This document shows, piece after piece, positions 1 to 64,000 of a stretch of DNA of 64,000 nucleotides (position 1 is the first letter of the stretch; the number at the start of each line of letters is the position of its first letter). The stretch is from assembly GCA_018814045.1 (NCBI GenBank), contig JAHJAR010000277.1, positions 1 through 64,000 of the forward strand. The letters run 5' to 3'. The notes beneath the pieces are model-generated. The model was not told the DNA's origin and searched no databases. It was given only the letters and a program-made list of their open reading frames with translations. The DNA comes from Planctomycetota bacterium (lineage in GTDB: Bacteria; Planctomycetota; Phycisphaerae; UBA1845; Fen-1342). A program made the position numbers and the translations under genes.

Positions 1-407
1 AGTCTTCAACGGGCCAAAGCGCGCATCCGGCGGATCACGCGCCGCAACCGGGGCGTGAGCCTCGATCGGATGATCTCGGAACTCAACTCGTTCTTGACGG
101 GTTGGGTGACGTACTTCCGCAACGCGGCGTGTCGCAGTCACTTGCGTGACCTCGACGGCTGGCTGCGGCGGAAACTGCGCTGTGTGCGCCTCAAGCAGCG
201 TAAGCGGGTCAAGGCCATCGCCGACTACCTGGGCAACCTCGGCGTTCCGCCGCGGCGGGCTTGGGCAACGGCGGCGTGCGGCCAGGGCTGATGGCGCCTG
301 TCCAACCTGCCGGCGGCGAAAGAAGCAAAGAAGCGCTGTCGGACGCCTGGTTCCAGCGTCAAGGGCTGCTGACGCTCGTCCCCCGACATGCCGCGTTGCA
401 ACACTAA
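1..407 (+). pseudogene. Group II intron reverse transcriptase/maturase, C-terminal fragment, broken
   Basis: Frame 1 is open from base 1 and reads as a maturase (GIIM) C-terminus, with 'RRNRGVSLDRMISELN' followed by 'LTGWVTYFRNA', the usual signature of this domain. At 289-291 a TGA stands where homologues have the first Trp of a 'GWWRLS'-like motif; 'WRLSNLPAAKEAK' follows in the same frame. A shift near 330 then restores 'ALSDAWFQRQGLLTLVPRH' up to a natural stop at 405-407, a tail typical of these proteins. A nonsense change and a frameshift in one short segment mark it as a pseudogene unless they are sequence errors. The start lies upstream of the window. Confidence 0.8.
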
Positions 408-410
408 AGG

Positions 411-481
411 AAACCGCCGGATGCGCTGAGTACGTCCGGTGGTGTGGGAAGACGGGGTCGCGAGACCCCCTCCTACCCGAT
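411..481 (+). ncRNA. Group II intron domains V and VI (remnant)
   Basis: Just after the maturase stop, 411-443 can fold as a domain V hairpin: the lower arms ACCGCCGGA and TCCGGTGGT pair well. The apical helix, which in related introns is a GC stem capped by a GNRA loop, is here 'TGCGCTGAGTACG' and pairs poorly. At 446-477 a second hairpin (GGGGTC, loop GCGA, GACCCC, flanked by CCTCCTAC) fits domain VI with its branch-point region. The reading comes from memory of related introns, so exact boundaries are approximate. Confidence 0.6.
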
Positions 482-601
482 GGGGCTGGATCTGGGCACG
501 CGAGCTCGGTGGACGCAGAAGCGAACACTCATCACCTTGCCCGAGCGGCGCGCTGGACGCAGAATAGCACGGCCGGGCAGAACCTGTTGCCAGGGTGATT
601 C

Positions 602-2050
602 TTGAGGAGCCGGCGTACCACACCACGCGGTCTTGTGCGACTGGGGCCGGCGATGTTGTCTGCGCTGCTGGCGGGACTGCTCGCTGTGAGCGCTTGCCGC
701 CGGGATCCTTCGTCCACGCCGCCGCCGGCCGAGACGCGCCCGAACATCATTCTGCTTTCGATCGAGTCGCTGCGGGCGGATCACGTGGGTTGCTACGGCT
801 ACACACGTGAAACGTCGCCGCAGATCGACGCGCTGGCAAAACAGGCGACCTGCTATGAGCAGGCCTACGCCGCCACGAGCTGGACGCTGACCTCGCACGC
901 GAGCATGTTCACCGGGCTGTATCCTTCCGCCCACAGGGTGATCCTGCCACAGGATCGCTTGGGCGACGCGTACACGACGGCGGCGGAGCACCTGTCGGCG
1001 GCCGGCTATCAGTGCGCCGGGGTGATCAGCGGCCCGTACCTGCGCAGCACGTTCAATCTCAATCAGGGCTTTGAGTACTACGATGAGAGTGCGGCGTCGG
1101 CCACAAACGAGGCGGCGCACCAAGACGTCACCAACCCGCAGATGGCAGCGGCGCTGGAGCAGTTCCTGCGCAACGAACGCGATCCGCAGCGGCCCTTCTT
1201 TCTGTTCGCTTACTACTGGGATACGCACTACGACTTCATTCCCCCGCAGCCCTACGACACGCTGTTCGTTCCGCCCGAGGCAGAGCCGGTGGAATCCGTT
1301 CGGTTCGGTCCCGTGGTCGCGCTGGGGCGTGACATTTCGCAGGCCCAGCTGGCCTATCTGGTCGCGCAATACGATGGCGAAATCCGCTGCACGGACGAAT
1401 ATCTGGGGCGGCTGTGGAAGCTGCTGCGCGAGCTGGACCTGTGGGACAATACGGCGATCATCCTGACGGCCGACCACGGCGAGCAGTTCTTCGAGCACAG
1501 CTACCTGGGGCACAAGCACGACCTGTACGTGGAGTCGCTGCACGTGCCGTTGCTCGTCAAGCGGGCGGGGCAGAGCGCACCGCAGCGCGCGCGGCGCGTC
1601 GTCAACCTGATTGATCTCTACCCGACGTTGCTCGGTCTGGCGCGTTGTGAAGTGAGCACGCCGCATAACGGACGGTCACTCCTGCGCGACGATCCTGGCG
1701 ATGAGCGGGCGGTCTTCCACGAGTTGACCACGACGTGGGACATCACGAATCGCGAGACGGGTGAGACGAAGCACGAGCGCGATCAGTGGGTCGCGGTGCG
1801 CCAGGGCCGCTACAAGTTGCTGCACGTTCTGGGCACACGCTTCTGGCAGATATACGACGTGCTGGCCGACCCGCGCGAGCAGAACCCGCTGGGCGCGGAG
1901 TGCCGGGACGCCGGCGTCAGGCTCGAGCAAAGCCTGGGCGCGTGGCAGCAGGCGATGGGGAGCATGTCGACCTTGTGGGAGCAGGGCCCCAAAGCGCAGC
2001 TCAGCCCGGAAGAAGTGCAGCGCCTGCGCGCGCTGGGCTACCTCCCGTAG
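602..2050 (+). CDS. Sulfatase-like hydrolase, lipoprotein
   Basis: Member of the alkaline phosphatase/sulfatase superfamily, 482 residues. An N-terminal hydrophobic stretch ends in 'LLAVSAC', a lipobox, so the mature protein is probably a lipoprotein. 'PNIILLSIESLRADHVG' is the first metal-binding strand and 'TADHGE' the later Asp-His pair. At the nucleophile site, where true sulfatases carry C/S-x-P-x-R, this protein has T95-L-T-S-H99, so the formylglycine residue and its Arg are absent; Thr95 could act as nucleophile as in some phospho- and LtaS-like relatives. Substrate unknown. The first start is TTG 602; GTG 635 and ATG 653 also leave a usable signal and none has a convincing ribosome site. 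The nearest upstream feature is the intron remnant. Confidence 0.85.
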   Translation: MRSRRTTPRGLVRLGPAMLSALLAGLLAVSACRRDPSSTPPPAETRPNIILLSIESLRADHVGCYGYTRETSPQIDALAKQATCYEQAYAATSWTLTSHASMFTGLYPSAHRVILPQDRLGDAYTTAAEHLSAAGYQCAGVISGPYLRSTFNLNQGFEYYDESAASATNEAAHQDVTNPQMAAALEQFLRNERDPQRPFFLFAYYWDTHYDFIPPQPYDTLFVPPEAEPVESVRFGPVVALGRDISQAQLAYLVAQYDGEIRCTDEYLGRLWKLLRELDLWDNTAIILTADHGEQFFEHSYLGHKHDLYVESLHVPLLVKRAGQSAPQRARRVVNLIDLYPTLLGLARCEVSTPHNGRSLLRDDPGDERAVFHELTTTWDITNRETGETKHERDQWVAVRQGRYKLLHVLGTRFWQIYDVLADPREQNPLGAECRDAGVRLEQSLGAWQQAMGSMSTLWEQGPKAQLSPEEVQRLRALGYLP

Positions 2051-3034
2051 CAGTCTGTTGCAAGAGTCTCGCAGCGTCCAGTCTCCGGCGACCGGGCAAA
2101 CGCCGCGTGCCACATTGGAATCCGGCCGCCGCGCCGAAGCCGGTCCAGTTGCAAACTGCCCGTGCCAACCCGGCTTCGCCTACTCCCTTTGCCGGTGGCC
2201 CACAAGGCGATAAACGCATGTCTCGATTGCGCGCAACGGTTCCGAACGCAAATCACGTCGTGAGCCCAAAAAGACCAAATACGCCAACATTGGGATACAC
2301 TACCGTCGAACAATCGAGGCATTTTTTCCTTGACGGGGGTAGGGACGTAGGGTAGGGTTCTGTAGCTTATCGGATACCGCCCAACGCAAGATGTGATTGG
2401 GAGGCATCTCTAGTCTGCCGCCAGATGGGCCGTGATGGCGTTTTGTTGTTGACGTGCTATTTGGGAATGGGCCACCCAGGTGGGTGCGTTTGAAATGGCG
2501 GAGGAGGAGGAGATATCCGGGCCAATGTGCATTGAACACGTCTGCGCTGGGCAGGGATGCCGTGTATGGATAGACAAGAGGCAACTCCCTGTGAAATGGC
2601 AGCGCAACCAACAACTTGAATGAGCAGTCGTTCGGAGAGTGAGGCGCACTCGCCGCTGATCTCTGGCAAAGGAGGAACCGGCGCGATGTGATTGGTGTGC
2701 GCCTTCAAGGGCAGTGTTGTTGCGTTCGCAAACTCCAGCGACCCGGCCTAGAAATGGCGCGAACAAACACAACTGGGGCTAGCAGTTCGGCGCCGCGACG
2801 AATGCGAGGCGCCGCAGCGCCATTGATGCTGGTATGTTCGCTTGGGCTGGCTGCGCTGAAGTGGAATGCGGCGGACGCTGCCACCCATCTCGCGATTCCG
2901 AGTCTCGCCGGAAGACGAAAGCCATCGTGGCTTACTTGCTGTACCTGTGGCTCATGACGCAGGAAGAGCGTAGTGGCGGGCGGTGCCCGCCGGTATACCG
3001 GACAGAACGACACAAGAAACAGGAGGTAGGTAAC
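2051..3034. other. Long intergenic region, no convincing gene
   Basis: Almost 1 kb separates the sulfatase-like gene from the IPTL-CTERM gene. The only reading worth noting is 2754-2957 (+), 67 codons from ATG, with a hydrophobic 'APLMLVCSLGLAALKW' that looks like a signal peptide, but it stops soon after and has no clear ribosome site; it may be the remnant of an exported protein. A perfect 7-bp hairpin (GGCGGGC-GGT-GCCCGCC, 2975-2991) lies 30 bases before the next gene's ribosome site. Base composition in 2220-2640 looks less GC-rich than the flanking genes. Confidence 0.5.
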
Positions 3035-3895
3035 ATGAGTAGTCAATCGCGTATTGCTGTGGCAATGGCCATCGTTATGACAGCCAGTTCTGCCTTGGCG
3101 TATGACGTAAACAAAGACCTCACGAATCTCGGCCCCAAAGCCTATGACGTGGCGGTGCTGCTGGCGGGCTCGGAGACTGTGACGGACCACTACGACGGAT
3201 ATCCCGGTGGCCCATACCAAGGGCAGTTCGACACCTTTACCGTGGAGGACAGCGGCGGGAACACGCTGCTGCATTGGCGCGGCTTCGATGACGGCAGTGA
3301 TAACGTCATCAACACGGGCCAGACCATCCACATCGGGTGGAGCACTGAGGATCACTTCAGCAACATCCTGGATATGTGGTGGACTGATTCAGCCGGCAAT
3401 CGGATTGCCGGAAGCGTGGTACTCAATATCACCTGTAACTGGACGTTTTCGGCGGCCGCACAGCTGGCCCAAGCGGAATGGTGTAATATCCACTTGGGAG
3501 GAGGCTCGCCCAGGACCATTACGATCTTGCACCCCCACTATGCGGTCTTCCCGGAGGCAATCCCACTGGAGGACCTCAATACACAAAACACCGCCCTCGC
3601 GGCGGCGCTTCAGCCGTTCAGCGTTAGTTCGTTCGACGTCGCGTACGGGGACTGTGCCACGCAAGATATTCCGGGAGCAGTTCCGGAGGGGTCCGCGGTT
3701 GTGCTGAGGTACGAGGTCGAGGCGGGCGGAAGTCAGGCGGAGACGCTCGACTTCGTCCAGTTCATTGCAGTGCAACCCGCGGTCCCGACGGTCTCCGAGT
3801 GGGGCCTGATCGTCATGGCGCTGCTCCTGTTGACAGCAGGGGCAGTCATCGTTCGTCGGCGTCGCCGCCTGATGACAACGCACGTTGCGGCCTGA
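3035..3895 (+). CDS. Exported protein with IPTL-CTERM sorting tail
   Basis: A 286-residue exported protein. An AGGAGG ribosome site at 3021-3026 fixes the start at ATG 3035, followed by a signal peptide ending near 'ASSALA'. The middle has no recognised domain and is rich in aromatic and acidic residues, as in secreted beta-sandwich proteins. From about residue 250 'VPTVSEWG' begins a hydrophobic helix and a run of arginines, the IPTL-CTERM architecture that directs envelope sorting. The processing enzyme is not in this window. A small membrane ORF follows 12 bases downstream. Function of the body is unknown. Confidence 0.85.
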   Translation: MSSQSRIAVAMAIVMTASSALAYDVNKDLTNLGPKAYDVAVLLAGSETVTDHYDGYPGGPYQGQFDTFTVEDSGGNTLLHWRGFDDGSDNVINTGQTIHIGWSTEDHFSNILDMWWTDSAGNRIAGSVVLNITCNWTFSAAAQLAQAEWCNIHLGGGSPRTITILHPHYAVFPEAIPLEDLNTQNTALAAALQPFSVSSFDVAYGDCATQDIPGAVPEGSAVVLRYEVEAGGSQAETLDFVQFIAVQPAVPTVSEWGLIVMALLLLTAGAVIVRRRRRLMTTHVAA

Positions 3896-3907
3896 GGATG
3901 AGCGATC

Positions 3908-4072
3908 ATGAGACTTTCCGGGCTTGAGTTTGATCGAACCCTCTTCGTAAGGGCTTTCGCAGGAGCGTTGGCCGTTGCGGCGGTGGGTGTCGCAGTGGTG
4001 ATTCGGGTCTATGGATCGATCACGCCGATTGACGTGAGCAGCATGCTGGCCTGCGTGCCGCTGGTGGCCTAG
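3908..4072 (+). CDS. Possible small single-helix membrane protein
   Basis: ATG 3908 to TAG 4072 encodes 54 residues: a charged N-terminus (MRLSGLEFDRTLFVR), a helix of about 20 hydrophobic residues around 'ALAVAAVGVAVVI', a short loop, and a second weakly hydrophobic end. A GAGGATGAG stretch at 3896-3904 could serve as ribosome site. It follows the IPTL-CTERM gene by 12 bases in the same direction and may be translated with it. No family recognised. It could be chance, but the clean membrane-protein layout and the spacing favour a gene. Confidence 0.4.
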   Translation: MRLSGLEFDRTLFVRAFAGALAVAAVGVAVVIRVYGSITPIDVSSMLACVPLVA

Positions 4073-4142
4073 CTCATCCACCTGTGGCTATGGCCACGCG
4101 AACAGTGACAAGGCAGTCCAGGAGTGGGTTTCTAGATGAGCA

Positions 4143-4172
4143 CCGCTGGCGGCCTTTTCAAGCCGCCAGCGG
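4143..4172. terminator. 11-bp hairpin between convergent genes
   Basis: CCGCTGGCGGC (4143-4153) and GCCGCCAGCGG (4162-4172) pair perfectly around loop CTTTTCAA. It sits between the plus-strand genes ending at 4072 and the minus-strand gene ending at 4355. Neither side has a proper T-run, so it may act as a bidirectional mRNA-end structure rather than a textbook intrinsic terminator. Confidence 0.5.
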
Positions 4173-4354
4173 CACCATGCAATAGGCGCGCAGGCCGCAC
4201 TGTGCGGCAAGTGGTGGTGGTGGATTCGGAGGCCGCGGCCAGGCGTATATGACCGTGCGCGGATTCACTGCAGGTGATCCGAACGCGGAGCGCAAACAAG
4301 CGCCGCGCCGCGGGCCCAGGGCCGGTGTGCTGCCGATCCGCGGGAGCATCACTG

Positions 4355-6358
4355 TCAGGGTCTAAGCAAATCCTCGAGAACCCGCCGCGCGCCGGCGTTG
4401 TTGGGCTCCAGCCGCAAAGCCACCCGCAGTTCCGCGATCGCCTCGGTTTTCCTGTTCTGCATGGCCAGCGTGATGCCGAGATTGCAGTGCACGCCGGCGA
4501 GGTCGAAATCCTGGGCCAGAATCTGCCGGTATGCCGCCTCGGCCTCCGCCAGCCGGCCCATGTCCAACAGCACATCGCCGAGGTTGCGGAGGATCGCCGT
4601 TGCGTTTGGCTCGATCGCCAGGGCTTTGCGGTAGTACCGAAGCGCTTCATCGAAGCGGCGTTGCTTCGCCAGGGCGAGGCCCAGGCTATTGCAGGCTCCG
4701 ACATGGTTAGGCGACAGTCGTAGAGCGGAACGGCAGTGGTCGAGCCCCGCGTCTACACGGCCGAGCTTGAACAGCGCGATGCCCAGGTTGTGGTGGGCGT
4801 CGGCGTGGCACGGGTCAAGCCGCAGAGCCTCTTCGTAGTGGCGTAAGGCCGGCTGGAACCAGTCGCGGGCGGCGAGGGCGTTGGCGTAGTTGTAGTGGGC
4901 TTGGGCATCGTCCGGCTTGAGGGCCAATGCCGTTTCGTAGCTCGGAATCGCCTTGTCGATGTCCCCCCTCCTGAAGAGGACGTTGCCCAGGTTGATGTGT
5001 GCCAGCGCGTTTTGCGAACGCTTGGCGACGGCGTCCTCCCAGATCGTCAGGTCGCTGTGGTATTCCTGGGCCCGCGTGTACGTGAAGCACGCGAGTGCCG
5101 CCGCCAGGATGATTACCACCGCGCGGGCGAGCCATATGGGACCTAGCCGCCGGGCTATCCCAGAAACCATTCGTTGGCGAAGCAGGCGGTCGCCGGCCAT
5201 GACACAGAGCGCGATGGGCACGGCCAGGGGCAGGTACATGCGGCGTTCGGCGGCTACCTCGGTCAGGATGGGGACGAAGCTGGATGTCGGTGCCAGAATC
5301 AGGAAGAACGAGGCGCCCAGGAACCCCAACGGCGGGCGGCGCAGCAGCGCCCAGAGCGAGGCTGCCAGCAAGGCCAGGACGATTGCACCCGGGAGGATCG
5401 CCTCGCCGAACGATCGCGCGATGGGCCAGTCGTCGTATGAGATCACGAGCGGATGTGGCCAGAATGAGAGGCGCAGATACCAGAGGATGACGCCAGCCTG
5501 GGTCTTCAAGTAGTCCAGTGCTGTGATCCCGTGGCCAAAACCGACCGAATCGCCGCGCGGGATACCGATCAACAGCACCGCCAGCAGCCCCCAGGTCAAA
5601 GCCAGACCGCAGTAGAACGCCGGTCGCCGGGTCAGGGCGGCGCGGAACGACGGCGAAATGAACGCGCCATCGTGCAGCAGCACGATCAAGGGCGCCGCAG
5701 CCATCACCTCCTTGCTGGCCATGCCCAAGGCACAGCAAAGCACAGCGGCCAGGTGCCACGGCCATGCGCGGGACGACCCGGCGCCGCGCAGCGAGCAGTG
5801 CAGCGTGAGGAGCAGGAAGAAGGCCATGAGCAACTCGGTGCGCTGAACGATGTAGATGACGCTCTCCGTTTGCAGCGGGTGCAACGTCCAGAGAGCTGTC
5901 ACAGCAAGCGCCACCGAGGAAGCCGAGCGACCGTATCGCTCCCGCAACGCCGGGCATTGCAGCGTGCGGCGGACCAGCGCGAACAGCACCACTGATGACG
6001 CCAGATGCAGGAACAGGTTGACAGCGTGATAACCGCGCACGTCGAGTCCCCCGACGGCGTAGTTGAGCGCAAAGGAGAGGCTCGCCAGCGGCCGGCCTGA
6101 CAACGTCGTCTGATCCGGGGCCGTCAGGGCTTGCGACAGCGGCCAAAGCTGCCGAATGTGCGAATTGGCGGGGATGGCTCCGAGATCGTCGAATACGAAC
6201 GGCGCTGTGAAAGCCGGGCGATAGGCGGTGACCGTAGCGGCCAACAGGAGCGGCAGAAGCCAGGTAAGACGGTGCGAGTCGTTCACCTTGGGCGACGGTT
6301 CAGTCGGCATCGGTTCGGGATCCGCTGGTGTTGGTGCGCTGTCGGCAATGGGGTCCAT
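4355..6358 (-). CDS. TMTC-like multi-pass membrane protein with C-terminal TPRs
   Basis: 667 residues. After a Pro-rich cytoplasmic start comes a helix, then 'FVFDDLGAI' in the first extracytoplasmic loop, the Asp-Asp site expected of GT-C type glycosyltransferases, and about nine or ten further membrane segments up to about residue 425. Six tetratricopeptide repeats follow from about residue 446 to the end ('HINLGNVLFRRGDIDKAI' and similar). This is the architecture of TMTC O-mannosyltransferases and many bacterial homologues of unknown donor and acceptor. Glycosyl transfer to exported proteins from a lipid-linked sugar is the family expectation, not shown here. No strong ribosome site at ATG 6358; Met17 is an alternative start. 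Transcribed alone. Confidence 0.75.
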   Translation of the reverse strand: MDPIADSAPTPADPEPMPTEPSPKVNDSHRLTWLLPLLLAATVTAYRPAFTAPFVFDDLGAIPANSHIRQLWPLSQALTAPDQTTLSGRPLASLSFALNYAVGGLDVRGYHAVNLFLHLASSVVLFALVRRTLQCPALRERYGRSASSVALAVTALWTLHPLQTESVIYIVQRTELLMAFFLLLTLHCSLRGAGSSRAWPWHLAAVLCCALGMASKEVMAAAPLIVLLHDGAFISPSFRAALTRRPAFYCGLALTWGLLAVLLIGIPRGDSVGFGHGITALDYLKTQAGVILWYLRLSFWPHPLVISYDDWPIARSFGEAILPGAIVLALLAASLWALLRRPPLGFLGASFFLILAPTSSFVPILTEVAAERRMYLPLAVPIALCVMAGDRLLRQRMVSGIARRLGPIWLARAVVIILAAALACFTYTRAQEYHSDLTIWEDAVAKRSQNALAHINLGNVLFRRGDIDKAIPSYETALALKPDDAQAHYNYANALAARDWFQPALRHYEEALRLDPCHADAHHNLGIALFKLGRVDAGLDHCRSALRLSPNHVGACNSLGLALAKQRRFDEALRYYRKALAIEPNATAILRNLGDVLLDMGRLAEAEAAYRQILAQDFDLAGVHCNLGITLAMQNRKTEAIAELRVALRLEPNNAGARRVLEDLLRP

Positions 6359-6715
6359 AGGTTATCGGAACGCTGTGGTCGCGGCGCCCGCTTGCCTGTC
6401 GGACTCACGCCACATGAGCGGGCGCGGCTTCTGTTGGGCTGCGGCTCGCCCACCCGCCGAGCGTCGCACGCCGGCGCACAGCGTTTTCGCAGCTTGCAGT
6501 TTACTGCAAATCCCGGACCGGGGCGGCATGCTCGGGGGCAGTGACAGACGGCAAACGGCCGCTCACCGGCGAGAGATGCGCTGCTGCCGGATTGTGTGAG
6601 CAGCCCGCGTGGGGCGGCGAGGGCGGGAAATAGCTTGTGAGGAATTCGCCGGTGCTCTAAACTTAAGAGGTTTATGTCTGTTTCGCATAGGTCCCAGACG
6701 GCCAGGAGGAACAAG
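6359..6715. other. Divergent intergenic region
   Basis: This 357-base gap separates the TMTC-like gene (minus) from the large dockerin protein (plus), so it must hold both promoters. No convincing -35/-10 pair was seen. The part nearest the plus-strand gene (6640-6700) is AT-richer. The ribosome site AGGAGGA at 6704-6710 belongs to the gene starting at 6716. Confidence 0.4.
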
Positions 6716-9700
6716 ATGGCACGAGCAATGCGAGTCTTTGCGGTGGGTGCCTTGTTGGCACTCACGAGCCCAGTGTGGGGGCAATACCCATCGGACTTGG
6801 TAGGCTTCAATGGCCCGCCGTTTGACGACATCAACGCTCATGAGATGTTCCGCATTCCCGAGTTCTCCGGCACGACCAACGGTTACATCCTGCTGAACGT
6901 AACCGGGCTGGAGAACAACAACGCCTATCGTGCCGCGGGTCTGCACACCGAGGGTGACGCGGGGCTGTATGCCTTCTACGACTGGCTGAACCCGGCTGAT
7001 CCCAGTGCCTGGATGCGTCTGACAACCTTCAACGGTGATGAGCGTCCGAATCCCGTGCTCGATTCGCGCGGCAAAGTGCGTTTCAAGCTGACCAACCAGG
7101 CCGAGCTGTTCACGGGTGAAATCGGGATCTGCCTGGGCATCCGCGAGACGGGTGGCCTGGGGATTCCGCAGCTTGGTGACGGCGGCACGACCGGCGTGAT
7201 CGAGTGGTTCGGCGTCGACACGACCGTAAACGCCATCACGGCCGGCGCGGACGGGATCGTCAACACGACTGCCACGGGCGACGACGTCCAGGAATACCCG
7301 GTCGGATACGATGTTATCCTCAACGGTCACCACCCGGACATCGCGGTAATCTCGCCCGGCACCAACGGCACCATCGACACTGCTGCGGTGCCGGATGACG
7401 AGGAGCGCTACGGCTTCTTCATCGGTGGCCCCGACGATAACGCGCGCATCCCGATTCCGGCCATCACGCTCCCGCCCAACCCCGACCCCTACGAGTTGGA
7501 ATGGGATTTCACCGCGGGCACGGTTTCGGTCGGCGGCACACCTGTTGCGTGTGGAACGGTTGGTTTCACAGGCAACGGTACGCTCGCGGACTGCCCGGAT
7601 TTCCGCGGCACACTGGAGCATATCGCGATCACGAACGTGGCGAGCGATCCCGCCGATGAGATGAAGTTCGGGATCGATGAACTCCAGTTCGAGGCCACGA
7701 TCCCCGATCCGACGCCGCCGCCGGTGATCCGCGCTCCGGTCGTGGACACCGACACCGAGGTCGAGGTGGAGTGCATCGACGAGGCGACCGAGGCTGAGTT
7801 GTTCATTGGCATCGACTCGGCGGGCGTCGTGACGCCGGTTGACGGCGTGGCCACCTTCAGCCCCCTGAGCCTCGAGGAAGGCGATGTCCTGACGGCGACG
7901 CAGACCGCAAACGGCGCTGTCAGTCCCCTCTCCAACCCGGTGGTGGTATATGCCGCGGGGACCGCACTGGCAGACAACTTCGATGGCTACGCTTCCCAGG
8001 ACGATCTCGAGATCTTCTGGACGCAGACCGATCCGGAAACCGATCGAAAGATTCTGCTGGCCACCGGCAGCGCTGCGAGTTGTGAGAACATGGTGGTCTC
8101 GGACTACGCGTCCGGCCCCCCGGTCTCGCGTTTGTACGTCTCGCTGGGCCAGGTGAACGGCGCCGTCGGCGACCCGCTGGTGGTGACGTACTACTTCAAG
8201 CACGATTCCAACAACACCAACGCCCGGGCGCGCTTCGAGCTGACTCCGTCGCTCAGTCGGGCTGAGGGTGCGGTCGGCTTTGCGTTCACGAATGGTCTGG
8301 CTGGCGACTACACGGCCCAATACACGACCTTCAACGTCAAGACGCTGGACCCGACCGACACGGATACGTTCAGCGGCCATGAGACCGACTACTTCGGCTA
8401 CGACTACAGCCTCACGAACATCGACCGCGTGCCGGGCGTGTGGCACAAGATGGAGATCGTGATCACGGACGTCGTCAACTTCTGGATCGACGACGTGTTT
8501 GCCAACGGGTCCTACTACCCCAGCGGCATCCCGCGCGCGAATCAGCTTCCGTTCCAGTATCTCATCATTGGCTTGGGGTACTCGAACAACGGCCCGGCCA
8601 TGATGTACGACAACGTTTCGGTCACGATGGATGGCACATCGCCGCCGTTCGACGACCCGAACCCGGTCGATTCGCCGACGATCGTTGGCCCATTGTTCCC
8701 GGCCGATACGCTTGTTGATCTGATCGACGTTGACCCCACGGCCACGGACGTCACGGTGTACGCCGACGGTTCGAACGTGGGTTCGGCCACCGGTCCGTTC
8801 CCGACCGGCGATGCCACGGTGACTGTCACCGCGCTGGATCTCGACGCCGTGGTGACGGCGACGCAGACGGTGTTGGTGGTTGAGAGCTGCTACTCGGCTC
8901 CGGTCGTGGTGGCGGTTCCGGCCCCGACTCTGGATGCGACGCTGGTACCCGGTCAGACCCTGGTGGACGTCAGCGACATCGAGGAGAACCACGCCGGCGC
9001 CGTCTCGGTTTACAAGGAACTGGGCCAGGGTGAGTACGAGTTGCTCGGCACGCTGGCGACGCCCATGACCGATCCGGCTACGGTGACGACCACGGCGCTG
9101 GTGAACGGCGACACGATCGTTGCCACGCAGACAATTGGTGGCGAGGAAGGCCCGTACTCGGCCGGTGTCGTGGTAGCCGTGCCGGCGCCGGTGGTTCAGG
9201 GTCCGCTCGACCTGGGCGATACGCTCGTGACCGTCACGAACGTCCATGAGCTGGCCGACCTGGTGACCGTCTACGTGAACAACGACACGTACACCGAGGT
9301 CCCGGGTGGTGCGGACACGGTGGAGGTGATCGTCCCGGCACTGCAAGCCGGTAGCGCGGTGAAGGCTACGCAGACGATCGACGGCATCGAGAGCCCTGAT
9401 TCCAACATCATCCTCGTTGCCAACTACATGACCATCAACGAGTTCAACTACGACGATCCGAGCACCGACGACTATGCGTTTGTTGAGCTGTACAACGCGG
9501 ACAGCGCGCCGCTCGACATCAGCGGCTTCGTCATCGACGTCGGTGACTACGTCAGCGTGTACTACCAGGTCACTATCCCGGCGAGTACCACGATTGCGGC
9601 GGGTGGTTACTGGACCGTTGGCATGACCGCCGTTGCCAATCTGCCCGGTGCCGTGGTCGATCTGATCGACGACAGTCTGCGGTTGGACGACGGGCACAAT

Positions 9701-10912
9701 TACCTGGCGCTGCGTAACGCCGAGGGCGTCCTGCTCGACGCCGTGGCCTGGGAGACCAACAAGGAAACCGGCTCTTCCGGTGGACCGACCGGACCGCTGG
9801 TCCCCGCCGAGATCTACACGCAGATCGGATTGGGGATCTGGGGTAACCACGTGAACGCCCAGAATCCGCTGACGTCGCAGTCGCGTTTCCTCGACGGTCT
9901 CGATACCGACGAGAACGGGCGTGATTGGGGCATCTACGGTGCCACACCGGGTACGAGTAACAACAAGACCGACCTGATGCCGTATGTCCAGGATGGTAGC
10001 GGGCTGAACCAGTTGGATCCCGTGCCGAACTGGGTCTTCAGCTACGTGGCGCTGACGGCGATCGATCCGACCGTCGTCGACGGCACCGGTTTCAACCCGT
10101 CGGCAATCCCGTACTCGCCCGATGGTGGCCTGGCCATGATCGCCTGGGACTACTCCGGTGGCGGTAACTGCACTTACATGGAGCAGTTGGCCAAGGAGGA
10201 CTTCACGCTGGAGACGTGGATCTACGTCCCGCCGGCGTTTACGCCCGACGGCTACGAGGAGACCAAGGTCGGCGTACGCGGCAGTGCCTGCGGCGTGCAC
10301 AACTTCGACTGGTACAGCGGCGCGACGGGCGTGTGCTGGATGCTCCAGCACGGGTCGACCTGGCAAACGCTGTACCTGCTGGACGAGAACAACGGTGACG
10401 ACGGCAACGAGGGTGACGCGGTTTGCGCCACGATCCTCGGATCGATCGACATCGGCGTCGAGCCGACCATGACCGGCTGGCAGCGCCTCTTGCTGGAGGT
10501 CAGTGGCGACCAGGTCCTGGGCATCTTCGGCGGGACCTACGGGTCGCGCACGGATGGCTTCGAGATCACCGGGACCCACGACAGCCCGGGTGTCGGCGGC
10601 GTGTACATCTCGTATCGCGAGGCGGTTTCGGTCAACACGACGGCCCGTCCGCCGACGCTGGACGCCTTCAGCCTGACGACACCGGCGACCTACGCCTGCG
10701 GTGACTGCAACTGCGACGAGGCGGTCAACGGTTTCGACATCGACTACTTCATCGATGCTTTGAACATGTCGCCCGAGCAGTGGGCGAACACTTATCCGGA
10801 TTGCGACCGGGTCACCGTGGCCGACACGAACGGTGATGCGGCGGTCAACGGGTTCGACATCGATGGCTTCATCCAGGTGTTGAACACGGGCACGTGCCCG
10901 CGCGACGAGTAA
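6716..10912 (+). CDS. Very large secreted protein: tandem repeats, LTD domain and dockerin-like tail
   Basis: 1398 residues. AGGAGGA at 6704-6710 points to ATG 6716, followed by a signal peptide ending 'TSPVWG|Q'. About residues 340-411 and then 650-900 carry four to five copies of a beta-sandwich-like repeat sharing 'P-x-V-x-x-P-L-x-x-G-D-x-L-V' and 'V-x-A-T-Q-T'. Between them, residues about 416-645 look like a concanavalin/LamG-type domain. Residues about 902-1090 form a lamin-tail domain ('MTINEFNYDDPSTDDYAFVE'). The C-terminus from about 1327 has two Ca-binding dockerin-like repeats, 'NCDEAVNGFDIDYF' and 'TNGDAAVNGFDIDGF'. Probably a cell-surface or matrix protein; partners unknown and no cohesin gene is in the window. 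Confidence 0.85.
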   Translation: MARAMRVFAVGALLALTSPVWGQYPSDLVGFNGPPFDDINAHEMFRIPEFSGTTNGYILLNVTGLENNNAYRAAGLHTEGDAGLYAFYDWLNPADPSAWMRLTTFNGDERPNPVLDSRGKVRFKLTNQAELFTGEIGICLGIRETGGLGIPQLGDGGTTGVIEWFGVDTTVNAITAGADGIVNTTATGDDVQEYPVGYDVILNGHHPDIAVISPGTNGTIDTAAVPDDEERYGFFIGGPDDNARIPIPAITLPPNPDPYELEWDFTAGTVSVGGTPVACGTVGFTGNGTLADCPDFRGTLEHIAITNVASDPADEMKFGIDELQFEATIPDPTPPPVIRAPVVDTDTEVEVECIDEATEAELFIGIDSAGVVTPVDGVATFSPLSLEEGDVLTATQTANGAVSPLSNPVVVYAAGTALADNFDGYASQDDLEIFWTQTDPETDRKILLATGSAASCENMVVSDYASGPPVSRLYVSLGQVNGAVGDPLVVTYYFKHDSNNTNARARFELTPSLSRAEGAVGFAFTNGLAGDYTAQYTTFNVKTLDPTDTDTFSGHETDYFGYDYSLTNIDRVPGVWHKMEIVITDVVNFWIDDVFANGSYYPSGIPRANQLPFQYLIIGLGYSNNGPAMMYDNVSVTMDGTSPPFDDPNPVDSPTIVGPLFPADTLVDLIDVDPTATDVTVYADGSNVGSATGPFPTGDATVTVTALDLDAVVTATQTVLVVESCYSAPVVVAVPAPTLDATLVPGQTLVDVSDIEENHAGAVSVYKELGQGEYELLGTLATPMTDPATVTTTALVNGDTIVATQTIGGEEGPYSAGVVVAVPAPVVQGPLDLGDTLVTVTNVHELADLVTVYVNNDTYTEVPGGADTVEVIVPALQAGSAVKATQTIDGIESPDSNIILVANYMTINEFNYDDPSTDDYAFVELYNADSAPLDISGFVIDVGDYVSVYYQVTIPASTTIAAGGYWTVGMTAVANLPGAVVDLIDDSLRLDDGHNYLALRNAEGVLLDAVAWETNKETGSSGGPTGPLVPAEIYTQIGLGIWGNHVNAQNPLTSQSRFLDGLDTDENGRDWGIYGATPGTSNNKTDLMPYVQDGSGLNQLDPVPNWVFSYVALTAIDPTVVDGTGFNPSAIPYSPDGGLAMIAWDYSGGGNCTYMEQLAKEDFTLETWIYVPPAFTPDGYEETKVGVRGSACGVHNFDWYSGATGVCWMLQHGSTWQTLYLLDENNGDDGNEGDAVCATILGSIDIGVEPTMTGWQRLLLEVSGDQVLGIFGGTYGSRTDGFEITGTHDSPGVGGVYISYREAVSVNTTARPPTLDAFSLTTPATYACGDCNCDEAVNGFDIDYFIDALNMSPEQWANTYPDCDRVTVADTNGDAAVNGFDIDGFIQVLNTGTCPRDE

Positions 10913-10940
10913 TCGCGGGCATTCAAGCAGGGCAACTTAC

Positions 10941-10975
10941 GACAGGCCGGCGGCTTCCGCCGGCCTGTCGCGTTT
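10941..10975 (+). terminator. Intrinsic terminator of the large dockerin gene
   Basis: A perfect 12-bp stem, GACAGGCCGGCG (10941-10952) with CGCCGGCCTGTC (10958-10969), loop GCTTC, followed by GCGTTTTA. It lies 28 bases after the stop of the upstream gene. Confidence 0.85.
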
Positions 10976-11154
10976 TATCGACTTTGTCGGGGGTGGTGGG
11001 GCGGGCGCGCTGCGCAGGGGACAGCGCAAAAACCTGTGCGGCTGCGCCCCATCTCCGGGGAGTTTGCGTTATCTTCCAGCGCTCGCGTGGCGCAGCGGAC
11101 CATCGCTGTTGTGCCGCGCGGCGCGGAAACTGGCGGCATTCTGGGAGAACCAAC

Positions 11155-12408
11155 GTGCTGGGCAGGCTGACCCGCTACTTCCTCAACATCAACACCATCT
11201 GGGGGCTTATGATCCTGACGGCCTTCTTGCTGTGCGTGTTCCAGCACTACCTGCCGAGCACGACCGTCATACCGGCGGAGCGTTTCGCGGACGGAGAGAA
11301 CGTGCTCACGCTGCGCGTCGTCGGTCAGAACGATGGCCCCGAGGATTTTCAGTACACGCTGAACATGCAGGGCGGCGAGCTGCACATCGCCGCCGCCGAT
11401 CGAATCCAGAGCCCGGACCGGCCGTGGCTCATTTCGGCGGGCTGCTTGGGCGAGGCGTTCCTGCTGCGTTGGGATTACGCCGGCCACGGCCCGTATCAAA
11501 TCGCGCTGCGGCAGTATCAGCCCAGCAGCGCGGCTCTCCCGGCGGGCATTCTGGCTGAAGGCGAAAACGTCGTTCTGCTCCACACTCGCGACGGGCAAGG
11601 AAAGCCGCGGGTCACCAAGTACAAGCTGGTTGTGGAGGCGGGTGAGCCTGCGATTCCGCCCGAAGAACGGATCGTCCGCCGCGGCCGCCCCGGACTATTG
11701 TCGGTTAACCAAACCGAGGCGGGCTATCTCCTGGCGTGGAGCAGCGAAGTCACCGCCGCGGATAGACTGGCGGTTGACCGGATTGTCGCGCAGGGCGACC
11801 TGGTCACACTGCAATCACTGTCGGATGCGGCGATCGACTACGCGCAGAGCGGGTTCGAGATTGCCCTGGGCCTAGTGGCGACCATGGTGCTGTTCCTCGG
11901 CCTCATGAAGGTGGGGGAGGACGCCGGCATCGTGCAACTGGTGGCCAGGCTGTTCTATCCGATCATCCGCTTCCTTTTTCCCGATGTGCCGAAAGACCAC
12001 CCGGCCAACGGGGCGATCGTGATGAACTGGACGACCACGCTGTTGGGGCTCGGCAACGCCGCCACGCCGTTTGGGCTCAAGGCCATGCAGGAGCTGCAGA
12101 GCCTCAACCCGCACAAGGACGTTGCCAGCGATTCACAGGTGATGCTGCTGGGCTACAACACGGCCGGACTGGCCCTGATACCCACGACGCTCCTGGCGGT
12201 ACGCAAGGCGGCCGGGTGCAGCGATCCGTTTGAGATCATCGGAACCTGCGTGCTGGCTGGATTCGTGGCAACGGTTACGGCCATTGTGATGGTCAAGCTG
12301 CTGGGCAGGCTGCCCGTTTTTTCGGTGAGGGCCGCCGCGGCGGAAGCAGCCGGCGGGCAGGGGGCGGAGGCTGCCGCGCCGGATGGAGCGCCCGGGGAGG
12401 GCGAGTGA
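11155..12408 (+). CDS. spmA: SpmA-like nucleoside-recognition (Gate) membrane protein with long insert
   Basis: 417 residues from GTG 11155 (ribosome site GGGAG at 11143-11147). The C-terminal part, about residues 230-390, matches spore maturation protein A: 'FLGLMKVGEDAGIVQLVARL', 'LFPDVPKDHPANGAI', 'LGLGNAATPFGLKAMQELQ', then 'AGLALIPTTLLAVR'. Typical SpmA is about 200 residues; here about 190 soluble residues (about 36-225) sit between the first helix and this core. In Bacillus, SpmA and SpmB are needed for spore-core dehydration; their transported molecule is not established. The stop overlaps the spmB start by one base, and a D-Ala-D-Ala carboxypeptidase follows, which suggests a role in peptidoglycan or envelope maturation. 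Confidence 0.85.
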   Translation: MLGRLTRYFLNINTIWGLMILTAFLLCVFQHYLPSTTVIPAERFADGENVLTLRVVGQNDGPEDFQYTLNMQGGELHIAAADRIQSPDRPWLISAGCLGEAFLLRWDYAGHGPYQIALRQYQPSSAALPAGILAEGENVVLLHTRDGQGKPRVTKYKLVVEAGEPAIPPEERIVRRGRPGLLSVNQTEAGYLLAWSSEVTAADRLAVDRIVAQGDLVTLQSLSDAAIDYAQSGFEIALGLVATMVLFLGLMKVGEDAGIVQLVARLFYPIIRFLFPDVPKDHPANGAIVMNWTTTLLGLGNAATPFGLKAMQELQSLNPHKDVASDSQVMLLGYNTAGLALIPTTLLAVRKAAGCSDPFEIIGTCVLAGFVATVTAIVMVKLLGRLPVFSVRAAAAEAAGGQGAEAAAPDGAPGEGE

Positions 12409-12956
12409 TGCAGGATGTGCCGATCTTCAAGCTGATCGTCGACCAGATCTCGCTGCTCGCGATTCCGCTGATCTTCTTCCTGATCGTCGGTTACGGCATG
12501 ATCAGGCGGGTCAAGGTGTACGAATCCTTCGTCGAGGGTGGCAAGGAAGGGTTCGATATCTTCCTGAAAATCCTGCCGTACATCGTGGCGATCTTCGCGG
12601 CGATCGGGCTGTTTCGCGTATCGGGCGCGCTGGGCTTCGTTTCCGAACGCCTGGCGCCGCTGACGCTCATGGTCGGCATGCCGGCCGATGTGCTGCCGGT
12701 GGCTCTGATGAAGCCTCTGTCCGGATCGGGTTCGCTGGGGCTGGTGGCGCAGATTGTCCAGGCCGCGCCGGACTCGTTCAACGCCAAGGTGGCCTCCACG
12801 ATGTTCGGCAGCACGGACACGACGTTCTATATCATCGCGCTGTACTTCGGTTCGGTGGGTATTCGGAAGGTGCGCCACGCGATGGTGGTCGGGCTGATCG
12901 CGGACTTGGCCGGCATACTCACGGCGGTGTGGGTCTGCCGCGCGGTCTTTGGGTAA
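12408..12956 (+). CDS. spmB: SpmB-like nucleoside-recognition (Gate) membrane protein
   Basis: 182 residues, the normal SpmB length. Motifs include 'IPLIFFLIVGYGMIRRVKVYE', split here as membrane helix plus 'KVYESFVEGGKEGFD', then 'MKPLSGSGSLGL' and 'STMFGSTDTTFYIIALYFG', all characteristic of SpmB. About four membrane helices. ATG 12408 is chosen because GGGAGG at 12395-12400 is well placed; it shares one base with the spmA stop, a layout for coupled translation of partner proteins. GTG 12405 is an in-frame alternative. Acts with SpmA in the inner membrane. Confidence 0.9.
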   Translation: MQDVPIFKLIVDQISLLAIPLIFFLIVGYGMIRRVKVYESFVEGGKEGFDIFLKILPYIVAIFAAIGLFRVSGALGFVSERLAPLTLMVGMPADVLPVALMKPLSGSGSLGLVAQIVQAAPDSFNAKVASTMFGSTDTTFYIIALYFGSVGIRKVRHAMVVGLIADLAGILTAVWVCRAVFG

Positions 12957-12989
12957 GCATCATTCAAGCAGAGGGAGTTGCAGCATCCC

Positions 12990-14501
12990 ATGAATACGGG
13001 CATTCGACGCTGGCGCGGGTTGACGCTGGTTTTGGCGGCAATCGTCGCGGCCGGGTGTGCCGAGCCTCGAGCGCGGTTGACGCGTCAGCTCACCGCGCGG
13101 CTGGATGAGATCCTGGAGCGACTGGCTGATACGGGGGCGACGGTGACGGCACGCGTGGTTGAGCTTCCGGGGCGGCGCGAACTGTACGCGCGGGATAGCG
13201 ATGTGCCGTACACGCCGGCCAGCAACATGAAAATACCCGTCAGCGCCGCCGGTCTCGACATGTTCGGCCTCGAACACACCTTCAAGACCTACCTCGTGCT
13301 CGACGGCGATGATCTGTGGGTGCTGGGCACCGGTGATCCAGGTATCGGCGACCCGCGTTTGGCGCGGCGGTACGGCTCGAGCACAACGGGTGTGCTGGAT
13401 GAATGGGCGGATGCACTCGCGCGGCGCGGTATCAGCCGCATAGCCGGTGACCTGTGCTACGACGACCGGGCCTTGGACGACGAATGGGTGCGCGCGACGT
13501 GGGGCGAAGACACGCTGCATTGGTACGGAGCCCCCACAGCGGGTCTGAACTTCAACGACAACTGCGTGGATATCACGATCTACCCGACCGTCGCAGGGCA
13601 GCCGGTTCGCTACGAAGTGGTTCCGCCGGTGCAGAACATCACCGTGGTCAACGAGTGCGTCACGGGGGCCGAGCACGCGCCGACGATTGAGAAGCTGCCG
13701 GCTGGCGATATCTACAAGCTGGGCGGCACCTGCGCCGAGCAGGCTGCGCTGAAGAGCAAACCGGTTGGCAACCCCGGAGCCTTCTTCTGCGACGCGCTGC
13801 GCACGCATCTGGCGGCGCGCGGGATCGTGATCGAGGGGCAGACGCGGCGGGCCACGGAACCGCTGGATCGACTGCTTTCTTCCACGCCACACGAGATCAT
13901 CGTCGTGCACGTGACGAACATGCCCGACGTGCTCCGCCGGATTAACACCAACAGCCAGAACTTCTTCGCCGAGGCGTTGTGCAAGCTGACGGGGCAGGCC
14001 TACCGTGCACGGCAAGGCCATCACGTGCGCGGTTCGTGGGCCGACGGCAGCGCGGCGATTCACGCCTTTCTGCGCGAGGCTGGGATCGATGACCGCCAAT
14101 TCGTGCTGGCTGACGGCTCGGGTCTGAGCGACGACAACAAAGTGACCACCCGCATGCTGACCGATCTGTTCGCAGTCATGTTTGCGCGCCCGTACGGCGA
14201 AGCCTACCGTGACAGCCTGGCAAAGGGCGGAGTGAATGGCACGCTGGAGCAGCGTTTTGCCGGCCTGGAGGGGCGCGTCTTCGCCAAGACGGGTTACATC
14301 AGCGGCGTACGGGCGCTGAGCGGATACGTGCGGACCTACGAGGATGGCTGGTTGACGTTCTCGATCATCTACAACCACATCCCTGGAAGTGTGCAGCCCT
14401 ACGAGAGCTTGCAGGACGAGGCGGTGCGTCTGCTGGTGCACTGGCCGTACATGGAGTGTGCCGCGCTGGCGCAGCCGGCCGAGCCAGTTGCCGTAGAATA
14501 G
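12990..14501 (+). CDS. dacB: D-alanyl-D-alanine carboxypeptidase/endopeptidase, PBP4 family (S13), lipoprotein
   Basis: 503 residues, usual for S13 enzymes. All three penicillin-binding motifs are visible: S78-N-M-K81, S322-Q-N324 and K433-T-G435. The region between the first two motifs has the large S13 insert ('LDGDDLWVLGTGDPGIGDP' lies in it). The N-terminus ends in 'IVAAGC', so the enzyme is probably a lipoprotein facing the periplasm, trimming peptidoglycan stems and cross-links. ATG 12990 has GAGGGAG 12 bases upstream; TTG 12978 is in frame but abuts that site. It starts 33 bases after spmB and is likely co-transcribed. The stop codon lies at the edge of a dispersed repeat. Confidence 0.9.
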   Translation: MNTGIRRWRGLTLVLAAIVAAGCAEPRARLTRQLTARLDEILERLADTGATVTARVVELPGRRELYARDSDVPYTPASNMKIPVSAAGLDMFGLEHTFKTYLVLDGDDLWVLGTGDPGIGDPRLARRYGSSTTGVLDEWADALARRGISRIAGDLCYDDRALDDEWVRATWGEDTLHWYGAPTAGLNFNDNCVDITIYPTVAGQPVRYEVVPPVQNITVVNECVTGAEHAPTIEKLPAGDIYKLGGTCAEQAALKSKPVGNPGAFFCDALRTHLAARGIVIEGQTRRATEPLDRLLSSTPHEIIVVHVTNMPDVLRRINTNSQNFFAEALCKLTGQAYRARQGHHVRGSWADGSAAIHAFLREAGIDDRQFVLADGSGLSDDNKVTTRMLTDLFAVMFARPYGEAYRDSLAKGGVNGTLEQRFAGLEGRVFAKTGYISGVRALSGYVRTYEDGWLTFSIIYNHIPGSVQPYESLQDEAVRLLVHWPYMECAALAQPAEPVAVE

Positions 14502-14616
14502 AACCTATCCCAAGCCTTCTTCCGCGACCATGAGGGAGCGGTTGCCGAGAAACCGCTTGCATGGCCGCGCGGCCCGGTTCTGTTGCCCGCCTCTGGACGG
14601 TTCTGGGATAGCCTCT
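14500..14616. repeat. Palindromic dispersed repeat copy (divergent)
   Basis: Starts inside the dacB stop codon with AGAACCTATCCCAA (14500-14513), which recurs exactly at 42558-42571. It continues with a degenerate copy of the GCGACCGTCAGGGAGCGGTTGCCG core (about 14523-14547) and ends with CTGGGATAGCCTCT (14603-14616), an 11-of-14 inverted match to its own start. Inside, GAGCGGTT and AACCGCTT can pair. The layout resembles a small non-coding mobile repeat with terminal inverted repeats. Confidence 0.65.
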
Positions 14617-14645
14617 GGCATCGAACGTGGCACCAGCGCATGAAC

Positions 14646-14670
14646 GGGGCCGGCCTTCGCGACCGGCCCC
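14646..14670. terminator. Hairpin between convergent genes
   Basis: GGGGCCGG (14646-14653) and CCGGCCCC (14663-14670) form an 8-bp stem between dacB (ends 14501) and the minus-strand PEP-CTERM gene (ends 14703). No T-run follows on either strand, so termination is plausible only. Confidence 0.45.
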
Positions 14671-14702
14671 GAGAGCTTGTTGCCCGGTTGTAATCCTTGT
14701 GT

Positions 14703-15350
14703 CTACCTGCGGCGCAGGATCAACAGGCCACCCAGGCCCAGCAACGCCAACGCGCTCGGCTCAGGCAGGCAGATCGTGTCGAGGACGATCTGGTCGATGT
14801 ACATCTCCCAACCATAGCCCTCGGCCCAGAGGTCGATTTCCTCCCAATTCGGATTCGGCTTGATGGTCGCGTAGTAGCGCGTGTACCACCAGCCTCCGCC
14901 AAGGTCCTCTTCGATGTCGATGACGAAGTCGGACCCGCCGGGAGTGTCGTAGAACTCCGGTGCCGGGCGATCACCGTCAAAGCCGCTCGGGTCCGCCCAC
15001 CAGGTGATCTGAAGGTAGACCTCCTTCAGTGGCCGCGGCTCGGGATCGTTGTCGTTAATGATCTCGATGTAATCGTAGGGATCGATGTACCAGACGCCCT
15101 GACGACCTTCAAACGAGTCCATCCAGTAGTCGTAGTCGAGGGCGTACGGGATGTTGAGATAGCACTCGCCGAAGGGGTTGTACCCCTCCTCCGGCAAGAT
15201 GTACCCGGGATCCGGCGCATCCGTGTCAAACGACCAGTGTGAATACGTCGACGTCGGACCGTAACGGTCCCACGGCGGCTGATACAGATCGTCCGCCAGT
15301 GCTGGCGCGACGACCACAGCAATAGCCAGTGCAATGAAGACATGCCTCAT
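14703..15350 (-). CDS. PEP-CTERM exported protein
   Basis: 215 residues. AGGAGG at 15358-15363 fixes ATG 15350, followed by a signal peptide (MRHVFIALAIAVVVAPALA). The body is very rich in Asp, Tyr and Trp ('WDRYGPTSTYSHWSFDTD') with no recognised domain. The C-terminus, 'LPEPSALALLGLGGLLILRRR' in two parts (PEP motif, helix, Arg tail), is a PEP-CTERM signal for exosortase processing. Likely a surface or matrix protein. It lies 345 bases downstream of a minus-strand phosphatase-family gene and is probably transcribed on its own. Confidence 0.85.
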   Translation of the reverse strand: MRHVFIALAIAVVVAPALADDLYQPPWDRYGPTSTYSHWSFDTDAPDPGYILPEEGYNPFGECYLNIPYALDYDYWMDSFEGRQGVWYIDPYDYIEIINDNDPEPRPLKEVYLQITWWADPSGFDGDRPAPEFYDTPGGSDFVIDIEEDLGGGWWYTRYYATIKPNPNWEEIDLWAEGYGWEMYIDQIVLDTICLPEPSALALLGLGGLLILRRR

Positions 15351-15695
15351 CGTGGTACCTCCTCGCTGGTCCACGGACGGACCAGTCGGGCCGTCTCGCC
15401 AGTGTGAGCACACTCACCAGGGTGTGCCCCGGCGAGTCTTCTCCACCTCATGCGCACACGGGATGGCAACGAGTGGGTTTGCCGGTATTCGCGGGCAGAA
15501 CTTTGGCCCGCTCAAAGTACGGGCACGCACAGCACGGCCTGATGTGAAGTGCTACGACCCAGGCCTCCTCCTCTCGCAGACTCCGACACATCTCCCGCCC
15601 AACGTCTACCATCCTCCATCTCTGAATGTACTCGTCAGGAAACGGGGCAGTCAAGGCCTGGCGGCCCCTGCGCAGCCAGCAGGACACCACGGGGC
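15351..15695. other. Intergenic region upstream of the PEP-CTERM gene
   Basis: 345 bases between two minus-strand genes. It should hold the PEP-CTERM promoter, but no clear promoter pair was recognised. The first bases contain that gene's ribosome site; nothing else was seen. Confidence 0.4.
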
Positions 15696-16649
15696 TCATC
15701 GGGCGAAGCCGATTTCCGTCACGATCGGGCGGTGATCAGAGCCACGGCCGGTCCCCGTCCAGGCATCCGCGCACGTCAGTCCCCCGCGGAGATAAACGTG
15801 ATCCAGGCGCAGCCCCGGCAGCCAGCGGTAGAACGACAAGACCGGCCAAGTGCTGCCGCGCCCCCAGCCGCCGACGGAGAAGGCGTCAACGAAACCCACC
15901 CGCCGCAACGCCCCCGCATTCGTGCTGGTTTCACTGAAATTGAAATCACCGCCCAGCACGACCGGCAGCGGTTCGTCGTCCAGGCAGTCGAGCAGATCGG
16001 CGAACTGGCGGCGCTGTTCAGCGGCGTACTTGAGGCCCTTGGGGGGGAATAGGTGGATGTTGTACACCGCGCAGGCCCGCCCCGCGATTTCAATCACGGC
16101 GCGCAGCTCGGGCACAGCGCCGCGCCCCAATGCCAGATCACATTCAACGTCACCCACAAACGCCCGCCGCGAATACAACGCCAACCCAAACGAGTCCGTC
16201 CGCGGTAGGCACTGGGTGTACGGGTACGCGCCGCCGACCTCCCGCTGGAAGGCCGCATGCCAGTGCGGCGTATATTCCACCAGGAACAGCACTTCCGGGC
16301 GCGCGGCACGCACCTCGTCGATAATGGGGCCGGTGTTCCGGTTCGCTGAGAGCAGGTTGATGCTCATCACTGTCACAGTCTCGCCTTGGATCAGCGGCGG
16401 CGATTTCGGTCGGTACTGCCACAATGTGAGACCGAGGGTGGCCAGCAGCAACGGCAGAGCGGCCACGAGCAGGCGCCAGCGACGCAACCAGAGGCACACT
16501 AGGACGGCCAGAACCAGCACCAGCCCGAAGTGAAACAGGAACGTACGCACCAGGAATGCCGCTAGAGACACTGCCACGTACATCGTTGAATCACGGCGAA
16601 ACGCTGGCGGCCACAGGAACGCGAACAGCAACAGCCCGTACCCGGCCAC
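15696..16649 (-). CDS. Membrane-anchored endonuclease/exonuclease/phosphatase family protein
   Basis: 317 residues. Three hydrophobic segments occupy about residues 1-90, then an EEP catalytic domain follows with 'VMSINLLSANRN', the metal-binding Glu in 'EVLFLVEYTP', 'VVLGGDFNFSE', 'LRLDHVYLRGG' and the closing 'GSDHRPIV'. All key residues of the fold are present, so it is probably an active phosphodiesterase facing the periplasm or lumen; the substrate (nucleic acid, lipid or phosphoester) cannot be told. GTG 16649 is the only standard start, but hydrophobic codons (LLIV) continue just upstream, so the true N-terminus may be a few residues longer. Confidence 0.85.
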   Translation of the reverse strand: MAGYGLLLFAFLWPPAFRRDSTMYVAVSLAAFLVRTFLFHFGLVLVLAVLVCLWLRRWRLLVAALPLLLATLGLTLWQYRPKSPPLIQGETVTVMSINLLSANRNTGPIIDEVRAARPEVLFLVEYTPHWHAAFQREVGGAYPYTQCLPRTDSFGLALYSRRAFVGDVECDLALGRGAVPELRAVIEIAGRACAVYNIHLFPPKGLKYAAEQRRQFADLLDCLDDEPLPVVLGGDFNFSETSTNAGALRRVGFVDAFSVGGWGRGSTWPVLSFYRWLPGLRLDHVYLRGGLTCADAWTGTGRGSDHRPIVTEIGFAR

Positions 16650-17184
16650 GATCAGTAGCGTGGCTTCCCGTTGCAGGCGTCGCCGGCGTTCCGCGCCCGC
16701 GGGCGACAGCCAGCGCCTGAGTCAGGATCGGCCGGGGGCCGCGGATCGAGTGGGTTCGTCATTCATGGCACACGGGCTCGGTCCTCGGCGACGCCGTCGC
16801 AACACCTCTCAAGCCGGGGCGTGGCCTGGCGCTGGATGAACCGCGTGCAGGGCATCCGCCTGGAGACGGTTCCAGTGTCTTCTACCGCGCCGGGCTTTGC
16901 TTGTCGCAGGCCGGCAGCTCTATTGCGGCTACTGAGCCCGCCGTGCCGATGGGACGCTCGGGGCGTTGGCTCAGGTGTCAGAGGGGCGACAAATCCCGAC
17001 AGGTCTTGCTGCGGCTGACGCGCCAGCGTGTAAGAGCACGGCGACGAGCGGGCGGTGGGGCAGCCGGGAAGTCGCCTGACGTCCCTTCAATTTGCCGCCG
17101 GATCGCGTTAATATGCGGCACTTCGCAGCGCGTTAGCGCTCGATCCACCTGGTATCGAGGCAATATCGAAACGGAACCGCAATC
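16650..17184. other. Divergent intergenic region before the beta-oxidation operon
   Basis: 535 bases between the minus-strand EEP gene and the plus-strand acyl-CoA dehydrogenase. Apart from the palindrome at 17139-17159 nothing was recognised; no clear sigma-70 pair. It should carry promoters for both directions. Confidence 0.4.
17139..17159. promoter_or_regulatory. Palindrome upstream of the beta-oxidation operon, possible operator
   Basis: CTCGAT (17139-17144) and ATCGAG (17154-17159) form an inverted repeat with a 9-base spacer, ending 25 bases before the first start codon. Such short palindromes often bind TetR- or GntR-type regulators, which commonly control fatty-acid genes. No regulator gene is adjacent, so the role is inferred from position only. 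Confidence 0.35.
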
Positions 17185-18330
17185 ATGGACTTTGACCTAC
17201 CAGAAGATGTCGTCGCTTTTCGCGACATGGTTCGCAAGTTTGCCAGCGAGGAGATCAAGCCGCACGCCCGCGAATGGGATGAGCAGCAGCACATGCCGAA
17301 GGAGTTCCTCCAGAAGCTGGGCGAGCTGGGCGTCTTTGGGATCCTGACCGACCCGGAATACGACGGCAGCGGCCTGGGCTACCTGGCCAACGTGGTCGTC
17401 TGGGAGGAACTCTGCCGGCACGATGCCGCCGTCGGGTTCCTGCTCGCGGGCCACATGGGCTTGTGCACGACACACATCCATCTGGCTGGCAGCGAGGAGC
17501 AGAAGAAGAAATACCTGCCCAAGCTCGCCACGGGCGAAATGATGGGCGCCTGGGCACTGACCGAGCCGGACAGCGGCTCCGACGCGGCGGCCATGAAGAC
17601 CAAGGCGGTCAAGGACGGCGCTGGCTGGCGCCTGACCGGAACCAAGCAGTTCATAACAAACGGTTCGTTTGCCGACGTTTGTGTCGTCGTGGCCAAAACC
17701 GACCCGGACGCCGGTGCCAAAGGCATCTCAGCCTTCATCGTCGAGAAGGGCACCGAGGGCTTCGCGGCCGTGGGCAAGGAGGACAAGCTGGGGATGCGTT
17801 CCAGCGACACGGCGACGTTGGCTATGGATGGCGCCTATGTTGGTCCCGAGGCGTTGCTGGGCAAGGAAGGCGACGGTTTCAAGGACGCGCTCCGGGCGCT
17901 CGAGCGCGGTCGCGTGAGTATTGGGGCCCAATGCGTGGGGATTGCCCGCGGCGCCCTGGAAGACTCGATCGCCTACGCCAACGAGCGACAGGCCTTCGGC
18001 AAGCCGATCGCCGCCCAGCAGGCCATCCAGTTCATGATGTCCGACATGGCGACCGAGATCGAAGCCGCCCGCCTGCTTGTCCGCCAGGCGGCTGTAGCCC
18101 TGGACACCGGCGAGGACGCGCGCGTGCCAGCCAGCATCGCCAAGGTGTACGCCAGCGAGGTCGCCATGCGGGCCGCGCTCAGTGCGGTGCAGATTCACGG
18201 CGGGTCCGGTTGCACGAAAGATTTCCCGGTCGAGCGGTATATGCGGGATGCCAAGGTCGCCGAGATCGGCGAGGGAACCAGTCAGATTCAGCGCATGCTC
18301 ATCGCCCGCGAACTGCTCAAGGCGGGTTAA
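17185..18330 (+). CDS. Acyl-CoA dehydrogenase (first of two)
   Basis: 381 residues, normal for a short/medium-chain acyl-CoA dehydrogenase. The FAD-linked enzyme introduces the trans-2 double bond and passes electrons to electron-transfer flavoprotein. 'WALTEPDSGSDAAAMKTKA' is the FAD/substrate motif and 'GTKQFITNGSFADV' follows. The catalytic Glu is E363 in 'IGEGTSQIQR', the position used by short-chain and glutaryl-type enzymes. First gene of a five-gene plus-strand operon; the next gene starts 28 bases after its stop. Exact chain length cannot be read from sequence; butyryl-CoA or a branched short acyl-CoA is likely. Confidence 0.9.
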   Translation: MDFDLPEDVVAFRDMVRKFASEEIKPHAREWDEQQHMPKEFLQKLGELGVFGILTDPEYDGSGLGYLANVVVWEELCRHDAAVGFLLAGHMGLCTTHIHLAGSEEQKKKYLPKLATGEMMGAWALTEPDSGSDAAAMKTKAVKDGAGWRLTGTKQFITNGSFADVCVVVAKTDPDAGAKGISAFIVEKGTEGFAAVGKEDKLGMRSSDTATLAMDGAYVGPEALLGKEGDGFKDALRALERGRVSIGAQCVGIARGALEDSIAYANERQAFGKPIAAQQAIQFMMSDMATEIEAARLLVRQAAVALDTGEDARVPASIAKVYASEVAMRAALSAVQIHGGSGCTKDFPVERYMRDAKVAEIGEGTSQIQRMLIARELLKAG

Positions 18331-18358
18331 GCGAGGCAACGCGAGAGAGGAAGCGAAC

Positions 18359-19519
18359 GTGGACTTCAAACTCGACGACGATCAGCGACAACTGAGAGAC
18401 GCCTTACGGTCCTTCTGCGAGGGCGTGGTTGCCCCCAAGGCGGCTGAACGCGATCAGAAGCACTGTTTCGAAGAAGGGCTGCGCGAGCAACTGGCCGAGA
18501 TGGGGCTGTTTGGCCTGTACGTGCCCGAGCAGTACGGAGGGGCTGGGCTCGACATGGTCTCATACATCGTGGCGGTAGAGGAACTGTCGCGCGCGTGCGG
18601 TGCGACTGGCATCCTTGTTTCCGCGCACCATTCGTTGGCGGTGGATCCGATCCTGGCTTTTGGCACCGAAGAGCAGAAACAGAAGTACCTGCCCAAGATG
18701 TCCTCCGGCGAGTGGATTGGCTGCTACTCGTTGACCGAGCCCGGCAGCGGCAGTGACGCCGGCGCCGCGCGCTGCATGGCGGTCGCGCAGGACGACGGCT
18801 GGCATATCACCGGGACGAAGAACTTCGTGACCAACGGCGGCGACGCACACGTGGTGGTTCTGTTCGCCGTAACCGATCCTGGCGACAAGCGTCGCCGGAT
18901 GTCCGCCTTCATCGTCGAGAAGGGCACGCCCGGTTTCGAAGTCGGAAAGTACGAGGAGAAACTCGGCATCCGGGGCAGTAGCACCACCGAGTTGATCTTC
19001 GATGATTGCGTTATCCCGAAGGAAAACCTGCTCGGCGAGTGCGGCAAGGGGCTGCGCGTGGCCTTGACGACATTAGACGGCGGTCGCATTGGTGTGGCGG
19101 CTCAAGCCGTCGGCATCAGCCAGGCAGCCATGGAGGCGGCCGTTGACTACGCCAACACGCGGCAACAGTTCAATCGCCCGATCGGCGCCTTCCAGGCCGT
19201 GCAGTGGAAGCTGGCCAACATGGCCATCGAGATTGCGGCCGCCCGCAATCTGACCTACCAGGCAGCGTGGCTTAAAGAGCAGCAGCGACCGTATGCCACC
19301 GAGTCGGCCATGGCCAAGCTGTACGCCAGCGAGGTCTCGAGCCGCGTGACCAACGACGCCGTCCAGATCTTTGGCGGTTACGGTTACTCATCCGAATACC
19401 CTGTGGAGCGCTTGTTGCGCGACGCCAAGATTACGCAGTTGTACGAAGGGACCAGTGAGATTCAGCGGCTCGTCATTGCGCGGCAGATCACCAGCGAGCC
19501 GGAGTGGGTAACGCGTTAG
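18359..19519 (+). CDS. Acyl-CoA dehydrogenase (second of two)
   Basis: 386 residues from GTG 18359, with GAGAGAGGA at 18342-18350 as ribosome site. 'YSLTEPGSGSDAGAARCMAV' is the FAD motif, 'GTKNFVTNGGDA' follows, and the catalytic Glu is E363 in 'LYEGTSEIQRLVIAR', the classical butyryl-CoA dehydrogenase motif. It is clearly paralogous to the preceding gene but far from identical, so the pair probably differ in substrate (for example straight versus branched chain). Acts in the cytoplasm with electron-transfer flavoprotein, whose genes are not in the window. Followed by the thiolase after 18 bases. Confidence 0.9.
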   Translation: MDFKLDDDQRQLRDALRSFCEGVVAPKAAERDQKHCFEEGLREQLAEMGLFGLYVPEQYGGAGLDMVSYIVAVEELSRACGATGILVSAHHSLAVDPILAFGTEEQKQKYLPKMSSGEWIGCYSLTEPGSGSDAGAARCMAVAQDDGWHITGTKNFVTNGGDAHVVVLFAVTDPGDKRRRMSAFIVEKGTPGFEVGKYEEKLGIRGSSTTELIFDDCVIPKENLLGECGKGLRVALTTLDGGRIGVAAQAVGISQAAMEAAVDYANTRQQFNRPIGAFQAVQWKLANMAIEIAAARNLTYQAAWLKEQQRPYATESAMAKLYASEVSSRVTNDAVQIFGGYGYSSEYPVERLLRDAKITQLYEGTSEIQRLVIARQITSEPEWVTR

Positions 19520-19537
19520 ATCAGAGGAATAGAGGAC

Positions 19538-20716
19538 ATGGCGAAAAATCAGTCGTATTTGATCGCAGCTAGGCGGAGCCCGGTCGGGCGTTTTCTAGGC
19601 GGGCTCTCCCAGTTGTCCGCTGCCGCAGTCGGGACGCAGGTTGCCAAGGCGATGCTGGATGAGGCCCAGATTGATCGGGCCGCGATCGACGAGGTCTTTG
19701 TGGGACAGGTATTGCAGGGCGGGTGCGGCCAGAACCCGGCCCGCCAAGTGGCCCTCGGCGCCGGGATTCCAAACACGGTTTCTTGCGTCACGGTGAACAA
19801 GGTCTGCGGCAGCGGTCTCCAGACCGTCATGTTTGCCGATCAGGTCATCCGGGCCGGCGACGCCAACCTCATCATGGCGGGCGGCATCGAATCGATGAGC
19901 CAGGCCCCGTTCTTCCTGCCCAAGGCGCGCTTCGGCTTCAAGTTCGGCGACACCAAGCTGGTCGACCTGATGCAGCACGATGGCCTGACGAACGTCTACG
20001 ACGGCGATCTGATGGGCGTGATCGCCGAGTACACGGCGGAGAAAGCCGGGCTGACGCGCGCCCAGCAGGACGAGTTCGCCGTCAACAGCCATCAGAAGGC
20101 CGCCAAGGCCGACGGAGCGGGCCTGTTCAACGAGGAGCGCGTGTCGATCGAGGTGAAGAAGGGCAAGCCTCCACTCACGGCCGACGAAACCTACCGCGCC
20201 GACGCGAGCGTCGAGGCGATGGCGAAGTTGCCGACGGTGTTCAAGAAGGATGGGACGATCACCGCCGGCAACGCCTCCGCGCTGTCGGACGGTGCCGCGA
20301 TGGTCATGGTGGCCAGTGAGAAGTACGTCTCGGATTCCGGGGCCAAGCCGTTGGCCCGGATCGTCGCGCACGCCACGGCCGGCGGACCGCCGCGCGAACT
20401 CTTCTTCACGCCCATCGCGGCCAGCAAGATGGCCTGCGAGAAGGCCGGTTGGCAAGTCGGCGACGTGGACGTTTGGGAGCTCAACGAGGCCTTCGCATCG
20501 CAGTCGCTGGCCTGTCTGAAGGGACTCGAACTGTCCGGCGAGAACGTCAATGTTCACGGCGGCGCGATCGCCCTGGGCCACCCGATCGGTGCCAGCGGTA
20601 CCCGCGTTCTGGTGACGCTGCTGCACGCCATGAAAGCCCGCAAAGCCAAGCGCGGCGTGGCGGCGCTGTGTCTGGGTGGTGGCAACTCTGTCGCGCTGGC
20701 GGTGGAAGCGGTCTAA
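19538..20716 (+). CDS. Acetyl-CoA acetyltransferase (thiolase)
   Basis: 392 residues, standard for a thiolase. The nucleophile is C90 in '[14 protein letters not shown]', the general base H348 in '[12 protein letters not shown]', and the second Cys C378 in '[10 protein letters not shown]'. It cleaves 3-ketoacyl-CoA (acetoacetyl-CoA in the short-chain case) with CoA, or runs in reverse. The motif '[12 protein letters not shown]' is typical of degradative and biosynthetic thiolases. Third gene of the beta-oxidation operon, 53 bases before the 3-hydroxyacyl-CoA dehydrogenase. Confidence 0.93.
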
Positions 20717-20769
20717 CGATTTCAACACATGGTCCGCTCAGTGGGCCATCGACAGTGAGGGAGCTAGTC

Positions 20770-21636
20770 GTGAGCATTCGCACCGATATCAAAACCGTCG
20801 CAGTGATCGGAACCGGGACCATGGGCAGCGGCATCGCCCAGGTCTTCGCCCAGTCGGGCCGCACGGTGTTGATGTCTGACGCCGTCCCCGGAGCGGTCGA
20901 CAAGGCCCTCGCCGGCATTGGCAAGTTTCTGGACAAATCCGTCGCCAAAGAGAAGATCACGGCCGATCAGGCGGGAAAGATAAAGGGCAACCTCAAGCCG
21001 TCCACGATCGCCGACGCAGCCGGGACCGACCTGATTGTCGAAGCCATCACCGAGAATCCGCAGGTCAAGTGCGACCTGTACGCCGAGTTGAACAAGAGCG
21101 TCCCGCCGGACGTCGTCTTCGGCAGCAACACCAGCAGCATCTGCATCAGCCAATTGGCGGCGGCCAGTGGCCGGCCGGAGCAGTTCATCGGCATGCACTT
21201 CTTCAACCCGGTGCCGATCATGAAACTGGTCGAGGTAGTGGTCGGTTTGCAGACGGCCGCGCCGGTGGTCGAATTCACGATTGACCTGGCCAAGCAACTC
21301 GGCAAGATCCCACACCGCGTGAAGGACCACCCGGGCTTCGTCAGCAACCGCGTCCTGATGCCGTTGATCAACGAGGGAATCAACTGCTACGCCGACGGCG
21401 TGGCCGACGCTGTAACCGTCGACGAAGTGATGAAGCTGGGCTGCAACCACCCGATGGGGCCGCTGGCTTTGGCGGACCTGATCGGTCTCGATGTGTGCCT
21501 CCACATCATGGAGGTGTTGCACCGGGACCTGGGCGACGACCGGTACCGGCCGACGCCGTTGCTGCGCACGATGGTGCGAGCGGGTCTGCTCGGACGCAAG
21601 TCCGGGAAGGGATTCCACAACTATGAGCACAAATGA
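20770..21636 (+). CDS. 3-hydroxybutyryl-CoA dehydrogenase family protein
   Basis: 288 residues, the length of single-function bacterial enzymes. The N-terminal Rossmann fold has '[20 protein letters not shown]' for NAD. The catalytic His is H143 in '[17 protein letters not shown]', and '[16 protein letters not shown]' and '[15 protein letters not shown]' are family signatures. GTG 20770 has AGGGAG at 20758-20763. It oxidises 3-hydroxyacyl-CoA to 3-ketoacyl-CoA, feeding the thiolase before it. Its end overlaps the crotonase gene by 14 bases, pointing to coupled translation. Confidence 0.92.
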
Positions 21637-22396
21637 GAAATCGGCCACGTGTGTCGAACTGAGCAAGGAGGGCAACGTCGCGACGATCCGGTTCGTGACC
21701 GAGCAGCGCGTGGCCATCTTCTCGTCGCGCGTCCTAGGGGAATTGGGCACGCTAGTCCAGCAGGTGGCCGAGGAGCCGCACGTGCGTTTCGTTGTCCTGC
21801 GCGGAAGCGGTCCCGTTTTTCTCGCCGGTGCCGACCTGGGTGAGATGGTGCATTTCAATGAGGATCAGGGCCACGCGCTCACCCGACACGGCCACAACGT
21901 CATGAATGCCATTGAAGCGCTGCCCCAAGCCACGATCGCCGCCATCGCGGGGCACGCCCTGGGTGGCGGTTGTGAGTTGGCGATGGCATGCGACTTCCGC
22001 CTGATGGTCAAGGGGGCCCGCATCGGTCAACCCGAGAGCCGCCTCGGATTGACGCCGGCTTGGGGCGGAACCAGGCGCTTGCCGCAACTGGTTGGCCTCG
22101 CCCGTGCTCGCCGCATGATGTACTCCGGCGCGGCAGTCTCCGCCGCGGAGGCGCTGGAGATCGGCTTGGTGGACGAAGTCGTGGACTCCGCTGAAGACCT
22201 GGATGCGGCACTGGCGCGCTGGTTTGAGGCCCTGGGTGCGGGTTCGCCAACGGCTGTTACGCGGATCAAGCGGGCGATCCTGCACAACGACGAAATGAAG
22301 CAATTCGGCATGTGTTTCAGTTGCTACGACGCCAAGGAGGGGATGAAGGCCTTCCTGGAGAAGCGACCACCAGCCTGGGCCAAGCCTTCCGACTGA
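21623..22396 (+). CDS. Enoyl-CoA hydratase (crotonase family)
   Basis: 257 residues. The two catalytic glutamates are in place: E118 in '[13 protein letters not shown]' and E138 in '[19 protein letters not shown]', with the 20-residue spacing of rat crotonase E144/E164. The oxyanion-hole segments '[10 protein letters not shown]' and 'GHALGGG' are present. It hydrates trans-2-enoyl-CoA to 3-hydroxyacyl-CoA. ATG 21623 lies inside the end of the preceding gene, with GGGAAGGG about ten bases upstream. Last gene of the operon, so this one transcript encodes a complete beta-oxidation turn. Confidence 0.92.
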
Positions 22397-22404
22397 GTTC
22401 GGCT

Positions 22405-22447
22405 CGGAGACAGCTCGTCGTCTGTGGGGAGGACGTGGCTGTCTCCG
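22405..22447 (+). terminator. Hairpin after the beta-oxidation operon
   Basis: CGGAGACAGC (22405-22414) pairs perfectly with GCTGTCTCCG (22438-22447), with a shorter inner stem (CGTC/GACG). It starts nine bases after the operon's last stop. No T-run follows, so factor-dependent ending or mRNA stabilisation is as likely as intrinsic termination. Confidence 0.5.
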
Positions 22448-22645
22448 TGTCGGGCGACCCCGTTCCGTCAGAGCGGCTTGGAAATCGCGACTGGCATTGC
22501 TGTTCATAACGGGTTGACGACGGCTACCGTGCAGGCTCACGGCCGGTGCTGAGCCCGAGCCGCCGAAACCGCGCCCGGGATACGCCGTGCATAGAGCCTT
22601 ATCGGTCTAAGTGATTATCAGAACACAACTAACGCGCCCCCAAGT

Positions 22646-22674
22646 TTGACATGCGCACGCCATTCCCGTCTAAT
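22646..22674 (+). promoter_or_regulatory. Strong sigma-70-like promoter for a candidate RNA
   Basis: TTGACA at 22646-22651, a 17-base spacer, and TCTAAT at 22669-22674, one mismatch from TATAAT. This is the best promoter match seen in the window. Transcription would start near 22681, exactly before a run of strong hairpins and almost 500 bases before the next protein gene. Confidence 0.65.
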
Positions 22675-22680
22675 AAAGAG

Positions 22681-22822
22681 GCGGAGGGCACCCACCGCCA
22701 ACAGCGGGGGAGCCCTCCAACCACACAAGACAGTGCATGATCCACTAGGGGGAGCCTAGATCATGCACCACAGAAAAAGAGAGGGCCGGCCCCTAAGCGG
22801 GGGGGCCGACCCAAACTTTTGT
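22681..22822 (+). ncRNA. Candidate structured small RNA, about 140 nt
   Basis: Between a near-consensus promoter and a terminator lie two further hairpins and no credible ORF. Hairpin 1 (22683-22718): GGAGGGC/GCCCTCC, then CCC/GGG and CCGC/GCGG, loop CAACA, with only an A-A mismatch and a one-base bulge. Hairpin 2 (22733-22768): GTGCATGAT/ATCATGCAC, then CTAGG/CCTAG with loop GGGAG. The 8-mer GGGGAGCC occurs in both hairpins, and its complement GGCTCCCC follows at 22846-22853. No known family (6S, SRP, tmRNA, RNase P) is recognised. It could also be the leader of the lipoprotein gene at 23164 if termination is regulated. Confidence 0.55.
22783..22820 (+). terminator. Terminator of the candidate small RNA
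   Basis: GGGCCGGCCCC (22783-22793) pairs with GGGGCCGACCC (22802-22812) with a single C-A mismatch, followed by AAACTTTTGTC. It closes the predicted RNA that begins near 22681. Confidence 0.6.
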
Positions 22823-23163
22823 CTCGTCCTTGCTTCCGTCCTCTCGGCTCCCCTTGAAAGGAGGAACAAGTACCGTTAGACCATGTAATACTAGGCCTCG
22901 TCACCTCGTCTTTTCTACCGCGCAACCCATAAAAAGTCACATTTTTGTAACCCACGCTCCTCGCGCGGGTTGCCGCCGGGAAGGCGTCGTTTGACTCGCC
23001 GCTCTCGTCAGTCGCGCAACCTGCGTGGCGCGGCACCTACCCGGTCCGCCCCGAATCTGATACGCTCCCGCGAGATGGTGACGTGCCGCGCGGATCATGC
23101 CTGCGAGACGTCGTACTCCTCCGCGCCGCGCGTCCGCGCCGCCCACCTACAAGGGAGAGAGTG
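22823..23163. other. Intergenic region between the candidate RNA and the lipoprotein gene
   Basis: 341 bases without a gene. It contains CTCCCCTTGAAAGGAGG (22848-22864), a strong ribosome-binding-like AAAGGAGG with no start codon at a useful distance; the next ATG (22883) is followed directly by TAA. An AT-rich block at 22930-22950 (CATAAAAAGTCACATTTTTG) has self-complementary arms AAAAAGT/ATTTTT. Function unknown. Confidence 0.4.
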
Positions 23164-24090
23164 ATGCTGAGAAAGATCGCCGGCGGGGCTGCTGCTATGA
23201 CTGTCTTGGCCTTCCTCGTCGCGCTGAGCGGATGCTCGGGGGGGAAGCGCGGAACGGACATGGCTGTCGCAAGTGCGGAGCGGCAGCCGGCCAGCGCAGC
23301 CGAGGAAACCGCAGCACAAGAGGCGGCCGAAGACGCCGATGAAGCGGCGAGCAACGCTGAAGCGGGCGATGCTGAGAAGGCTGCCAAGAAACTGGAAGAT
23401 GCTATCGAAAGCGAGGAAGGAAAGGCCAATCACCAGGCCAAGCTTGAGCGTGATCTGGCGATAGCGAAGGAGGGCGTGCAGCAGACGCAGATGTCGACCG
23501 AGCACGCCATGATTGGCTGCAAGATCGCCGTCGCCAAGGCCGAAGAACAACTGGCCCTCGCCCAGCGTCGTTTGGAGTTGTTCGAGAAGCAGGACATCCC
23601 TTCACGCCTCGCGTGGGCCGAGCTTCAGTTCCAGTACGCGGAAGACCGTGTAACCGACGACACGCAGGAGCTCAAGCAACTGGAGTTGATGTACAGCGAG
23701 GAGGAGTTTGCGGACCAGACGAAGGAGATCGTGCTCGAACGTGGCCGCCGACGTCTGGAGCGCTCCAAACGGGACCTCGAGCTGCGCCGGGAGGACCTGG
23801 ATACGCTGAAGAACAAGACGATCCCGATCGAGCAGACCGAGCACCGGCTGCATGTCGCGGAAGCTGAGCGCGGCCTGGGACAGGCGCAGCGCAGCGCGGA
23901 AGCCACGAAGCTTGACAAGCACATCGGCCTGTTGCGCGCAGAAGCTGAAGTGGCCCGGCTGGAAGGCGAGTTAAGCGCGGCGGTCAAGGCGACCGAGAAA
24001 GCCACCAAGGAACGCCAAGAGGCCGAAGAGAAGGTCGAGGAGGCCAAAGAAAAGGCCCAGCAGACCGACGTGACGGAGCAGGAAGGATGA
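23164..24090 (+). CDS. Coiled-coil lipoprotein
   Basis: 308 residues from ATG 23164 (AAGGGAGAG just upstream). The signal ends in 'LVALSGC', a clear lipobox. After a low-complexity Ala/Glu-rich linker (about 35-85) almost the whole protein is charged heptad-like sequence ('EEQLALAQRRLELFEK', 'VARLEGELSAAVKATEKA'), predicting a long coiled coil projecting from the membrane. No enzyme motif. It overlaps the next gene by four bases (ATGA), so the two products are probably made together and may work together at the envelope. Confidence 0.8.
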   Translation: MLRKIAGGAAAMTVLAFLVALSGCSGGKRGTDMAVASAERQPASAAEETAAQEAAEDADEAASNAEAGDAEKAAKKLEDAIESEEGKANHQAKLERDLAIAKEGVQQTQMSTEHAMIGCKIAVAKAEEQLALAQRRLELFEKQDIPSRLAWAELQFQYAEDRVTDDTQELKQLELMYSEEEFADQTKEIVLERGRRRLERSKRDLELRREDLDTLKNKTIPIEQTEHRLHVAEAERGLGQAQRSAEATKLDKHIGLLRAEAEVARLEGELSAAVKATEKATKERQEAEEKVEEAKEKAQQTDVTEQEG

Positions 24091-25253
24091 CAGCCGCCAT
24101 CCGCCTGAGCATCATCCTGGCCCTGGTGGGCGGCATCGGGGCTGCTGATGGAGTTGCGCAGACCGCCGCCGAGGAGATGACTCCCGCGCGCGTGCGCGCC
24201 GCGCTGGACGGGTGCGTGCGCTTCCTGCTCGCGGACCAGAACCCCGACGGTTCGTGGGGCGGCGCGCGCAACGCGGTGTACACGTTCACCGGCGACGTCT
24301 GGTCGAACCCGGAGACACATCGCGCGTGGAAGGTAGGCACGACCGGCCTGTGCTGTCTGGCGCTGGCCGAGTTCGGTGATTCGGAAGCAGCCAAGCAGGC
24401 TGTGGACCGCTCAGTCGACTACCTGCTGGCCAAGGCCGCGGTCAAACGCCCCAGCGACTGGGACACCATGAACTGCTGGGCATACATCTACGGATTGCAG
24501 GCGTTGGCCGCCGCAAACGGATTGCCACGCTACGCCAACACGCCGCGCTGCGAACAGATCAGCGTCGTTGGCCAGAAGCTGATCCAACGGCTGGCCGAGA
24601 CGCAGTCGTCGTCCGGCGGCTGGGGCTACCTCGAGTTCGAGGTGCCGCGTACACGCCGGCTGCAATGGGCCACGAGCTTCACAACGGCGGCGGGCGTCAT
24701 CGCGCTGCTGGACGCACGTGCCCAGGGATTCGAGGTTGACGAGGCGTTGCTGCGCCGCGCCGTGCGCGGCGTCCAACGCTGCCGGCTGCCTAGCGGGGCG
24801 TATACGTACAGCATTCAGGCCATCGCTGACCCAAGGACCTTGGAGTGGATCGACCAGATCAAGGGCTCACTCTCACGGATTCAGGTTTGCAACCTGGCGT
24901 TGCACATGGCTGGCGAAGAAGTCCCGGCCGAATGGCTTGAGACCGGGCTCGGGCATTTCTTCCGCGAGCACCGCTTCCTCGACATCGCGCGCAACCGGCC
25001 GATCCCGCACGAGGCGTTCTACTACAACTCCGGCTATTTCTACATGTTCGGCCACTACTACGCCGCCCGCGTGATCGAGCTGTTGCCGCCGGAACAGCGG
25101 GCCGCGTGCTGGCCGCGGCTGCAACGCGAGGTCGTCAAAATCCAGCAGAAAGACGGCTCGCTGTGGGACTACGACATGCACGCCTACCACAAGCCGTATG
25201 GAACGGCCTATGGTCTGCTGACGCTCGGACACGCCGCGCGCGATCAGAAGTAG
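24087..25253 (+). CDS. Exported prenyltransferase/squalene-oxidase repeat protein
   Basis: 388 residues with a signal peptide (about 1-24). The body is an alpha/alpha-toroid of the terpenoid-cyclase fold: 'FLLADQNPDGSWGG' and 'LAETQSSSGGWGYLEF' are the repeat signatures, 'KVGTTGLCCLAL' another inner helix. The acidic DxDD motif of true squalene-hopene cyclases was not seen, so this is more likely a member of the large uncharacterised planctomycete group with this fold. Overlaps the coiled-coil lipoprotein gene by four bases. A second member of the fold begins at 62081. Confidence 0.8.
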   Translation: MTAAIRLSIILALVGGIGAADGVAQTAAEEMTPARVRAALDGCVRFLLADQNPDGSWGGARNAVYTFTGDVWSNPETHRAWKVGTTGLCCLALAEFGDSEAAKQAVDRSVDYLLAKAAVKRPSDWDTMNCWAYIYGLQALAAANGLPRYANTPRCEQISVVGQKLIQRLAETQSSSGGWGYLEFEVPRTRRLQWATSFTTAAGVIALLDARAQGFEVDEALLRRAVRGVQRCRLPSGAYTYSIQAIADPRTLEWIDQIKGSLSRIQVCNLALHMAGEEVPAEWLETGLGHFFREHRFLDIARNRPIPHEAFYYNSGYFYMFGHYYAARVIELLPPEQRAACWPRLQREVVKIQQKDGSLWDYDMHAYHKPYGTAYGLLTLGHAARDQK

Positions 25254-25374
25254 CCGCTCAGCGTCCTGACGAGACACTTGTTCGGATAGTAGAATGCTAC
25301 AGTGACGCGGGGTGGGACGTGCCCTCCGCTCCAGCGGTCCGTTGTAAGATCACGATCGATTGGGAGGTTCAGCC

Positions 25375-26685
25375 ATGATGCGAGCGATGCAGCACCGCCT
25401 GGGTACCGTGTTCGTGCTCTCCGCAACGGCTGGGTTGATTACCAGTGGCTGTTGCGCCCTGTTTGGCGAGGAGGAGACGCACCCGGCGCCGGGTCAGGAA
25501 GTCAAGTCGTCAAAGGCGCGTGTGACCTCTCCGGTCTTGCCAGAGGGTGATCTCGACGAACTCGTCACCGGCAATACGGCCTTTGCGCTCAACCTCTACC
25601 AGCAAGTGCGTAGCCAGGATGGCAACGTTTTCTTCTCCCCTCACAGCATCTCGCTGGCACTGGCCATGACCTATGCGGGGGCACGTACGGAAACCGAGCA
25701 GCAGATGGCAGATGCGCTCAAGTTCACGCTTCCACAGGAGCGCCTGCACGCCGCCTTCAGCGCGCTGGACCAGGAACTGGCCAGCCGCGGCGCGGGCGAT
25801 GGTGACTCTGCTGGTTTCCGACTGAACATAGTCAACCGTATCTGGGGGCAGACCGGCTACTCGTTCCTGGAGGCGTTTCTCGACACATTGGCGGAGAATT
25901 ACGGGGCTGGGTTGAACCTGTTGGATTTCGTCAACCAGCTCGAGCAGTCGCGGATTGCGATCAACGAGTGGGTCAGCCAGGAGACCAAGGGCAAGATCAA
26001 GGACCTCATACCTGCCGGGGCGCTCACATCGCTCACCAGACTGGTCCTGACGAATGCGATCTACTTCAAGGCCGCCTGGGCCGAGCCGTTCGAGGAATCC
26101 GCCACAGCAGACGGTTCCTTCACGCTGCTTGATGGCAGCCCGGTCACTGTGCCAATGATGACCCAGGTGGCCGGCTTCAGATACGCCGCTGGCGACGGCT
26201 ACCAGGCCATCGAGCTGCCCTACGAAGGGCGCGAACTGTCAATGGTGGTCCTCTTGCCTGACGCCGGGAACTTCGAGGCGTTCGAAGTTGCACTCGATGC
26301 CGTGACTCTCCAGGGCATCGTGGACGCCCTCGCCGCGCGTGAAATCAGGCTGACCACGCCCCGGTTCACGTTCGAGTGGAGTGTGGGCCTGACAGAGGCG
26401 CTCTCCATGTTGGGCATGCCGCTGGCTTTCAGTGCCAACGCCGACTTCTCCGGAATGGACGGGACGCACGGCTTGCTGATCCAGGATGTTCTGCACAAGG
26501 CCTTTGTCGCGGTCGACGAAGAAGGTACCGAGGCGGCCGCCGCGACCGCGGTGATCGTCGGGCTAACGGCCGTGCCCCCGCCGGCACTCAGCGTCACAGT
26601 CGATCGGCCGTTCGTGTTCCTGATTCGCGACGTCGAGACCGGGGCCATTCTGTTTCTGGGGCGAGTTGTGAATCCGGCGTCATAG
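25375..26685 (+). CDS. Serpin, probable lipoprotein
   Basis: 436 residues; GGGAGG at 25362-25367 fixes ATG 25375. The N-terminal hydrophobic stretch ends 'LITSGC', an acceptable lipobox, followed by a linker of about 35 residues. The serpin domain then runs to the end: 'NVFFSPHSISLALAMTYAGA', 'LVLTNAIYFKAAW', 'VDRPFVFLIRD'. The hinge E382-EGTEAAAATA is the consensus for inhibitory serpins, so it should trap a serine or cysteine protease. With the usual 17-residue loop spacing P1 would be T398, near L397. A periplasmic or surface protease guard is likely. Convergent with the next gene, only nine bases apart. Confidence 0.92.
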   Translation: MMRAMQHRLGTVFVLSATAGLITSGCCALFGEEETHPAPGQEVKSSKARVTSPVLPEGDLDELVTGNTAFALNLYQQVRSQDGNVFFSPHSISLALAMTYAGARTETEQQMADALKFTLPQERLHAAFSALDQELASRGAGDGDSAGFRLNIVNRIWGQTGYSFLEAFLDTLAENYGAGLNLLDFVNQLEQSRIAINEWVSQETKGKIKDLIPAGALTSLTRLVLTNAIYFKAAWAEPFEESATADGSFTLLDGSPVTVPMMTQVAGFRYAAGDGYQAIELPYEGRELSMVVLLPDAGNFEAFEVALDAVTLQGIVDALAAREIRLTTPRFTFEWSVGLTEALSMLGMPLAFSANADFSGMDGTHGLLIQDVLHKAFVAVDEEGTEAAAATAVIVGLTAVPPPALSVTVDRPFVFLIRDVETGAILFLGRVVNPAS

Positions 26686-26694
26686 CGGCGCGTG

Positions 26695-28263
26695 CTATTG
26701 CGGCACGTCACGGGTGATTTCAGCCATCACTTCCGGTGCGCAGCGGCCTGTCTTCGTCCAGGCTTCGTACAGCCGTTTGCTCCAGTCGTCCGTCTTGTTC
26801 TCCTCGACGAAGAACTTCAGGTACTCCCACGAGACCGACTGGTACATCAGACGCACCTGCACGCGCCTCGCGCCGGCCGGCAGGTCGAGGGGGACGTCGT
26901 CCCAATACTGCCCGTCGGCGTACTCGGCGCCGACCGGCTCACAATGGTGCTCGGCGAAAGCGGCCCGGACGTACCCCTGGGGGGGAATACGATTGTCCTT
27001 GGCGATGGCGTCGTTGAGCACGAAATGGAACGAGGGCCCGGGCTGTTTGCCGTGTTTCTGCGCCTGGGCCGGGCTGATCGCCGGCAGGCATTCGTACACG
27101 CGCGTCGTCTGGGGATCCAATAGTGTGGGGACTTTCACGGCCTGTCCGGCGAGGGTGTCTTCCTTCTCGCCGTAGGCGCCGATTTCTTGCAGCACCGCGC
27201 CGGCGCTGTTGAGAAAGCGTACGTTGATCCACATCCGCCGGCCCTCCGGATACCCGGTGGGCAGCTTGTGTCCGGTGAGGTTGGTGATACGCAGGCTGGC
27301 CTTCTGGGGCTGTGCAAACGTGAGTTCCAACGCGGCGGCGGCGCCCAGCATCTCGCGCGTGCGCTGCTGACCGGCGCGGAGCGCGTCCGGGTTGGGGCCG
27401 TCGTCCTTCCAGAGGTGCAGGATGGCCTCCGGCACCCACGTCGAGCCACCGACCGGCCCGTGACGCACGAAGTAGTCTCGGTGCGGCGCGCCGCTACGCG
27501 CGGCCCACCCGCCGCCCGGAACACGGGGGTAGTGACACGCCTGGCAGGCTCCGGCGGGACCCTGCTTGGAGAAGTCGCTCAGCAGCCATTCGCTGTACGT
27601 GCGTTCGATGTGGCCGTAGGCGTGTGGGGGTTGCGTCTTCACGTCCGCAGCCTGCAACGGATTGGAGACGTTGTGGCATACGCCGCACAGTTGCCCGGAA
27701 GCCTGAAACCCGGATGACACAGCGCGGTGTGGCATCGGCCCGCGGGCGTCGTTGTACGGCCCGCGGACCGTGAAGGCCGGATCGACAACGTACATACCGT
27801 TTCCGTAGCCCGGCGGCGGCTGCTGCACAAAGGACGTGGCCGCGGCTGAGAGCGGATCGACCTGGCGATGGCAGATCTCACAGCCGACGCCGTTCAGATC
27901 ATCCCGTGTCAGCTTGGATCCATCCGGCGGGAGAGTCCGCCCTTGCAGAAATCCGCGGGGAGTGTGACAGCGCAGGCAGTAGTCGCCGACCCCCGGGACA
28001 TCCTGGTTGGCGATCGCGAGCGCCGCCCGGAACACCGGATCGCGCATGGCCTGTGACATGAGGCCCGCTTGCCACGAGAAGAACGGATCATCGGTGCCGC
28101 TCTTTGTCCGGGAGTGGCACATCGCGCACTGCTCGAGCTTGGCCAGGCGCAGCCCGGCTTCATTCGGTCGGGTGCCGGGAAGTGGAACCTGGGCGAAGGC
28201 CACATCGGCGCCGAGCCCAGCCAGCCCGGGCAGCAGGATGCCCATCAAGATTGCCATTCTCAT
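26695..28263 (-). CDS. Exported pentahaem cytochrome c-type protein
   Basis: 522 residues with a signal peptide (ends about 'DVAFA'). Five CxxCH haem-binding motifs are present: CAMCH, CLRCH, CEICH, CGVCH and CQACH, all in the first 260 residues, arranged like cytochrome c554-type multihaem proteins. The C-terminal half (about 290-520) lacks haem sites and looks like a beta-rich domain ('SLRITNLTGHKLPTGYPEGR', a common partner in such proteins). A periplasmic electron carrier or oxidoreductase is likely; donor unknown. It follows the GH123-like gene by 125 bases in the same direction. Met3 is an alternative start. Confidence 0.85.
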   Translation of the reverse strand: MRMAILMGILLPGLAGLGADVAFAQVPLPGTRPNEAGLRLAKLEQCAMCHSRTKSGTDDPFFSWQAGLMSQAMRDPVFRAALAIANQDVPGVGDYCLRCHTPRGFLQGRTLPPDGSKLTRDDLNGVGCEICHRQVDPLSAAATSFVQQPPPGYGNGMYVVDPAFTVRGPYNDARGPMPHRAVSSGFQASGQLCGVCHNVSNPLQAADVKTQPPHAYGHIERTYSEWLLSDFSKQGPAGACQACHYPRVPGGGWAARSGAPHRDYFVRHGPVGGSTWVPEAILHLWKDDGPNPDALRAGQQRTREMLGAAAALELTFAQPQKASLRITNLTGHKLPTGYPEGRRMWINVRFLNSAGAVLQEIGAYGEKEDTLAGQAVKVPTLLDPQTTRVYECLPAISPAQAQKHGKQPGPSFHFVLNDAIAKDNRIPPQGYVRAAFAEHHCEPVGAEYADGQYWDDVPLDLPAGARRVQVRLMYQSVSWEYLKFFVEENKTDDWSKRLYEAWTKTGRCAPEVMAEITRDVPQ

Positions 28264-28388
28264 GCCTGGAACGTGCTCCTGTGTTGTTGACGTCGCCCTA
28301 ATGGCGCCACCTCAGCGGCACTGCGGACGATGAAGTGTACCAAAACACTCCAAGCGTGTCCCGGTGTGGGCGCGGCCCCCCGCCCCGC

Positions 28389-31271
28389 TCACTGACGGAG
28401 CAGCACGAGGTTGCCCAGCGATTGCGGCGAGTAGCAATGACCCCGCGCGCCGGACCACGACGAATACTCCCCGCGACGCGCGTCCAAACGTGTGACGTTG
28501 AGGCCCCATACCCGACTGCGTGGTGCTTCAGGCGGGAAGGCAGAGAACGGCAGGGCCAGCTCGATCACCCACGCATCGCGCTGTACGTCGACCGCCAGTG
28601 TGGCACCGGTCTGCCAATCGAGCGAGGTGCCCATCGGCGGCTCGGTGCGGCAACCTTGCCGGGCCAAGAGCGACCCACTGGGCTTGATTTGCAGGATGAA
28701 TACGTCGCTGCTCGTGCCGACCGCGGCGTTGGTGGGGTTGATCAGCACTTCGACCACATCCTGGGCCCACGGGACCGCTCCGTCGAGCGGCACGCGATTG
28801 TCGGCGCGCCAGATGGGCGTTTCGCCGCGGCGCAGCTCGCACTGCACGCCGACGTACAGGCGCTCGTCGTCCATGCAGAAGAAGGCCCGCGTCGGCAGCT
28901 CCGGCGTATCGCCGGTTTCGTCCAATGCTGCCTGCGGTGACGCGCTGCGCGCTGCGCGGCGGCCGCGGCACAAGCGGAAGTCTCCGGCGGCGTTGTTCGA
29001 GGCCAGGCTCCAGTCGCCAAGATCGCCGTCAACCTGGGGCGGAACGTCAACGCGCGGACAGGCGGCCACGGCCAGGCGCGCGGGCAGCGCGAAGGCGCCC
29101 ATCGCCTCCGTATCAAAAACCAGATTGAACGGGTAGACCCCATCGAGATTGTACGAGAGGGCGGTCAGTTCCAGATCAACGGTGGCCATGCCGCGCGCCT
29201 GCGCGGGAATCGTCAGGTCGACTGGCTCAGTCTGCCGCCAGCCGACCGGCGCCGGCGCCAGCTTCCACCGCCCGGTCAGCGCGCGGTTCGTGCCGTTGGT
29301 CAGCGCGACGGCGGCGCGGGCGCGTGAGTGCTGTGGATCGCTCAGCAGGCGCACGCCGCGCAGCTCCGCCTGCACGCGTGCGGTCTGGTTCATCACGCGG
29401 TACCAGCGCCCCAGGTTGCCGATCTGTGTGGAAGTGCCGTCGTTGGCGGGGCTGAACTCGTTCACCAGCTCTTGCAGGATCAGCTCGCGGGCCATTCGCA
29501 TGATCGACGGGTCCTGCGGCCAACCAGCGGCCCGGCAGCTCAGCAGATGGTCGAGGCATGCCTCGGTGTGCCCCCAACGCACAACCTGCGCGGCGATCGA
29601 CTTGGCAAGCAGCCGCTTTCCGCTGCGCTCGAGCAACCGCAGCAACTCATAGTCCAGCACGCCGCGGCGGAGTCGTTTCAACCGGATCGACGCGACGGGC
29701 CGGTCGAGCAACCCATAGTCCACACCCGCGTACACCAGCGCTTCCCGGTGGGGAAATCGCCGCGCCGTGCGATCGTGTGCCGAGGTTCCCACGTCGGTCG
29801 CATGTTCGATCCAGATCGCCTCCGAATCGTAACGGTAGGCTTGCCAGGCCAGCGTGCGCACGTCGCCCGGGGGGGCTTCAACCGCCAGCGAGCCGCTGTA
29901 TGGCGGACGGTCGGGTGCGAACCAGGTCTGCTTGCCGAGCGCGCGCTCGCGCTCCAGCGCCGCTGGTTCATACCACATGGCCGAGGGTGCCCATATGTTC
30001 ACATCGGGCAGCTTGATCTCCGGGGCGTTCTGCCACCCCAGCCCGCTCAGCGAACGCGCGGGCAAATGAGCCACCAAGGGCAAACCCGATTCGCTTTGCC
30101 GCAGGATGCCCGCCAGACGGCGGACGCGGTCCACGTACGCCTGTGTCGGTGCGGCTGGCGGACAGACGCGCACGAACGCCTTCGGCAACCAGCCACGCTC
30201 GGCGAAGTGCCGCTGACACTCCTGTAGGTACGCGGCCAACAGGCGTGCGTAGCGCGGCGAGGAGATCCCGCCGTTCTGATCAGCGTTCGGGTAGACGCTG
30301 TCGGCCGGGACGGGCCAGCGTGCCAGGCCAACCTGGTCGGGGAAGGCCTGTCCGTCGATCCAGCCGGCCATCAAGCGGTCATAGGCATCCCACTCGATCT
30401 CGACCGCCCGGTCACCCACGGGACGGTATTTGGGGAACGAGGCCCACAGCACGGGGGTCAAACGGTGTTCGTGCAACGCCTGCATCGTGGCGTTGATCAA
30501 CTCGATCGCCGGGCGCTGACCGGGTGCGTCGGGCAGCAGCCGCAACTGTTCGGGCGGGTCGCGCGGCCAACGCAGATGTGCCGCGAGCAGATCGCGCGGG
30601 TCGACGCGGCAGATAATCGGCAGGCTGCGCACGCTGGGCAACGCGACGGGCACGACACGTAACCGTGTTTCACACTCGAATATGGTCGACGATCGGCCGT
30701 GCGGCCGCAGGCGCAGACGACCGGCGTAGTCGCCCGGCTCGGTTGTGGGGGGGACATGGATGTCGATCCACAGCAGCTCGTTGCGGGAATTGCCGAGCGT
30801 GACCGGGCCGCCCCCGTTGCGGGCTTCCCAGGGCACCAGGATATCGGGGAACAGCGTGGGCTGGGCCGGGTTCCCGGTGTGTCCGGGGTACCAGCTCTCG
30901 AAACGCTCGACCTGCACCCACTGAGCACGATAAACCGACACATTCGCCCGCGCAGCAAGTGTACCGCTGGGACCGGAAAGATCGGTGACCTCCAGATCAA
31001 AGGGCCCCGCGGACGTGGCGGCCGTGTGCAGGCCGACTTGCAGAGCGACGGTCTCGTTGATCGCTGACTTCAACCTGGCGATGCGGCGCGAAGCCGAGTA
31101 GACGTCGTTCTCCAGCACGGGCGGGCTGTCCGCCGTGATCTGCTCTCCGTCACCGACGATCCAAACCGTGACCTCGCCCGTGCGCGCGGGATCCAAGCAC
31201 CCCCCCGTCCACAGGAACAGCAAAAGACCGCCGCCGAACACGCACGTGGAATGCCGGTCACGCGGCCTCAT
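28389..31271 (-). CDS. GH123-like (DUF4091) lipoprotein with CBM9-like tail, catalytic site altered
   Basis: 960 residues. A signal ending 'LWTGGC' indicates a lipoprotein. The N-terminal beta-sandwich (about 30-200) and central barrel resemble GH123/DUF4091 proteins; 'PVASIRLKRLRRGVLDYELL' near residue 525 is the DUF4091 hallmark. GH123 enzymes use an Asp-Glu pair usually seen as 'DEP' after the strand that here reads 'KAFVRVCPPAAPT' (about 367), so the pair seems to be missing. Residues about 745-958 form a CBM9/DOMON-like sugar-binding domain ('VDGDLGDWS', 'VEVLINP', 'VWGLNVTRLDAR'). It may bind rather than cut glycans. Its start overlaps the preceding gene's stop (ATGA). Confidence 0.75.
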   Translation of the reverse strand: MRPRDRHSTCVFGGGLLLFLWTGGCLDPARTGEVTVWIVGDGEQITADSPPVLENDVYSASRRIARLKSAINETVALQVGLHTAATSAGPFDLEVTDLSGPSGTLAARANVSVYRAQWVQVERFESWYPGHTGNPAQPTLFPDILVPWEARNGGGPVTLGNSRNELLWIDIHVPPTTEPGDYAGRLRLRPHGRSSTIFECETRLRVVPVALPSVRSLPIICRVDPRDLLAAHLRWPRDPPEQLRLLPDAPGQRPAIELINATMQALHEHRLTPVLWASFPKYRPVGDRAVEIEWDAYDRLMAGWIDGQAFPDQVGLARWPVPADSVYPNADQNGGISSPRYARLLAAYLQECQRHFAERGWLPKAFVRVCPPAAPTQAYVDRVRRLAGILRQSESGLPLVAHLPARSLSGLGWQNAPEIKLPDVNIWAPSAMWYEPAALERERALGKQTWFAPDRPPYSGSLAVEAPPGDVRTLAWQAYRYDSEAIWIEHATDVGTSAHDRTARRFPHREALVYAGVDYGLLDRPVASIRLKRLRRGVLDYELLRLLERSGKRLLAKSIAAQVVRWGHTEACLDHLLSCRAAGWPQDPSIMRMARELILQELVNEFSPANDGTSTQIGNLGRWYRVMNQTARVQAELRGVRLLSDPQHSRARAAVALTNGTNRALTGRWKLAPAPVGWRQTEPVDLTIPAQARGMATVDLELTALSYNLDGVYPFNLVFDTEAMGAFALPARLAVAACPRVDVPPQVDGDLGDWSLASNNAAGDFRLCRGRRAARSASPQAALDETGDTPELPTRAFFCMDDERLYVGVQCELRRGETPIWRADNRVPLDGAVPWAQDVVEVLINPTNAAVGTSSDVFILQIKPSGSLLARQGCRTEPPMGTSLDWQTGATLAVDVQRDAWVIELALPFSAFPPEAPRSRVWGLNVTRLDARRGEYSSWSGARGHCYSPQSLGNLVLLRQ

Positions 31272-32308
31272 GACTTTGGTTCCGGCCAGCCTTGGACTCT
31301 GTAGAGCTTCCGTGGCGACTCCGGCTGACCGGTGCGCGCGGAGAGATAGATCGCATCCAACAAGGCCGTGGTGGCGATGTGCCGATCGAGCGCAGCGGTT
31401 TCCTTCCGGGCGGGTTCGCCGCCGAGGATCGTGCCGGCGAACCAGTCCATCTCGACGGCGAGCAGATTATCGGGGATGGTGCCTTCGTGGCGACACTCGC
31501 CGTCCAGCCCGGCGATCGCCAGGTGCGCGTCGCTCAGCGTAAGCGTGACCTCGCCGCCATGATGGCGGCTGCAGCGCTCATAAGGCAGCGTGTCCCAGGT
31601 GGCGCGGACGCACGCCAGGCCACCGCCCGCATAGCGCAGGATCGCATTGGCGACGTCCTCGGTCTCGCGCGGGCCCTCGCCGGAGGGACGCCGAAAATTG
31701 CCGATCGCAGCCAGAACACCCTCGGGCAATCCGCGCAGGGCGAGCAGGATCTCCAAGGGCGCGTAGGCATCGGTCAGCAGCACCCCCCCCCCGGCATCAA
31801 CAAGACTGGAGCGCCACGATTTGAGCGGCGGACCGGCGGCGCTGACCTGGATTTCCGACAGATTCACACTGGACAGTCCCGTCGCACGCCGGGCCGAGGA
31901 GACACATTCCGCCAAGTGATCCCACCACGATACCACGTGGTAGACCACTGGTTGTCGCCGGGCGTTATGCACAACCTCGGTAGCTTCCGCGAAGCTACGG
32001 CCGAGCGGTGGTGTGCGCCACACATGGATGCCGTGTTTGATGGCCGTCGCGCCCAGCTCCACGCCCGCCCGGGTTGACGTGTCCAAAACGAGTGCGTCGA
32101 GTTCGCCTTGGGCGATCATGACGCGTGTATCGTCGTACCAGGGCACATCCGGCAGCGCCTCCGATTGGCGTGGGCCAGCCTGCGTTGCCAGGTGCAGGTG
32201 CGAGCAGCCCCGGATCGCGGCGCCTAGCGCGCCTATTCGCTCCGGCTCGGCGATCAGGCCGACTTGCAGCGCTCTTTGCGGAGTGGTCTCGTTGTTGGCG
32301 GCGCTCAT
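31268..32308 (-). CDS. Gfo/Idh/MocA-family protein lacking cofactor and catalytic motifs
   Basis: 346 residues from ATG 32308. The overall layout (Rossmann-like N-terminus, 'GGGVLLTDAYAPLEILLAL' in the C-terminal beta-sheet domain, 'HIATTALLDAIYLSARTGQP' near the end) is that of Gfo/Idh/MocA oxidoreductases. The dinucleotide loop, normally GxGxxG, reads 'VGLIAEPERIGALG', and the catalytic EKP motif reads 'VWRTPPLG'. Both changes argue against normal NAD-dependent chemistry. It is translationally coupled to the GH123-like gene, so the two probably serve one sugar-related or binding role. An upstream in-frame extension exists but would cross the divergent promoter. Confidence 0.75.
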   Translation of the reverse strand: MSAANNETTPQRALQVGLIAEPERIGALGAAIRGCSHLHLATQAGPRQSEALPDVPWYDDTRVMIAQGELDALVLDTSTRAGVELGATAIKHGIHVWRTPPLGRSFAEATEVVHNARRQPVVYHVVSWWDHLAECVSSARRATGLSSVNLSEIQVSAAGPPLKSWRSSLVDAGGGVLLTDAYAPLEILLALRGLPEGVLAAIGNFRRPSGEGPRETEDVANAILRYAGGGLACVRATWDTLPYERCSRHHGGEVTLTLSDAHLAIAGLDGECRHEGTIPDNLLAVEMDWFAGTILGGEPARKETAALDRHIATTALLDAIYLSARTGQPESPRKLYRVQGWPEPKS

Positions 32309-32319
32309 GCTCGTATAAT
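32292..32319 (+). promoter_or_regulatory. Promoter for the hypothetical-purC operon
   Basis: A perfect TATAAT at 32314-32319 with TTGTTG at 32292-32297, spacing 16. It points to the gene starting at 32360 and lies over the start of the divergent Gfo/Idh/MocA-like gene, so the two directions may interfere. Confidence 0.55.
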
Positions 32320-32359
32320 CTCTGCCGACGGTTTCCGCCCCCGGCACCCGGAGGGTTCC

Positions 32360-33277
32360 ATGCGGCCTCTTGCGTTTGTACTCATCGCTATCTCGGCATC
32401 CGTGCTCCAGGCCGACGTTTTGCACATGCGAGACGGTACACGGTACTACGGCAGCCTGATCTCGCAAGATGATCAACTGGTGATCTTTCGCGTGACCCTG
32501 CCAGACGGGGCCTCCGGATCAGTGCGCGTCTTTCCGGCCGCACTCATCAACCGCGTCGAACGGACCTCGCGCGGTCCCATCGCGGCCAGCTCTCCCGCGC
32601 CCGATCCACGCGAGCAGGCCGCTCAGAGCGAGGACTGCCAGCAGATGGTGCGCGAGGCGCTCGAGTTGATCAGCGATGAGGACTTCCCGGCGGCGTTGCG
32701 AGCTTTGCAGCACGCGGTGCAACGAGCCTCGCCGCAGGTGTTGCAGGAACTCGACGAGTACACGCGCCAGACGCACGGCCTGCCACTGGCGGAACTGCTC
32801 GCCGAAACACGGCTGTATGTGGCCCAGCGTCCACGCAACGGGCGTCTGTTTGGGCTGACCTACGCCACACGCTACGAGGCAGCGGCCCTGGGGCGTCTGT
32901 TGGAACAACGCGTAGAAGGACTGCTCGCCACGACGTACCACGAACGTACAATTGCCGAGTGGGTGCCCCAGCGGGAGGCCTACGAAACGCTGCAACCGGA
33001 CGCCCGGCGAATGGTGGCCGACGCGCGCCTGGCCGCGGCGATGATCGGGGCCCGCTTGCGGTTCGATCCGCGGCTCCGGCCGGATCGCGACGAGCGCCGC
33101 CGCCTGACAGCCTTGCGCGGCGAGCTGGCGCGTTTCGTGGCACACGTGAGCGCACTGCCCGGCTTCACTGGCTTATCGAGCTCAGATGATGCTTCCGATC
33201 CGGCGGTGCGGGAGGTGTCTCGCCTCCGGAGCACGCGGAGCGCCGCCAGTCAACCAGCGGAGAAAGAGGGCCCATGA
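32360..33277 (+). CDS. Hypothetical exported protein upstream of purC
   Basis: 305 residues, GGAGGG five bases before ATG 32360, signal peptide ending about 'ASVLQA'. The segment after it, 'DVLHMRDGTRYYGSLISQ', resembles the small beta-barrel start seen in planctomycete proteins where a directive such as 'GxxxxGxL' opens an SH3-like strand set. The rest is helical and charged, without recognised motifs. It overlaps purC by four bases (ATGA) although an exported protein has no obvious link to purine synthesis; co-transcription may simply be inherited. Confidence 0.7.
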   Translation: MRPLAFVLIAISASVLQADVLHMRDGTRYYGSLISQDDQLVIFRVTLPDGASGSVRVFPAALINRVERTSRGPIAASSPAPDPREQAAQSEDCQQMVREALELISDEDFPAALRALQHAVQRASPQVLQELDEYTRQTHGLPLAELLAETRLYVAQRPRNGRLFGLTYATRYEAAALGRLLEQRVEGLLATTYHERTIAEWVPQREAYETLQPDARRMVADARLAAAMIGARLRFDPRLRPDRDERRRLTALRGELARFVAHVSALPGFTGLSSSDDASDPAVREVSRLRSTRSAASQPAEKEGP

Positions 33278-34194
33278 CTGAGTCAATCCCCGCCGTTTAT
33301 TCGACCGATTTGCCCGGCCTGCTGAGTCGTGGCAAAGTGCGCGACATTTACGACCTGGGCGAGCGCCTGCTGATCGTGGCCAGCGATCGCATCTCGGCCT
33401 TCGACGTGGTCATGGACCAGCCGGTCCCCGGCAAGGGCGTCATCCTGACGGAGATGTCGCGTTTCTGGCTGGAGCGACTGGCTTCGTGTACGCCGCACCA
33501 TCTGGATTACATCGTGCGGGCCGACCGCGTGCCGGCGGGGTACGAGGCGCACGCGGAGCAGTTGCGGGACCGGTCGATGGTGGTCAAACGCGCCGAGGTC
33601 CTGCAGGTCGAGTGCGTGGTGCGGGGCTATCTCGTGGGTGGCGGCTGGCGCGAGTACCGGGAGACGGGCCGTGTGAGCGGGATTGAGCTGTCGCCGGGGC
33701 TTGAACCGGGGCAAAAACTCCCTGAGCTGATCTTCACGCCGAGCACCAAGGCGCAGACCGGGCACGACGAGCCGATCTCCTACGACCAGGCGGTGGACAT
33801 TGTGGCCCGGATGGCGCTGGGAATGGGACCAGTCCTGATGGCCGAAGCCCGCGAGCGCAGCATGGCCATTTACGAAGAGGCGGCCCGATTCGCCGAGAGT
33901 CGCGGCATCGTGTTGGCGGACACGAAGTTCGAGTTCGGCCTCTGCGATGGCGAGCTGGTCGTGGTCGACGAGGTTCTTACGCCGGATTCGTCCCGCTTCT
34001 GGCCCGCCGAAGCCGTCGGCCCGGGGTTGCAGCCGCCCAGTTTCGACAAACAGTTTCTACGCGACTACCTCGAGACGCTGGCGTGGAACAAGCAGCCCCC
34101 GCCCCCGCAGATTCCCGACGAAATCGTCTCCCGCACACGCGCTCGGTATCTCGATGCGTATCGACTATTGACCGGCGAGAGCTTGACGCGCTAG
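33274..34194 (+). CDS. purC: Phosphoribosylaminoimidazole-succinocarboxamide synthase
   Basis: 306 residues, the size of the longer (yeast-like) SAICAR synthases. It joins CAIR and aspartate with ATP in purine synthesis. 'GKVRDIYDLGERLLIVASDR' opens the ATP-binding fold, 'SAFDVVM' follows, 'VECVVRGYLVGGGWREY' is the conserved substrate region, and 'IVLADTKFEFGL' carries the metal/nucleotide Asp. Cytoplasmic. Start ATG overlaps the previous stop. No other pur gene is adjacent; purL is 17 kb away on the other strand. Confidence 0.95.
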   Translation: MTESIPAVYSTDLPGLLSRGKVRDIYDLGERLLIVASDRISAFDVVMDQPVPGKGVILTEMSRFWLERLASCTPHHLDYIVRADRVPAGYEAHAEQLRDRSMVVKRAEVLQVECVVRGYLVGGGWREYRETGRVSGIELSPGLEPGQKLPELIFTPSTKAQTGHDEPISYDQAVDIVARMALGMGPVLMAEARERSMAIYEEAARFAESRGIVLADTKFEFGLCDGELVVVDEVLTPDSSRFWPAEAVGPGLQPPSFDKQFLRDYLETLAWNKQPPPPQIPDEIVSRTRARYLDAYRLLTGESLTR

Positions 34195-34414
34195 CGTCCC
34201 GGGTTGGCCATGCGATCCAGGCGCTGCGGGGCAGCCGCCTCCGCCGCGCGAGCATTCTCCACACCTCCGGGTGCAACCGGGCCCAAAGTAAGTGCTTGGT
34301 AACTCGGCGATCCGACGATAACATACAACCAGAGCCCGGTCGCGCAGAGTGAGCGCTGGCTCGTTCTGGCGCATCAACGCCGTAAGTGTGCTGCAGACAG
34401 GAGGTTAGGCAACC

Positions 34415-35446
34415 ATGCAGAGAGCGCGCGGATTTCGCAGAGCTTTTACACTGATCGAGTTGCTGGTGGTGGTGGCGATTATCGCGCTGCTGATCTCGAT
34501 CTTGCTTCCGGCCCTGAGTAGAGCAAAAGAGCAGGCCAAGACGACGGTCTGCCTCTCCAACCTGCGGTCGTTGGGGCAGGCCGCCAACACCTACCTGCTT
34601 GAAAACAGCGACCTGCCCTGGGCCTTGCCGGCCGAATACCAGGCGGCCGGATGGGATCCCGGTCACCGGAGCTGGAACGTCTACACAGAGTTCGTCTACG
34701 GCGGAGGTCGCCCCGACAAAACGACCGCGCAGTTCCAGGCCGCGCTCGGATCGGGCATGAAGGGCGGTGCCAGAGAATACAAGTTCTACGACATCACCGT
34801 GGCCCCGCCGCGCGTGCGGCCGATGAACAAGTACATCGGTTCGAGCGTGAGCTGGGACAATCCGGAGCGTGACCGCAACCCTAGACGTGTGCTCATCCCG
34901 GCGGAGATCCCGGACTTCTTCAAGTGCCCATCAGACTGCACGCCCTGGGTTCCCTGGGCGGGTGGCGGGGCCGCCAACGACGACCTCGAGGGCAGCTCGC
35001 CGTTTTCAACCTGGGAGTTCTGGGGCACCAGCTACGCCATCAACTGGTACTGGCCAAACTACTATGAACCGCTGTCCTGGGTGCAGGACATGTATCCGAA
35101 CAACGTGTTCCTGCGAGTCCTCGGCGGCATGAACGACACCGAGGGACTGGGGACGCGGATGATGCGTAACAAGGGCGGTCGCTGGGCGTCCGAGTTCATC
35201 ATCTTCTACGAGAACCGCCTGAACTACGCGATGGAGAGCGCCCGCCCGGAGGGCATGACCAATTCGTTTGAGAAGAACTTCGCCGGCTGGCACAAGCAGG
35301 TGGACTACCACGCCGCCGGCTTCATGGACGGCAGCGGGCGTTACACGAAATATGACACGCGCTACGTGAATGGTCCTGGTTGGACTACCTGGCCGAGCCC
35401 CCCGTGGGAGGGGCCGTGGGAGCCGTACGACGGTATCGACGACTAG
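34415..35446 (+). CDS. Prepilin-type N-terminal domain protein (pseudopilin-like)
   Basis: 343 residues; CAGGAGG at 34398-34404 sets ATG 34415. The N-terminus 'RAFTLIELLVVVAIIALL' is a class III prepilin signal, cut before Phe and methylated. It continues with 'CLSNLRSLGQAANTYL', the conserved planctomycete pseudopilin region, then a Trp/Tyr-rich C-terminal body with 'HAAGFMDGSGRYTKYDTR', comparable to the family's H-x9-DG-type end. Such proteins are numerous in planctomycetes and may form type II secretion-like surface fibres. Followed by a strong terminator, so a single-gene unit. Confidence 0.9.
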   Translation: MQRARGFRRAFTLIELLVVVAIIALLISILLPALSRAKEQAKTTVCLSNLRSLGQAANTYLLENSDLPWALPAEYQAAGWDPGHRSWNVYTEFVYGGGRPDKTTAQFQAALGSGMKGGAREYKFYDITVAPPRVRPMNKYIGSSVSWDNPERDRNPRRVLIPAEIPDFFKCPSDCTPWVPWAGGGAANDDLEGSSPFSTWEFWGTSYAINWYWPNYYEPLSWVQDMYPNNVFLRVLGGMNDTEGLGTRMMRNKGGRWASEFIIFYENRLNYAMESARPEGMTNSFEKNFAGWHKQVDYHAAGFMDGSGRYTKYDTRYVNGPGWTTWPSPPWEGPWEPYDGIDD

Positions 35447-35466
35447 GAAATATACGGGTTTGATCT

Positions 35467-35508
35467 CGGCCGGCGCGATAGCACGATCGCGCCGGCCGGT
35501 TTGTTCTC
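35467..35508 (+). terminator. Intrinsic terminator of the pseudopilin-like gene
   Basis: A perfect 13-bp stem, CGGCCGGCGCGAT (35467-35479) with ATCGCGCCGGCCG (35486-35498), loop AGCACG, followed by GTTTGTTCTC. Twenty bases after the stop codon. Confidence 0.85.
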
Positions 35509-35615
35509 ACCAAGGCCGCGGACGGCGTAGCCACCGGCCGGCTCACCCGGTTTGCGAGCGTCCCGACAGGCCGCACAAGCTGCCTCGGCGGTTGGGGTTT
35601 GGCAGCCAAAACCGA

Positions 35616-35645
35616 TTGACCCATTCCTTCAGGTTGTGCTAGCCT
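35616..35645 (+). promoter_or_regulatory. Possible promoter giving a leaderless transcript
   Basis: TTGACC at 35616-35621, 18-base spacer, TAGCCT at 35640-35645. The start codon at 35652 is only six bases beyond the -10 element, so transcription would begin at or next to the ATG. No ribosome site is present there, consistent with leaderless translation. The -10 match is weak. Confidence 0.35.
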
Positions 35646-35651
35646 AAGAGC

Positions 35652-36575
35652 ATGACTGCAACCAGCGTGACTACCACCGGGTCTGCGGCGGCCTCCTGGC
35701 TGAAACGGGTCCGGTTTGTGCTGGCGGTGGCGGTGATCTGGGCCGGATTGCACTACATCGTCGACGGGGCTGCGCTGGGCCGCGGGCTGCATCGCCCAGT
35801 GGTTCTGCTGGTCTCCCATGCGGGATTGGCAGGCGGGCTCGCGGCGGGGTTGGTGCTTTGGGTCGGAGCCGGTTTGGGGGTTTTCCTGAGCGGCCGGCGT
35901 GAGAGTGGTGAGGCCCTGGTCATGGTCGGGATCGCTTTGGCGCTCTGGGCGGCGCCGGGCGGGACGATGGACGACTGGCTGCTGCTGCGAAACGAAACAC
36001 TCGACGCGTCCGCCAGCCCGGCGTATCGGACGCTGCTGGCCGACTACGTGTTCCTGTTGGCCTGCTTGGCGGGGGTGGCGGTCGTAGGCGGGCTGGCGGA
36101 ACGCGCTACGCGCCCACCGGCCGACCAGGGACCAGCCCACCGAGATCGGCTGTTGAATCTGGAGTCACTCAGCGCCGAGTCGAGCAGCGGGCCCATGGCA
36201 CTGGTCACGTGCGCTGCGGTGGCGGCGGTGCTGCTGCTGTTCCTCCCGGGACCGCGCAGCGGCTGGACGCAACGGGGACAGGTCTACTTTGCGGTGGCGG
36301 TGGCCTACGCCGTGGGAGCAGTTGTGGCACGCCGCGCCACCCATGCCCGCCACCCCCTGTGGTACTTGGCGACTCCCTTCATCGTCGGGATCGTGGGGCT
36401 GCTTGTCGCGGCTCTGCGGCCAACACTGCCAGCGGAGTACGCTCACCTGAACGTGATTCCGGCCATCGGGCTCGTGCGGCCGCTGCCAGTCGAGATGGTT
36501 GGGGTGGGGGTGGTCGTTATCGTCTGGACGCTGCGGGCGACGGCGGCGCTGCACCTTGACGAGGAGCGGGACTGA
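35652..36575 (+). CDS. Multi-pass membrane protein, unknown function
   Basis: 307 residues with about eight hydrophobic segments in two groups of four (about 20-150 and 180-300), split by a polar loop ('RATRPPADQGPAHRDRLLNL'). No family recognised and no catalytic motif visible. It leads a run of three small plus-strand genes (gaps of 13 and 6 bases), so it may form a unit with the 66- and 77-residue proteins that follow. Confidence 0.7.
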   Translation: MTATSVTTTGSAAASWLKRVRFVLAVAVIWAGLHYIVDGAALGRGLHRPVVLLVSHAGLAGGLAAGLVLWVGAGLGVFLSGRRESGEALVMVGIALALWAAPGGTMDDWLLLRNETLDASASPAYRTLLADYVFLLACLAGVAVVGGLAERATRPPADQGPAHRDRLLNLESLSAESSSGPMALVTCAAVAAVLLLFLPGPRSGWTQRGQVYFAVAVAYAVGAVVARRATHARHPLWYLATPFIVGIVGLLVAALRPTLPAEYAHLNVIPAIGLVRPLPVEMVGVGVVVIVWTLRATAALHLDEERD

Positions 36576-36588
36576 CTGGAGACGCGCG

Positions 36589-36789
36589 GTGGACATCCGC
36601 CTATCCAGGAAGCGCAGCGAGACCTGGGAGGAATTGCGCGCCCGGCTCATCGCCGAAACGTCGGCTTACCTGAGCGAATGCCTGCGCCACCCGGAGTTGT
36701 CCGTGCGTATCCCGATGATCCCGGTGGGCAGTGGGCGTTTCCCGCCGTCGTTGACGGAGGCGTTCTGGCATGCCGTGCTTCACGAGTGA
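36589..36789 (+). CDS. Small hypothetical protein, 66 residues
   Basis: GTG 36589 with TGGAGA upstream. The product is soluble and charged ('RKRSETWEELRARLIAETSA', then 'VRIPMIPVGSGRFPPSL') with no recognised family. It fits tightly between two membrane-protein genes (13 and 6 bases), which supports it as a real gene and possibly a regulator or adaptor of those membrane proteins. Confidence 0.6.
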   Translation: MDIRLSRKRSETWEELRARLIAETSAYLSECLRHPELSVRIPMIPVGSGRFPPSLTEAFWHAVLHE

Positions 36790-36795
36790 TGGGTG

Positions 36796-37029
36796 ATGAA
36801 GAGGTTGAGTCGCAACATCGACGGTCGTGGGCGGGTAGCGCGTGGCATTTCCGGGTTGCTTTTCCTCCTCGGCGTCGCGTTGCTGGTCTGGGATGGTTGG
36901 CCCATCCGCGGGAGCTGGCTGCGGTGGGGCGCATGTGGCGTGCTGACGCTGTTAGGCACCTTCCAGCTCTTCGAGGCGGTCGCCGGCTGGTGTGTCACCC
37001 TCGCACTCGGCTACAAAACGCCGATGTAA
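36796..37029 (+). CDS. Small DUF2892-like membrane protein
   Basis: 77 residues. Basic N-terminus 'KRLSRNIDGRGRVARGISG', two membrane helices, and an end 'GWCVTLALGYKTPM' that resembles the DUF2892 family (a two-helix membrane module with 'WCPLYxLLGxxT', often found with rhodanese domains). GTG 36793 is an alternative start one codon upstream. Third gene of the small membrane cluster. A rhodanese gene lies 1.6 kb downstream, on the same strand but in a different unit. Confidence 0.65.
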   Translation: MKRLSRNIDGRGRVARGISGLLFLLGVALLVWDGWPIRGSWLRWGACGVLTLLGTFQLFEAVAGWCVTLALGYKTPM

Positions 37030-37068
37030 TGGAATAACACTGCAGTGATCTTCGGTTTCACCGACCGG

Positions 37069-37142
37069 GCCCCGAGCGTCAGCGAGCGGGACCTCAGGGC
37101 GAACGTGGTCTGATGCCGGACCCGCTCGCTGGCGCTCGGGGC
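37069..37142. repeat. Long imperfect inverted repeat
   Basis: A 25-base arm starting GCCCCGAGCGTCAGCGAGCG (37069-37093) is matched in inverse by 37118-37142 with two mismatches, around a 24-base loop. It lies between the DUF2892-like and radical SAM genes. Strong hairpin without a T-run; it looks like a dispersed palindromic repeat, possibly also ending transcription from upstream. Confidence 0.65.
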
Positions 37143-37195
37143 TCTGATAGGCCCTTGCGGCCCGGGAGTCGGCCGAGCGGTAATAGCGGAGTTGT

Positions 37196-38551
37196 ATGCG
37201 GATTCTGATTCTCCAGATTGTTCGCGCTGTGCGGGCACGCCCCGTGCCGCGCTTCGAGCCGCACCTCGGCACGCTGCTGGCCTTGTTGCAGGATTGCGGG
37301 CACGAGCTTTCGTTGCAGGGGTTGGCCCGCTTCGATCTTGACGCCATCAAGTCCGCCCTGGCCCGGGCCCTGCCGCAACTGATCTACGCCGACATCTCGG
37401 CCACGTGCGTCGATGTGGCCCGGCGCGCGCTCGAGTACATCCACGAGCACGAGTTTCTGCCGGTCGTGGCCGGCGGCAACCTGCCGACGGTTGATCCGGC
37501 GGCAAGTCTGAGTCTCCCGAGCGTGCAAGCCGTCGCGATCGGCGAGCCGGATGCATCGCTCGTGACCTACCTGGAGCGCATCAAGGACCCGGCTGCGGGG
37601 CAGGTCGTCCTGGGCGTCTGGTCGCGGGATGAGCGTGGCACGGCCCGGCCGGATCTGCCGCCTCTGGTCGAGGATCTCGATTCACTGCCGTTTCCGGAGC
37701 GGGACCTGTTTGGCTATGCAGGCTACGTGCAGCGCACCGGGCAGGTCGAAGTCGCGGTGGGACGTGGGTGCCCGCAGCAGTGTGCCTATTGCGTCAATGA
37801 CTGGCTGGAGGAAATCTACGAGAACTGTGGTACGTGGGTACGGCGACGGTCTCCGGAGAACGTCCTGGAAGAGCTGGAGTTGCTGTGCGAACGCTACCCG
37901 AGCGTACGTCTGATTAGGTTCCTGGATCACGCCTTCGCGCTGGACGCGGATTGGTTGCCCGCGTTTCTGGACACGTATGCCCGGCGTTGCGCGTTGCCGT
38001 TTCGCTGCCACGTGCGCGCGAATGCCGCGGATGAAGACACCATCCAGCGCCTGGCCCGGGCCGGTTGCCGGCTGGCCGATGTGGAAGTGGTCAGTGGCAG
38101 CGATTTTCTCCGCAACGAAATATTCGATATGGACCTCGACAACGCGCAGATCAAGGCGGCGTTCACACGGCTGCACGCCGCGCGGATCCGGACGCGAGCG
38201 ATTGTCTATCTCGGGGCGCCGTACGAAAGCGAGGCGTCGCTGGAGCAGACCCGCACCCTGCTGGGTGAACTGAGACCGAACGTCGTCGATGTCCGCCCAT
38301 ACTACCCGTGGCCAGGGACCCGCGCGGCCGAGACGTGCCGGGAAAACGGCTGGCTGCACGTGCGTGGTGAAGAGCAGTACTACAGCGACCGCAACGGAAT
38401 CGATATGCCGGCTTGTCGCCCCGCTGTCGTTGCTGCGCTGCTCAAGCGTTTGCGGCGCGAGTTTCCAACTGCCCTCGCGGAGCCCTGGTGGCGGCGTTGG
38501 CCGCCGGGCGCCCGCTCGCCGATCGGGCAGATGTTCCCGAAACGCCGATAG
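37196..38551 (+). CDS. B12-binding-type radical SAM protein
   Basis: 451 residues from ATG 37196. Residues about 1-130 form a Rossmann-like domain of the B12-binding type ('GTLLALLQDCGHE', 'VVAGGNLPTVDP', 'VQAVAIGEPD'), though the cobalamin-ligand motif DxHxxG is not evident. The radical SAM core has its [4Fe-4S] cysteines C192, C196 and C199 in 'GRGCPQQCAYCVND', and 'EDTIQRLARAGCRLADVEV' is the typical second half. Such proteins do methylations or radical rearrangements; hopanoid, tetrapyrrole or antibiotic pathways are all possible. The substrate cannot be inferred; no obvious pathway neighbours. Confidence 0.85.
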   Translation: MRILILQIVRAVRARPVPRFEPHLGTLLALLQDCGHELSLQGLARFDLDAIKSALARALPQLIYADISATCVDVARRALEYIHEHEFLPVVAGGNLPTVDPAASLSLPSVQAVAIGEPDASLVTYLERIKDPAAGQVVLGVWSRDERGTARPDLPPLVEDLDSLPFPERDLFGYAGYVQRTGQVEVAVGRGCPQQCAYCVNDWLEEIYENCGTWVRRRSPENVLEELELLCERYPSVRLIRFLDHAFALDADWLPAFLDTYARRCALPFRCHVRANAADEDTIQRLARAGCRLADVEVVSGSDFLRNEIFDMDLDNAQIKAAFTRLHAARIRTRAIVYLGAPYESEASLEQTRTLLGELRPNVVDVRPYYPWPGTRAAETCRENGWLHVRGEEQYYSDRNGIDMPACRPAVVAALLKRLRREFPTALAEPWWRRWPPGARSPIGQMFPKRR

Positions 38552-38636
38552 GCTGATGGATCGCCGTCTGTTCGGCACGTCGCGCCGCGGATTGCGGCGG
38601 GCTCGACTTGCCGATGCGGCGGCTTGAGGTCAGACA

Positions 38637-39230
38637 ATGAGAATACTCACAACGGTTGTCGTCGAAGTCGTGATCATTGCCAGCTTGGGCGTTGGCTTGG
38701 GTTTCGTGGTCAATGCCGCCCGTAGCAAAGACTCGGTCAAGCTGCAGCGAGACTACTTCGCCAAGCGGCCCGCAACGACCCGACCGGCCTCGACCACCGG
38801 CGCCGCCGCGCCTGCCGCCACGAGCCAGACGGCCAGCGATGTCGGCGCCTCCCACGGTCTGCCCGAGCACGATTACCAGGTGCTCAGCTTCGAGGATGTC
38901 GCGGCGCTGTTCGAGGATCCCAACACGGCCGTGGGCGCCAACGTGTTCGTGGACGCGCGGGAAGACGACTTGTTCACTGAGGGGCACATCCCGGGTGCGC
39001 TGCAGTGCGACCACTTCCGGCTGGAGCGGTACATCGATCGCGTCTACGCCGCCGCCCTGCAGGCCGAGAAGGTCGTCGTCTACTGCACCGGCGGGGAGTG
39101 CGAGGACAGCATCTACGTTTGCGGCGACCTGTTCGACCGTGGGATCGAGTATGAGAAGATTCACCTCTACCCCGGTGGCTGGGAAGAGTGGGTCGAGAAG
39201 CAGATGCCGACCGAAAGCGATCTGGAGTAG
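38637..39230 (+). CDS. Membrane-anchored rhodanese-domain protein
   Basis: 197 residues: an N-terminal helix ('TVVVEVVIIASLGVGLGFVV'), an Ala/Thr-rich linker (about 44-75), then a rhodanese domain with 'VFVDAREDDLFTEGHIPGAL' and the active-site Cys C150 in 'VVVYCTGGECEDS'. It should carry sulfane sulfur as a persulfide outside the membrane. It ends three bases before the DoxX/MauE-like gene, and the pair forms an obvious two-gene unit. Confidence 0.88.
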   Translation: MRILTTVVVEVVIIASLGVGLGFVVNAARSKDSVKLQRDYFAKRPATTRPASTTGAAAPAATSQTASDVGASHGLPEHDYQVLSFEDVAALFEDPNTAVGANVFVDAREDDLFTEGHIPGALQCDHFRLERYIDRVYAAALQAEKVVVYCTGGECEDSIYVCGDLFDRGIEYEKIHLYPGGWEEWVEKQMPTESDLE

Positions 39231-39233
39231 CCG

Positions 39234-39770
39234 ATGGCTGAGACACGGGTGTCATTGATCCGGCGCGTGGACGCGAGCGGCGTCCCATTGCTGCTGGCGC
39301 GCGTGGCGACCGGCGGGTGGTTTCTATACCTGGCCGGGATGAAGATCAGCGACCCATTCGAGTTTCTGAAGCAGGTCCACGCCTACGGCATCGTCCCAGA
39401 ATCTCCGGTCTATCTGCTGAACAGCGTTGCAATCGTGCTGCCAATGCTGGAAATCGTGTGTGCCGCGGCCCTGTTGCTGGGGCTCTGGGTGCGCGGAGCG
39501 GCAACCGTGATCGGCTTGATGCTGCTGGCCTTTCTGCCCGCGTTGCTGTACCGGGCCTGGATCATCTACCAGGCCGGGGATATGGCGTTTTGTGACGTAT
39601 GCTTCGATTGCGGCTGTGGCACGGGTGTCGTCTGCATCTGCCACAAGGCCGCCGAGAACACCGCCCTGTTTGTCGGCGCGCTGATCGGGTTGTTCTCCTG
39701 CTCGCGGCGCTGGTGTTTGTCGGGCTGGTTTGGACGAGTGGTCATGCGGCCGGCGCCGGTAAAGACGTAG
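39234..39770 (+). CDS. DoxX/MauE-like membrane protein with Cys-rich loop
   Basis: 178 residues with four membrane helices in the DoxX/MauE pattern ('GGWFLYLAGMKISDPFEFL', then 'LPMLEIVCAAALLLGLWVRG'). Between helices 3 and 4 lies 'CDVCFDCGCGTGVVCICHK', six cysteines and a His in 18 residues, denser than the usual CGC motif of MauE-type redox proteins. Members of this family help form disulfides or handle sulfur compounds at the membrane. Its rhodanese neighbour supports a sulfur or thiol role. The cluster could also bind a metal. Confidence 0.8.
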   Translation: MAETRVSLIRRVDASGVPLLLARVATGGWFLYLAGMKISDPFEFLKQVHAYGIVPESPVYLLNSVAIVLPMLEIVCAAALLLGLWVRGAATVIGLMLLAFLPALLYRAWIIYQAGDMAFCDVCFDCGCGTGVVCICHKAAENTALFVGALIGLFSCSRRWCLSGWFGRVVMRPAPVKT

Positions 39771-39825
39771 CTGCCTGCTCTTTCGCCGACTGGACGAGGG
39801 GCGCCACATCCACTATTAGTCCCGT

Positions 39826-41112
39826 ATGCTCGCCTTGTCCTGCGCCCCAACTTTGCTCCTGTTGGCCCAGACTGTCACCTCGGCCCCGGCTGCCACGTCG
39901 GCCGCCGCCGACCCGCCGCCGTTGATAACCGACCCGGCCGGCATTCTCGCCATCCTGTTGGTTGTATTGGCGGGCATCTTCTGGCTGACGCAGCATCGAG
40001 TCTTCGGTCGGCTCTTCAAGGTCGTTCCAGCGCTGGTCTTCTGCTATTTCGTGCCGACCACGCTGACGACATTGGGGGTCATTCCCGATTCATCAGCGCT
40101 GTATTCGTGGATCAAGTCCTTCGTGCTGCCGGCCAGTCTGTTGCTGCTGATCCTGGCGCTGGACGTGCCGGGCATCATCCGCCTCGGCCCCAAGGCCGTG
40201 ATCATGCTTCTGGCCGGCACGACGGGCGTGGTCCTGGGCGGGCCGCTGGCGTTGCTGGTCTGCCGGGAGTGGTTACCGTCCGATGCGTGGCAGGGGATGA
40301 CCGCATTGGCCGGGAGCTGGATCGGCGGCGGCGCCAACTTCGTCGCCCTGGGCGAAATCGCCGGCACAAGCAACGCCATGTTGGCCACGATGGTGATCCC
40401 GGATGTCTTCGTGGCTAACATCTGGATGGGGGTACTGCTGTATCTATCGGGACACCAGCGGCGAGTTGATGCCTGGACCGGAGCCAACGTGCAGGCGATC
40501 CGCGCTCTCGAACGCCGCATGACTGATTTTCAGGAAAGGGTGATGCGCATCCCGGCGCTGTCCGACCTGATGATCATCCTCGCCTTCGGATTCGCGGGGA
40601 GTTGGCTGAGCTATCGGGCTGGGCTGTGGCTGCCGGAGATCGGCACGGCGATATCGCACTCCACGTGGAAGTACATCATCATCACGGCCGTGGGCGTGAT
40701 TCTGTCGTTCACGCCGGTGCGCAACCTGGAGGGGGCCGGGGCATCTCGGATCGGGTCGGTGATGATCTACCTGCTGGTCGCGTGTATCGGCGCGTCGGCC
40801 GATTTCGCCAAGATCGTAGAGGCTCCCGCCTTCATCTTGATGGGGTTTATCTGGATCAGCGTTCACATCTTCGTGCTGTTGGTGGTTGGCTGGCTGATCA
40901 AAGCCCCGATCTTCTTCGTCGCCGTCGGTTCGCAAGCGAACATCGGCGGGGCGGCGAGTGCGCCGATCGTGGCGGCGGCGTACCATCCGTCACTCGCCCC
41001 CGTGGGCGTGCTGCTGGCCGTCGCCGGCTACGTCCTGGGCACTTACGCCGGCCTAGTCTGTATGAAGTTGCTGCAAACGGTCGCCGGCCATGCTCCGCTG
41101 CCAACGCCGTAG
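39826..41112 (+). CDS. DUF819 family membrane protein (putative transporter)
   Basis: 428 residues with about eleven membrane segments. The family signatures are 'LAGSWIGGGANFVALGE' and 'AVGSQANIGGAASAPIVAAA', two half-repeats typical of DUF819 (YjcL-like), thought to be a transporter with inverted-repeat fold. Substrate unknown. It starts 55 bases after the DoxX-like gene and may share its transcript. ATG 39826 is used; the region has no strong ribosome site. Confidence 0.85.
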   Translation: MLALSCAPTLLLLAQTVTSAPAATSAAADPPPLITDPAGILAILLVVLAGIFWLTQHRVFGRLFKVVPALVFCYFVPTTLTTLGVIPDSSALYSWIKSFVLPASLLLLILALDVPGIIRLGPKAVIMLLAGTTGVVLGGPLALLVCREWLPSDAWQGMTALAGSWIGGGANFVALGEIAGTSNAMLATMVIPDVFVANIWMGVLLYLSGHQRRVDAWTGANVQAIRALERRMTDFQERVMRIPALSDLMIILAFGFAGSWLSYRAGLWLPEIGTAISHSTWKYIIITAVGVILSFTPVRNLEGAGASRIGSVMIYLLVACIGASADFAKIVEAPAFILMGFIWISVHIFVLLVVGWLIKAPIFFVAVGSQANIGGAASAPIVAAAYHPSLAPVGVLLAVAGYVLGTYAGLVCMKLLQTVAGHAPLPTP

Positions 41113-41190
41113 GTTTCGAGCGGGTTGATTGCGGGCGCGCTGCTCCTGTCGCTCCCAGTTCCCCCGTGTCTGGCTCAGTTTCCGCACCCT

Positions 41191-41255
41191 CACGGCCGAC
41201 ACGGCCGTCACACCCGCGGAGCCTTCTCGATGGTGGCACGGCTGTGTCAGCCGTG
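41191..41255. repeat. Pair of short palindromes
   Basis: ACGGCCG-ACA-CGGCCGT (about 41193-41209) and CACGGCTG-TGT-CAGCCGTG (41237-41255) lie 30 bases apart between the convergent DUF819 and DUF6504-like genes. Both are short, perfect and GC-rich. They may act as mRNA-end hairpins or belong to dispersed palindromic repeats. Confidence 0.45.
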
Positions 41256-41294
41256 GCCCGGCAGCGCACGGTTCAGCCGTGATTCGCAGCACGC

Positions 41295-41609
41295 CTACGT
41301 CTCGATTGAATACAGGAACCAGCGCTGCTTGGGAGAACCGCTCTTGGGCGTGTGCCGGATGAAATAGACCGTCCAGATCGAGTCGTCGGACATGCGCAGC
41401 CGGTAGTAGTGCCGCCGCAAATAGCGCTCCCCACCCGGACGACCGCCCTCTGGTTGCGACTGCTTCCAGCCTTGGAGCGTTTCTACGACGCTGCTGACCG
41501 CTTCACGCCAAGCGAACGCGCGCGGCAATCCTGGCTCGCCGCGTCCCATGGCGGCGGTGTCACCGGTATGCGTTTGCGGGACTATGGGTTCGCTGATGAA
41601 GTCAGCCAT
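41295..41609 (-). CDS. DUF6504-like small protein
   Basis: 104 residues: 'FISEPIVPQ' at the start, 'PRAFAWREAVSSVVETLQGW' in the middle, and 'YLRRHYYRLRMSDDSIWTVY' with a closing 'RWFLYSIE'. This order of short motifs matches DUF6504, a small soluble family of unknown role often near DNA-repair polymerase genes in actinobacteria. It lies 26 bases downstream of the HAD gene on the same strand, probably one transcript. Confidence 0.65.
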   Translation of the reverse strand: MADFISEPIVPQTHTGDTAAMGRGEPGLPRAFAWREAVSSVVETLQGWKQSQPEGGRPGGERYLRRHYYRLRMSDDSIWTVYFIRHTPKSGSPKQRWFLYSIET

Positions 41610-41635
41610 CGCGCTTACCGTCCTGGGCGGATCGG

Positions 41636-42442
41636 TTAGTCGGACCAGCGTAGCTCGCCGTCCACGAGGAGATCGCCGATGCTGCCGACGATAATGTCGG
41701 GCTGCTCCGCACGAGGAATGGTTTCGATTACGGAGGCGTCCGCGTACTTACCCGACAGGACGAACGCCGCCTGCATACCCATCCGCTTGGCCCCCGCCAG
41801 GTCGGAGAATGGATCGTCTGAGACGACCGCCACACGCTCCGGCGGGAGGTTGATATCCGTCAGGGCCTGCTGATAGTAGTCAGGGCTGGGCTTGCCGATC
41901 ACGGTTGGCTCGACCTGGGTGGCATAGGCGATCGCCGCCACGATCGCCCCGACACTCGGCGCGTTGCGTCCTTCAGCATCGGGATACAACCGGTTGCGGT
42001 GCAAGGCGATGAACGCCGCGCTGTGGCGGCTCACCGCGTCGCAAGCCAGCCGCAGCCGCTCAAACGTGAGATCGGTATCCAGGCCCACGACGACGGCGTC
42101 CACCTCACTCTCGTCCACGATCGTGAAGCCCGCGTCGGCGAACATCTGGCGCAGGTTGGCTGTGCCGAGTACCAGGCAGCGTGTGGCCCGCAACTCGCGC
42201 AGTCTGGCGACCGCCGCGCTGGTGCAGGTGTGCGTCTCGGCGGCGGTGAAATCGAAACCGACCCGCGTCAGTTTCTCGACGATCGCCGATCTGGAGTCGG
42301 TTGTGTTGTTGGTGATCAGTCGCAACGGCAGGCCCAGTTCGCGCACCCGGCGGATGAACGCGACCGCACCCGGCACCGCCTGGTAACGCTTGTCGGCTAC
42401 GAGCACCCCCTCTACGTCCAACAGCAGTCCTTCCACGGCCAT
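41636..42442 (-). CDS. HAD superfamily hydrolase, class IIA (NagD/LHPP type)
   Basis: 268 residues. HAD motif I reads D9-V-E11-G ('LLLDVEGVL') rather than DxDG; motif II is 'LRLITNNTTDSR', motif III the Lys in 'VIGKPSPDYY', and motif IV 'VVSDDPFSDLAGAKRMGM'. The large C2 cap between motifs II and III is present. Family members hydrolyse sugar phosphates, pyridoxal phosphate or nucleotides. The Asp-to-Glu change at the acid/base position is seen in some relatives but could slow turnover. Leads the DUF6504-like gene. Confidence 0.85.
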   Translation of the reverse strand: MAVEGLLLDVEGVLVADKRYQAVPGAVAFIRRVRELGLPLRLITNNTTDSRSAIVEKLTRVGFDFTAAETHTCTSAAVARLRELRATRCLVLGTANLRQMFADAGFTIVDESEVDAVVVGLDTDLTFERLRLACDAVSRHSAAFIALHRNRLYPDAEGRNAPSVGAIVAAIAYATQVEPTVIGKPSPDYYQQALTDINLPPERVAVVSDDPFSDLAGAKRMGMQAAFVLSGKYADASVIETIPRAEQPDIIVGSIGDLLVDGELRWSD

Positions 42443-42557
42443 GACAATCTCGCTGTATTACAAACCGCCGATTTCTTTGCGCAGCGCTCCAAGTTTACAG
42501 CGCAGGATGGCCAATGGCGCCGGGAGAGATCAATCTGCGGCGACGCGTTTTCAGTGC

Positions 42558-42690
42558 AGAACCTATCCCAACACTCTTTGCGAGCCGCGACCGTCAGGGA
42601 GCGGTTGCCGGCGGCACCGAGCGGTTCGCGACACAACCGCTCCCTGACGGTCGCGGCTCGGAAGGATGTCGTAATTGTGAGCCACTACAC
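42558..42690. repeat. Dispersed palindromic repeat, best copy
   Basis: Begins with AGAACCTATCCCAA (42558-42571), also found at 14500-14513. Then a perfect 27-base inverted repeat: CGAGCCGCGACCGTCAGGGA plus GCGGTTG (42581-42607) against its exact complement at 42634-42660, with a 26-base loop. Downstream, 42661-42690 matches the sequence after the copy at 45179 ('TGTGAG.CACTAC'). Short ORFs through it are noise. Lies between the HAD gene and the thiamine-binding gene. Confidence 0.8.
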
Positions 42691-42798
42691 TGGCGATGAC
42701 ACGCCGGTGGCGTACGGTCCATGTGCGGGCCCGGCGCTTCGAGATCCCCAACCGCGCGACAATGCCCTACAATCGGCACTCCAAAGGAGGTGTTGACC

Positions 42799-43101
42799 GT
42801 GAACGTCATCGTTGATTTCTGCATTGTCCCGATTGGTGTCGGCGTATCGGTGTCGAAGTACGTGGCAGCGTGCGAACACGTGCTGAATGACGCGGGCCTG
42901 ACCACCCAGCTCCACGCCTACGGCACGAATATCGAGGGCGAGTGGGAAGCCGTCTTCGCGGCGATCAAGCGTTGCCACGAGGTTGTGCACGAGATGGGCG
43001 CGCCGCGCATCTCGACGACCATCCGGCTCGGCACGCGCACCGACCGCCCCCAGACCATGGACGACAAGCTCCGCAGCGTGGCGGAGAAGATGAAGCAATA
43101 G
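42799..43101 (+). CDS. MTH1187-type thiamine-binding protein
   Basis: 100 residues, the exact family size. AAAGGAGG at 42783-42790 points to GTG 42799 (TTG 42793 is a weaker option). 'NVIVDFCIVPIGVGVSVSKY' opens the ferredoxin-like fold, 'LHAYGTNIEGEWEAVFAAIK' holds the ligand-pocket residues, and 'RISTTIRLGTRTDRP' closes it. Homologues form tetramers and bind thiamine or a related molecule; their cellular role is unsettled. It stands alone between repeat-rich gaps. Confidence 0.9.
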   Translation: MNVIVDFCIVPIGVGVSVSKYVAACEHVLNDAGLTTQLHAYGTNIEGEWEAVFAAIKRCHEVVHEMGAPRISTTIRLGTRTDRPQTMDDKLRSVAEKMKQ

Positions 43102-43140
43102 GCCCGCTTCCGAGGCTCTTCAGAGCTGCGCCCCGCCAAC

Positions 43141-43205
43141 CGAGCCGCGACGCGTTAGCCGAGCCGCGACCCGTTAGCCGAGCCGCGACCGTGAGGGAGC
43201 GGTTG
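43141..43205. repeat. Short tandem array of the dispersed repeat's end
   Basis: Two 19-base units, CGAGCCGCGACSCGTTAGC (43141-43159 and 43160-43178, one base different), run directly into a third that carries on as the full repeat core, ending GTGAGGGAGCGGTTG (43179-43205). The array looks like slippage or stepwise growth at the border of the repeat family. Confidence 0.7.
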
Positions 43206-43270
43206 ACAAAGGACGGCGTCTTCGCGCGCAGGGCCCCCTTCTGACGCCTCGTTGCTTCGTTGCCTTCCTC

Positions 43271-44809
43271 TCACTCGCCGATCAACAGCGCGATGAACGC
43301 GTCGATGTCAAAGCCGTTGACCGCGCCGTCAGCGTTGATGTCGGCGAGCAGCCGCTCGCAGTCGGCGTGCGCCGGGTCGTAGTAATCCGGGCCCTGGAGC
43401 GCGAGGATGAAGGGGTTGATGTCGAACGTGTCGATCACGCCGTCGCAGTTCAGGTCGCCATACTGGAACGAGCCGAACTCGTCGGCGCCCATATCGACGC
43501 GGGCCTCGTCGTCACCATCGCCATCCCAGAGGCGATACTCGCCGTCCATGTCCGTCTCGCCAGGCGCCGGCACAAACGCCGGATCGCCGGCGTCGACGCA
43601 GGGTGAACCCGCGGCGAGGTGATAGTCGTCGTTGGCAGGATCGACAAGGAGCGGATCGACGTCGATACAACCCTCTCCAAACCACGGCTGGCCCGTTCCG
43701 TCCTGGATGTCACAGTAGGTTACGACCGGGCTGCCGGAACTCACGTAGATCTCCTCTGGCGCGTTGTTACAGAGGATACAGTTCGTGAGCGTTGTGGAGC
43801 CGCCGCAGCAGAGGCCGCCGCCCGCGTAGGGGGCCGAATTCCCGCTAAACGTGCAGTTGATGAACGACGGGTTGCATTGCCAACAGTATGCGCCGCCGCC
43901 TGCAATCTTGCTGACCGAGTTCCCGCTGATCGTGCAGCTAATGAGCGTCAGTTCGCTGCCGTTGCAGTAGACGCCGCCGCCGTACTTATCGCCGGAATTC
44001 CCGCTGATCGTGCAATTGACAAACGTCGGGTCGCCGTGGTAGGTGCAATAGAGGCCGCCGCCATAGTCTGCCGAATTCCCTTTGATCGTGCAGCCGGTGA
44101 GGATCGGGCTATAATTGTAGCAGTAGACGCCGCCGCCGCATGAACTGCCCGAGCCTGTGGCGGAGTTCCCGTTGATCGTGCAGTTGGTGAGCGTTGGGTC
44201 GCTCTGCCTGCTATATACGCCGCCGCCGGCGTTCTTGGCCCAATTCCCCGTGAGCGTGCTGTTAACGAGTGTAGGACGGCTGCCGGTTCTGCAATAGACG
44301 CCGCCACCGAACAGGATGGCCGAGTTACCGCTGATTATGCAGTTATTAAGCGTTGGGTCGCTGTAGACGCAGAAAACGCCGCCACCGTTATCGGCGTAGC
44401 CGTTCGTGATCGTTAGCCCATCGACGACTGAGTCCGCCCCCTCACCGCTGTGGAAGTAGAACCCCCGGCCGGCGGATTCGCAGTCGATGATGCACGTCGT
44501 CGGGTCGCCGGAGTCGCTGCGGACAGTAATCGCGTTGCCGGCGAAGTCGATGTTGCGGTTGCCGATTCCCTGGTAGACGCCGTCGAGGATGACGACCTCG
44601 TCGCCATCGACGGCGGCGTCGATGCCCTCTTGGATTGCGTCGAAGGGGTGGTCTGCCGAGCCGTCTTCGTCCGGATCGCTGACGGTTGGGTCGCCGGGGC
44701 CGGGGTCGTTCGGGGCGTCGTCGTCTACGTACCAGGTCGTCTGCCCCGGGGCGGCGGTCGCCATCAACAGAATCGTCACCAGGATCGCTGTCCAGAATCT
44801 GACTTGCAT
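43271..44809 (-). CDS. Secreted right-handed beta-helix protein with dockerin-like tail
   Basis: 512 residues from ATG 44809 (GGAGGG six bases upstream), signal peptide ending 'ATAAPG'. 'TTWYVDDDAPNDPGPGDP' is the usual opening of planctomycete beta-helix proteins. About residues 110-370 hold eight or so turns of the form 'GGGVYC...PTLxNCTIxGNSA' (polymorphic outer-membrane-protein/pectate-lyase-like repeats), each with paired cysteines. The C-terminus (about 450-510) has two dockerin-like Ca sites, 'GDLNCDGVIDTFDINPF' and 'INADGAVNGFDIDAF'. No catalytic site seen; likely an adhesive or glycan-binding surface protein. Confidence 0.85.
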   Translation of the reverse strand: MQVRFWTAILVTILLMATAAPGQTTWYVDDDAPNDPGPGDPTVSDPDEDGSADHPFDAIQEGIDAAVDGDEVVILDGVYQGIGNRNIDFAGNAITVRSDSGDPTTCIIDCESAGRGFYFHSGEGADSVVDGLTITNGYADNGGGVFCVYSDPTLNNCIISGNSAILFGGGVYCRTGSRPTLVNSTLTGNWAKNAGGGVYSRQSDPTLTNCTINGNSATGSGSSCGGGVYCYNYSPILTGCTIKGNSADYGGGLYCTYHGDPTFVNCTISGNSGDKYGGGVYCNGSELTLISCTISGNSVSKIAGGGAYCWQCNPSFINCTFSGNSAPYAGGGLCCGGSTTLTNCILCNNAPEEIYVSSGSPVVTYCDIQDGTGQPWFGEGCIDVDPLLVDPANDDYHLAAGSPCVDAGDPAFVPAPGETDMDGEYRLWDGDGDDEARVDMGADEFGSFQYGDLNCDGVIDTFDINPFILALQGPDYYDPAHADCERLLADINADGAVNGFDIDAFIALLIGE

Positions 44810-45229
44810 CGTCGTGCCCTCCGCTTGTGCAGCATGTGCCGGCCTGCGATTCAGTTTCCGTGAAAGGTGGATGCTGGCTCTATTGTAGCGTGGCGGTGGG
44901 GCCGGATGAAACGGGATTTCAGAAGCTGTCCCCAATCTCGCTTCCGAACCGCGTGGGTGCCCCGTCCCGTATTGGCCGCCCGTTGGGGCGGGCAAGCTGG
45001 GCGGGGGACGTAACTTTCTGATCAACGCCACTTGATGACCGAGTCCATACCCCACCCCGTTCGTCCGCCTCGACGGCGGCCGAAACGGGATGGGGCACCC
45101 GCCGCTATCTTCAAACCTGCAAACCCGGCGGACGTGGACCGCCCAGTTGCGTTTCGTGTGTACACGAGCCGGTCTCCGCAACCGCTCCCTGACGGTCGCG
45201 GCTCAGAAAGACCGCACTGCTGTGAGACA
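44810..45229. other. Repeat-rich intergenic region
   Basis: 420 bases between two minus-strand genes. It holds the inverted pair 44955-45100 and the repeat copy at 45179-45231, listed separately. It must also carry the beta-helix gene's promoter near 44830-44900; no clear one was seen. Confidence 0.5.
44955..45100. repeat. Inverted pair of a second repeat type
   Basis: GGGTGCCCCGTCCCGT (44955-44970), continuing as a GC-rich stretch to about 45006, is matched on the other strand by 45050-45100, whose complement starts GGGTGCCCCATCCCGT and also continues with GGCCGCC and GGCGG blocks. The copies are about 50 bases, roughly three-quarters identical by eye, about 45 bases apart. Confidence 0.55.
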
Positions 45230-45231
45230 CT
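45179..45231. repeat. Dispersed palindromic repeat, half copy
   Basis: CAACCGCTCCCTGACGGTCG plus CGGCTC (45179-45204) equals the right arm of the 42558 element exactly, and 45205-45231 continues the match to 'TGTGAGACACTAC'. The copy runs into the stop codon of the TraB/GumN gene (45230-45232), much as the 14500 copy begins in the dacB stop. Confidence 0.75.
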
Positions 45232-46222
45232 ACGGTTTCTTTGGCTTTGGCAGACGCCCGGCGTCGGCCGCGGTGAGACGGCGCAGCTTTACGCCTTGGG
45301 CCTTCAGCAGCGGGACGACGCCCTTGGGGCCGCCCATGTGGCCTGCGCCGAAGGCGAAGAAGAACGCCGTGTCAGGTTGCGCCTTCAGTTGCTTGGCTAC
45401 CCGCTCGGCCATGCGCTCGTTGCGTTTGATGATGAGATTGTCGTAGAGCTTGCGATCTACCGGGTCGTCCAGGTCCAAATCCTCGTTCATCAGGTCGAGC
45501 AGGGCCTGTTCATCCCCGCTCAGGTAGGTCTTCACCATGCTCTGCGTGTGGCTCTTGCCGGAACGGACGGCCTCCTCGAGCACGTCGAGCGTCTTGGCGA
45601 GCATTTTGATCTGCTCGTCCTGCGTGAGCGATTCGAGCGCGCCGATCTGCTCATCGACAGTTTCGATTCCGCCGAGTTCCTTGCCCTGGCCGGCCGCCTG
45701 CATGTAGAGCGCCAGGTCAAGCGGTTGCCTGGTGGCCAGCTCTTTCAGGTAGTCCAGCAAGGGCAGTTGGGCCATGATCGCCCAGACCTTCTGTTTCTCG
45801 AACATCGCCAGGTTCACGCCCTTCGACTCCAGGTACTTGTCAGTTCGGCGATAGAGCGGCGGCGGCAGCACGTCGGACAATGTCTTGTCGCCCGGCAGCA
45901 TCATCTTGCTCATCGACGCCGTCAGCGTGGACATGTCCATCGGGATTTCGAGGAACAGCGCGTCGCTTGCGGCCAGCGCTTCCTCCACCACACGCGGCAG
46001 CGCCAGCACCTGCTCATCCGGAACGTGGATAGTGCCGTACAGGTAGGACGGCGTAGGGCCCGCGATCTGCCACAGAAACGGCTTCTGCGTGGGCTGGACG
46101 GCGGCCTTCTCCTGCGCGCTCGCCGACGCGACGAGCAGCACGACAAGTGTCAAGCCGCAGCCAAGACGTCGACTGAAGGCGGAAACGCGGCCCTGCGGCC
46201 GTGGGGCAGTCTGGTCGGCCAT
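45230..46222 (-). CDS. TraB/GumN family exported protein
   Basis: 330 residues with a signal peptide (ends 'ASASA'). TraB/GumN hallmarks: 'LYGTIHVPDEQVLALP' near the start of the domain, 'DALFLEIPMD', 'GGIETVDEQIGAL', 'RNERMAERV', and the final 'FFFAFGAGHMGGPKGVVPLL'. The conserved GxxH and GAGH histidines suggest metal binding as in the related Tiki proteases, but bacterial members are uncharacterised. Its 5' end is overlapped by the reading frame of the DMT transporter gene. Confidence 0.85.
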   Translation of the reverse strand: MADQTAPRPQGRVSAFSRRLGCGLTLVVLLVASASAQEKAAVQPTQKPFLWQIAGPTPSYLYGTIHVPDEQVLALPRVVEEALAASDALFLEIPMDMSTLTASMSKMMLPGDKTLSDVLPPPLYRRTDKYLESKGVNLAMFEKQKVWAIMAQLPLLDYLKELATRQPLDLALYMQAAGQGKELGGIETVDEQIGALESLTQDEQIKMLAKTLDVLEEAVRSGKSHTQSMVKTYLSGDEQALLDLMNEDLDLDDPVDRKLYDNLIIKRNERMAERVAKQLKAQPDTAFFFAFGAGHMGGPKGVVPLLKAQGVKLRRLTAADAGRLPKPKKP

Positions 46223-47294
46223 GGTGTTCGAGCTCCTTTGACAGAGGTTCCCTGGCGGTGCCTGCGGACGAGCGAGTGAATCGTACGTGGCAACAGCAGT
46301 GAGCGGGTGATACTAACGCCGCTTGTTGCTCGGGCGGCGCCGGGTTCGCGGCTGGGTCCGGTTTGGGCGCCGGACTGAGCGTTACGAGCACAACCCCGGC
46401 CGTGGCCAGCACGACCGCCATACCCTTGCGCAGCGTGAAAGCCTCCTTGAGGAAAAACGTCGCCAGGATGATGGCGAAGATCACGGACATCTGGTTGAGG
46501 ACGCCGGCGATCGAGGCGCGCGCGTACTGGAAGCCAGCGATCCATGCGATCATGGCGATGTATCCCCCGACTACGGAGGCCGGAACGCCGTACTTCCACA
46601 CCGGAGACGGGCGAAAAACAGCCCACTGCTGGCTGCGGCGCGGCATGACGGCGGCGTACCCCGCCAGGATCAACGTGCCCGCGATCATGCGAATCAGCGT
46701 GGCCCAGAGTGTCGGAGACCAGGTCTGCGGCAGCCGTTCGAGCGTGGGCTTGGCGATCACGATGCCGAAAGTCATGAGTGCTATCGCCAGCGCGCCGAGC
46801 AGGATACCGACGATGAGCTGCAATCGCGTGCGATCATGCGGCGGGGCGTGCCCCGAGGAGATATATACGCCTGCCAGAATCAATGCCGTGCCGAGATAAT
46901 GCCAGACTGAGAGCTGCTCGCTCAGCAGCAGCAGGGAGAAGAAGATGACGAACGGGCTGTAAAGGCAGTCCACAATCGAGATCAGTCCGACGCCGATCAG
47001 GTTGAGGCTGGCAAAAAACAGCGTGTCCGCCAGCGTGATTCCAAGAAACCCGCTGATCGCCAGGATCCACAGGTCGCGCGGCGAGAACAGGCGCAGCAGG
47101 GATTCCTGGTTTGGCTGGGCGAACGCCATGACGGCCAGGGTGAGGGCGAGCAAGACGATCGCAACCGCGTTCTTGAACATGTTGAGCGCCATGGGGGCGA
47201 TCTCTTCGCCGCTGCGTTTGAACAGCACAACGGCAAAGCCCCACGCCAGGGCCGCCAGCAGAGCGCACGACTCGCCAAACAATGGTATCTGCAT
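46014..47294 (-). CDS. DMT/EamA family transporter with unusual C-terminal extension
   Basis: 426 residues as read from ATG 47294. Ten membrane helices in two EamA repeats fill about residues 1-305 ('LLAALAWGFAVVLFKRSGEE', 'SVIFAIILATFFLKEAFTLR'), the normal size and layout for drug/metabolite exporters. After 'APPEQQAALV' the frame stays open for about 100 low-complexity residues and overlaps the TraB/GumN start by 209 bases in another frame. The natural end is probably near 46310-46320; a one-base change there would meet a TAG. Treat the extension as doubtful. Confidence 0.75.
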   Translation of the reverse strand: MQIPLFGESCALLAALAWGFAVVLFKRSGEEIAPMALNMFKNAVAIVLLALTLAVMAFAQPNQESLLRLFSPRDLWILAISGFLGITLADTLFFASLNLIGVGLISIVDCLYSPFVIFFSLLLLSEQLSVWHYLGTALILAGVYISSGHAPPHDRTRLQLIVGILLGALAIALMTFGIVIAKPTLERLPQTWSPTLWATLIRMIAGTLILAGYAAVMPRRSQQWAVFRPSPVWKYGVPASVVGGYIAMIAWIAGFQYARASIAGVLNQMSVIFAIILATFFLKEAFTLRKGMAVVLATAGVVLVTLSPAPKPDPAANPAPPEQQAALVSPAHCCCHVRFTRSSAGTAREPLSKELEHHGRPDCPTAAGPRFRLQSTSWLRLDTCRAARRVGERAGEGRRPAHAEAVSVADRGPYAVLPVRHYPRSG

Positions 47295-47355
47295 GCTCTT
47301 CTCTATACCGCGGGACGAACGCGCAACGGTGCCGCGTGTCGAATGCCTCGCCAGC

Positions 47356-48162
47356 CTATTGCAGACGCTCCATGAGCGCCCGGACACGGGCGCCGTCCAC
47401 CGGATTGCCAGGTACCCCATCCACTTTCAACGCCGTACCAACGATGAACCCGTCGGCGTGCGGCAGATAGTCAGCGATGGTCTGCGAGGTGACGCCGCTG
47501 CCCACCAGAACGGGCGTGTCACCAGCGGCAGCGCGCACCTGGCGGACTTCTTCCAGCGCCGTGGCACGCCCCGTGCCGCTACCGGAGACGATGACCGCAT
47601 CCGCGCCGCCGCGCTCGACCAGGTCGTGCACTTCTTCAGCCAGCGGCCGCGCCGGTCCCGCCGGAGCGGAGTGCTTCACGTCGACGTCCGCCAGGATGCG
47701 GATTTCGTCGGCGGCCAGCGCCGCGCGCTCGCGCAGGAGCCGGTGCGCGATCCCCTGCAACAAACCCTGGTCGGTCACCCGCGCCCCGCAGAGCACGTTG
47801 ACGCGGATCCAGGCCGCACCGCTGGCGTGTGCGATGGCCAGCGCGCTGCTTCCATCGTTACGCAGCACGTTGATACCCAGTGGCAGGTCGAACCGCTGTC
47901 GCAGCTCATGGGCCAGCCGCGTCAAGTGCGCCACGACCAGGGCTGGGACGCGGTCCGGGAAGAACGGCATGTCGCCGAAGTTTTCGAGCAGCAGGCCGTG
48001 AACACCGCCGGCGACGAGCGTTTCTGCGTCGCTGAGCACGCGCGCGGCGACATCCGCGAGGTCACCACCATAGCGGGGCGAGCCGGGCAACGCCGGGGCG
48101 TGCAACATCGCGATCACGGGGTGAGGTACACCGTTCCAGGCAGGCAAGAGCGGTCTGGTCAT
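47356..48162 (-). CDS. BtpA/SgcQ family TIM-barrel protein
   Basis: 268 residues from ATG 48162; GTG 48171 is three codons further up. 'VIAMLHAPALPGSPRYGG' is the family's opening motif, 'GVHGLLLENFGDMPFF' and 'LGINVLRNDGSSALAIA' follow, and 'VIVSGSGTGRATALEEV' is the phosphate-binding loop of the barrel. BtpA was linked to photosystem I assembly in cyanobacteria and SgcQ to sugar operons; neither fits here, and the enzymatic role is unknown. Transcribed toward the DMT transporter, 61 bases away. Confidence 0.88.
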   Translation of the reverse strand: MTRPLLPAWNGVPHPVIAMLHAPALPGSPRYGGDLADVAARVLSDAETLVAGGVHGLLLENFGDMPFFPDRVPALVVAHLTRLAHELRQRFDLPLGINVLRNDGSSALAIAHASGAAWIRVNVLCGARVTDQGLLQGIAHRLLRERAALAADEIRILADVDVKHSAPAGPARPLAEEVHDLVERGGADAVIVSGSGTGRATALEEVRQVRAAAGDTPVLVGSGVTSQTIADYLPHADGFIVGTALKVDGVPGNPVDGARVRALMERLQ

Positions 48163-48550
48163 GAGCGGCACGGTACCACGTGGGCCGGTGCAACGAAAGC
48201 CGCGGCCGGCGCCTGGTTTCAGCTCCGCTGTCCCGACAACGACCGGGCCGAACCGGCGGCGGTCGGCTCGGCCCCGTCCGGGCTCCGCACGGCCGAGACG
48301 CTGAATCTGGGAGTTCGGCCACGGGACCCACTTCTGGCAGGCCGCGCTCGGTGGCGGTAGGACGGGCCCTTAGGGTCAGTGGCGCTCTGCGCCGTTGATT
48401 TTGCCCGATAGCGGTCCTATCGTCAGTAGCGGTGTCTTGGTGTCCTCTGGCTCACGGTTCTGGGAGAGCAGAAGATTCTGGCAAGAACATCTGGCGAGGC
48501 GACGGGGGGGGCGCGCTTGCCAAGTGACCATCTTTCAGGGAGGCAAGAAA
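48163..48550. other. Divergent intergenic region
   Basis: 388 bases between BtpA (minus) and the PEP-CTERM gene (plus). It contains a possible promoter at 48395-48423 and the ribosome site GGGAGG at 48538-48543 for the latter. Nothing else seen. Confidence 0.4.
48395..48423 (+). promoter_or_regulatory. Possible promoter of the second PEP-CTERM gene
   Basis: TTGATT (48395-48400), 17-base spacer, TATCGT (48418-48423). Each box matches four of six consensus bases. It is about 130 bases before the start codon. Confidence 0.3.
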
Positions 48551-49192
48551 GTGTCAGGAACGAAAACTAAGGTGTCTGCATTGTGCGTGAGCGTCCTCTT
48601 GGGCCTGGTAGGTGGCGCGCGCGGAGAGATTATCGGGCCTTACGACATCCAGGCGGCCCCAACCGCAGCCCGGCTAATCAGCGGCGGATCCAGCGGCTGG
48701 CTCAACGTTGTGAACGCCTCGGTGGACTACAACGCGGCCTTCAGCGGCTTCAGCATCATCGACGACGGCATGGCGAACGAGCCCAACGATACGATCGTCG
48801 AGATGGACTTCGCGGCCGGGGCGGCGGTCAACATCGCTGGTTCTGACCTGGTCATGTTCGACGGACGTTTCAGCGAGAACAGCTACTACTTCTCGGTTGA
48901 CTACGACGGGTTTGCCACAGAGCTCTCCCTGCCGTTGACCGCCTTCAGCGACACCGGCGTCAATCGGACCTACTACTACAACGGCGCCGGGCCTTACGAC
49001 GCCGACGTAATGGCGGCTGAGATCGACCTGTCGTTCTTCGGCGTTCCGCTCGGTGGGAGCGTCACTTCCGTTCGTTTCCGCACTACGGACAACGGCCAGG
49101 CTGACCCGCTGGGTGTTGGGTCGCTCGTGCCCGAGCCCGCGAGCGCAACACTGCTGTGCCTGGGTGCCCTCGCACTCATTCGCCGGCGCTAA
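48551..49192 (+). CDS. PEP-CTERM exported protein
   Basis: 213 residues from GTG 48551, with GGGAGG at 48538-48543. Signal peptide up to about 'GGARG'. The body ('IIGPYDIQAAPTAARLISGG', later 'DADVMAAEIDLSFFGVPLGG') looks like a single beta-sandwich with acidic loops and no recognised family. The tail 'VPEPASATLLCLGALALI' plus RRR is a PEP-CTERM signal with an unusual Cys in the helix. Second PEP-CTERM protein here; unlike the first in its body. Confidence 0.85.
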   Translation: MSGTKTKVSALCVSVLLGLVGGARGEIIGPYDIQAAPTAARLISGGSSGWLNVVNASVDYNAAFSGFSIIDDGMANEPNDTIVEMDFAAGAAVNIAGSDLVMFDGRFSENSYYFSVDYDGFATELSLPLTAFSDTGVNRTYYYNGAGPYDADVMAAEIDLSFFGVPLGGSVTSVRFRTTDNGQADPLGVGSLVPEPASATLLCLGALALIRRR

Positions 49193-49235
49193 ACGGCTCA
49201 CAAGCGGGCAGACTGCCCAGCCATAAAGCCCGTTT

Positions 49236-49273
49236 GGACCCTGGGGCTTCGCGGCCTCGGGGTCCTCTTGTTT
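49236..49273 (+). terminator. Intrinsic terminator of the second PEP-CTERM gene
   Basis: GGACCC (49236-49241) pairs with GGGTCC (49260-49265), with an inner GGGC/GCCT region, then TCTTGTTT. Forty-four bases after the stop. Confidence 0.65.
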
Positions 49274-49346
49274 CAGTGCGTTTCACGATTCCGACTCAGA
49301 ACCCTCCTTCACGGAGCACGCGTGCACGTCTGGATTCGGCTGCGTA

Positions 49347-50318
49347 TCAGATTGGCAGGGCAGGTGTGCTGCGCAGGCGGGCAAGCCAGGCTTCGTTGCG
49401 GCGTGTGTTGGCCACATCCTGGCTGATTTGCTCGCTCAGTTCGCGCGGGCCGGAGAATCTCCGCTGCGCTCGCAGGCGTGCGAAAAAGTGCAACGCGATC
49501 CGTTGGCTACGGAGGTCGCCGGAGTAGTCCAGGAGAAACGCCTCAACACGTGCGTCGTGGGCGTCGAACGTCGGCTGTGGGCCGATGTTGACGGCCGCCA
49601 GGAACCAATCGCCGGAATCGGTTTGGGCTGCGGCGGCGTAGACGCCGTGTTGCGGAATCAAGTGTGGAATCTCGTCGAGATTGGCGGTCGGATAGCCGAG
49701 CGTCGCGCCCCGTCCGGCACCCGTCGCGACCGTGCCGCTGATGCGGTACGGACGTCCGAGCAGCGCATTGGCCACGTCGATTCGACCCGCTGTCAGGGCG
49801 GCGCGGATCGCTGAGCTGTTGACCGCGGGTGCTCCGGGCAACTCGTCGCAACGCACCGTTTCGACCACGTGCACCGAGAACCCGAGCAGTTGCCCGTGGG
49901 CGCGCAGTGTGTCGACCGAACCTGCCCGCGCCCGTCCAAAGTTGAATGTGGCGCCTTCGACGATGGCGCGCGGCCGGCAGCGATCTGCCAGGCTGGTCAG
50001 GAATTCGGCCGGTGTCCGCGCCAGCAGACGCGGCACCGCCCGCAGAACGATGGCCGCGTCAACGCCGCAGGATGCCAGCAGGGCCAGCTTCTCAGCCTCA
50101 GTCGTCAGGCGCGCCGGTGCGCGGTCCGGGGCCACGACGGCGAGCGGGTGTGGCTCAAACGTCAGCGCGACCAGCGGCCGATCGGCCTGGCCGGCCAGAG
50201 TGCGGGCCGAGTCGATGATGCGGCGGTGTCCGCGGTGCAGCCCGTCGAAGTTGCCGATCGTGAGAACAACGCCGGCGGCGGGCGGCACGAACTCCTCAAA
50301 GCCGTGGAAGACCTTCAT
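49347..50318 (-). CDS. ribF: Bifunctional riboflavin kinase/FAD synthetase
   Basis: 323 residues from ATG 50318. The N-terminal adenylyltransferase domain has 'VVLTIGNFDGLHRGHRRII', its nucleotide-binding HxGH site. The C-terminal flavokinase domain has 'GTVATGAGRGATLGYPTANL', containing the PTAN motif, and ends with the usual 'DLRSQRIALHFFARLRAQRR' helix. It makes FMN and FAD, needed among others by the acyl-CoA dehydrogenases in this window. No ribosome site stands out. Confidence 0.95.
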   Translation of the reverse strand: MKVFHGFEEFVPPAAGVVLTIGNFDGLHRGHRRIIDSARTLAGQADRPLVALTFEPHPLAVVAPDRAPARLTTEAEKLALLASCGVDAAIVLRAVPRLLARTPAEFLTSLADRCRPRAIVEGATFNFGRARAGSVDTLRAHGQLLGFSVHVVETVRCDELPGAPAVNSSAIRAALTAGRIDVANALLGRPYRISGTVATGAGRGATLGYPTANLDEIPHLIPQHGVYAAAAQTDSGDWFLAAVNIGPQPTFDAHDARVEAFLLDYSGDLRSQRIALHFFARLRAQRRFSGPRELSEQISQDVANTRRNEAWLARLRSTPALPI

Positions 50319-50560
50319 GGGGCGGTGCCTGTTGTTGCCTGCCTGTGCGAGTACATCGTTCTGAGCGGCGAGGGTTTCCACGGTCTCGTCTTTGGGTAGC
50401 TGCCACCAGGCGCCATCGGACACGCGCGGCGCTGCCGGCCGGACCACACAATTGTACCGCGGCGCCACGGGGTTGAAGTAGCACTGGGGCCCAAATGCTG
50501 TCGCTGCGGTGTGGTCGTTCGATGGCGGCCACGGAACGCTACGGCATCATCAAAGCTGGT

Positions 50561-51064
50561 CTAGCGCTTGCTCTGGATGTTTAAGCCGAAGCGGGCGGCG
50601 TTGGTGCGAAACTCCGCCTCGCTCATCCAGCGGATCTCATATTCTTCCCCGTCGAAGAGCAGGAGGTGACGCCCGGAGGGACGCAAAAAGAGGTGATGCG
50701 GCTGATCGCACCAGCAGATGCCGACTGGTGAATATGTGTCCAGCAGATTGGCGTTCTGCGGGGCGTAGCGGTAATGACTGCGCAGCAGGTCGCGTTCAGC
50801 GTGGGGCATCGGCAACGTCCAAGGCAACGGCTTGCCCTTGTGCTCGCTGCGGAACACGTCCAGAGCGTATCGCAGATTGGTCTGGCACGTTCGTACGCTC
50901 TGCGCGTCGCGGTTCGCCATCGAAAGCGTGATCATGGTCGCCGTGGCGATCACGAAGATCGCGATCATTCGCCAAACACGCCAGCGCCGGTGCGAAAGCG
51001 TCCGTCGCGTGGCCCGCTCGGCGAGCGTGGTTTGATCCGCTACGCCGGTGTCGTTCTTGGCCAT
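50561..51064 (-). CDS. Membrane-anchored pseudopilin-like hypothetical protein
   Basis: 167 residues from ATG 51064 with AGGAGG close upstream. One membrane helix (about 32-52, 'MIAIFVIATATMITLSMA'). After it, 'CQTNLRYALDVFRSEHKGKP' and a C-terminal 'RPSGRHLLLFDGEEYEI' resemble the body of planctomycete pseudopilins, but the FTLIE cleavage motif is missing, so it is probably not processed by prepilin peptidase. Function unknown. Confidence 0.65.
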   Translation of the reverse strand: MAKNDTGVADQTTLAERATRRTLSHRRWRVWRMIAIFVIATATMITLSMANRDAQSVRTCQTNLRYALDVFRSEHKGKPLPWTLPMPHAERDLLRSHYRYAPQNANLLDTYSPVGICWCDQPHHLFLRPSGRHLLLFDGEEYEIRWMSEAEFRTNAARFGLNIQSKR

Positions 51065-51173
51065 GTCCTCCTCGTGTTCGCTGGGACATGCCGTTGCACA
51101 TGACGGCATGCTGACTCTATTCTACAAGCGCAACCAACCTGGTAAAGCGTGCCGTAGCGCGCGAGGTGGTGCC

Positions 51174-51392
51174 GTGTTGATCGGCGTGACATTGGGCGAG
51201 CAACTGTGGGTGGCCGGAGGGGGGCTCGTGACCCTGTTGGTGGCGGGGGGCCTCGGGTACTGGCTCTACCAGGAATGGCAGGGAGTCGCCGCGCCGCCAG
51301 CGGACACAGTTGATAAACGGAATCGTCCGCACGCCGACCAAACCGAACCGCTGCCGGATGACCAGCAACGCGCGCCCTCGCAGGACAATTGA
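51174..51392 (+). CDS. Small membrane protein, 72 residues
   Basis: GTG 51174 with GAGGTGGT upstream. One helix ('LWVAGGGLVTLLVAGGLGYWL') then a polar tail ('QTEPLPDDQQRAPSQ'). No family recognised. It lies between a divergent gene (109 bases) and the convergent purL end (28 bases). The layout supports a real small membrane protein, without further evidence. Confidence 0.5.
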   Translation: MLIGVTLGEQLWVAGGGLVTLLVAGGLGYWLYQEWQGVAAPPADTVDKRNRPHADQTEPLPDDQQRAPSQDN

Positions 51393-51420
51393 CTGTCAGG
51401 CGGGCGTCCCAGTTGCACGC

Positions 51421-54400
51421 CTATTGCGCGGCGCCATTTGTCCAAGCCGCGCGCAGGTCACTCACTGCCACGGACTCCTCGGCGCATACAAACTGACAGT
51501 CGTCTCGCACGCGGCCCAGCGGCATCAGCGGTACGCCGCCCGCCCGCATGCACTCCCGCAGGGCGTCGGGAGTGGTCGTCTCGACCACGAAAGCCCCGCA
51601 GTAGTCGGCGAACGGGTCACAGGTCACGCCTGGCACCAACTCGATATCAGCCCCACGCTCGGCCGCGATGGCCATCTCCGCGACGGCGGTCAACCAGCCG
51701 CCATCACTGGAATCATGGCACGCCGTGACGAGGCCCTTGGCCAGCGCGGCGGCGACGGCGCGCAGCGCTTTGGCGGCATCCGACAAACGGAAGTCGGTGG
51801 CCGGCCAGCCGCCCACGAGGAACAGGCGGCTTCCGGGTGATTTCAAGTCAGGGGTTACGCACGCGCGCGTGTCCGGCACGATGCTGACCGCGCTGATCAG
51901 CACGGTTCCCGGAATGCTGAGGCGCCGCGCGGAACGGATACGCTCCATGACCGCGGCGGTCAGCGCCGGAACACCGGGCTCGCCGTCTGCGCGGGCGGCC
52001 CAGTCGCGCACGGTTTGCAGAACGGTGTCCACATCCTCGGCCTCGAGCGCGAACTCGTTGTTCAACGAGTCTTTGCCCGAGATGAACGGCACGCCGTAGA
52101 CGACGGCGGCGTCGTAGCAGGCCTGGCAGGCACGCACCAGCGCGCCCAATTGCCGGGGATCTGTGCTGCTACCCCAGCAAAAATTGTCCAGGATCGCGGT
52201 CTGTCCGGGATCGCCCCCGACGCAGACCACGTTTCGCAGGGCTTCGTCCACCGCGGCGGCGGCCATCCAGTAGGGATCAACGTCGGACAGGTGCGGAGCC
52301 AGGCCGCAGCCGAGCGCGATGCCCCGTGGCGTGTCGAGCCGCGGCCGCAACACGGCCGCATCCGCCGGTCCCAGACCCGGTCCGCAAAGCGGTTTGATCA
52401 CACTGCCGCCCTGGACCTCGTGGTCGTATTGCCGTGTGACCCATTCCTTGCTCGCGATGTTGGGGCAGCGCAGTGTGCTCTTCAAACGCGCAAGCAGGCT
52501 GCTGTCGGCGGACTGCGCTGGTGATGCGTGCGGCTGGTCGTCTGCCTGCGGGCCGGCTGGCCACCATTCGGCCACGCGTTCGCGTTTCGGCAATCCGTCA
52601 TGCAGGAAGCGCATGTCGAGCTGGCCGACAGTGTGGCCAGCGTAGCGCACCACAAGTCGCGGCCCGTCTTGCGCATCACGATCACGAGGCTGCTGCGGGT
52701 CGGGGCCGAACACGCCGATCACCGTCGTTTCGACCTCCTCGGCCTCCATGATCTGCATGAAGCGGTCGATCTTGTCCGGCGGCACGGCGAGCACCATGCG
52801 TTCCTGGGCTTCGCTTATCCAGATTTCGTCATATCGCAGGCCGGCGTACTTGAGCGGAACGCGCTCCAACTCGATGACCGCGCCCACGGTCTCGCCCATT
52901 TCGCCCACGGCGCTACTCAGACCGCCTGCCCCACAATCGGTGAGCGCGCTATACAGACACCCAGACTCGTCGTCGCGGGCTTGCAGAAGGGCGTCGAGGA
53001 ACCGTTTCTCGGTGATCGCATTGCCGATCTGAACGGCGTGCGAGAACTCGTCGGCGTGCGAGTCGGTCAACTCCGCCGACGAGAACGTAGCCCCATGGAT
53101 GCCATCCCGGCCGGTGCGGCCGCCGATCAGCACGACCAGATCACCCGGCTGGGCCGCCTTGTGCACCTTGTCGCGCGGGATCAGGCCCACGCAACCGCAG
53201 TACACCAGCGGATTGCCGAGGTAGCGCGGATCGAACGTGATCGCGCCGTTGACTGTCGGGATGCCCATGCGGTTGCCGTAGTCGGCCACGCCGCTAACCA
53301 CGCCGCGCATAACTCGGCGGGGGTGCAGCACTCCTTTGGGTAGCCGGTCGGCGGGCCAGTCGGGCGGTGCGAAGCAGAAGACGTCGGTATTGGCGATGGG
53401 CCGCGCTCCCAGACCGCAACCGATCACGTCGCGGATGCAGCCGCCGACACCGGTAGCTGCCCCGCCATAGGGCTCGATGGCCGAAGGGTGATTGTGCGTC
53501 TCTACCTTGAACGCGATGCCGAACCGGTCATCAAAAGCGATTACGCCGGCGTTGTCCTGGAAGACTGATAGGCAGGTGGGGCCACGCCGCGCGGCCATGA
53601 GTTCCTCGGTGGCGCGGACGATCGTGTCTTTCAGGAGGTTCTCGTACCGCAACACTGTCACGCGGTCCGGTTTGTCATCGGAGGACGCGGCACGGCCCCC
53701 GTTGGAAGGCAGCGGTGCCCCGCGGTAGACGACGGCGCTGGTAAGCGTCTTGTGAACACAGTGCTCGCTCCAGGTCTGGGCGAGCGTCTCCAACTCGAGG
53801 TCCGTCGGCTCCCGTTCGAGCGTGCGGAAGTGGGCTTGGATGGCCCTCATCTCGTCCAGAGCGAGGAACAAATGCCCATCGCGCGCCAGGCGTTCGAGAG
53901 CCTCATCGTCCAAGTTGCGTAAAGCGACGTGACGCAATGCGAATTCGAAGACAGGTGGACGCGGCGCGGGTTGCACGCCGGTCGTTCCCAGGACCACTTG
54001 CTCAATGCAGTCGTTCGCCAGAACGCGGTCGGCCGCAGCCCGAACGTCCTGCCCGTCCAGGTCACCCGAAAGCAGGTAACGCCGCGCTGTACGCACGCTG
54101 TCCACGCCGAAGCCGGCGGCGCGCAGCGCCGCCAGTGTGCTCTCAGCCACCGGGTCCATGACGCCGGGACGCGGGTGTACTTCCAGGGCGACGCGTCCGG
54201 TTGGGCAGGGGGGCTCGTCGCCCTCGGCGAGCACATCGGCCCACTCCACTATGGGATCAACGAGCAGTGCGGTCGCGATGTGCAGGGCGCCTGAGCGCGT
54301 CAGTGCCCCTTCGAGGAAGAACAGACGAGTGTGCTGCACGTCCCGTAGGTCCGCCAGCCGCGCAGCCCGCAGGTCAGCCGCGAGACTGTCGTTCTGCGCT

Positions 54401-54450
54401 CGCGACGCCGCCTGCGACTTTGGGAGAATCTCGACGCGATAGACACTCAT
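51421..54450 (-). CDS. purL: Phosphoribosylformylglycinamidine synthase, PurS-like region fused to PurL
   Basis: 1009 residues from ATG 54450. Residues about 1-155 contain two PurS-like segments ('MSVYRVEILPKSQ', then 'RVALEVHPRPGVMDPVAEST'). The catalytic FGAM synthase part follows with 'QTWSEHCVHKTLTS', 'NHPSAIEPYGGAATGVGG' and 'VPFISGKDSLNNEF', plus the second AIRS-like half. The C-terminal glutaminase domain of the large enterobacterial enzyme is absent, so ammonia must come from a separate PurQ, not in this window. It converts FGAR to FGAM in purine synthesis. An in-frame extension upstream of 54450 is unlikely to be translated. Confidence 0.93.
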   Translation of the reverse strand: MSVYRVEILPKSQAASRAQNDSLAADLRAARLADLRDVQHTRLFFLEGALTRSGALHIATALLVDPIVEWADVLAEGDEPPCPTGRVALEVHPRPGVMDPVAESTLAALRAAGFGVDSVRTARRYLLSGDLDGQDVRAAADRVLANDCIEQVVLGTTGVQPAPRPPVFEFALRHVALRNLDDEALERLARDGHLFLALDEMRAIQAHFRTLEREPTDLELETLAQTWSEHCVHKTLTSAVVYRGAPLPSNGGRAASSDDKPDRVTVLRYENLLKDTIVRATEELMAARRGPTCLSVFQDNAGVIAFDDRFGIAFKVETHNHPSAIEPYGGAATGVGGCIRDVIGCGLGARPIANTDVFCFAPPDWPADRLPKGVLHPRRVMRGVVSGVADYGNRMGIPTVNGAITFDPRYLGNPLVYCGCVGLIPRDKVHKAAQPGDLVVLIGGRTGRDGIHGATFSSAELTDSHADEFSHAVQIGNAITEKRFLDALLQARDDESGCLYSALTDCGAGGLSSAVGEMGETVGAVIELERVPLKYAGLRYDEIWISEAQERMVLAVPPDKIDRFMQIMEAEEVETTVIGVFGPDPQQPRDRDAQDGPRLVVRYAGHTVGQLDMRFLHDGLPKRERVAEWWPAGPQADDQPHASPAQSADSSLLARLKSTLRCPNIASKEWVTRQYDHEVQGGSVIKPLCGPGLGPADAAVLRPRLDTPRGIALGCGLAPHLSDVDPYWMAAAAVDEALRNVVCVGGDPGQTAILDNFCWGSSTDPRQLGALVRACQACYDAAVVYGVPFISGKDSLNNEFALEAEDVDTVLQTVRDWAARADGEPGVPALTAAVMERIRSARRLSIPGTVLISAVSIVPDTRACVTPDLKSPGSRLFLVGGWPATDFRLSDAAKALRAVAAALAKGLVTACHDSSDGGWLTAVAEMAIAAERGADIELVPGVTCDPFADYCGAFVVETTTPDALRECMRAGGVPLMPLGRVRDDCQFVCAEESVAVSDLRAAWTNGAAQ

Positions 54451-54817
54451 GAGCAGGCTCTCACACGCAGCCAGGACGGACTGGCAAGACTGGGCGACAC
54501 CAATGGCGCCGATCATAGCGGTCAAAACACGATCCGTCGCGGGGGCGCCGGCGGGTGGGCGGCTGCGTGTGACTGCAAAAGCGTGCACATTCAGACATGG
54601 GTAGCGCTTTAGGGTAAACAGTGCCTAACTCCTGTGATAATAAACTGTTGCGCACTGAACGCGCGGCGGGGCCGTGACGGCGAACCGTCCACCGGGTGCC
54701 CCCCAGGACGAGATTTTGCTTGCAATCCAAGCCACGGCACAGGTAGAGTGCCGCGTTAATACCTGGGTACCGGGGCGGAGCCCCGGCTTCGGCGCGGCTG
54801 GTATAGCAGGGAGGACT
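54451..54817. other. Divergent region between purL and accA
   Basis: 367 bases that must hold promoters for purL (minus) and accA (plus). GATAAT at 54636-54641 within 'TGTGATAATAAA' could be a -10 for the plus strand, but no -35 was found. No purine riboswitch-like fold was recognised. AGGGAGG at 54808-54814 is the accA ribosome site. Confidence 0.4.
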
Positions 54818-55882
54818 ATGAGCGGACAACCAAGTATCGTCGCGGCGTCCGGCAGTGGGTTGGCACATATGTTGGAGTTTGAGAAGCCCATCGCGAAGAT
54901 GGAGCAGGAGATCCAGCGGCTCGAGGCCGATCAAGCCGAGTCTGGGCGCGACTACTCAGAATTCATCCAGCAGATACGAGACCAGCTCAACAACACTGTG
55001 CGCGAGGCCTACGCTGCCCTGACCCCCTGGGAAAACGTGTTGGTTGCCCGACACCCACAGCGGCCCTTGCTACGCGACTACGTCCGCATGCTCGCAAAGG
55101 ACTTCTGCGAGCTGCACGGTGATCGGCTGTATGGCGACGACAAGGCCATGGTTTGCGGCTTTGCGCGAATGGCCGGTCACCGCGTGATGCTGGTGGGACA
55201 GCACAAGGGCCGTGATACGCGCGAGAAGATCGAGGCAAACTTCGGTTGTGCCCACCCGGAGGGCTATCGCAAGGCGCTCCAGAAGATGCGACTGGCGGCC
55301 AAGTTCAAGGTGCCCGTCGTCTGCCTGATCGACACTCCAGGTGCCTACCCGGGCGTGGGAGCCGAGGAACGTGGCATCGCCAGCGCCATCGCCGTCAATC
55401 TCATGGAGATGTCGCGTCTACCGACCCCGATCGTGGCACTCGTCATCGGTGAAGGTGGCAGCGGTGGGGCACTTGGCATCGCGGTTTCAGACCACGTCGC
55501 GGTCATGGAACACTCGTATTATTCTGTTATCAGCCCGGAGGGGTGTGCCGCGATCCTGTGGCGATCGGCCGAGCACAGCGCCAAGGCAGCCGAGGCGCTG
55601 CGCCTCGCCCCCAGGGAGTTGAAGCGGCTGAACCTGATCGACACGATTGTGGAAGAGCCGTTGGGCGGAGCCCATCGCGATCCGCGGGCCGCGGCAGCCA
55701 ACGTGGAGCGCTGGCTGGGGCGTGCCTTGCGCGACCTCGACCGGGTCAAAACGGATACGTTGGTCCGGCGTCGCTACGAGCGGCTGCGGAACCTGGGGGC
55801 GTTCTTTGCCGCGATGGGTGAGCCAGCCGAGGTGAAGTCGACCAAGCCGCGAGGCAGACGGACGCGTGTAGCAGCGAAGTAG
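54818..55882 (+). CDS. accA: Acetyl-CoA carboxylase carboxyltransferase subunit alpha
   Basis: 354 residues from ATG 54818 (AGGGAGG upstream). 'MLEFEKPIAKMEQEIQRLEA' is the N-terminal helix typical of AccA, 'VGQHKGRDTREKIEANFG' and 'CLIDTPGAYPGVGAEERG' follow, and 'IGEGGSGGALGIAVSDHV' with 'YYSVISPEGCAAILW' forms the crotonase-like active region. It moves the carboxyl group from biotin to acetyl-CoA as an alpha2-beta2 unit. AccD is not in the window. Confidence 0.95.
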   Translation: MSGQPSIVAASGSGLAHMLEFEKPIAKMEQEIQRLEADQAESGRDYSEFIQQIRDQLNNTVREAYAALTPWENVLVARHPQRPLLRDYVRMLAKDFCELHGDRLYGDDKAMVCGFARMAGHRVMLVGQHKGRDTREKIEANFGCAHPEGYRKALQKMRLAAKFKVPVVCLIDTPGAYPGVGAEERGIASAIAVNLMEMSRLPTPIVALVIGEGGSGGALGIAVSDHVAVMEHSYYSVISPEGCAAILWRSAEHSAKAAEALRLAPRELKRLNLIDTIVEEPLGGAHRDPRAAAANVERWLGRALRDLDRVKTDTLVRRRYERLRNLGAFFAAMGEPAEVKSTKPRGRRTRVAAK

Positions 55883-55944
55883 GCGCGTTTGACGCCGCGC
55901 TGCTGCGTTTACTACATTTGGTGGTTTCGAAGATGTGGGGTAAC

Positions 55945-56370
55945 ATGATGGGGGAAGAAGCTGAGTGTTTGGAAGTCGCTGCCCGGCGGCCGCTGGAGCT
56001 TGATCTAGATCGGTCGAGTGCGCTGCGTGTTACCTGGGCGGACGGACACAAGAGCGTCTATCCGTTGCGGGCTCTCCGTCGGTCGTGTCCGTGTGCAAGT
56101 TGCCGTGGAGAGCGCGAAGCGCGGGCGCAGAACCCATTACACGTGATCCAGGGAGAGGTTGAGTCAAGCGCGATGACGAACGCGGAAAGTGCCGAGTTGG
56201 TGGGGAATTACGCGCTTCAGATTCGCTGGTGTGACGAACACGATTCAGGGATCTACGAGTTCTCGTACTTGCGATCGCTGTGCCCGTGCGACGCATGTGG
56301 GAAATATAGGTCGTCGCGAAATGGAGTGAACCAAGGCGTTCGGGAACGCGTATTGCCTAAAAACCGCTGA
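55945..56370 (+). CDS. DUF971 domain protein with Cys pairs
   Basis: About 141 residues. 'SALRVTWADGHKSVYPLRAL' then 'CPCASCRGE' and later 'IYEFSYLRSLCPCDACG' is the DUF971 (GBBH-like N-terminal) layout; the two CxC/CxxC clusters may bind zinc or an Fe-S centre. In other bacteria such proteins sit near Mrp/ApbC Fe-S carriers. The start is uncertain: ATG 55945 or 55933, or TTG 55918, with only GGGG near 55937. Gene follows accA by about 60 bases. Confidence 0.75.
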   Translation: MMGEEAECLEVAARRPLELDLDRSSALRVTWADGHKSVYPLRALRRSCPCASCRGEREARAQNPLHVIQGEVESSAMTNAESAELVGNYALQIRWCDEHDSGIYEFSYLRSLCPCDACGKYRSSRNGVNQGVRERVLPKNR

Positions 56371-56410
56371 TCGGGGGGATTTTGGGCGTGCGAACCAGAC
56401 GCCAAGGCGT

Positions 56411-56416
56411 TATAAT
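56411..56416 (+). promoter_or_regulatory. Possible -10 element
   Basis: A perfect TATAAT, 61 bases before the DUF2617-like start codon. No matching -35 at 16-18 bases, so the promoter is only suggested. Confidence 0.3.
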
Positions 56417-56477
56417 AGCTGTCTTACCAAGGGATTAGGGGTAATCCGGGCAGCCAACGGAGTGACCGAGAAAAAAA

Positions 56478-57026
56478 ATGGAACTGACGAGCCCGACGCA
56501 ACAAGCGGTTGACTTGCACCTGTTTTTGTACGATCGCGCCTTGCATCCGGAGCTGTTCCGTCATTTTGCCGCCTACCGCATTGAGCAGGCGCGCTATCAC
56601 GCGGACATCTGGATCGTGGGGTTGGCGCATGTGATCACTGTCTCGGCCGGCCGCAAGACGCTGACCGAGGTTATGTCGAGCGAGAGCGACCTGCTCCCGA
56701 CCCGGGGCGGGCTTTCGCGTTTCCGTCTGAAGGGCGAGCGAGATCACGATCGCCGCTCAGCCGACGGATGGTCCTATATGGTCAGCAGCCAGGTCGAGAC
56801 AATGGACGAGGCCCTGTACAAGTCAGTGCACAGCGACCTCGTGCGTCACGCAACCAAGCGTGGCTGGTTCCACGAGTACGATCAATGGAGCGATGGCGAC
56901 CTGATGCCGTTTACCTACATTGATCACGAGGCGCGTGATCGCGAATTCCATATTCACGCGTTTCATTCCTACCCGCTGGAGCGAACGCTTATCAAGACGC
57001 AGTCGATTTTCGAATTGCCGAACTAG
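56478..57026 (+). CDS. DUF2617-like protein
   Basis: 182 residues from ATG 56478. 'VDLHLFLYDRALHPELFRHF' and 'ADIWIVGLAHVITVSAGRKT' with 'LTEVMSSESDLLPTRGG' resemble DUF2617, a soluble family common in planctomycetes and actinobacteria without known function. No catalytic motif is evident. Its C-terminal end ('HIHAFHSYPLERTLIKTQSI') is typical of the group as far as I recall. Runs in the same direction as the UvrA-like gene. Confidence 0.6.
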   Translation: MELTSPTQQAVDLHLFLYDRALHPELFRHFAAYRIEQARYHADIWIVGLAHVITVSAGRKTLTEVMSSESDLLPTRGGLSRFRLKGERDHDRRSADGWSYMVSSQVETMDEALYKSVHSDLVRHATKRGWFHEYDQWSDGDLMPFTYIDHEARDREFHIHAFHSYPLERTLIKTQSIFELPN

Positions 57027-57051
57027 AGTTCCTCCGACAGAGCGATTGTCC

Positions 57052-57083
57052 ACAGCCTGATCGATGCCTCGGTCAGGCTGTGC
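57052..57083 (+). terminator. Hairpin between the DUF2617-like and UvrA-like genes
   Basis: CACAGCCTGA (57052-57061) and TCAGGCTGTG (57074-57083) form a perfect 10-bp stem 25 bases after the upstream stop. Only CTGCTTAG follows, so it may be a weak terminator or sit in the 5' leader of the next gene. Confidence 0.45.
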
Positions 57084-57133
57084 TGCTTAGGGGGAAGATC
57101 GGGTCGAAGCACCGCGGCGAGCGCGGGCGTGCC

Positions 57134-59167
57134 ATGGACGGACGAGATTCTGATAATATGTTGGTCGTAGGGGCCCGTGAGCACAACCTCGCGAACGTCT
57201 CGCTGTCCCTGCCAAAGAATCGGCTGATCTGTTTCACGGGCGTCTCTGGCAGCGGAAAGAGCAGTCTGGCTTTCGACACGCTCTACGCCGAGGGACAGCG
57301 CCGCTACATCGCGTCGCTCAGCTCTTACGCCCGCCAATTCATGGGCGAGTTGCCCAAGCCCGACGTGGATCAGATCAGTGGTTTGGCGCCATCCATTTCG
57401 ATCCAGCAGAAGACCGGTGGCTGGAACCCCCGCAGCACGGTCGGCACGATCACGCAGATCCACGACTACGCGCGCGTCTTGTTCGCACGGGCCGGCACGC
57501 CGCACTGTCCGGAGTGCGGGAAGGCGATCACGGCCCAAACGCGCGAGCAGATGGTGGCGCGGGTGCTGGCGCTGGGCGCGGGCACGCGTTTTCTGCTGCT
57601 GGCGCCCCGGGTGCAGGGTCAGAAGGGCGAATACCGGGATCTGTTTGCAGAATTGCTTAACCAGGGTTTCGCGCGCGCGCGAGTCGATGGCGAAGTGATC
57701 GACCTGGCGAACCCGCCGGCGCTGGATCGCTACCGCCGACACGATATCGAAGCCGTGGTCGATCGGCTGGTAGTGAAGTCCCACGTGCGCTCACGTATTG
57801 CGGAGGCGCTTGATACGGCGCTGACGGTGGGGGCAGGCGTGGCGATCATCGGGAACATCGAGCCAGCCGGCGAGTCCCCCACTGGGAGTGTACCGAAGGC
57901 CGTGGCAGCCCGCGCCCGTGGCGACCGTATCCGCGACATCTTGTTGTCCGCCGGGTACGCCTGCACTGCCTGCGGTATCAGCTTCGAACCGCCCAGCCCC
58001 CAGATGTTCAGCTTCAACAGCCCGCAAGGGATGTGTTCGTCTTGCGATGGGCTGGGTACGCGGTATGATTTTGATCCGGACCTGCTCGTTCCTGATCCGG
58101 CACTGCGTTTTCTCAAACCCTGCATCGCGGCTTGGCGCCACCCGCCCGGCCGCTGGCGGCGGCACATCTACGAGGGTGTGGCGGCGCATCTGGGTATCGA
58201 CCTGCGGCAGCCCTGGCGGGATCTGCCCGCCGACGCCCGCCAAGCCCTGCTCTACGGCACGGGCGACGCACATATCACCTGTGAGTACCGCGGTCGGCAA
58301 GGCGCGTGGAAGCACGGCGTTACGTTTGAGGGCGTTATCGCGGAGCTTCAGGCGGCACACAAGAAATCACGTTCTCCGCTTGTGCGCCGTTTCTACGAGC
58401 AGTTCATGCGGCAATCGACGTGCCCGCGCTGCAAAGGAGCCCGCTTAAGGCCCCAAGCATTGGCGGTCACGTTGGCGAGTGCGGGCGGCGGGCCGGCCGG
58501 GGGGGCGACCCGGCTCAATATCAACGAAGCCAGCCAGTTGCCGATCGACCGGGCGCTCGCGTTCTTCAGCCACCTCAAGCTGGACGGCGTACGGCGTATT
58601 ATCGCCGAGGAGCCGTTAAAGGAAATCGGCGCCCGGCTGCGTTTTCTCATGGATGTGGGGCTTGATTATCTGACTCTGGACCGTGCAGCGCCGACGCTGG
58701 CGGGCGGTGAGTCGCAGCGGATTAGGCTGGCGAGCCAGATCGGCTGCGGCCTGGTCGGTGTTCTCTATGTGCTGGACGAGCCCAGTATCGGGCTTCATCC
58801 ACGAGACAACCGGCGTCTCCTGAGCTCGCTCGAGCGGCTGCGCGACATGGGCAACACGGTTGTCGTCGTCGAGCACGACCGCGACACGATGGAGGTCGCG
58901 GACCTGATCGTTGACTTCGGGCCCGGGCCGGGCGTGCGCGGCGGTCAGATCGTCGCGCAGGGTAGCGTTGGCGACGTGGCCGGCGAGACGAAGTCGGTCA
59001 CGGGGGCGTACTTGGCGGGCCGGGAGACGATCGAAGTGCCCACGGCGCGACGCCCTATAACACGAGCTGATGTTCGACCAGCGGGGCGGAAGCGCGCGCG
59101 ACACCGCCCGGCACGAGACGACGGGAGCGCGGCGGTCGCAAAGAACGCGGCCACTGACAAACGGTGA
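57134..59167 (+). CDS. uvrA: Half-length UvrA: first ATPase half only
   Basis: 677 residues against about 940 for normal UvrA. Present: Walker A 'GVSGSGKSS' (about 36-44), Q-loop region 'SYARQFMGELPKPDVD', the first CxxC zinc site ('CTACGISFE...CSSCDGLG', about 277-305), ABC signature 'LAGGESQRIRLASQIG' (about 522), Walker B 'VLYVLDEPSIGLHPRD' (about 543), and 'VVVEHDRDTMEVADLIVDFG'. This completes NBD1 with its UvrB-binding and insertion domains. After 'GAYLAGRETIEVP' a basic tail ends in a stop; the second Walker A, second zinc finger and second signature are missing, and no fragment of them follows. Start ATG 57134 is chosen by family N-terminus. Nucleotide-excision damage sensing is the family role. 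Confidence 0.85.
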   Translation: MDGRDSDNMLVVGAREHNLANVSLSLPKNRLICFTGVSGSGKSSLAFDTLYAEGQRRYIASLSSYARQFMGELPKPDVDQISGLAPSISIQQKTGGWNPRSTVGTITQIHDYARVLFARAGTPHCPECGKAITAQTREQMVARVLALGAGTRFLLLAPRVQGQKGEYRDLFAELLNQGFARARVDGEVIDLANPPALDRYRRHDIEAVVDRLVVKSHVRSRIAEALDTALTVGAGVAIIGNIEPAGESPTGSVPKAVAARARGDRIRDILLSAGYACTACGISFEPPSPQMFSFNSPQGMCSSCDGLGTRYDFDPDLLVPDPALRFLKPCIAAWRHPPGRWRRHIYEGVAAHLGIDLRQPWRDLPADARQALLYGTGDAHITCEYRGRQGAWKHGVTFEGVIAELQAAHKKSRSPLVRRFYEQFMRQSTCPRCKGARLRPQALAVTLASAGGGPAGGATRLNINEASQLPIDRALAFFSHLKLDGVRRIIAEEPLKEIGARLRFLMDVGLDYLTLDRAAPTLAGGESQRIRLASQIGCGLVGVLYVLDEPSIGLHPRDNRRLLSSLERLRDMGNTVVVVEHDRDTMEVADLIVDFGPGPGVRGGQIVAQGSVGDVAGETKSVTGAYLAGRETIEVPTARRPITRADVRPAGRKRARHRPARDDGSAAVAKNAATDKR

Positions 59168-59449
59168 GAACAACCGGGGGACTCAGATCCGAGGTTCGAC
59201 AAGCGTTCTCGGGGGAGAGCATTTCGGCAATTCCGCCGCGCCTGCTGGTCGACACGCCTGCTTTTCAGGACGTACCGCGTTAGCGGTGGCTGCGTGGTGG
59301 CGGAGACCGGGCCGCGTATCGCGTATGGCAAGACTAAGTGTTCGGGGCAGTCGGGGCTGAGCACGAGCGACCGTAATCGGGGGGAGCGTTTTAGCCGATA
59401 CCAGAACGGTCTGGCCGGCAGAGCGAGACCAGAACTCGAAGAGGCGCTC

Positions 59450-59644
59450 ATGGCAATCACCCTGATTTGCCCGAACCTGAGTTGTGGACAAACCGTAGTC
59501 GCGCCGGAGTCGGCCCGTGGGAAGGTTGTGCGATGCGCGCACTGTCAACAGACCTTCCTCGTTCCGACGAAGAAGGTGAGCGAAGGATCGGAGGCGGGCG
59601 GTTCACATGACGCTTTGCCGTCGAAGCCACGCAAGCAGCGCTAG
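59450..59644 (+). CDS. Small zinc-ribbon protein
   Basis: 64 residues from ATG 59450. 'ITLICPNLSCGQTVVAP' and 'VVRCAHCQQTFLVP' supply a C-x4-C and a C-x2-C pair, the MJ0042-like zinc-ribbon pattern common at the start of planctomycete proteins. The polar tail has no domain. It precedes two TPR genes (42 bases) on the same strand and may share their transcript. Role unknown, possibly protein-protein binding. Confidence 0.75.
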   Translation: MAITLICPNLSCGQTVVAPESARGKVVRCAHCQQTFLVPTKKVSEGSEAGGSHDALPSKPRKQR

Positions 59645-59686
59645 CACGGATCCAGTGGTTACACCAAAGCCAGCAGGTGAGCGGCG

Positions 59687-60331
59687 ATGACGAAGACTCC
59701 CGAGGATGGTTGCCGACAGACCAGAGCTGGGGCAACGCCCGCGCGCCGGTCCGCCAGTCTGACGTGGGGACAACTGCCGCCACGCCGTGGCCGGCCCGCC
59801 GCACGTCTGGATCTGCGGCAGGACACGACGCGCTGGCTGGGGGGGCTTTTCGCGAGCGAACCGGAGCTGATATCGGCGTTCCTGGAACACGGGGAGGGGA
59901 CGTCGTCGGGGGACGCGTCGACGGTAATGGCGGCGGCGTGGGACGCGATTCGGGGGCATCCCGATTATGCCGATCTGCACTACTTCGCGGCCCAGGCGGC
60001 GATGCGCGCCGGGCGGCCCGAGCAGGCGGCGGTGTTGCTGGAGCACACGCTGGAGATCAACCCGGATTACCTGGACGCGCTGATCCTCTCGGCGCGCGTG
60101 GCCATCGCGCTGGGTGAGCCGGGGCGCGCGATTGCGCGTCTGGAGCAGGCCTTGGCGTTGGGTGCGGACTATCCCGACGTGCACCAGATGCTGGGCGACC
60201 TGTTGCGAGCACGGGGTGACGTGGACCGGGCTCGGAAGGCGTACGAGCGGGCGTTGCAGTTGAACGGGAACCTCGGGGCAGTGCGTGCGGCGCTGATCGG
60301 ACTGACGTCGGAAGGGCCAGGGGCAGACTGA
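59687..60331 (+). CDS. TPR protein
   Basis: 214 residues. The first 90 are basic then helical without motif; from about 95 on there are three tetratricopeptide repeats ('HYFAAQAAMRAGRPEQAAVL', 'LILSARVAIALGEPGRAIAR', 'HQMLGDLLRARGDVDRARKA'). A scaffold protein is likely. Its stop is two bases before the next TPR gene's start, so the two proteins are probably co-translated and may interact. Confidence 0.8.
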   Translation: MTKTPEDGCRQTRAGATPARRSASLTWGQLPPRRGRPAARLDLRQDTTRWLGGLFASEPELISAFLEHGEGTSSGDASTVMAAAWDAIRGHPDYADLHYFAAQAAMRAGRPEQAAVLLEHTLEINPDYLDALILSARVAIALGEPGRAIARLEQALALGADYPDVHQMLGDLLRARGDVDRARKAYERALQLNGNLGAVRAALIGLTSEGPGAD

Positions 60332-60333
60332 TC

Positions 60334-62019
60334 ATGAGCTACCTGCTGGAGACTCTGGGCCGCGGATTGCCGGGGCAATTGCTCACGGTTTTCCAGAACC
60401 AGTTGCCGGGGCTCGAGGATGATGATCCCGAGACCCTGGGGGCGCGCCGCATTGAAACTCCGACATCGGGCGACCTGGCCATGCGGCTGGGCATGGTGCA
60501 CCTGCTGAGCCTGCGGCTGTCGGATGCAAAAGCGGCATTCGAAAGCGCGCAAGAGCTTTCGTGTGCCACGCCGCAGCCGGCGATCGGCTTGGCCTGTGTG
60601 TGCGACGAGCTGGGGCAGTCCGATGAGGCGCTGCGACACTTGTCGATCGCGCACGCGCACGATCCGGATGATCCGGCGATCCTGTTTGGGATCGGCTACT
60701 GCTGTGAGCGAACCGGGCAGAAGGAGGCGGCCGTCGTCAGCTACCAGAATGCGATCAAGCAGTGTCCCTTCTTGCGCAACGGCTACGAACGTCTGGCGGC
60801 GATCGCGATCCATGACGGTGACTGGGGGGCGGCGATTGCGCAGTACGAGAAGCTGGCCGAGTTGGAGCCGGACGATCTCGACGTATTGCTGCCGCTGGCG
60901 AATCTGCAATTGCAGCGCAACCGGCCGCTGGAAGCGATCGAGCAGTACCAGCGGGCGTTGCTGATCGAGCCCGAGATGGGCGAAGGTGTGCTGGCCGATG
61001 TGGAGAGTCTCGTGGGTGAGGGGCGCGTGAACGAGGCGCTGTCCACGATGGAGGAACTGGTCGAGAAATACCCAGGCGTGGCTGATTTCCACGTGCACCT
61101 CGGTGACCTGTACACCAAGGTCGGCGACGACGAATCGGCGATCGCGCAGTACAACGCCGCGCTCGAGTTCCAACCCACGTTTCTCGAAGCCACCGTGAAG
61201 CTGGGGACGCAGCACCTGCGGCAGCGTCGGCTGGTGGATGCGGCCCATGCCTTCAACCGGGCGGTGGAGTTAAACGACCGGCTGATCACCGCCTTCGTCG
61301 GTCTGGGCGTTTCGCAGGATGCGGCCGGGCGCGAACACGAGGCCCAGGCGACGTTTGACCTGGCGGCCAGTCTGGAGCCGAACAGCACGCTGTTGTTCTC
61401 GGAAACGGCGCGCTTGCAGCTCCAGAACGAGGCGGAGCGCAACCGTCCCGAACTGGATTTGACTGACGCAGACACGATCGACGGTCTTGGGAATGACGAG
61501 TTGCTGGCGGACGCACTGCGCCGCCATCGCCAGGCCCTACTGCGAACTCCCAACCATGCGGACCTGCACTATCGCCATGGTTTGCTGCTGCGGCAACTAG
61601 GTGAGTTCGAAGAGGCCATCCAGGCCTTCCGCGACGCCGTGGCGATCAACCCCAACTACGCCAAGGCCTTGATCAAGCTGGGTATCTGCCTGAAGGAAAG
61701 TGGCGAGACCGACGAAGCGATCGAGGTGTTCCGCCGCGCGCTTACGCTCGACAGCAGCTTCGTGGACGTGCACTACCAGTTGGGCCTGCTCTTTGCGCAG
61801 CGCAACCGCTTCGACCTGGCGGCGGAAGAGTTTGAACTGGCCGTCGCCGGCAACATGGACAGTGTGTCATTTCGGGCCAACCTGGCGCTGGCGCTCCAGA
61901 ACATCGGCATGGTGGATCGGGCGGCGTCGACATGGCGGTCGATTTGCAGCATGACGCGCGACACGGACCCCGTGCTGGCCAGACGCGAAGATGCTCTCGA
62001 CCAGGCCCGCCGGCTGTAG
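60334..62019 (+). CDS. Large TPR protein
   Basis: 561 residues, nearly all tetratricopeptide repeats (about a dozen), such as 'RLGMVHLLSLRLSDAKAAFE', 'HLGDLYTKVGDDESAIAQYN' and 'IKLGICLKESGETDEAIEVF'. A short stretch near 375-400 ('LDLTDADTIDGLGNDELLAD') breaks the array into two blocks. No signal peptide or membrane segment, so probably cytoplasmic. It may serve as assembly scaffold for the neighbouring proteins; no function can be named. Confidence 0.85.
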   Translation: MSYLLETLGRGLPGQLLTVFQNQLPGLEDDDPETLGARRIETPTSGDLAMRLGMVHLLSLRLSDAKAAFESAQELSCATPQPAIGLACVCDELGQSDEALRHLSIAHAHDPDDPAILFGIGYCCERTGQKEAAVVSYQNAIKQCPFLRNGYERLAAIAIHDGDWGAAIAQYEKLAELEPDDLDVLLPLANLQLQRNRPLEAIEQYQRALLIEPEMGEGVLADVESLVGEGRVNEALSTMEELVEKYPGVADFHVHLGDLYTKVGDDESAIAQYNAALEFQPTFLEATVKLGTQHLRQRRLVDAAHAFNRAVELNDRLITAFVGLGVSQDAAGREHEAQATFDLAASLEPNSTLLFSETARLQLQNEAERNRPELDLTDADTIDGLGNDELLADALRRHRQALLRTPNHADLHYRHGLLLRQLGEFEEAIQAFRDAVAINPNYAKALIKLGICLKESGETDEAIEVFRRALTLDSSFVDVHYQLGLLFAQRNRFDLAAEEFELAVAGNMDSVSFRANLALALQNIGMVDRAASTWRSICSMTRDTDPVLARREDALDQARRL

Positions 62020-62080
62020 CGCGCGCCGGTCCGTGCCGCCCCCCACGCCATGACTTGCCGCGGCGCTTACAATGCAGGGG

Positions 62081-64000
62081 ATGCCGGAGACCCAGGAGCC
62101 AACGGAAACCGCTGAGCGCCGCTCCCGCCTGCGAATGTGGAGCGTGGCATGTTTGGCGGTACTGGCCGCGGGCGCGCTTTGTGTGCCCGTGCTGTTTCTG
62201 GACCTCCCGGATCCCGCGGCACCCCCGCGTCACACCACTTTTCCCGGGTTATCTCCGCTGATGGAGAGCGCTGCGGCCACGGTTGCGGCCGAACCGGGGC
62301 CGACCAGCCCAAGCGGCGAGCTGCCAGGACCGCAGCCCGCACCAGCCGGGGGTGATCCGGCCGGGCCGTTGCCGATCGTTGATCGGCGGCGCGTGCAGGG
62401 CGACTTCGCCCAGCCGGCCCAGCCGGGGGCAGGTGCGGCGACAGCCGGCGCAACGCCGCGCAGCCCGCCGCGTTTGGACCGCTCGGCGGAGGTACGTCGG
62501 CGGCGTGTATCGGAGTTAGGTGGAACGCCGCGCACGGAGGACGCGGTCGAGGCCGGTCTGGCGTGGCTGGCCGCCCACCAGTCCGGCGACGGGACGTGGC
62601 GCCGGGTCGAATACATGGAGCGGTGTCCGCCCGACGATCTGTGTCCCGGGCAGGCTGTGAGCCGCACGGAAGATTGGCTTGTCGCGGGCACAACCGCTTT
62701 GAGTCTGCTGGCCTTTCTCGGTGCCGGGTACACCGATCGCGAGGGGCCGCATCAGGGAGTCGTCGGCGGCGGGGTACGGGCGTTGCTGGACCGGCAGCGG
62801 CCCGACGGCGGGTTTTGTGCTACAGAGAGCATGGCGGGCTACAACAACACGCTGGCGACACTGGCGCTGGCCGAACACTATGCGCTGACGCGCAACCAAG
62901 AGCTCGTCGAACCGCTGACGCGGGCCGTCAATCAGCTAGTGCAGACACAGCAGCAGTTAGGGGGGTGGGACTATGTGCCGCGCTCGGACAGTGGGCGCAA
63001 CGACACCTCGATCACCGCCTGGGCCATGCAGGCTCTACAGGCTGCTGCCGCGGCCGGAATCGAGGTGCCCGGAGCGACTTTTGTAAAGGCGGCCGTGCAC
63101 TTCACGCGGGCGGCCGAACCGGACGGACGCGTGTGGTACGCCGACTTTGGCACGGGCTATGGCGTGGACCCGCAGACGCTGCGTCCGATGTACCGTTACG
63201 GGCCGGCGATGACGGCGGCGGGGATGACCTGCGAGCAGTTGTTGGGCTGGCGGACGGACAGCCCGCTACGCCTGAAGCAGCAGGCGCTGCTGTTCAGTCA
63301 GCTCCCGTCGGCCGCCTTGCTCCAGGGGCGCGACCGCCTTCAGTTGCACAGTTACTACTACTGGTACTACGGGACGGTGGCGATGTTTCAATGCGGCGGC
63401 GAGGCCTGGCAGCGCTGGAACGCACACCTGCGCGACGCGATCCTGCCGCTGCAAAACCGCGACAAGCGTGCCGATGGTCAGAAGTCGCACGCCTATGGAA
63501 GCTGGCAGCCGTTCGGGCCCAACTGGGGGCGCTGGGGACGCATGGGAGGACGCGTCTACACTACTGCGCTGTGCGTTCTGACACTCGAGATCTACTACCG
63601 GCATACTCCCGCGTACCTGGACGACTACCTGGTGCTGTCGGCGGCGGACTGGCAAGCCTATCTGCGCCCGGCCGGGCAGCGCGAGCGGCGCTGGGTCCTC
63701 GACTATCTGCGTGAAGCGCGGTTGGAAGTGGCCGAGCCGGTGTTGGTGGGATTGTTGGAGGGACGCGACCGGCAGGCCGCCCTGGCGGCAGCGGTGATTC
63801 TGGCGGAGTCTGGCTCGCCGCTCGGTCGCCCACTATTGGATGAAGTGGTTACGGCGCTGCCGCCGTGGGAGCGGAAACCCGTCGAGCGGGCTCTGGCGCG
63901 CGCGCGGGAGATCGAGAGCTGGGTGCCGGCGGCGGGACGCGTGCGGGAGTACGACGCCCGGAGCCGTCTGGCAACCCTGGACCTGCCGCGTGCTTACGTT
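62081..64000 (+). CDS. Prenyltransferase/squalene-oxidase repeat protein, 3' end outside window
   Basis: The frame is open from ATG 62081 to the window edge (640 codons), so the protein is incomplete. A signal anchor ('VACLAVLAAGALCVPVLFL') is followed by a Pro/Ala-rich linker (about 50-145). From about 150 the alpha/alpha-toroid repeats begin: 'AGLAWLAAHQSGDGTWRRVE', 'ALLDRQRPDGGFCATESM', 'NQLVQTQQQLGGWDYVP' and 'YNNTLATLALAEHY'. This is the same fold as the protein at 24087. No DxDD cyclase motif seen. A basal extracytoplasmic scaffold or binding role is likely; the part after about 520 looks helical and unrelated. Confidence 0.85.
   Translation, partial: MPETQEPTETAERRSRLRMWSVACLAVLAAGALCVPVLFLDLPDPAAPPRHTTFPGLSPLMESAAATVAAEPGPTSPSGELPGPQPAPAGGDPAGPLPIVDRRRVQGDFAQPAQPGAGAATAGATPRSPPRLDRSAEVRRRRVSELGGTPRTEDAVEAGLAWLAAHQSGDGTWRRVEYMERCPPDDLCPGQAVSRTEDWLVAGTTALSLLAFLGAGYTDREGPHQGVVGGGVRALLDRQRPDGGFCATESMAGYNNTLATLALAEHYALTRNQELVEPLTRAVNQLVQTQQQLGGWDYVPRSDSGRNDTSITAWAMQALQAAAAAGIEVPGATFVKAAVHFTRAAEPDGRVWYADFGTGYGVDPQTLRPMYRYGPAMTAAGMTCEQLLGWRTDSPLRLKQQALLFSQLPSAALLQGRDRLQLHSYYYWYYGTVAMFQCGGEAWQRWNAHLRDAILPLQNRDKRADGQKSHAYGSWQPFGPNWGRWGRMGGRVYTTALCVLTLEIYYRHTPAYLDDYLVLSAADWQAYLRPAGQRERRWVLDYLREARLEVAEPVLVGLLEGRDRQAALAAAVILAESGSPLGRPLLDEVVTALPPWERKPVERALARAREIESWVPAAGRVREYDARSRLATLDLPRAYV

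Follow-up and report, generated by a model that had tools for sequence, protein, structure and literature searches.

The genes for SpmA and SpmB are counted as core sporulation genes, present in all spore-forming Bacilli and Clostridia. A 2012 survey found neither activity nor structural data for the two proteins (PMC3533761), and the papers that we found in the open-licence literature added none. Loss of spmA and spmB increases the water content of the spore core (PMC13188902; PMC8745062). In Bacillus subtilis, the genes for SpmA and SpmB (hereafter, SpmAB) share an operon with dacB, which lies upstream of spmA and encodes a D,D-carboxypeptidase of family S11 (PBP5*). A second described arrangement is Escherichia coli yjiH-yjiG-iadA, in which SpmA-like and SpmB-like genes are followed 12 bases downstream by a dipeptidase gene. 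The Gate domain is also found in the ion transporter FeoB and the nucleoside transporter CNT. To our knowledge, endospore formation is not known in planctomycetes. We analyzed a 64,000-nucleotide stretch of a Planctomycetota genome (GCA_018814045.1, JAHJAR010000277.1:1-64000; hereafter, the window) that encodes a long SpmA, SpmB and, downstream of them, a peptidase of family S13. No paper linking SpmAB to S13, S66 or M15 peptidases was found in the open-licence literature.

The window locus comprises spmA (11155–12408, GTG start, 417 aa), spmB (12408–12956, ATG start, 183 aa), and a predicted PBP4-type D,D-carboxypeptidase gene of family S13 (12990–14501, ATG start, 503 aa), all on the plus strand. 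The spmA stop codon (TGA, 12406–12408) is part of a TGATG junction, and the one-base overlap claimed by the sequence-only reading is borne out when the ATG at 12408 is used, an alternative in-frame GTG at 12405 giving an overlap of four bases. The S13 gene starts 33 bases after the end of spmB, again as that reading had it, and its identity is upheld by Pfam and NCBIfam scores. The three genes thus form a tight unit 3' of a strong terminator-like hairpin (10940–10970, plus strand; 14 pairs, 12 of them G-C), which splits the unit from a dockerin/LTD gene upstream of spmA. That gene occupies the place of the S11 gene in the Bacillus-type layout, which was not found here. A search for a sigma-70-type promoter 5' of the unit gave no match, which says little for a GC-rich planctomycete host.

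Both proteins matched the Pfam Gate family above its cut-off of 29.6 bits (SpmA, E 4.7e-9, 37.1 bits; SpmB, E 1.2e-10, 42.2 bits), and the adjoining pair carries the conserved core motif LGLGNAATPFGLKAM...ELQ. SpmB additionally matched NCBIfam PRK10519 (E 1.2e-8), under the model's own cut-off. E. coli YjiG aligns with the window SpmB (E 7e-11), and YjiH shows a weak likeness to the window SpmA (E 0.004), whereas the E. coli partner is an isoaspartyl dipeptidase (IadA), unlike the S13 enzyme of the window. Other Gate matches in the genome were confined to a single 725-aa frame on a different contig, which is FeoB-like by its size and double domain. Neither S66 nor M15 adjoins spmAB in the window, where S13 is the sole linked wall peptidase; an S66 gene is present in the genome, away from spmAB.

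The S13 assignment is robust (Peptidase_S13 PF02113, E 5e-66, 223.7 bits, over the curated cut-off; PBP4 model TIGR00666, 173.7 bits, cut-off 107.8). The protein is homologous over its full length to the DacC, R39 and PBP4 structures, the match to B. subtilis DacC (1w5d) having an E-value of 2.5e-51. All three catalytic motifs, SxxK (S78-K81), SxN (S322-Q-N324) and KTG (433–435), are present and invariant across a ten-sequence alignment. Gly22-Cys23, in a lipoprotein-like position, is nearly invariant, suggesting that the window enzyme is a probable lipoprotein. Compared with the Bacillus unit, the window locus differs in having a downstream S13 enzyme, a long SpmA and a planctomycete host in place of an upstream S11 enzyme and an endospore setting. 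The sequence-only reading had called the two carboxypeptidases non-homologous, which is too strong: both belong to one penicillin-recognising clan (MEROPS SE), in which S11 and S13 form separate families. The truly unrelated partners of SpmAB, described below, are S66 and M15, whose folds are unrelated to S13 and to one another, although all three families act on D-Ala-containing wall peptides.

The long SpmA consists of a first membrane helix (aa 12–32), an inserted domain (aa 35–217), and the Gate helical core (aa 219–404), which was well predicted in the structural model. The insertion contains two tandem copies on the plus strand. Copy 1 (11257–11511, aa 35–119) is a predicted beta-sandwich with a block pLDDT of about 62–84 and was found in 9 of 9 long-SpmA relatives. 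Copy 2 (11512–11790, to aa 217) is a diverged duplicate modelled with low confidence (33% identical to the first; single comparison, E 2e-11); it is missing from all nine relatives, which have one copy. The N-terminus (MLGRLTRYF) is positively charged, from which the inserted domain would probably sit on the outer face. Long SpmA forms recur elsewhere with unrelated extra domains. A shared origin of the extra domain in the window clade and in the Bacteroidota/Gammaproteobacteria/G291 type (G291 being another planctomycete) was rejected; these are likely two unrelated insertions, because the alignment of their profiles is limited to approximately the first helix.

We investigated the distribution of this arrangement within the order of the window genome. 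SpmA was found in 15 of 60 relatives, nine of which encode the same long SpmA (core identity 71–77% to the window), and S13 lies directly 3' of spmB in all nine. No S13 gene was found near the short, distant SpmA at six loci of the order, within the several kilobases read. Genomes of the order typically carry one S13 gene. Two were present in 10 of 10 long-SpmA genomes, the second being the spmAB-linked copy, and in 6 of the remaining 51; the hypergeometric probability of this match is about 1e-7 (hand arithmetic), which is descriptive only, given the relatedness of the genomes and the definition of the set. In the S13 tree, the spmAB-linked copies form their own clade, distinct from the housekeeping copies of the order, and in this the window enzyme differs from PBP4, DacC and R39. 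The arrangement is more than chance, given its presence in every one of the nine relatives with the same SpmA type. Nor is the pairing limited to this genome, an outcome that the sequence-only reading had named as refuting it: in addition to these relatives, the S13 link was found in Burkholderiaceae, Marinimicrobia and another planctomycete.

A scan of named genomes yielded 80 spmAB loci. In Massilia, Pseudoduganella and Duganella, spmA and spmB are fused, with S13 downstream; Marinimicrobia TCS56 has S13-S66-spmA-spmB; S66 lies 3' of spmB in Tissierella and Clostridium; and S11 lies 5' of spmA at seven Paenibacillus loci. Planctomycete G291 has a long spmA in the order spmA-spmB-S13-S13, beyond which lies an S66 gene on the opposite strand. 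In larger surveys, with genomes drawn evenly and groups labelled after that of the named centre genome, SpmA was found in the Massilia family (labelled Burkholderiaceae; 28/79 genomes), the class containing that family (48/274), Marinimicrobia (88/149), the Tissierella class (105/148), Alphaproteobacteria (28/240) and Bacteroidota (64/148). It was rare among other genomes drawn from across the phylum Planctomycetota (2/235).

The sequence-only reading had proposed counting how often spmAB lies near D,D-carboxypeptidases outside spore formers, and linkage was found repeatedly among several hundred loci. Counting wall peptidases at most two genes from spmAB, we found linkage at 14 of 28 loci in Burkholderiaceae (S13), 28 of 70 in Marinimicrobia (S66 19, S13 12, S12 5, M15 4, amidase-like 2), 6 of 29 in Clostridia (S66), 5 of 46 in Gammaproteobacteria (divergent AmiA-like), 1 of 53 in Bacteroidota and 0 of 28 in Alphaproteobacteria, all of these being lower bounds because the flanking sequence examined was just 1.5 kb for many loci. 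Most of the surveyed genomes were metagenome-assembled, the sampled loci were partly the top-scoring ones, and genes were called with a simple composition-based caller. The wall-peptidase link of SpmAB is lineage-dependent. Most Bacteroidota loci and all surveyed Alphaproteobacteria loci have no wall-peptidase neighbour, and therefore other substrates or partners exist; examples of such partners are a D-2-hydroxyacid dehydrogenase, a proline dehydrogenase with an OPT transporter, and IadA in E. coli.

The enrichment was assessed with Pfam, which ranked all families with none preselected, on 115 same-strand adjoining genes whose gaps did not exceed 150 bases, taken from loci outside Bacilli and Clostridia. 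Peptidase_S66 (15) and Peptidase_S13 (9) were at the top, and Peptidase_M15 (D-Ala-D-Ala dipeptidase; 4) was tied with UvrC domains. The best NCBIfam model for an M15 neighbour was D-alanyl-D-alanine dipeptidase, under the model cut-off. S66, S13 and M15 were all absent from the 25 commonest families among 115 genes at least four genes distant, and some or all of the Amidase_2 matches in this control belong to the Massilia island described below. A count with our own HMMs (near, 105/1065; far, 10/832) is biased because its families were chosen from the neighbours, and therefore the Pfam tally carries the weight. The linked S66 proteins mostly lack a signal peptide and are therefore probably cytoplasmic.

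On the SpmAB trees, S13-linked loci occupy about six positions, three of them in Marinimicrobia and the others in the window clade, in Oxalobacteraceae of the fused clade, and at G291. Parsimony required eight changes, with gain and loss indistinguishable and some intervening branches weakly supported. Several S13 lineages take part in the linkage: that of Burkholderiaceae is the ortholog of their housekeeping PBP4, those of Marinimicrobia belong to several lines, and that of the window order is a separate paralog clade. A single transferred spmAB-S13 cassette is not favoured, since the S13 lineages differ between groups. The window clade and G291 may share an ancestor of their linked S13, judging from the tree; their SpmA proteins belong to different clades. 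Overall, these results support that spmAB has become linked to D-Ala peptidases several times independently, with different enzyme families.

Larger cassettes were also found. Three Marinimicrobia loci have the order S13-S66-spmA-spmB-M15-S66, beyond which L391 has an amino acid permease (Pfam) and L396 a similar-looking permease (the third is L390). At three Massilia/Pseudoduganella loci (L072, L075 and L111), spmAB-S13 is flanked on one side by S66, a TonB receptor and a family-5 peptide-binding protein, and on the other by M15, a LysR regulator, a murein amidase and a GHL10 glycosidase (Pfam on one representative per gene), with the amidase and M15 on the strand opposite to spmAB. These loci constitute a peptidoglycan-recycling island. 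Such recycling-type linkage (LD-carboxypeptidase, D-Ala dipeptidase, amidase) was seen in other lineages, whereas the window has S13 only. Family-5 binding proteins also include YepA and, in E. coli, MppA. Partner kinds at spmAB loci (LD-carboxypeptidase, amidase, family-5 binding protein) are held in common with the systems of AmpG, Opp-MppA, YejBEF-YepA, LdcA and AmpD. Of these, YejBEF-YepA is an ABC transporter that mediates the recycling of peptidoglycan in Agrobacterium (PMC9790009). However, the murein-peptide importers AmpG, Opp-MppA and YejBEF-YepA belong to transporter families unrelated to SpmAB, for which we infer uptake. As in the ddp operon (DdpX with DdpABCDF), a VanX/DdpX-family dipeptidase adjoins a transporter-like gene pair at some spmAB loci; the ddp operon uses an ABC importer in the position of SpmAB.

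A structural model of the fused Duganella SpmAB (pLDDT 84, pTM 0.79) matched Pho90 and VcINDY best in Foldseek, with CNT and the AbgT-family proteins MtrF and YdaH lower (E 4e-4 to 2e-3, probability up to 1.00, TM about 0.4, large rmsd). Pho90, VcINDY (DASS), CNT and the AbgT family are elevator-type secondary transporters. A sequence search of solved structures found none matching SpmAB; the window SpmA alone gave no fold match below E 0.001. The fused model is a weak hint that SpmAB resembles elevator-type transporters.

The link between SpmAB and peptidoglycan is well supported. The general peptidoglycan role put forward in the sequence-only reading is supported by repeated linkage to D-Ala peptidases far outside endospore formers, but its emphasis on maturation needs correcting: the partners are an LD-carboxypeptidase, a D-Ala-D-Ala dipeptidase, an amidase and a peptide-binding protein, and these suggest turnover and recycling rather more than maturation. 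Its suggestion that SpmAB moves a precursor or signal across the membrane is likewise retained in part, as the fold match makes membrane transport plausible, but the partners fit recycling over precursor export. We consider it about an even bet (roughly 50%) that spmA-spmB-S13 is a dedicated turnover cassette for peptidoglycan peptides, with SpmAB importing murein peptides or D-Ala. The gene arrangement and its conservation, the repeated linkage and the intact catalytic motifs are observed; the transport, its substrate, its inward direction and the docking are what we infer. SpmA and SpmB would each contribute half of the fold of a single elevator-type secondary transporter. The lipoprotein S13 on the outer face would trim terminal D-Ala, and may cut D,D cross-links as PBP4-type enzymes do, its products being free D-Ala and short peptides that end in D-Ala. 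SpmAB would carry such a product inward for recycling, most likely as short murein peptides or D-Ala. The insertion in the long SpmA probably faces the side on which S13 acts, where it may guide the substrate or serve as a docking site for the enzyme. Elsewhere among bacteria, SpmAB would be paired with a maker or user of the substrate: S11 (Bacilli), S66, M15 or an amidase. With S13, S11 and S12 outside and most linked S66 inside, a transporter between them would be the simplest arrangement, the order being outer trimming, transport, and then inner trimming and reuse. A peptide cargo is favoured by the cytoplasmic S66 and the peptide-binding protein, and D-Ala by being the common product.

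Somewhat more tentatively, at a little short of even odds, SpmA-SpmB may represent a widespread, unrecognised class of peptidoglycan-peptide or D-Ala transporters, built of two Gate halves and paired with D,D-peptidases, L,D-peptidases or dipeptidases, the endospore use being derived. The repeated linkage to enzymes of D-Ala peptides narrows the candidate substrates of SpmAB to a small, testable set. If such import occurs, many bacteria would have a wall-recycling route besides AmpG, Opp-MppA and YejBEF. The dehydration phenotype of spores could then be revisited as a defect in wall-fragment transport. A recycling transporter gives no obvious explanation for the dehydration defects of Bacillus spm spores, which weigh against it. 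Also counting against it are the weak fold match, the Bacteroidota and Alphaproteobacteria loci that have no wall-peptidase neighbour, and the lack of an adjoining S66 or M15 in the window.

Alternatively, SpmAB could be a membrane scaffold or regulator of the neighbouring carboxypeptidase, for example via the inserted SpmA domain, and transport no peptide. SpmAB is constant while its partner enzymes vary, long SpmA recurs with unrelated extra domains, and the window partner is a probable lipoprotein with the extra SpmA domain probably on the same side. We nevertheless regard this as unlikely: the S66 partners are probably cytoplasmic, and hence a single outer-face docking site cannot serve all of them, and the predicted SpmAB fold resembles transporters. 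Less likely still, SpmAB may export D-Ala or a peptidoglycan-related compound, or move an osmolyte or ion needed by the wall enzymes. The increased spore core water noted above agrees with this, as do the Gate domains of FeoB and CNT and the presence of MgtE upstream of spmAB in a few loci, but the neighbours above chance are peptidases of D-Ala peptides, without ion or osmolyte genes. It is improbable that spmAB and wall enzymes merely share regulation or a wall-gene region with no joint function. Adjacency is no proof of common function, and the Massilia amidase and M15 are on the opposite strand; against this, the linkage is repeated, independent, mostly same-strand with short gaps, and spans multiple phyla and enzyme families, and the second S13 copy in the window order occurs mainly where long spmAB does. 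Finally, an accident of one genome or an assembly artefact, raised by a bin contamination estimate of 7%, can be dismissed, as nine other genomes of the order share the identical gene order and the window proteins nest within theirs.

Long SpmA proteins with an extra domain were of two types. Besides the type of the window genome and its nine relatives from the same order, a second long SpmA type carrying an extra domain was present at surveyed spmAB loci of Bacteroidota (L275-L288, L292-L294, L297 and L301) and Gammaproteobacteria (L327, L331 and L334), and at locus L315 of another planctomycete, G291. By profile comparison, the extra domain of this second type is unrelated to that of the window clade, and the two types likely represent separate insertions following the first helix. 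Within the window clade, the extra domain is tandemly duplicated only in the window (11257-11790); each of the nine relatives (9/9) has one copy. The window genome has an estimated contamination of 7.35% and comprises 365 contigs; the genes of its spmAB contig nest among relatives of the order. Of the genes flanking the window unit, one (6674-10912) encodes a large secreted protein that matches lamin-tail and, weakly, dockerin domains; the other (14703-15413), on the opposite strand, encodes a PEP-CTERM protein.

Cell-wall enzyme genes also neighbored spmAB elsewhere. At L315 (6563-9519), long spmA-spmB is followed by two tandem S13 genes and then by an S66 gene on the opposite strand, and in five Gammaproteobacteria loci (L168, L172, L173, L179 and L184) a divergent AmiA-like amidase gene (PF07313) lies upstream of spmA.

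In Bacteroidota/Ignavibacteriae, a D-2-hydroxyacid dehydrogenase gene lies 2-7 bases downstream of fused long SpmAB (L275, L278-L282, L285-L287, L293, L317 and L046), with alanine dehydrogenase two genes further on at L317. In Marinimicrobia (L305-L307), spmAB precedes a secreted protein of 630-670 aa; both proteins tested contained a Por secretion tail and no other clear domain. At L310, L311 and L313, the gene after long spmA-spmB encodes a secreted protein of ~440-450 aa that matches no Pfam family, and beyond it lie genes for proline dehydrogenase and an OPT oligopeptide transporter; this arrangement is partially present at L312 and L314.

Follow-up and report, generated by a model that had tools for sequence, protein, structure and literature searches.

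A conserved planctomycete RNA family whose G-rich loop probably pairs with the leader of a sigma-factor mRNA

The window analyzed here is a stretch of 64,000 nt from a planctomycete genome assembly (G000), which is MAG-like and comprises 5.5 Mb in 365 contigs. It contains an intergenic region of ~770 nt between an enoyl-CoA hydratase gene (PF00378), which ends at 22396, and an unassigned plus-strand gene starting at about 23164. A serpin gene (PF00079, E 7e-115) is found a few genes downstream, at 25360–26682 (+). An original prediction, made from sequence alone, had placed in the intergenic region an undescribed structured RNA with its own promoter and terminator, consisting of about 140 bases with hairpins but no ORF and followed by the next protein gene some 340 bases further on. 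This layout held: an ORF scan found no plus-strand ORF of at least 60 aa overlapping the region, and the next gene begins ~344 nt past 22820. The features of the locus are listed below; R1 and R2 are covariance models described later.

22646–22674, plus strand: sigma-70-type promoter of the sRNA, TTGACA-17-TCTAAT (consensus scan)
22681–22820, plus strand: putative sRNA, plus-strand member (5′ end inferred from the −10 box, 3′ end from the U-tract)
22683–22718, plus strand: hairpin 1 (GGAGGGC...GCCCUCC), the conserved 5′ stem (helix 1 of the alignment, 91.3% of cells paired)
22733–22768, plus strand: hairpin 2, stem GUGCAUGAUC / GAUCAUGCAC, which bears the seed loop (fold, 10 contiguous bp)
22749–22756, plus strand: seed GGGGAGCC, looped out in hairpin 2 and complementary to the sigma-leader sites (loop conservation)
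22783–22812, either strand: hairpin 3, probable bidirectional intrinsic terminator common to both convergent RNAs (terminator call, covariation)
22775–22903, minus strand: putative second, convergent sRNA, 5′ end not defined (R1, 23.2 bits; R2, 48 bits)
22839–22862, minus strand: seed hairpin of the convergent RNA, UCCUUUC-AAGGGGAGCC-GAGAGGA (pattern and hairpin context)

The promoter consists of TTGACA (22646–22651), a 17 nt spacer, and TCTAAT (22669–22674). It had been called the best promoter in the window, and indeed no other site on either strand of the 64 kb agrees with the consensus at 10 or more of the 12 positions; 20 first-order Markov simulations of the window gave a mean of 0.05 sites with at least 11 of 12 matches. 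A standard promoter scanner misses TCTAAT because it requires A at the second position of the −10 box. Downstream, the RNA of 22681–22820 is predicted to fold with −73.3 kcal/mol (z = −6.9), a value that none of 200 shuffled sequences reached, and the ~140 nt following the promoter are occupied by three stable hairpins (22683–22718, 22733–22768, and 22783–22812). As originally predicted, hairpins 1 and 2 share a sequence, GGGGAGCC; however, it is exposed in a loop only in hairpin 2, whereas in hairpin 1 it is hidden as part of the 3′ arm of the stem. For hairpin 3, terminator prediction reports the minus strand, with the tail TCTCTTTTTC, whereas the plus-strand tail of this hairpin, AAACTTTT, has four T only. 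The predicted terminator therefore held in part, being weaker on the plus strand than implied, and hairpin 3 is best taken as a likely bidirectional terminator on the basis of these computed calls. Of the features expected of an independent short transcription unit, a predicted promoter and hairpins without an ORF are present; the plus-strand U-tract is weak, and there are no transcript data.

The view of a single RNA held only in part, since the locus carries two predicted convergent RNAs, the second with a further hairpin at 22839–22862, beyond the segment first described. On the minus strand, this seed hairpin (22862–22839) reads towards the shared terminator (22812–22783), whose U-tract is better in that direction. 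R2 detects the minus-strand RNA in its own genome with 48 bits (E 5.7e-12), much of the score coming from the shared terminator. The arrangement recurs in relatives: opposite-strand GGGAGCC is present in 12 of the 15 sRNA loci listed (the G006 entry is a trimmed locus), and opposite-strand seed hairpins comparable to that of the window occur in most related loci. Counting both strands, 29 copies of GGGAGCC occur at sRNA loci, and 22 of them lie in a loop closed by at least six contiguous bp; at other loci, this holds for 19 of 167.

Homologs of the plus-strand RNA were identified with successive covariance models. R1, built from the window sequence alone, gave a modest match in G013 (E 0.125), where it matched two places in one intergenic region; on inspection, both copies combine a 5′ GGCGGAGGGC stem and a hairpin exposing GGGGAGCC in its loop with a third hairpin, which is GC-rich. 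Adding one G013 copy to the window sequence gave R2, which detected 11 more genomes at E ≤ 1e-3, among them G010, G026, G002, G006, G014, G016, G025, G021, and G005 at E ≤ 2.5e-7 and G017 at 1.3e-4. R3, built from 14 rows, matched 14 of the 114 genomes of the order, all within a family of 27 (G010, G026, G002, G006, G014, G016, G025, G021, G005, G017, G009, G023, G013, and G000); its match in the window covers 22674–22820. Three matches were not retained: the weakest R2 match, in G007 (L130, E 9.7e-4), lacks GGGAGCC in the stretch examined and is absent from the R3 matches, and two R1 matches were rejected on inspection, that in G006 (L063) for tandem GC-rich repeats and that in G000:C169 (L073) for poor stems. 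No Rfam 15 family reached its gathering threshold in the window (best chance match E 2.8), and in eight related loci no Rfam match covers the sRNA or the sigma leader discussed below. The sole Rfam matches in these eight loci are two Acido-Lenti-1 RNAs (RF01687) of a planctomycete genome, at L120:860–905 (−) and L120:1017–1062 (+), about 440–640 nt from the G010 sRNA.

Standard pairs account for 85.5% of cells in the 14-row alignment, versus 40–54% when the columns are slid by 1–3, and double changes occur in 30 of the 38 pairs versus 14.7 in shuffles. Hairpin 2, helix 3 of the alignment, has 8 of its 10 pairs changed on both sides, and hairpin 3, helix 4, has double changes in 11 of 11 pairs. 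These counts lean towards structure because alignments A5, A7, and A9 fitted hits to earlier models; in A9, moreover, the minus-strand terminator of the window is included as a partial row. The seed-hairpin stem reads GCACCACC...GGUGGUGC in most members, GCAUGAUC...GAUCAUGC in the window, and GUGUCGCC...GGCGACAC in G023, with the loop retained. Thus the loop of hairpin 2, GGGAGCC and mostly GGGGAGCC, is kept although the stem is rewritten: GGGAGCC is found in the loop region of every sRNA homolog listed, and G021 and the second G010 copy have it in place of GGGGAGCC. A conserved RNA family with a fixed loop on covarying stems is therefore shown by comparison, and a conserved unpaired seed on a structured scaffold, one criterion of a trans-acting base-pairing sRNA, is met by the window RNA. 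The original prediction of an undescribed structured RNA, which a lack of structural conservation in relatives would have refuted, was checked by the covariance search and held: compensatory changes support the structure and Rfam has no match, while transcription remains unshown.

The genomic setting of the RNA is variable. No sRNA was found 3′ of the orthologous enoyl-CoA hydratase gene in relatives (23 loci, own included), so the window locus lacks synteny in these genomes. A MoxR-type AAA ATPase gene (PF07726) lies upstream of the sRNA in G013, G010, G026, G014, and G021, and the G025 and G009 sRNA adjoins an EF-P-like gene as judged by eye. Since the neighbors vary between the MoxR-type ATPase and the setting of the window, the RNA is not tied to one neighbor. 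The G013 intergenic region (contig C22) holds two further sRNA-like units on the minus strand (L064:1080–1180 and L064:1332–1400), each ending in a strong intrinsic terminator and carrying CUCCUCCUCC where it is unpaired; possible partners of this motif are Shine-Dalgarno sequences and, weakly, the G-loop.

The sRNA was undetected in 13 of the 27 family genomes (G001, G003, G004, G007, G008, G011, G012, G015, G018, G019, G020, G022, and G024) despite sensitive R3 and pattern searches. Some of these are incomplete; G004, G011, G012, and G015 are near complete. Weak R3 matches (E 0.02–9.8) in sRNA-negative family genomes and in three genomes of another family (f8) were inspected in 14 of 18 cases: 13 lack GGGAGCC, and one (L304) has it in apparently coding DNA. 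The stretch inspected was only approximately centered in the cut loci L301, L305, L308, and L310, so that the match was possibly missed there. The pattern GGAGGGC...GGGGAGC occurs in sRNA-negative genomes at control level (28 matches versus 30 control matches). A DNA similarity search of 60 relatives returned, besides the window itself, only short matches, the longest of 37 nt; ten of these were inspected and represent apparently coding DNA and chance.

A candidate target emerged from a search of the own genome with the seed pattern WNGGGGAGCC, which occurs in 39 places. Two of these, on contig C123 and 40 nt from each other, belong to the leader of a sigma-factor gene, where the sites read GGCUCCCC in sense orientation just after a TATAAT. 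Among the other seed sites, only L112 and L076 scored at least 10 as hairpins besides the window, and both were judged coding by eye. The C123 gene encodes a 324-aa sigma-70 family protein with Sigma70_r2 and Sigma70_r4 above the Pfam cut-offs. Its best NCBIfam scores include RpoD and RpoS, both far under their cut-offs, and it is not an RpoS equivalog (102 bits versus a cut-off of 378.7). The named relatives with an orthologous gene are uncultured Phycisphaerae/Planctomycetota. In L115 (G000:C123) and in L295 and L296, from two f8 genomes, the sigma gene lies just 3′ of a MacB/FtsX-like permease gene, identified by eye.

The leaders of relatives (26 other genomes) were examined after the C123 sites had set the prediction. 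Of 30 sigma loci retrieved, 24 are first-paralog leaders with upstream sequence and hence assessable, the others being L153 (no upstream sequence), L172 and L175–L177 (second paralogs), and L174 (RpoD). GGCTCCC is present in all 24 leaders and GGCTCCCC in 23, i.e., the leader mRNA carries the exact complement of the seed, GGCUCCC(C). Two sites lie within 50 nt of each other in 17 of the 24, typically near −200 and −165, and the G018 leader is also two-site in addition to these 17. The background is low, with only 6 GGCTCCC in 190 kb of gene bodies and downstream parts from 80 sigma loci. In the second-paralog loci L172 and L175–L177, GGCTCCCC is absent within 600 nt upstream, and L172 has GGCTCCC at −1. 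Most family genomes carry such a second sigma paralog of ~325 aa, whose leader lacks GGCTCCCC sites in the loci examined. Some more distant relatives (e.g., L205, L220, L240–L242, L247, and L252) show a single GGCTCCCC at −213 to −290.

The pattern TATACTTN{3,14}GGCTCCCC, i.e., TATACTT-(3-14)-GGCTCCCC, matches 24 of the 114 genomes of the order, once each, versus 7 matches for its reversed control in the same 114 genomes. In the family it matches 21 of 27 genomes, and a comparison of coordinates places all 21 directly upstream of the sigma gene. The three matches outside the family are in f8; the two checked are flanked by a MacB-like permease gene on one side and the orthologous sigma gene on the other, so the permease–sigma neighborhood is conserved beyond the family. 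The distance from the −10 box to site 1 is 6–14 nt in 19 of 23 leaders scanned, and site 1 is therefore expected, given the usual spacing of transcription starts, to lie no more than about 10 nt from the start of the sigma mRNA, a likely inference. Site 2 lies in a leader hairpin. Its stem shows compensatory variation (CCCGGC/GCCGGG, UCCGAC/GUCGGA, UUCGAC/GUCGAA, and UUCAGC/GCUGAA) and forms 109 of 110 pairs in 18 hand-anchored leaders; the count omits G008, G019, G011, G004, G017, and G020, in which no stem was anchored by eye. RNAalifold found no pairs on a MAFFT alignment of 19 leaders.

Altogether, the sites are kept in every assessable leader while most of the leader sequence has changed, and the conserved complementary sites at one gene, as well as their positions, are shown by comparison. 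A conserved complementary site in a separately encoded mRNA, a further sRNA criterion, is thereby met. The proposal that the G-rich loop pairs with CU-rich targets was right in kind on this comparative evidence; an anti-SD or generic ribosome-site target was not borne out, the target found being the GGCUCCCC site pair near the 5′ end of the sigma mRNA.

Interaction calculations agree with this assignment. The plus-strand RNA is predicted to interact best with the sigma leader at site 2, through 11 bp (GGGGGAGCCUA) and with a net −13.6 kcal/mol once opening costs are counted; the minus-strand RNA does so at site 1, through 8 bp (−13.6 kcal/mol). With accessibility included, the sigma leader is the best leader tested for both window RNAs. 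Among 79 control leaders, many from loci that had been chosen for containing the seed, two tie, both being the sigma gene in other loci, and the other 77 fall short. Two-site leaders occur in 12 of 13 sRNA-positive versus 6 of 12 sRNA-negative genomes (Fisher p 0.03, phylogeny ignored). Cognate loop–site duplexes showed no significant advantage over non-cognate ones (p about 0.12, with 2360 of 20000 permutations as good), and coevolution of the flanks is therefore not shown. The leader site is also present in 12 of the 13 sRNA-negative family genomes, in G022 only as the 7-mer form; the RNA may have diverged there, or other RNAs may use the sites. Pairing itself is well supported by comparison and appears likely, in the absence of expression data.

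Collectively, we favor the reading that a multicopy trans-acting sRNA base-pairs with the sigma mRNA and probably activates it (probability about 0.78); transcription, pairing, sign, and mechanism are all inferred. In this model, an sRNA of ~140 nt, with a promoter, a 5′ hairpin, a GGGGAGCC seed hairpin, and a terminator, would act together with a convergent partner carrying the same loop. The loop would pair with the two GGCUCCCC sites in the ~200-nt 5′ leader of the alternative sigma-70 gene on contig C123. Pairing at site 1 would shield the mRNA 5′ end, and/or the sRNA would prevent base pairs between the CU-rich sites and the G-rich ribosome-binding site; either way, expression of the sigma factor would rise. 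Thermodynamic support for release of the RBS is weak: blocking the sites changes the predicted RBS openness from 0.37 to 0.42, with control windows at 0.39 (21 leaders).

A bolder reading, which we offer tentatively and would not quite back, is that in a lineage of uncultured Phycisphaerae/Planctomycetota a convergent sRNA array with one G-rich loop controls an alternative, perhaps general-stress, sigma factor. In the same reading, kissing with the leader hairpin and a covered mRNA start would form a 5′-end cap-like switch, independent of the enterobacterial rpoS sRNAs.

Known systems offer partial parallels. In enterobacteria, DsrA, RprA, and ArcZ converge on the long rpoS leader, and control of rpoS by OxyS and RprA has been described (PMC3708529). 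The likeness is that several sRNAs act on the mRNA leader of an alternative sigma-70 factor, and the target proposed here is likewise such a leader. However, the window RNA has no Rfam relation, a G-rich hairpin-loop seed, and convergent pairs, and the sigma-leader sites are duplicated, one close to the mRNA 5′ end and the other within a leader hairpin. The rpoS sRNAs act with Hfq to open an inhibitory stem that covers the RBS; here, the computed gain in RBS openness is small. FasX of Streptococcus stabilizes ska mRNA by pairing at its 5′ end (PMC4691137), and pairing at the extreme mRNA 5′ end is likewise proposed for the window RNA; FasX is, however, CU-rich rather than G-rich, and the present case involves a second site and an unrelated RNA and phylum. 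LhrC and RNAIII use CU-rich hairpin-loop motifs on G-rich targets with loop–loop pairing (PMC4691137). A conserved short loop motif and loop–loop pairing with the target are proposed here as well, but with the polarity reversed, the G-rich partner being the loop and the CU-rich partner the mRNA sites. LhrC is multicopy, as proposed for the window sRNA.

The strongest rival keeps the same sRNA and target but has pairing lower sigma expression, through RNase recruitment or premature leader termination. This remains possible: the pairing geometry leaves the sign unfixed, and repression is a common outcome of sRNA pairing. Against it, sites 171–239 nt upstream of the start codon are not expected to block initiation directly, and pairing near the mRNA 5′ end fits the stabilizing FasX–ska case (PMC4691137). 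We infer that activation is about twice as likely as repression. Three other explanations appear very unlikely. The loops could instead bind protein, making the RNA a CsrA sponge like CsrB/RsmY with only secondary complementarity to the sigma leader. Like CsrB/RsmY, the RNA has GGA in its hairpin loops, indeed in every loop, and CsrA is encoded in the window genome (G000:C142:11311–11466; PF02599, 86.9 bits). The CsrA-type loop motif is ANGGA; the loops here lack this core, an extra invariant GCC is kept after GGA, each RNA has a single GGGGAGCC motif and, in most members, one seed loop, and the conserved, matched complementary sites in one mRNA leader would be left unexplained. Alternatively, the hairpins could be a cis element, either terminators or the leader of the downstream lipoprotein gene. 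Hairpin 3 is a good bidirectional terminator, but hairpin 1 and the seed loop stay while the contexts differ (enoyl-CoA hydratase, EF-P-like, and MoxR-type AAA ATPase genes), and a terminator needs no fixed loop. Finally, a loop–site match due to chance, or to shared ancestry without function, could be suspected because the leader sites were noticed after a genome-wide search with 39 matches, but the follow-up in 26 other genomes postdates the hypothesis and found sites in every assessable leader despite extensive change around them, and the four second-paralog loci lack GGCTCCCC within 600 nt upstream.

A review table of the PVC group lists only 8 Rfam sRNA families (PMC9029176), and a search of the open-licence PMC literature found no paper on trans-acting sRNAs of these planctomycetes or on this RNA. 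If the proposed pairing is correct, it would add an independent instance of a sigma factor under sRNA control, one in which the seed/site polarity is inverted and site 1 lies close to the start of the mRNA. The predicted nucleotide pairings are exact enough for two-plasmid testing in E. coli, and a conserved sRNA with a nameable sigma target would be the first testable post-transcriptional circuit of this lineage.
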